Below, in pieces: positions 1 through 11,065 of a stretch of 11,065 nt of DNA. The stretch comes from Myxococcales bacterium (GTDB taxonomy: Bacteria > Myxococcota > Polyangia > HGW-17 > SLPX01). The stretch is from the NCBI GenBank assembly GCA_007131745.1, contig SLPX01000171.1, positions 1 through 11,065 of the forward strand, in the 5' to 3' direction. Position 1 is the first letter of the stretch; every line of letters begins with the position of its first letter. The position numbers were made by a program, and so were the translations under genes. Under the pieces are notes generated by a model. The model was not told where the DNA came from, ran no database searches, and saw nothing but the letters and a program-made list of their open reading frames with translations.

Positions 1-2030
1 CTCAATCCCGCGACCGGAAAGTAGTGTCCTGCTGCGGAACGTCTCACACCGTGAATCTGAAACTTTCTTTCTGGCCACAAAGGCTCCGAGTCGCCGGTCC
101 GACTGTTTACTCTCAGAATGCGACCATCCGGCATGGCTGCGATCAGATCGTCGGTGCCGAGAAGAGGTTCAAGGTAAAAACATTCACCCATATCGCTGGG
201 CTTCCTGTGAACCACAGTTCCCTCGGGAAACTCCCTGAAAACCCAGTTTCCGCTGCGATCCACCGAGACGAACCTGTCACCGTCTGCGTTGAAGGCCCCC
301 TGGCTTACGGCCGTACGGTGTTCGGTGAAGGTGTGGGATATCCGGCCGGTCTCTGCCTCCCAGATCCGAATGGATTTCTCATTGGACACAACGGTTACGA
401 ACTTGCCGTCCGGGGACAGGTGCAGACGATCGGCCGCGGGATGATCGAAAACAAGGGGCGGATCGATGTTAAGCGTACGTTCGTGTACGACCCGAGCGGA
501 CTGTTGCGCCATCATGTACAATCCGACAGCCCTACCGGTCAGATCCCTGCAAACAAAATCATCTCCACAGAAATCCGGATCATAGTCAGGACTACGGGGG
601 TTTCCCGGATGCACCAACGATGCTGAAGCCGCGAAAACCGCGGCTTGCAGGTAATGCTTTCCCTCAAACAGGTTTTCGGCCCTCACGAGATGAGACTCGG
701 CAAGCCGGAAAGCCGCGTTGCGCTGCTCTTCGATCTTTAGCTCCAGCGCTTGTTGGGCCAACTCTTTCTGTGCGCTCTCTTGATCCTTCGCGCGCTGGAC
801 TCGTTCGCCCGCGAGTTGTTCCCTCCGCCACGCTCTAGTCATGAACACAGCGGTTCCCAACACGGCCAGCATGACCAGAAATGCGGCCGACACGATCAAG
901 CGGTTACGACGAAAAAAGCGATAAAGCAGTTCCCAGTTCGAGTACTGATAGCTACTTATTTTTTCGCCCGACAAGTACGCGGACAGATCCCTCGCCAGTT
1001 CTCCGCTTGAAGAGTAGCGGTCGGCCTTTTTCTTCTGAAGCGCCTTTTCGGCTATCGCACAAAGCTCTCCGGGCACATCCGGCTCGAGCGGGCTAACAAG
1101 CTTGATGGGTTCATCCACCACCCGAAGCATTATCACGTGAGGAGAACCGCCGGTATGCGGGGGAACCCCAGTCAGGATCTCGTATAGAATCGCGCCGAGA
1201 CTGTAGACATCGCTCAGTTGGTCTATATCTTCGACATGGCCCAGAGCTTGTTCCGGCGACATGTAGGCAGGCGTGCCAAGAGCAGCTCCATACATGGTGT
1301 CTTCCCCGTCGGCCTCCTGGTAATGACGCAATTCCCGGGCCAACCGACGATCCGGCTCATCCGTTTCACCCGTGTCACCCTGTGTCTTTGCAAGGCCCCA
1401 GTCGATGATCATGGTTTCTCCGAACCGTCCAAGGATGACATTGGATGGTTTGAGATCCCGGTGGATAACCCCGCGAGCGTGCGAAAACGCCATAGCGTTG
1501 CAGATATCCCTGAAATGAGGAAGCAAAGCCAATCTGTCCGCTAAACTTTTGCATTCCCGCAAAGCTTCCGCCATGGAACGTCCTTCCACATATCGCATCG
1601 TGTAATAGGGACTCCCCTCCCCTGTTTCTCCCATGTCGTAGACAGGCACGATCGAAGGATGCTCCAGCCTCCCCGAAAGCTGAACCTCCCTGATGAACCT
1701 TCGCAAACCGGTGCTCTTGCTCTTGGATTGCTCCTCCTTTGATCCCGCGCCCCTGGGTTCGGCGATCATTTTCAGCGCCACATCGCGGCCGATCCGGCCG
1801 TCATGCACGAGGAGTACCTTGCCCATGCCCCCTCGCCCTATTTCCCCACGGATACGGTAACGTCCGTCGGAGACCTCTTCATCGAAAACATCCGAATCCG
1901 CGTTGCCTGAAGCCCCCCCACCGTCTGTTGCAACGTGCGTCTCGTCAAACCCGGCGTCTCCGGCCTGGGTTTTTTCAAATGCGATGCCTTTACCGTTGCC
2001 AAGCGGCTTTTCTCGAGAGGATTGATTCAT
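1..2030 (-). CDS. Membrane-anchored Ser/Thr protein kinase with WD40-like sensor domain (C-terminus beyond window)
   Basis: The reading frame is open for 676 codons from the ATG at 2030 to the left edge without a stop, so only the N-terminal part is visible. The kinase domain spans about residues 58-350: Gly-rich loop GRGGMGKV (65-72), VALK lysine K87, catalytic loop HRDLKPSN (190-197), DWG in place of DFG (210-212) and SPE for APE (258-260). DWG is common in bacterial Hanks-type kinases. A single transmembrane segment follows at about 378-398, then a charged, probably coiled-coil stretch at 400-440. After that come WD40-like blades (LSPDGKFVTVVSN...IRIWEAETG, about 547-575, and a second blade after it). 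The likely topology is a cytoplasmic kinase with an extracytoplasmic propeller. The start follows an AAAGG five bases upstream. It is divergent from the desulfurase operon, and no functional link is visible. Kinase identity is near certain; the substrate is unknown. Confidence 0.95.
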   Translation of the reverse strand, partial: MNQSSREKPLGNGKGIAFEKTQAGDAGFDETHVATDGGGASGNADSDVFDEEVSDGRYRIRGEIGRGGMGKVLLVHDGRIGRDVALKMIAEPRGAGSKEEQSKSKSTGLRRFIREVQLSGRLEHPSIVPVYDMGETGEGSPYYTMRYVEGRSMAEALRECKSLADRLALLPHFRDICNAMAFSHARGVIHRDLKPSNVILGRFGETMIIDWGLAKTQGDTGETDEPDRRLARELRHYQEADGEDTMYGAALGTPAYMSPEQALGHVEDIDQLSDVYSLGAILYEILTGVPPHTGGSPHVIMLRVVDEPIKLVSPLEPDVPGELCAIAEKALQKKKADRYSSSGELARDLSAYLSGEKISSYQYSNWELLYRFFRRNRLIVSAAFLVMLAVLGTAVFMTRAWRREQLAGERVQRAKDQESAQKELAQQALELKIEEQRNAAFRLAESHLVRAENLFEGKHYLQAAVFAASASLVHPGNPRSPDYDPDFCGDDFVCRDLTGRAVGLYMMAQQSARVVHERTLNIDPPLVFDHPAADRLHLSPDGKFVTVVSNEKSIRIWEAETGRISHTFTEHRTAVSQGAFNADGDRFVSVDRSGNWVFREFPEGTVVHRKPSDMGECFYLEPLLGTDDLIAAMPDGRILRVNSRTGDSEPLWPERKFQIHGVRRSAAGHYFPVAGL

Positions 2031-2187
2031 GATCACCTTTCATATCACTACCGGTCATCCCTGATTCGATCACAGGAGAAAGAGAATAACACTATTTCCG
2101 CGGTTCAAACATAATGTTGCCGCAATTTTTTTTTACTAAAGTAGATGGTGATTGTTCTCACCAAAAAGTTTTTCTCACTTTCAAACC

Positions 2188-2201
2188 TGTGATAATTATC
2201 A
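2188..2201 (+). promoter_or_regulatory. Candidate extended -10 promoter overlapping a 12-bp perfect palindrome
   Basis: TGTGATAAT (2188-2196) resembles an extended -10 element. It overlaps the perfect palindrome TGATAATTATCA at 2190-2201. It lies about 90 bases before the desulfurase start, in the only sizeable gap between two divergent genes. No good -35 is visible, which is acceptable for an extended -10. The palindrome could be an operator. It partly resembles AT-rich GATAAT-type (Fur-like) sites but is shorter than the 19-bp Fur box, so no regulator is assigned. Two copies of TTCTCAC (2155-2161 and 2172-2178, 17 bases apart) lie just upstream. Confidence 0.35.
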
Positions 2202-2288
2202 TGCTCCACTTTACTCAAGCCGGAACAAACGGACACTCGAGGGTTTTGCCGGTTTTCGCCATCCGGCAGGCCGAGAACGGAGTGATTG

Positions 2289-3452
2289 ATGATATACTTT
2301 GACAACGCAGCCACCTCTTGGCCCAAACCTGCGCAGATGCCGGCTGCAATGGAGCGGTTTCTCCGGGAGCACGGAGCAAATCCGGGGCGTTCAGGACATT
2401 CTCCATCGATCAATGCAGGACGCATCGTGTTCCAGACACGCGACCGGTTGGCGAAATTCTTCGGTCACGAAGATCCGCTCTCAGTGGTTTTTACGAAGAA
2501 CGCAACCGAAGCTCTCAACCTGGCGATCATGGGTACCCTGGGCCGGGGCGATCATGTGATTACAAGCGCCATGGAACACAACTCAGTTCTTCGTCCGCTT
2601 CGTTTCCTGGAGGAACACGGAGTGGCTGTCACACGCGTTTCATGCGGAGTCGACGGAACCCTGGACCCGACGGATGTGATAAAGTGGATCAGGGATGAAA
2701 CGAAGCTCATTGTGTTGAACCATGCATCCAACGTTGTAGGCACCTTGTTTCCCATCGGAGAAATCGGCCGGGAAGCCGCGGGGCGCGACCTGCTTTTTTG
2801 TGTAGATGCAGCGCAGAGCGCGGGCGCTGTTTCCATCGACATGGCCGCCATGAAGATTGATCTCCTGGCATTTACAGGTCACAAAGCGCTATACGGACCT
2901 CAAGGTACAGGAGGATTGTGTATAGGCAGCCGGGCGAAAGGACGGTTGCGCCCGCTGATTCGAGGTGGAACAGGAAGCTCTTCCGACTCGGACATTCATC
3001 CGGAATTTCTTCCCGACTGCTTCGAAGCAGGCACACTGAACGCGGTCGGTCTTGCCGGGCTTTCCGCCGGACTCGCGTTTGTCGAAGAGAAAGGGATTGA
3101 AACTGTTCGCAAACACGAGACATCGCTGACGGAGTTGCTGATAACCGGGCTGCAGGAAATCCCGCGCGTCAAGGTTTACGGTACCCTGGACGCAACCCGG
3201 CAAGTTCCTGTCGTATCCTTCAACATCGACGGATGGAGCTGTTCCGAAGCAGCCCAGGCCCTGGAAGATCGAGCGGGAGTGTGTTGCCGCGCAGGGCTTC
3301 ACTGCGCGCCGCTAGCGCACCGGCAAATCGGAACTTTCCCTGAGGGAACCGTGCGCTTCAGTCCGGGTTTTTTCAACACGGAAGAAGAAATCGAAACAGC
3401 GCTGGCCGCGGTCCGCCGGCTTGCCGCACAACCGAATGGAGGTGTTTTGTGA
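2289..3452 (+). CDS. Cysteine desulfurase / selenocysteine lyase-like PLP enzyme (EF2568-type, class V)
   Basis: This 387-residue class V PLP enzyme removes sulfur (or selenium) from cysteine or selenocysteine and holds it as a persulfide. The N-terminus MIYFDNAATSWPKP is typical of the NifS-like family whose prototype is Enterococcus EF2568, a family reported near selenium-metabolism genes. Visible residues are MEHNS (95-99, the His that stacks on PLP), VDAAQS (172-177, PLP-binding Asp and Gln), the Schiff-base lysine in FTGHK (K199), and the catalytic cysteine in CCRAGLHC (C338). I chose ATG 2289 because GGAG (2279-2282) sits six bases upstream; the TTG three bases earlier is too close to it. 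It is the first gene of a three-gene operon and overlaps yedF by 4 nt. The family is clear. Whether the physiological substrate is Cys or Sec cannot be read from the sequence. Confidence 0.93.
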   Translation: MIYFDNAATSWPKPAQMPAAMERFLREHGANPGRSGHSPSINAGRIVFQTRDRLAKFFGHEDPLSVVFTKNATEALNLAIMGTLGRGDHVITSAMEHNSVLRPLRFLEEHGVAVTRVSCGVDGTLDPTDVIKWIRDETKLIVLNHASNVVGTLFPIGEIGREAAGRDLLFCVDAAQSAGAVSIDMAAMKIDLLAFTGHKALYGPQGTGGLCIGSRAKGRLRPLIRGGTGSSSDSDIHPEFLPDCFEAGTLNAVGLAGLSAGLAFVEEKGIETVRKHETSLTELLITGLQEIPRVKVYGTLDATRQVPVVSFNIDGWSCSEAAQALEDRAGVCCRAGLHCAPLAHRQIGTFPEGTVRFSPGFFNTEEEIETALAAVRRLAAQPNGGVL

Positions 3453-4060
3453 AAAGAACAATAGATGCGCGCGGGCTTGCCTGCCCTCAACCCGTAGTGT
3501 TGACCCTGAAGGCGATAACCGAAAGCGATGAAGTAACGACCATAGTTGACAATGAGGCGGCCTTGGAAAACGTTTCCCGTCTGGCGAGATCAAAAGGTTG
3601 TTCGGTGGAAGTCTCTGGAAATGAGGGCAACATCCACATCACGATTAAGCGCGATGAAACATCCGGATTGGGAGATGACGAGGAAGCTGTCCCGTTTTGC
3701 CGATCCGCGACCCCCTCTCCGGCCGGGCCGCTCGTCTTGTTTGTTCCATCCGATTGTTTCGGTCGCGGACCCACGGAACTGGGAGAAAAACTCATGGGCG
3801 CGTTCTTCCATTCCGTTTCAGAAGTCGAGCCCAAACCGGATAGAATCATTTTCATGAACTCCGGGGTAAAACTGGTTGTCGAAGGCTCGCGCACGCTCCA
3901 AGACATTCGCTCCCTGGAAGCGCGAGGAATAGAGGTATATGCGTGCGGCACCTGTCTGGGCTACTTCGAGCTGACGGACAAGCTTGCTGTCGGGAGCGTG
4001 TCGAACATGTACGACATCGCAACCTCACTTCTCGAGGCCGAAAAAATTGTCTCGCTGTGA
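3449..4060 (+). CDS. yedF: Selenium metabolism-associated sulfurtransferase YedF (TusA-like + DsrE-like)
   Basis: This 203-residue two-domain protein has an N-terminal TusA/SirA fold (about 1-70) with the family CPxP motif (C12-P-Q-P15), where the cysteine would accept the sulfane or selenide atom. The C-terminal DsrE/DsrF-like domain (about 95-203) contains C103 and a C-G-T-C motif (166-169) as further candidate thiol sites. This architecture and length match the YedF family, which co-occurs with SelD and selenium-dependent enzymes. Start: GTG at 3449, six bases after a strong GGAGG (3438-3442). Its GTG overlaps the desulfurase stop as GTGA, so the two are probably translationally coupled. 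It would take S/Se from the upstream desulfurase and pass it on. Its last codons also hold the ribosome-binding site and apparent start of the next gene. Confidence 0.93.
   Translation: MKRTIDARGLACPQPVVLTLKAITESDEVTTIVDNEAALENVSRLARSKGCSVEVSGNEGNIHITIKRDETSGLGDDEEAVPFCRSATPSPAGPLVLFVPSDCFGRGPTELGEKLMGAFFHSVSEVEPKPDRIIFMNSGVKLVVEGSRTLQDIRSLEARGIEVYACGTCLGYFELTDKLAVGSVSNMYDIATSLLEAEKIVSL
4034..4037 (+). promoter_or_regulatory. Shine-Dalgarno inside yedF that decides a TTG start
   Basis: GAGG lies nine bases before TTG 4047 in the +1 frame relative to yedF. No ATG occurs in the DUF3343 frame between here and the conserved domain, and the only later candidates are GTG 4107/4110, which lack a clear Shine-Dalgarno and would trim the N-terminus. 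The downstream duplicate of the gene begins right at this GAGG and keeps it unchanged (5679-5682). This supports its use as the ribosome-binding site. Confidence 0.6.
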
Positions 4061-4313
4061 GTCACATCAATGTGAGCCGGGATGCGGATCAGCCTCGGGT
4101 TTCTGCGTGGTGCTTTTCCAATCGGTCCAGCACGCTCTCGCCGCGGAGAAACTTCTTGCTGCGGCCGATGTAGATTACAAGCTCATAGCGGTGCCCCGCC
4201 ACATCAGCTCCAACTGCGGATTTTGCATCAGGATCAAACAGACCGACCAAAAAACCGTCGCCGCCCTGCTCTCCAAACAAACGCTGGGAGTGGAAACCAT
4301 CCAACCCCTTTAG
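4047..4313 (+). CDS. DUF3343 putative Se/S carrier-like protein, copy 1
   Basis: This 88-residue protein of the DUF3343 (putative Se/S carrier-like) family belongs with YedF. The conserved core is recognisable: VLFQSVQHALAAEKLL (22-37), then VPRHISSNCGFC (49-60), whose Pro-Arg...Ser-Ser-x-Cys-Gly pattern (C57) is the family signature and the likely chalcogen-bearing site. I place the start at TTG 4047, 14 nt inside yedF. That gives a cysteine-rich N-terminal extension with C4, H7, C9, C13 and C20 before the domain, which is unusual for the family and could bind metal or relay sulfur/selenium. If translation instead starts at GTG 4107, the extension is absent. Compared with copy 2, ten codons differ, seven of them silently, including silent changes within the extension (P11, A16). 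The family call is firm; the start is moderately supported. Confidence 0.82.
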   Translation: MSRCESHQCEPGCGSASGFCVVLFQSVQHALAAEKLLAAADVDYKLIAVPRHISSNCGFCIRIKQTDQKTVAALLSKQTLGVETIQPL

Positions 4314-4426
4314 GCCGGCGGAGAATACAATATACAGTGCATCAGCTTCATGGTGGAAAGCCTAAACCGGAACTTTATGGGGACATGCCTTGTCATCGGA
4401 GAGTTCCATTGCAAGTAATTTTTATA

Positions 4427-4453
4427 CAATATAGGACTTGAAATCCTATATTG
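4427..4453. promoter_or_regulatory. 27-bp dyad operator-like site before ATPase 1
   Basis: Perfect 10-bp arms CAATATAGGA (4427-4436) and TCCTATATTG (4444-4453) enclose a 7-base centre. The site covers the -35 of the candidate ATPase promoter and ends 18 bases before the chosen start. A dyad of the same 27-bp span and half-site pattern precedes the second ATPase (6508-6534), with base pairs 4/24 and 9/19 changed on both sides together. It is probably a repressor or autoregulator site. It is unlikely to be a terminator, as there is no U-tract and it overlaps promoter elements. Confidence 0.7.
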
Positions 4454-4465
4454 CATAGATATTAT
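4438..4465 (+). promoter_or_regulatory. Candidate sigma70-type promoter of ATPase 1, possibly leaderless
   Basis: TTGAAA (4438-4443) and TATTAT (4460-4465) are separated by 16 bases. Transcription would begin near 4472, which is the ATG chosen for the ATPase. No Shine-Dalgarno is visible before that ATG, so a leaderless message is plausible. The -35 lies within the dyad. Confidence 0.5.
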
Positions 4466-4471
4466 GAACTT

Positions 4472-5635
4472 ATGTTCCGTCGAGATATAACAGACGAACT
4501 TCTCATTCTCTTGGATGAATATCCCGTAGTAACTGTTCTTGGTCCGCGTCAATCCGGCAAAACAACCTTGGTCCGCAATGTACTAACCGGCTATCAGTAC
4601 TCCAATCTTGAAATTCCGGAAGTTCGGCAACTGGCCCACAACGACCCCAAGGCTTACCTCGCATCGTTTGAGAAACACGTTATCATCGATGAAATACAGC
4701 GAGTCCCCGAACTCTTGAGTTATATCCAAGCGATTGTCGACGAACACGACATTACCGGGCATTTTGTACTTACAGGGTCTCATCAGCTCAGATTAAGTGA
4801 GGCGGTTTCACAATCCCTGGCAGGCAGAACAGCCATATTGAATCTCTTTCCGTTTTCCATTCAGGAATTGTCCAAACACGGCAAGGAATTCGATTCCTTC
4901 GAAACATACTGTTTCCGTGGATTCCTGCCTCGCATCTACGACAAATCCATCAGACCCGGGACGGCTCACTCCAACTACTATCGAACCTATATCGAGAGAG
5001 ATGTAAGAATGCTTATCAATCTCAAGGATCTCTCTCTTTTCGAAAGGTTTCTCAAACTCCTGGCAGGTCGCTCCGGTCAGGTGATGGAATACAGCTCACT
5101 TGCAAGAGACGTAGGGGTTTCCGCCAAGACCATACGTAGCTGGCTTTCCATTTTGGAAGCGTCATTTATTGTATTCAAGCTTCCTCCCTACTTTGAAAAC
5201 TTTGGGAAACGGATCATCAAGTCACCCAAATACTATTTCACGGACGTCGGCATGTTGTGTTTCCTGCTCGGAATCAGAAAAGCATCTCAGGTTTCAAGGG
5301 ACCCCCTTGTGGGACAGATTTTCGAGAATTTGGTGGTGATGGAGTGTGTCAAAGCCCGGAACAATCGAGGCGCCATGCCTGATCTTTATTTCTTCCGGGA
5401 TAACAATGGAAATGAAGTGGATATTTTACACCAGGATGGACGGAGTCTCACCGCGATTGAAGTCAAGTGTTCATCAACGTTTTCACATGGAGCCATAAAG
5501 GGGCTTTTGCGATTCAAGAAACGGATCCGGAAAATAAAACGCGCCCACCTGGTCTATAATGGCGACAACATCGACCTCAGCGACAACGTCGGCGCGGTTC
5601 ACTTCAAAAACGTCCACCGGCTATTCGGAGTATAG
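4472..5635 (+). CDS. COG1373 AAA+ ATPase with DUF4143 nuclease-like C-terminus (ATPase 1)
   Basis: This 387-residue AAA_14/DUF4143 protein has Walker A GPRQSGKTT (24-32), Walker B IIDE (71-74), sensor-1-like LTGSHQ (100-105), SLAGR with a likely arginine finger (R119) and the family motif YIERD (173-177). A winged-helix segment follows (SSLARDVGVSAKTIRSWLSILE, about 208-229). The C-terminal DUF4143 part has the PD-(D/E)xK-type pattern NEVD (D317)...IEVK (E330, K332). Length is normal and no key residue is missing. I chose ATG 4472; a TTG at 4451 in the same frame sits inside the dyad and upstream of the -10, so it could not lie on that transcript. The biological role of this family is poorly defined: it occurs as scattered, variable genes, and nuclease or self-regulating functions are inference. 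It lies between two copies of the DUF3343 gene and is unrelated to selenium transfer by sequence. Confidence 0.92.
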   Translation: MFRRDITDELLILLDEYPVVTVLGPRQSGKTTLVRNVLTGYQYSNLEIPEVRQLAHNDPKAYLASFEKHVIIDEIQRVPELLSYIQAIVDEHDITGHFVLTGSHQLRLSEAVSQSLAGRTAILNLFPFSIQELSKHGKEFDSFETYCFRGFLPRIYDKSIRPGTAHSNYYRTYIERDVRMLINLKDLSLFERFLKLLAGRSGQVMEYSSLARDVGVSAKTIRSWLSILEASFIVFKLPPYFENFGKRIIKSPKYYFTDVGMLCFLLGIRKASQVSRDPLVGQIFENLVVMECVKARNNRGAMPDLYFFRDNNGNEVDILHQDGRSLTAIEVKCSSTFSHGAIKGLLRFKKRIRKIKRAHLVYNGDNIDLSDNVGAVHFKNVHRLFGV

Positions 5636-5678
5636 AAGAGCGAGTGTGGGTCTCGGAAAACAGCTACGTGCGCTTGTC

Positions 5679-5682
5679 GAGG
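5679..5682 (+). promoter_or_regulatory. Shine-Dalgarno of DUF3343 copy 2
   Basis: GAGG sits nine bases before TTG 5692, identical in sequence and spacing to copy 1. Here no yedF gene overlaps it, so its preservation is best explained by use in translation. Confidence 0.6.
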
Positions 5683-5691
5683 CCGAAAAAA

Positions 5692-5958
5692 TTGTCTCGC
5701 TGTGATTCACATCAATGTGAGCCTGGATGCGGATCAGCATCGGGTTTCTGCGTGGTGCTTTTCCAATCGGTCCAGCACGCTCTCGCCGCGGAGAAACTTC
5801 TTGCTGCCGCCGATGTAGATTACAAGCTCATAGCGGTGCCCCGCCACATCAGCTCCAACTGCGGATTTTGCATCAGGATCAAACAGACCGACCAAAAAAC
5901 CGTTGATGCACTGCTCTCCAAACAAACGCTGGGAGTGGAAACCATCCAGACATTGTAG
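5692..5958 (+). CDS. DUF3343 putative Se/S carrier-like protein, copy 2
   Basis: This 88-residue paralog of the upstream DUF3343 protein differs at only three residues (E5D, A72D, P87T), while seven other codons change silently. The N-terminal Cys cluster (C4, C9, C13, C20) and the SSNCGFC motif (C57, C60) are intact. The frame is also open further upstream to an ATG at 5644, but that start lies in sequence not shared with copy 1 and has no evident Shine-Dalgarno. The matching TTG 5692 with GAGG is therefore preferred. No promoter was recognised directly upstream; expression may depend on read-through from ATPase 1. Because the copy lacks its desulfurase and YedF neighbours, it may be a spare carrier or a by-product of the rearrangement. 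The substitution pattern hints that it has been kept under selection. Confidence 0.8.
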   Translation: MSRCDSHQCEPGCGSASGFCVVLFQSVQHALAAEKLLAAADVDYKLIAVPRHISSNCGFCIRIKQTDQKTVDALLSKQTLGVETIQTL

Positions 5959-6023
5959 GCCGGCGGAGAGGATGATCCGCTGACTCGGATATTTTCTTCA
6001 CCCTGTCTAAATTCACTAGTCAT

Positions 6024-6079
6024 TGCAAAAGTGCGCCCACAAATTACAGAAAATGGTAATTTTTGATTGCACTTTTTGC
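6024..6079. repeat. Imperfect 55-bp inverted repeat
   Basis: Outer arms GCAAAAGTGC (6025-6034) and GCACTTTTTGC (6069-6079) pair with one bulge. Inner arms AAATTAC (6041-6047) and GTAATTT (6056-6062) pair perfectly around an 8-base loop, and six unpaired bases on each side separate them. It lies just before the decayed ATPase remnant. It does not share the half-sites of the two 27-bp dyads. It may be a remnant of a regulatory site or of an element end. Confidence 0.6.
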
Positions 6080-6105
6080 CTATCGACCTATACCCAACAC
6101 CATGA

Positions 6106-6285
6106 ATCGAAGTGAAATCCGGATGGGTGACCCAGGCGAAAAGCCTGAAAGTCTTTACCGACAAATACAATCCACCGTTCAGTGTTGTGTTCAGTGCGCG
6201 CAATTCGGGAATTGAGCGCCGCCGCCGCAAACATCATTATCCGCTTTACCTGGCAGCCAAGTTTCCGCTCCCAACCACCGGTTGA
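6106..6285 (+). pseudogene. Decayed C-terminal fragment of a third DUF4143 ATPase
   Basis: The frame reads IEVKSGWVTQAKSLKVF, then TDKYNPPFSVVFSARN and, near the end, HHYPLYLAAKFPL before TGA 6283. An (I/V)EVKSG motif followed by a KSL-x-VF...KY-P...FSxxN...PLYLA tail is the usual end of COG1373/DUF4143 proteins, and the first residues are the E-x-K nuclease motif. A TGA (6103-6105) lies immediately upstream in frame, and no Walker motifs or DUF4143 core remain, so more than 85% of a normal gene is gone. This tail type is absent from the two intact ATPases here, so the remnant is not a recent duplicate of either. Recognition is by pattern, without an alignment. Confidence 0.65.
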
Positions 6286-6307
6286 ACAGCCACCCGGTAG
6301 TCTTTCA

Positions 6308-6478
6308 ATGCAATCCTGGATAGGGCTGAGTCAAAAACGTGTTCGCATCTTTTCAAACCATGATGTCGGGCATGTTGTGATCAGGGGCATAGCATCTGTT
6401 CTGCATGGTGTTTCACGGGCGACTTTTGATCCGGAAATAATTGTTGATGCTACCCCGGAAAATGCTCAACATCTTTGA
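6308..6478 (+). pseudogene. Truncated, inactivated nucleotidyltransferase-like fragment (MNT/AbiEii type)
   Basis: From ATG 6308 the frame encodes 56 residues. The part HDVGHVVIRGIASVLHG followed by VSRATFDPEIIVDATPENAQ closely follows the N-terminal signature of MNT/AbiEii-like nucleotidyltransferases, which normally read GG-x-A...LHG...R-x-T-x-D-x-D...ENA. Two catalytic features are changed: the first glycine of the GG pair is Arg (AGG codon), and the DxD aspartate pair has become D-P-E. The protein then stops at TGA 6476, where family members continue well beyond 100 residues. It is therefore a dead fragment. Related nucleotidyltransferases are often toxin or antitoxin partners, so it may once have belonged to such a module. 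It sits between the third-ATPase remnant and the ATPase 2 promoter. The frame extends upstream of 6308 without recognisable similarity. Confidence 0.6.
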
Positions 6479-6506
6479 TCCGCATACTTTCACCTTTCCC
6501 TTGTAT

Positions 6507-6535
6507 GCAAAATAGAAGTTACACTTCTATTTTGC
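6507..6535. promoter_or_regulatory. Perfect 13-bp-arm dyad operator-like site before ATPase 2
   Basis: Arms GCAAAATAGAAGT (6507-6519) and ACTTCTATTTTGC (6523-6535) pair perfectly around TAC. Its central 27 bases (6508-6534) align without gaps to the dyad before ATPase 1: the CAA-x-ATAG-x-A half-site is shared and differences occur as matched pairs on both arms. It overlaps the candidate -35. It is not followed by a proper U-tract, and the gene it precedes starts 48 bases later, so an operator is more likely than a terminator. Confidence 0.72.
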
Positions 6536-6546
6536 TTTGGTAGAAT
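6518..6546 (+). promoter_or_regulatory. Candidate sigma70-type promoter of ATPase 2
   Basis: GTTACA (6518-6523) and TAGAAT (6541-6546) are separated by 17 bases. As at ATPase 1, the -35 lies in the dyad and the -10 just beyond it. Transcription would start near 6552-6553, coinciding with an ATG that opens an eight-codon frame (MTQTNSG, stop at 6573-6575) ending seven bases before the ATPase start. That mini-frame could be a leader peptide or chance. Confidence 0.5.
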
Positions 6547-6582
6547 TATCAATGACTCAAACAAACAGCGGATAGATGACAA

Positions 6583-7851
6583 ATGAAATATCAACAGCGA
6601 GACATAGAGCGTCTCATTTTAAAGGCCGCATCACAGTTCCCCGCGGTGATCCTGACAGGTGCGCGCCAAACAGGCAAGACCACTACGGTTAAACACCTTT
6701 TTGGTGACACTCACCGATACGTGTCGCTGGATGACCCACTGACCAAGACCCAAGCTATAGAAGACCCGTATCTCCTGCTCAAACGTTTTCCTCCGCCGAT
6801 CATTCTCGATGAGATCCAGTACGCGCCCCAATTGCTTCATCTCATCAAGATCCTGATAGACGAAAACCGCCACACATACGGCCGCTTCATAATTACGGGA
6901 TCCCAGATATTTCCCCTGATGCAAGGGGTAACCGAATCCCTGGCCGGACGGGCTGCGATTTTGGATTTCCCCCCCATGTCCATACGGGAGGTCTGCGGCC
7001 TGGGCACGGCTCTGAAAAACAGTCACTCTCTTCTGGAAGAATCCAACATGAAACCTCCATCTCATGAAAAAAGGATTCGATTCCTTTTTCGCGGGGGATA
7101 TCCCGAAGTGGCGCTGGCCGATTCGGCCCGGGGAAAGCAAGCCTCCGTCAACAGGGATCTGGACGTAAACATGTGGTTTTCTTCTTACGTGTCCACGTAC
7201 CTGGAGCGTGATGTGCGAAACATCCAAAACATAGGCAATTTGAGAGATTTTCAGCGTTTTCTCTTAGCGCTGGCAGTGCGAACCTCCTCCCCGGTGAATA
7301 TGAGCGATGTGGGGCGCGACATCGGTGTGACCTATCAAACTATCAAAACATGGATCTCCATCCTGGAAACCACCGGTCAAATTACGACTATAACTCCCTT
7401 TTACGTCAACGTGGGAAAGCGGCTCACCAAAAAAACCAAAGTATATTTCTCGGATACCGGGCTGCTTTCGTATTTACTTGGTATACAAAACGAGCCGGGA
7501 ATCAGCCAAGGAATGGCGGCCGGTCCTCTTTTTGAAACCGCTGTGCTTGCACAAATACGAGCGCTTCATTCCAACCGGGGAGAAAACAGGTCAATATCTT
7601 TTTGGAGAACCGCTGCAGGGCACGAGGTGGATTTTTTGATCCAAGAGGGCATCAATCTCACTCCTGTAGAAGCCAAAATCACGGCCACGCCGAAACCAAG
7701 GGACGCTGATTCCATCGAGCGTTTCATTCAGCTTCTGTCCGGGCGAAAAGACAGAATGTGGCAAATCGGAAAAGGTTTTTTGGTTTGTCTGTGCGACGGA
7801 CGGATCCCATTGACCCGCAATGTAGACGCCATCCCATTCGGCTCGTTCTGA
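6583..7851 (+). CDS. COG1373 AAA+ ATPase with DUF4143 nuclease-like C-terminus (ATPase 2)
   Basis: This 422-residue protein has Walker A GARQTGKTT (26-34), Walker B IILDE (73-77), IITGSQ (103-108), SLAGR (R123) and YLERD (206-210). A winged-helix segment follows (MSDVGRDIGVTYQTIKTWIS, 240-259). The DUF4143 domain ends with the nuclease-like pattern HEVD (D350)...VEAK (E363, K365). It has the same architecture as ATPase 1 but is clearly divergent, with an insertion around 140-165 and different recognition-helix residues (TYQTIKTW against SAKTIRSW), so the two are not a recent duplication. Start ATG 6583 has only a weak GGA upstream; an alternative ATG at 6576 is in another frame. It appears intact. 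No partner gene is adjacent: the next gene, 212 bases downstream, has its own strong ribosome-binding site. The role is unknown; autoregulation through the upstream dyad is inferred. Confidence 0.92.
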   Translation: MKYQQRDIERLILKAASQFPAVILTGARQTGKTTTVKHLFGDTHRYVSLDDPLTKTQAIEDPYLLLKRFPPPIILDEIQYAPQLLHLIKILIDENRHTYGRFIITGSQIFPLMQGVTESLAGRAAILDFPPMSIREVCGLGTALKNSHSLLEESNMKPPSHEKRIRFLFRGGYPEVALADSARGKQASVNRDLDVNMWFSSYVSTYLERDVRNIQNIGNLRDFQRFLLALAVRTSSPVNMSDVGRDIGVTYQTIKTWISILETTGQITTITPFYVNVGKRLTKKTKVYFSDTGLLSYLLGIQNEPGISQGMAAGPLFETAVLAQIRALHSNRGENRSISFWRTAAGHEVDFLIQEGINLTPVEAKITATPKPRDADSIERFIQLLSGRKDRMWQIGKGFLVCLCDGRIPLTRNVDAIPFGSF

Positions 7852-8022
7852 CCGGCCTCGTCGGAAAACATCCCTGTCGAAACCTTTGCGCGGGTTTACG
7901 ACTCTCATGAATTCGGATACCATAAAATTGAGGTGATACTCAGGACTTTGCCGAACGCGAAAATGCAACCGTATTGTCTTTTGTGAAAACGCAGGGTTCC
8001 GAACCATTCGAGGTTGAATGCG

Positions 8023-8031
8023 TGATATTAT
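8023..8031 (+). promoter_or_regulatory. Candidate extended -10 for the propeller protein
   Basis: TGATATTAT has the TGn extension followed by TATTAT, with no good -35 upstream. It would place the transcript start near 8038, leaving a leader of about 25 bases that contains the strong ribosome-binding site. The rest of the 7852-8063 gap holds nothing recognisable. Confidence 0.35.
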
Positions 8032-8049
8032 CAGGAGGAACTGAGCCGT

Positions 8050-8058
8050 AAGGAGGTG
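8050..8058 (+). promoter_or_regulatory. Very strong Shine-Dalgarno that fixes a TTG start
   Basis: AAGGAGGTG matches the anti-Shine-Dalgarno almost fully. Its GGAGG ends seven bases before TTG 8064. There is no in-frame ATG before the signal peptide core, so TTG is the start. A strong ribosome-binding site with a weak start codon is a plausible way to set moderate expression. Confidence 0.8.
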
Positions 8059-8063
8059 TTTCG

Positions 8064-9458
8064 TTGTCGATCATCAACAAAATCACCTGGAAGAGTTTTT
8101 TTCAACTCTTCCTGTTTATCATGCTTTTTATGCAGTCTCTCAACGCGGGATGCAGCTCCCGTCGCGGTCTGAACATAATAGACGCGGAGGTGGATGCAGC
8201 GCCGCCCATGCCATGCGGGAATAGTGACTGGACAGAACCGGGTTCTCCGTGGCCCGTGTATATGGGTTGCCCCGAGCGCAGGAGTCGCTCCGCTGCCGTG
8301 GGTCCGGCCACGCCCGAAAACATCAGGTATGTGGGCGAAATCTCAAACTCCCCTGAAACCGAAGAATGGAGATTGGAAGCCATGAGTCACGGCGGCCCGG
8401 TGATCGCATCAGACGGAACCTTGTACATAGGATCTTCCAGATTTTACCATGATGACGGCATTCCGCCCGGGTTGTGGTCACAACAGATTTTGGCTATTGA
8501 TCCCGACGGCTCCGAGCGGTTGATCTACGAAACAGAGTTGATAGCATTGCCCATGGATGCAGGTTCTTTGCAGCCTCCCAACGGGTTTGCAATCTCCATT
8601 GATGGTCATATCTATTTTGGTGTGATTAACTCCGAGACACGAACAAATCATAATGAAAACGAGATTATTCTAGCTTTCGACAAGAATGGAGCAGAAGTCT
8701 ACCAGAGCCGGCCTTATCATAGCTGGCACAAGGCGCTGGGTCCGGACGGTGTTTTTTATGCAAATGAACACGTGGACGAATCCAACAAATATCTGGTTGC
8801 CCTGGCACACGACGGCACCGAGCTTTGGAGATACAAAACGAAAAACCATTTTGCATCTTCTCTGGCGCTTGACCCACAGGGCCGAATCTATTTCTTTTTG
8901 CAGGAATTCGACTATGCCGCCGGTTGGGTCGGTCTCCTGGCCCTGCAGCCGGACGGCACTCTGCTCTGGGAGAAAAGAATCTCTGATTTTAAAGGTTCGC
9001 AACTGAGCATTGGAGACAACGGTTCACTTTATTTCTTCGCTGGTGAGCGGAACAAAGATCATTCTTTCGACTACTCCTTGTACGCGTATTCTTCCGACGG
9101 TGAATTCTTGTGGTCCCATCCGGTGGATGGTGTGCCCGGACAATCTCTTGCAATCGGACCCGGCTCCATGGTCGTAGGCGCCGCCGAGGACATTGTCTAC
9201 GCGTTTTCTCCGGACGGCGAAATTTTGTGGACGTACGAAGATAGAAAACAGTGGTCTGCACCAGGAGGACGTCCGGCCATCGACGGTGAAGGCACCACAT
9301 ACATCGTGATGCAAGATGGACTGCGCGCCATCCGGCGGGACGGAACCCTAAAGTGGAAAGCTCAAATCGGAACTCCATGGCAAGGGGTTGTTATCGGAGC
9401 CGACGGCACTCTGTATTTCAGTTGCGGGAAAAAGGGTCTGTGCGTTATAGAACATTAA
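8064..9458 (+). CDS. Exported PQQ-like beta-propeller protein, possible lipoprotein
   Basis: This 464-residue protein has an N-terminal signal: two lysines, then a hydrophobic stretch (about 11-25) ending LNAGC (26-30). The cysteine at 30 suggests a lipoprotein, but Asn at -3 is atypical for a lipobox. Cleavage after LNA by signal peptidase I is the alternative. Mature residues 60-464 contain repeated blades of the type DGTLYIGS...ILAIDPDGSERL, DGTELWRYKT, DGTLLWEKRI and DGEILWTYED, which is the PQQ-like (YncE/BamB-type) propeller pattern without obvious enzyme motifs. The segment PVYMGCPERRSRSAAVGP (64-81) resembles the opening found before the first blade in secreted propellers of Deltaproteobacteria. 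Such proteins usually act as scaffolds or binding proteins in the envelope. It has its own start signals and is convergent with the aminotransferase, 45 bases apart, with no convincing terminator between them. Confidence 0.85.
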   Translation: MSIINKITWKSFFQLFLFIMLFMQSLNAGCSSRRGLNIIDAEVDAAPPMPCGNSDWTEPGSPWPVYMGCPERRSRSAAVGPATPENIRYVGEISNSPETEEWRLEAMSHGGPVIASDGTLYIGSSRFYHDDGIPPGLWSQQILAIDPDGSERLIYETELIALPMDAGSLQPPNGFAISIDGHIYFGVINSETRTNHNENEIILAFDKNGAEVYQSRPYHSWHKALGPDGVFYANEHVDESNKYLVALAHDGTELWRYKTKNHFASSLALDPQGRIYFFLQEFDYAAGWVGLLALQPDGTLLWEKRISDFKGSQLSIGDNGSLYFFAGERNKDHSFDYSLYAYSSDGEFLWSHPVDGVPGQSLAIGPGSMVVGAAEDIVYAFSPDGEILWTYEDRKQWSAPGGRPAIDGEGTTYIVMQDGLRAIRRDGTLKWKAQIGTPWQGVVIGADGTLYFSCGKKGLCVIEH

Positions 9459-9503
9459 ACAATAAACAATGAACTTTTCATTCCTGCTCTGAAATCTCCG
9501 GCT

Positions 9504-10676
9504 TTATGGTTCGAACTCACGTATGCGTTCAACGGCTTGTGCGATGACCTCGGGGGGTTGATTGCCGAACGAAAGCCGGATGTGACCTTCGCCGCGGGGG
9601 CCGAACGCGGATCCCGGCACAGTGATGACGGATTTTTCCTGGAGCAATCTTTTGCTGTACTCGAACGAATCTTTGAAAGCCTTGGTGGTGATTCGGGCAA
9701 GTAATGATGTCCCGCCCCTTGGTTCCACGGCCTCGAGAGTTTTGCAATCCTTCAATGTTGAAAGCATAGCGTCCTTGCGCCGGGTCAACTCGGCGAGAGC
9801 TTCCGGAACAAATGTATCAATTTGTTCAAGCGCGCCTAGAGCGGCCATCTGCGAGGGAACCGGCGCGCACACCACCAGGGCGTCCTGGACCTTGATGACT
9901 TCTTCCACGAAATCGGTTGAGGGACCGCAGAGATAACCGACCCGCCAAGCGGCCAAACCGAATGTCTTTGAAAAACTCCCCATCACAACGGTGCGGTCGG
10001 TGGGCATCAAGGTTGCGGGGCTGACGTGCGTCGCGGGGGCGAAGGTCAGCATGTCGTATGTTTCGTCTGAAAAAAGCCACAGGTCGTTTTTGTTGCAAAA
10101 CTCGCATAGAGTTTTTGTCTCTTCAATGTCCGGCACCCGTCCCGTGGGATTTCCAGGACTCACGAACACAACCACCCTGGTACGAGGTGACAGGGATTTT
10201 TGAAGCCGGTCGAAGTCAATCTTGTAGCCCTCTTCGTCGAGGACCAGGTCTACAGTGATCGGCGAGCAGCCGGCCAGTTTCACGGCAAAGACATGGTCGA
10301 AGTAGTATGGAGCAAAGATGATCACCTCGTCACCGGGGCAAGTAACGGTCAACAAAGCGTTGACAAACGCCTGGTTCGCTCCACAGGTGAGCATGACGCT
10401 GGAAGCGGATGCGCCACGGATGTTCTTGCGGGATCGCAAAAAAACTGCAGTTGCTTCGCGCGCCTCGGGCAACCCCGGGTCCGGACTGTATCCATGGATC
10501 AAGTTGTTTTCCATGTATTCCCGGATCCTTTGGAGAGATCGGTCCGGGGGTGACATCCCCAGCACCGCCTGCCCTAGGTTGAAAAGGTTTTCGCCTCGTT
10601 CTTGAAGTTTTTGAGCGAACTCGTTGATTCGAGCTATAGGCGGACGTTCGATTTGTCTTGTGCGGCCCTGCCACAT
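9504..10676 (-). CDS. PLP-dependent class I/II aminotransferase (AspC-like fold type I)
   Basis: This 390-residue aminotransferase would be cytosolic and move an amino group between an amino acid and a 2-oxo acid. Signature positions are YSPDPGLPEAR (63-73), CGANQA (98-103, PLP phosphate side), NPTG (176-179), SDETY (203-207, with D204 contacting the pyridine nitrogen), Schiff-base lysine in GSFSK (K237), and the substrate-carboxylate arginine in HIRLSFG (R367). The length is normal for the family. Start ATG 10676 follows AAGAAGGTG (10681-10689) at good spacing. The donor substrate cannot be deduced: the family includes aspartate, aromatic and kynurenine transaminases, and no pathway neighbours are present in the window. 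Downstream it faces the propeller gene. Upstream lies a 389-bp intergenic region, so it probably has its own promoter. Confidence 0.93.
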   Translation of the reverse strand: MWQGRTRQIERPPIARINEFAQKLQERGENLFNLGQAVLGMSPPDRSLQRIREYMENNLIHGYSPDPGLPEAREATAVFLRSRKNIRGASASSVMLTCGANQAFVNALLTVTCPGDEVIIFAPYYFDHVFAVKLAGCSPITVDLVLDEEGYKIDFDRLQKSLSPRTRVVVFVSPGNPTGRVPDIEETKTLCEFCNKNDLWLFSDETYDMLTFAPATHVSPATLMPTDRTVVMGSFSKTFGLAAWRVGYLCGPSTDFVEEVIKVQDALVVCAPVPSQMAALGALEQIDTFVPEALAELTRRKDAMLSTLKDCKTLEAVEPRGGTSLLARITTKAFKDSFEYSKRLLQEKSVITVPGSAFGPRGEGHIRLSFGNQPPEVIAQAVERIREFEP

Positions 10677-10702
10677 GTTTCACCTTCTTAGAGATTGCGT
10701 TT

Positions 10703-10772
10703 GCCGGGTTTACATGTTTGCATGAATCAATACTTCCGAATCGGCAAAAAAACAATTCCGTCGAAACCCGGC
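10703..10772. repeat. Inverted repeat with 9-bp perfect arms and 52-base spacer
   Basis: GCCGGGTTT (10703-10711) pairs with AAACCCGGC (10764-10772). On the plus strand the second arm is followed by CTTTTT, terminator-like, but the loop is long and no plus-strand gene feeds into it. On the minus strand it would fall in or before the aminotransferase leader. Its role is unclear. Confidence 0.35.
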
Positions 10773-10916
10773 CTTTTTGGAAATGTAGCTTTTCTTTGTC
10801 ATGATTCCGAATCTTTGAAACACCCACATGGCGTTGACGAATAAACACTTCTTGGACTCTTAGCCGCACCCCGGGTTTAAAATAGTCTTGCAATTTTTCA
10901 AAAACCCCCCATTCTT

Positions 10917-10953
10917 TTTCCCGATAGGTATTTAGACTTGTGATATCGGGAAA
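10917..10953. promoter_or_regulatory. Inverted repeat with 10-bp perfect arms, operator-like
   Basis: TTTCCCGATA (10917-10926) and TATCGGGAAA (10944-10953) are perfect inverted copies separated by 17 bases. The half-site centres are 27 bases apart, about two and a half helical turns. They lie about 110 bases before the terminal Shine-Dalgarno, in a plausible promoter position for the right-hand gene. Either a paired-dimer operator or a hairpin is possible. Confidence 0.45.
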
Positions 10954-11059
10954 GGCATGTTTAGCAAAATTGCGGTGCGTAATAGCCGGTGTTTTTCAGA
11001 ATTCAGGTTTGCCGCAGCCGGATTGGGATTTCGACCCGGCGGAATAACCTTCTTTTCAC

Positions 11060-11065
11060 GGAGGA
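11060..11065 (+). promoter_or_regulatory. Shine-Dalgarno of a gene starting beyond the window
   Basis: GGAGGA forms the last six bases of the window. A start codon is expected a few bases outside, on the plus strand. Nothing of the gene itself is visible. Confidence 0.4.

Follow-up and report, generated by a model that had tools for sequence, protein, structure and literature searches.

The window, the whole 11,065-nt stretch of DNA analysed here, carries two genes on the same strand, each encoding an ATPase with AAA_14 (PF13173) and DUF4143 (PF13635) domains that score 95.8 and 167.6 bits in ATPase 1 and 92.7 and 140.7 bits in ATPase 2 (cut-offs 27 and 28.1). The genes had been described as divergent in a sequence-only reading, which holds for their sequences (36% identity) but not for their orientation. 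In the open reading frame list ATPase 1 begins at a TTG (4451) that falls inside the upstream palindrome; by homology the start is the ATG at 4472, the equivalent of which is the sole start codon in the examined interval in 61 of 84 related genes. Residue numbers of ATPase 1 are counted from 4451, and half-site bases of the palindromes are given as k positions. The features are as follows.

4028 to 4324, forward strand: upstream copy of a 297-bp direct repeat flanking ATPase 1, with the end of a TusA/DsrE-domain gene and a Se_S_carrier gene
4423 to 4457, forward strand: candidate operator 1, a 35-bp palindrome with 15/17 pairs, centre G4440, outward half-site AAATCCTATATTGCATA
4438 to 4443, forward strand: candidate -35 hexamer TTGAAA, at the centre of operator 1 (from sequence; the centre is conserved in relatives)
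4460 to 4465, forward strand: candidate -10 hexamer TATTAT, 16-bp spacer, 6 nt 5' of ATG 4472 (leaderless-type; from sequence and family pattern)
4472 to 5635, forward strand: ATPase 1
5120 to 5143, forward strand: SAKTIRSW, residues 224-231 of ATPase 1, at the start of the recognition helix; covariation with k5-k7 at 224-226
5402 to 5407, forward strand: N318-N319, turn of the PD-(D/E)XK beta hairpin, covarying with k13-k16
5420 to 5467, forward strand: D324, E337 and K339, catalytic-type residues of the PD-(D/E)XK fold by conservation
5673 to 5969, forward strand: downstream copy of the 297-bp repeat flanking ATPase 1, 95% identical
6504 to 6538, forward strand: candidate operator 2, a 35-bp palindrome with 14/17 pairs, centre A6521
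6519 to 6524, forward strand: -35-like hexamer TTACAC, at the centre of operator 2 (from sequence)
6541 to 6546, forward strand: candidate -10 hexamer TAGAAT, 16-bp spacer (from sequence)
6583 to 7851, forward strand: ATPase 2 (profile matches)
7330 to 7353, forward strand: TYQTIKTW, the ATPase 2 equivalent of the recognition helix (sequence comparison)

The protein is organised as a STAND-type AAA+ ATPase, in which a winged helix of the 2qen/2fna fold comes after the P-loop ATPase, an assignment that rests on fold and Walker residues. Its C-terminal domain has the fold and the D-x(n)-E-x-K residues of the PD-(D/E)XK superfamily, nuclease activity being predicted, and D324, E337 and K339 are kept at 98-100% (435 genes). 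In a predicted model, residue 226 lies at the N-terminus of the wHTH helix 225-237, and residues 318-319 form the turn joining strands 312-316 and 322-329. A solved structure sought by sequence gave one weak match, judged a different kind of protein, and nothing in NCBIfam or PHROGs matched the ATPases usefully.

Among 27-bp dyads of the window, 4427-4453 (CAATATAGGACTTGAAATCCTATATTG) and 6508-6534 (CAAAATAGAAGTTACACTTCTATTTTG) take the top two places, each with 12 of 13 positions paired, compared with 10 of 13 for the third-best; they are the strongest palindromes of 25-29 bp in the window. Both are in fact longer than 27 bp, at about 35 bp (15/17 pairs at 4423-4457 and 14/17 at 6504-6538). 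The half-site CAA-x-ATAG-x-A previously read in both dyads is correct, and the arms change symmetrically at paired positions 4/24 and 9/19 as had been claimed, but the sequences also differ near the centre, beyond the differences then listed. The placement of each dyad over a candidate -35 with a -10 just beyond it was also confirmed: TTGAAA and TTACAC straddle the centres, and downstream TATTAT and TAGAAT both begin 20 bp past them (4440 and 6521).

Conservation of the palindrome upstream of related genes

From 214 ATPase genes collected, the 208 with 269 nt of upstream sequence were counted. Dyads had been expected to be enriched upstream of homologous ATPases, and a dyad score of at least 9 was reached in 115 of the 208 ATPase upstreams (and absent in 93), compared with 13 of 127 upstreams of other genes and 6.8 of 208 shuffles. 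Gene-specific palindromes equivalent to those of the window are found upstream of relatives in many phyla. With a fixed register of -33 from the ATG and no per-locus choice, at least 11/17 pairs form in 26 of 83 loci, the five next-best offsets giving 0-4. In genes of the ATPase-1 type, the dyad centre is the -35 hexamer and the -10 sits 16-17 bp downstream. A TTGAA or TTTAA centre together with a -10 was detected in 54 of 82 loci, against 3.6 in mononucleotide shuffles, with 16 of these 54 having fewer than 7/14 pairs at the chosen register, mostly with the -35 in the right arm. A good -10 is present in 97 of 181 genes, and in 38 of these it lies close to the start, with 5-9 nt between its end and the ATG. 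What is conserved is a palindrome over the gene's own promoter. Base k16 carries 0.09 bit, yet is paired in 85%, a figure inflated by the selection of dyads for overall pairing.

Two core patterns were also scanned in 24 genomes, giving 10 matches, all upstream of AAA_14/DUF4143 ATPases (one of them truncated). Because these genomes were chosen for holding such ATPases, the informative part is the absence of matches elsewhere; the earlier concern that such dyads might occur equally near unrelated genes is answered, for these two patterns, by their lying only beside ATPases.

Covariation between protein residues and half-site bases

Covariation was analysed on odd-centred dyads only, with a run of at least 9 or at least 13/17 pairs, the discovery set comprising 103 genes. 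In a pooled scan of 162 genes (80% representatives), the top six of 5,824 cells were 319-k16, 226-k6, 226-k5, 224-k5, 225-k7 and 318-k15, and with 60% representatives (99 genes) the top five were 319-k16, 226-k5, 226-k6, 225-k7 and 318-k15. The strongest couplings are confined to two short segments, residues 224-226 of the recognition helix with k5-k7 and residues 318-319 of the PD-(D/E)XK hairpin with k15-k16. Covariation of the arms with the recognition helix had been proposed in the sequence-only reading, and residues 224-226 proved to be coupled, with confirmation in held-out genes; of the paired positions named there, 9/19 corresponds to k5, which is among the two bases linked most closely to the helix, but 4/24 corresponds to k10, which has no strong coupling. 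Absent from that reading were the greater length of the site and a further base-reading segment, residues 318-319 of the nuclease-fold domain.

By leave-one-out prediction (99 genes), residue 226 was the best of 350 columns for k5k6 (57/99; next 36, median 26) and residue 319 the best for k16 (67/99; next 49, median 33); for k15, residue 318 fell outside the five best predictor columns. When the discovery set was reduced to 19 genes (45% representatives), the coupling ranking dissolved. Among identity-matched pairs at 25-40% identity, k5k6 was shared in 510 of 1058 with the same residue 226 and in 593 of 7734 with a different one. Residue 319 is matched to the opposite-strand base, N to A in 26/29, D to C in 12/12 and K, H or R to G in 21/25, preferences that agree with general side-chain/base chemistry.

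Prediction rules were fixed before new genes were examined and left unchanged between two held-out sets. The first consisted of 94 new genes, 51 with a confident dyad of either parity, of which 31 were kept. The second, collected after the weak k16 result in the first, consisted of 135 genes, 8 of them removed as at least 90% identical to earlier genes, and the upstream was usable in 125; a dyad was present in 84 and odd-centred in 74, with 58 genes left after de-duplication. The k5k6 rule held in 14/21 genes of the first set (0/20000 permutations) and 29/42 of the second (0/20000), and the k16 rule in 14/31 distant relatives of the first (813/20000, p 0.04) compared with 32/54 closer relatives of the second (0/20000), the permutation tests treating genes as independent. 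Sorted by identity to the discovery set, the k16 rule held in 18/40 below 60% (p 0.03), 11/24 below 55% (p 0.10) and 4/11 below 50% (p 0.50). Poor rules in the second set were N226 (2/8) and K226 (5/9) in the helix, and Q319 (2/8), S319 (4/10), G319 (1/4), T319 (0/2) and R319 (0/1) in the turn. In the window, ATPase 1 conforms to both rules; ATPase 2 is off-code, its Q226 having no rule and its A319 calling for A at k16 although the base there is T. Among five plasmid homologs, three gave 3/3 for k16 and 1/2 for k5k6, that of Ruminococcus albus has no dyad, and in Thermus TT_P0211 the sole dyad, short and GC-rich, clears the run threshold but fits neither rule. According to an excerpt of one report, TT_P0211 RNA rises 6.6-fold in the Ago-bearing strain HB27 with the plasmid compared to without it (PMC4406477); this rise was set aside as evidence because the upstream dyad is short, GC-rich and unlike the family's.

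A probable autoregulatory reading and its alternatives

Conservation, symmetry, promoter geometry, coupling with prediction in new genes, and core patterns confined to ATPases (24 genomes) make up the computed support. It points to each palindrome being read by its own ATPase, through two segments of that protein, so the ATPases appear self-controlling. The main reading, with a probability of roughly 0.73 on these sequence data, is that each AAA_14/DUF4143 ATPase binds its own operator via two modules and represses itself; covariation points to the binding, and promoter geometry suggests the repression. The ATPase, probably dimeric, would bind a private palindrome overlapping the -35 of its own promoter, and occupancy of this operator would limit its own transcription. 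Each protomer would take one half-site and read it in two blocks, the inner bases k5-k7 by the N-terminus of the winged-helix recognition helix (224-226) and the outer bases k15-k16 by the beta-hairpin turn (318-319) of the C-terminal PD-(D/E)XK-fold domain. Dimerisation, and release depending on ATP or a trigger, are presumed parts of this mechanism. The centre (with the -35) and the AT-rich k9-k12 would stay comparatively constant while specificity bases change along with the protein, so paralogs in one genome could carry different switches.

It could also be hypothesized that the ATPase binds the palindrome for cleavage, strand transfer or gene integration, as at a homing site or transposon end, rather than for regulation, which is considered unlikely. 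In its favour, the nuclease active site has kept its residues (98-100%), and the modelled reading turn 318-319 would directly precede the strand with E322/D324. The genes look mobile and patchy (3/200 genomes at E 1e-90; 96/387, 46/369 and 51/296 at 1e-70), flanking direct repeats occur at 8 of 69 ATPase loci (a count leaving out L015) against 0 of 72 control genes, and at locus L072 a second operator copy lies downstream with an ATPase remnant. However, the second-best match to a gene's own operator (54 loci) averages 19.9/35, compared with 19.5/35 for shuffled operators, the clear exceptions being two double operators, the L072 remnant and the other ATPase of the window. No vacant site was found with two strict patterns in the 24 genomes, where all 10 matches already adjoin an ATPase, and L072 is the one exception to the lack of second copies at the far end or vacant sites. 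Promoter geometry is moreover conserved, which cleavage does not require.

The dyads could instead be RNA hairpins, acting as the upstream gene's terminator or as a leader element of the ATPase mRNA, and compensating arm changes are also typical of RNA helices. A GT excess over AC mismatches (42 vs 25) in 38 loci with a plausible register is absent in all 54 loci (66 GT, 84 AC) and in the pooled 208 genes (99 GT, 95 AC); mismatch counts alone do not decide against RNA pairing. This candidate becomes very improbable on geometry, Rfam and protein covariation: with a -10 ending 5-9 nt before the ATG (38/97), the dyad would precede the transcript, no T-run follows either window dyad, Rfam gave 0 families at gathering score in 20 sources, and dyad bases covary with protein residues. 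Of the two binders offered by the sequence-only reading, each ATPase or a common regulator, the ATPase itself is supported, and a separate regulator encoded elsewhere is scarcely credible despite the half-site common to both window dyads, because the specificity bases change with residues of the neighbouring ATPase, a relation that also predicts held-out genes, non-cognate residue-base combinations being almost flat, with little association, at 25-60% identity.

Relation to known systems and significance

To our knowledge the AAA_14/DUF4143 family is uncharacterised. Compared with the archaeal STAND-type proteins PABY2304 (2qen) and SSO1545 (2fna), for which we know of no operator, the window protein adds a C-terminal PD-(D/E)XK-fold domain. 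In contrast to the PD-(D/E)XK defence nucleases Can2, Card1 and McrBC, for which we are not aware of operator-base reading by this turn, the fold's turn here appears to read operator bases. As in classical autorepressors, the palindrome is centred on the gene's own -35 and a wHTH recognition helix is tied to the inner half-site; unlike them, the protein combines an ATPase with a nuclease fold that appears to supply a second reading segment, and its operators diversify per gene. Among open-access full texts (subscription papers and preprints lying outside that scope), no description of such an operator was found.

ATPases 1 and 2 are candidate defence proteins that match the profiles of PADLOC PDC-S01, a single-gene phage defence candidate (E 1.7e-99 and 5.8e-92). 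The excerpted account of PDC-S01 reports a survey in which 39,480 systems were detected, 29,494 of them bacterial and 9,986 archaeal; it had already noted the fusion of an ATPase to a member of the PD-(D/E)XK superfamily, and it contains no mention of an operator or autoregulation (PMC12988326). In an excerpt from a rumen survey, PDC-S01 is the most frequent single locus (PMC13356809). A viral origin was considered and rejected, with only 10 relatives in IMG/VR (two patterns used). A more speculative and rather doubtful reading takes the DUF4143 ATPase-nucleases as self-labelled immune-type switches: since the private operator would be read by both winged helix and nuclease domain, the nuclease would be parked on its own promoter, with low expression and blocked active sites until its release by a trigger or an ATP state. 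Copies within a genome would be insulated by co-diversified operators, and a mobile unit of operator and gene would bring its own control to any new location.

For a very abundant family, the analysis yields a DNA ligand, along with two segments tied to specificity and a residue-to-base code that is predictive in part. Function can therefore be tested directly, using short oligonucleotides and single substitutions. The analysis also suggests that a PD-(D/E)XK hairpin can act as an operator-reading element, and that paralogs may coexist through private operators.

Putative operators and promoters of the window

The two ATPase genes of the window are each preceded by a dyad, and a further inverted repeat lies between them:

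4427-4453, dyad upstream of ATPase 1
4472-5635, + strand, ATPase 1
6027-6076, inverted repeat
6508-6534, dyad upstream of ATPase 2
6583-7851, + strand, ATPase 2

The dyads picked out by the sequence-only reading proved to be the top two 27-bp palindromes of the 11,065 bases (12/13 pairs each), and both reach about 35 bp when longer palindromes are considered. The promoter overlap that it described was also seen in the sequence, a -35-like hexamer lying at the centre of both dyads, followed by a 16-bp spacer and TATTAT or TAGAAT. Profile search assigns AAA_14 and DUF4143 to both genes, and PADLOC profiles call both as PDC-S01, a single-gene phage defence candidate. The inverted repeat at 6027-6076 (21-nt arms, 81% matched, TTGCA/TGCA ends) is located between a Se_S_carrier copy and ATPase 2, and is possibly the relic operator of a lost gene.

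Conservation and promoter layout upstream of related ATPases

A first sample comprised 80 loci from genome contigs of many phyla, carrying ATPase 1 relatives of 50-68% identity; a DUF4143 search of 24 genomes from that sample gave 80 more loci, and further relatives were added. Upstream of many first-sample ATPases stands a palindrome that follows the pattern TATGCAAATCAGGAGTT[G]AACTCCTGATTTGCATA; its end usually falls 14-16 nt 5' of the ATG. The enrichment by which the proposed operator was to be judged was found: dyad scores of at least 9 occur in 115/208 ATPase upstreams, compared with 13/127 when the other genes of those loci are taken, and 6.8/208 in shuffled sequences. With the centre fixed 33 nt 5' of the ATG and no choice per locus, at least 11/17 pairs were formed in 26/83 loci, against 0 to 4 loci at the five next-best offsets printed. 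At two loci (L004, L078), two operator-like palindromes stand 86 and 61 bp apart upstream of one gene, possibly as cooperative double operators.

When a TTGAA/TTTAA centre and a -10 were the sole register criteria, 54/82 loci qualified, compared with 3.6 among shuffled sequences; measured from the centre, the -10 lies at +21 (40), +20 (13) or +22 (1). A good -10 is present in 97/181 pooled genes, mainly at +19 to +21 or +25 to +27, and in 38 of these 97 it ends 5-9 nt 5' of the predicted ATG, so that the message would be leaderless. The distance to the gene start is greater in Latescibacterota-type loci, and there the -35 is inside the right arm, the dyad still overlapping the promoter. Promoter overlap, leaderless layout and coupling to protein residues argue for a site in DNA; the numbers of GT against AC mismatches give no consistent direction between samples (66/84 in the 54 loci, 42/25 in their 38 in-register loci, 99/95 in 208 pooled genes).

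A search of the 24 genomes with the core pattern AANNNRGASTTGAAVTCYNNNTT gave 6 matches, each lying 5' of such an ATPase: five belong to genes from the DUF4143 search and one to a truncated ATPase (reversed control 2). With TCAAGTTNAACTTGAAA there were 4, all at ATPases from that search (reversed control 2). Matches at ATPases are expected because these loci served as models for both patterns; the informative part is that neither strict pattern, each missing most operators of the 24 genomes, matched away from such ATPases. The truncated ATPase at L191:2395-2786 (G007:C71; 112 aa) retains an operator and a leaderless-type promoter.

Coupling of protein residues to operator bases

Half-sites were read from the centre outward (k1, k2 and so on), and alignment columns, numbered on ATPase 1 from 4451, were scanned blind against half-site positions. 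Among 92 genes at 90% identity, 319-k16, 226-k6 and 226-k5 came out on top; at 60%, residue 252 with k15 ranked third, and at 45% (19 genes) the ranking dissolves. Over 103 genes, residue 226 goes with k5k6 (K-CC 28/32, P-TT 13/13, M-CT 5/5, H-TC 3/3, N-GC 9/15, T-TG or TT 17/21) and residue 319 with k16 (N-T 26/29, D-G 12/12, K/H/R-C 21/25, A/T/S/G-A 16/25, Q-T 7/10). Side-chain chemistry pairs N with A, K/R/H with G and D with C, in agreement with the residue 319 pairings when the opposite strand is read. ATPase 1 conforms to both of these rules, CC accompanying K226 and T accompanying N319. ATPase 2 is a poor test of either, Q226 having no rule and A319 predicting A at k16, where T is present.

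Covariation between arms and recognition helix, anticipated from the sequence, emerged in the pooled scan (162 genes): 226-k6, 226-k5, 224-k5 and 225-k7 rank within the first six among 5,824 cells, together with 319-k16 and 318-k15 at the hairpin turn of the PD-(D/E)XK segment, and at 60% (99 genes) the top five cells all come from those six. In leave-one-out prediction over 350 columns, residue 226 was best for k5k6 (57/99; next 36), residue 319 for k16 (67/99; next 49) and, narrowly, residue 225 for k7 (57/99; next 52), while residue 318 fell outside the best five for k15. With overall identity matched, proteins having the cognate residue in common more often have the base in common; swapped residue-base combinations had little effect at 25-60% identity.

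The prediction rules were fixed in writing before new loci were collected (held-out 1, 94 genes, 31 usable; held-out 2, 135 ATPase-1-like genes, 58 after filters).

Held-out predictions: right/total, expected number where given, and permutations out of 20,000 or p
Set; k5k6; k16
Held-out 1; 14/21, 4.6, 0/20,000; 14/31, 9.1, 813/20,000
Held-out 2; 29/42, 10.0, 0/20,000; 32/54, 16.9, 0/20,000
Held-out 2, 60% representatives; 18/26, 0/20,000; 18/29, 1/20,000
<60% identity to every discovery protein; 22/33, 0/20,000; 18/40, p 0.03
<55% identity; 12/19, p 5e-5; 11/24, p 0.10
<50% identity; 5/9, p 0.035; 4/11, p 0.50

These identity bins indicate that the inner rule (k5k6) is general and the outer rule (k16) holds mainly for closer ATPase 1 relatives; our guess is that the outer block has moved by one base in distant groups. 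Three of five named plasmid homologs have family-like dyads (k16 3/3, k5k6 1/2, the third without a rule), and none was found for the other two, from Thermus and Ruminococcus albus. According to PMC4406477, RNA of the family member TT_P0211 of T. thermophilus HB27 rises 6.6-fold with plasmid in Ago-bearing cells, which suggests that some family members respond to conditions; no family-like dyad was seen upstream of TT_P0211.

Possible mobility and probable function of the operator-gene unit

ATPase 1 is enclosed by a direct repeat:

4028-4324 and 5673-5969, direct repeat around ATPase 1, 297 bp, 95% identical

It contains the end of a TusA/DsrE-domain gene and a Se_S_carrier gene, as if a flank had been duplicated on insertion. 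Direct repeats of 82-495 bp within 1.2 kb surround ATPase genes in 8/69 usable loci (the window, L001, L006, L016, L027, L039, L052 and L072; L064 too with 2-kb flanks) compared with 0/72 control genes. A second operator copy (33/35 bases), followed by a short ATPase remnant, is present at L072:4130-4260, roughly 2.2 kb downstream of the operator that precedes the intact gene. The flanking repeats and this remnant suggest that operator and gene form a mobile unit. On Emticicia oligotrophica plasmid pEMTOL02 (L525), a lone family ATPase separates araA from a gene for L-ribulose-5-phosphate 4-epimerase, as would be expected of an inserted single gene.

Altogether, the best-supported reading, with a probability of about 0.85, is that the encoded ATPase binds its own operator. 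Overlap of the operator with the -35 makes it probable that the ATPase would act as a repressor. Judged from sequence comparison, the putative operator is widespread, gene-private and co-diversifying with two short segments of the adjoining protein.
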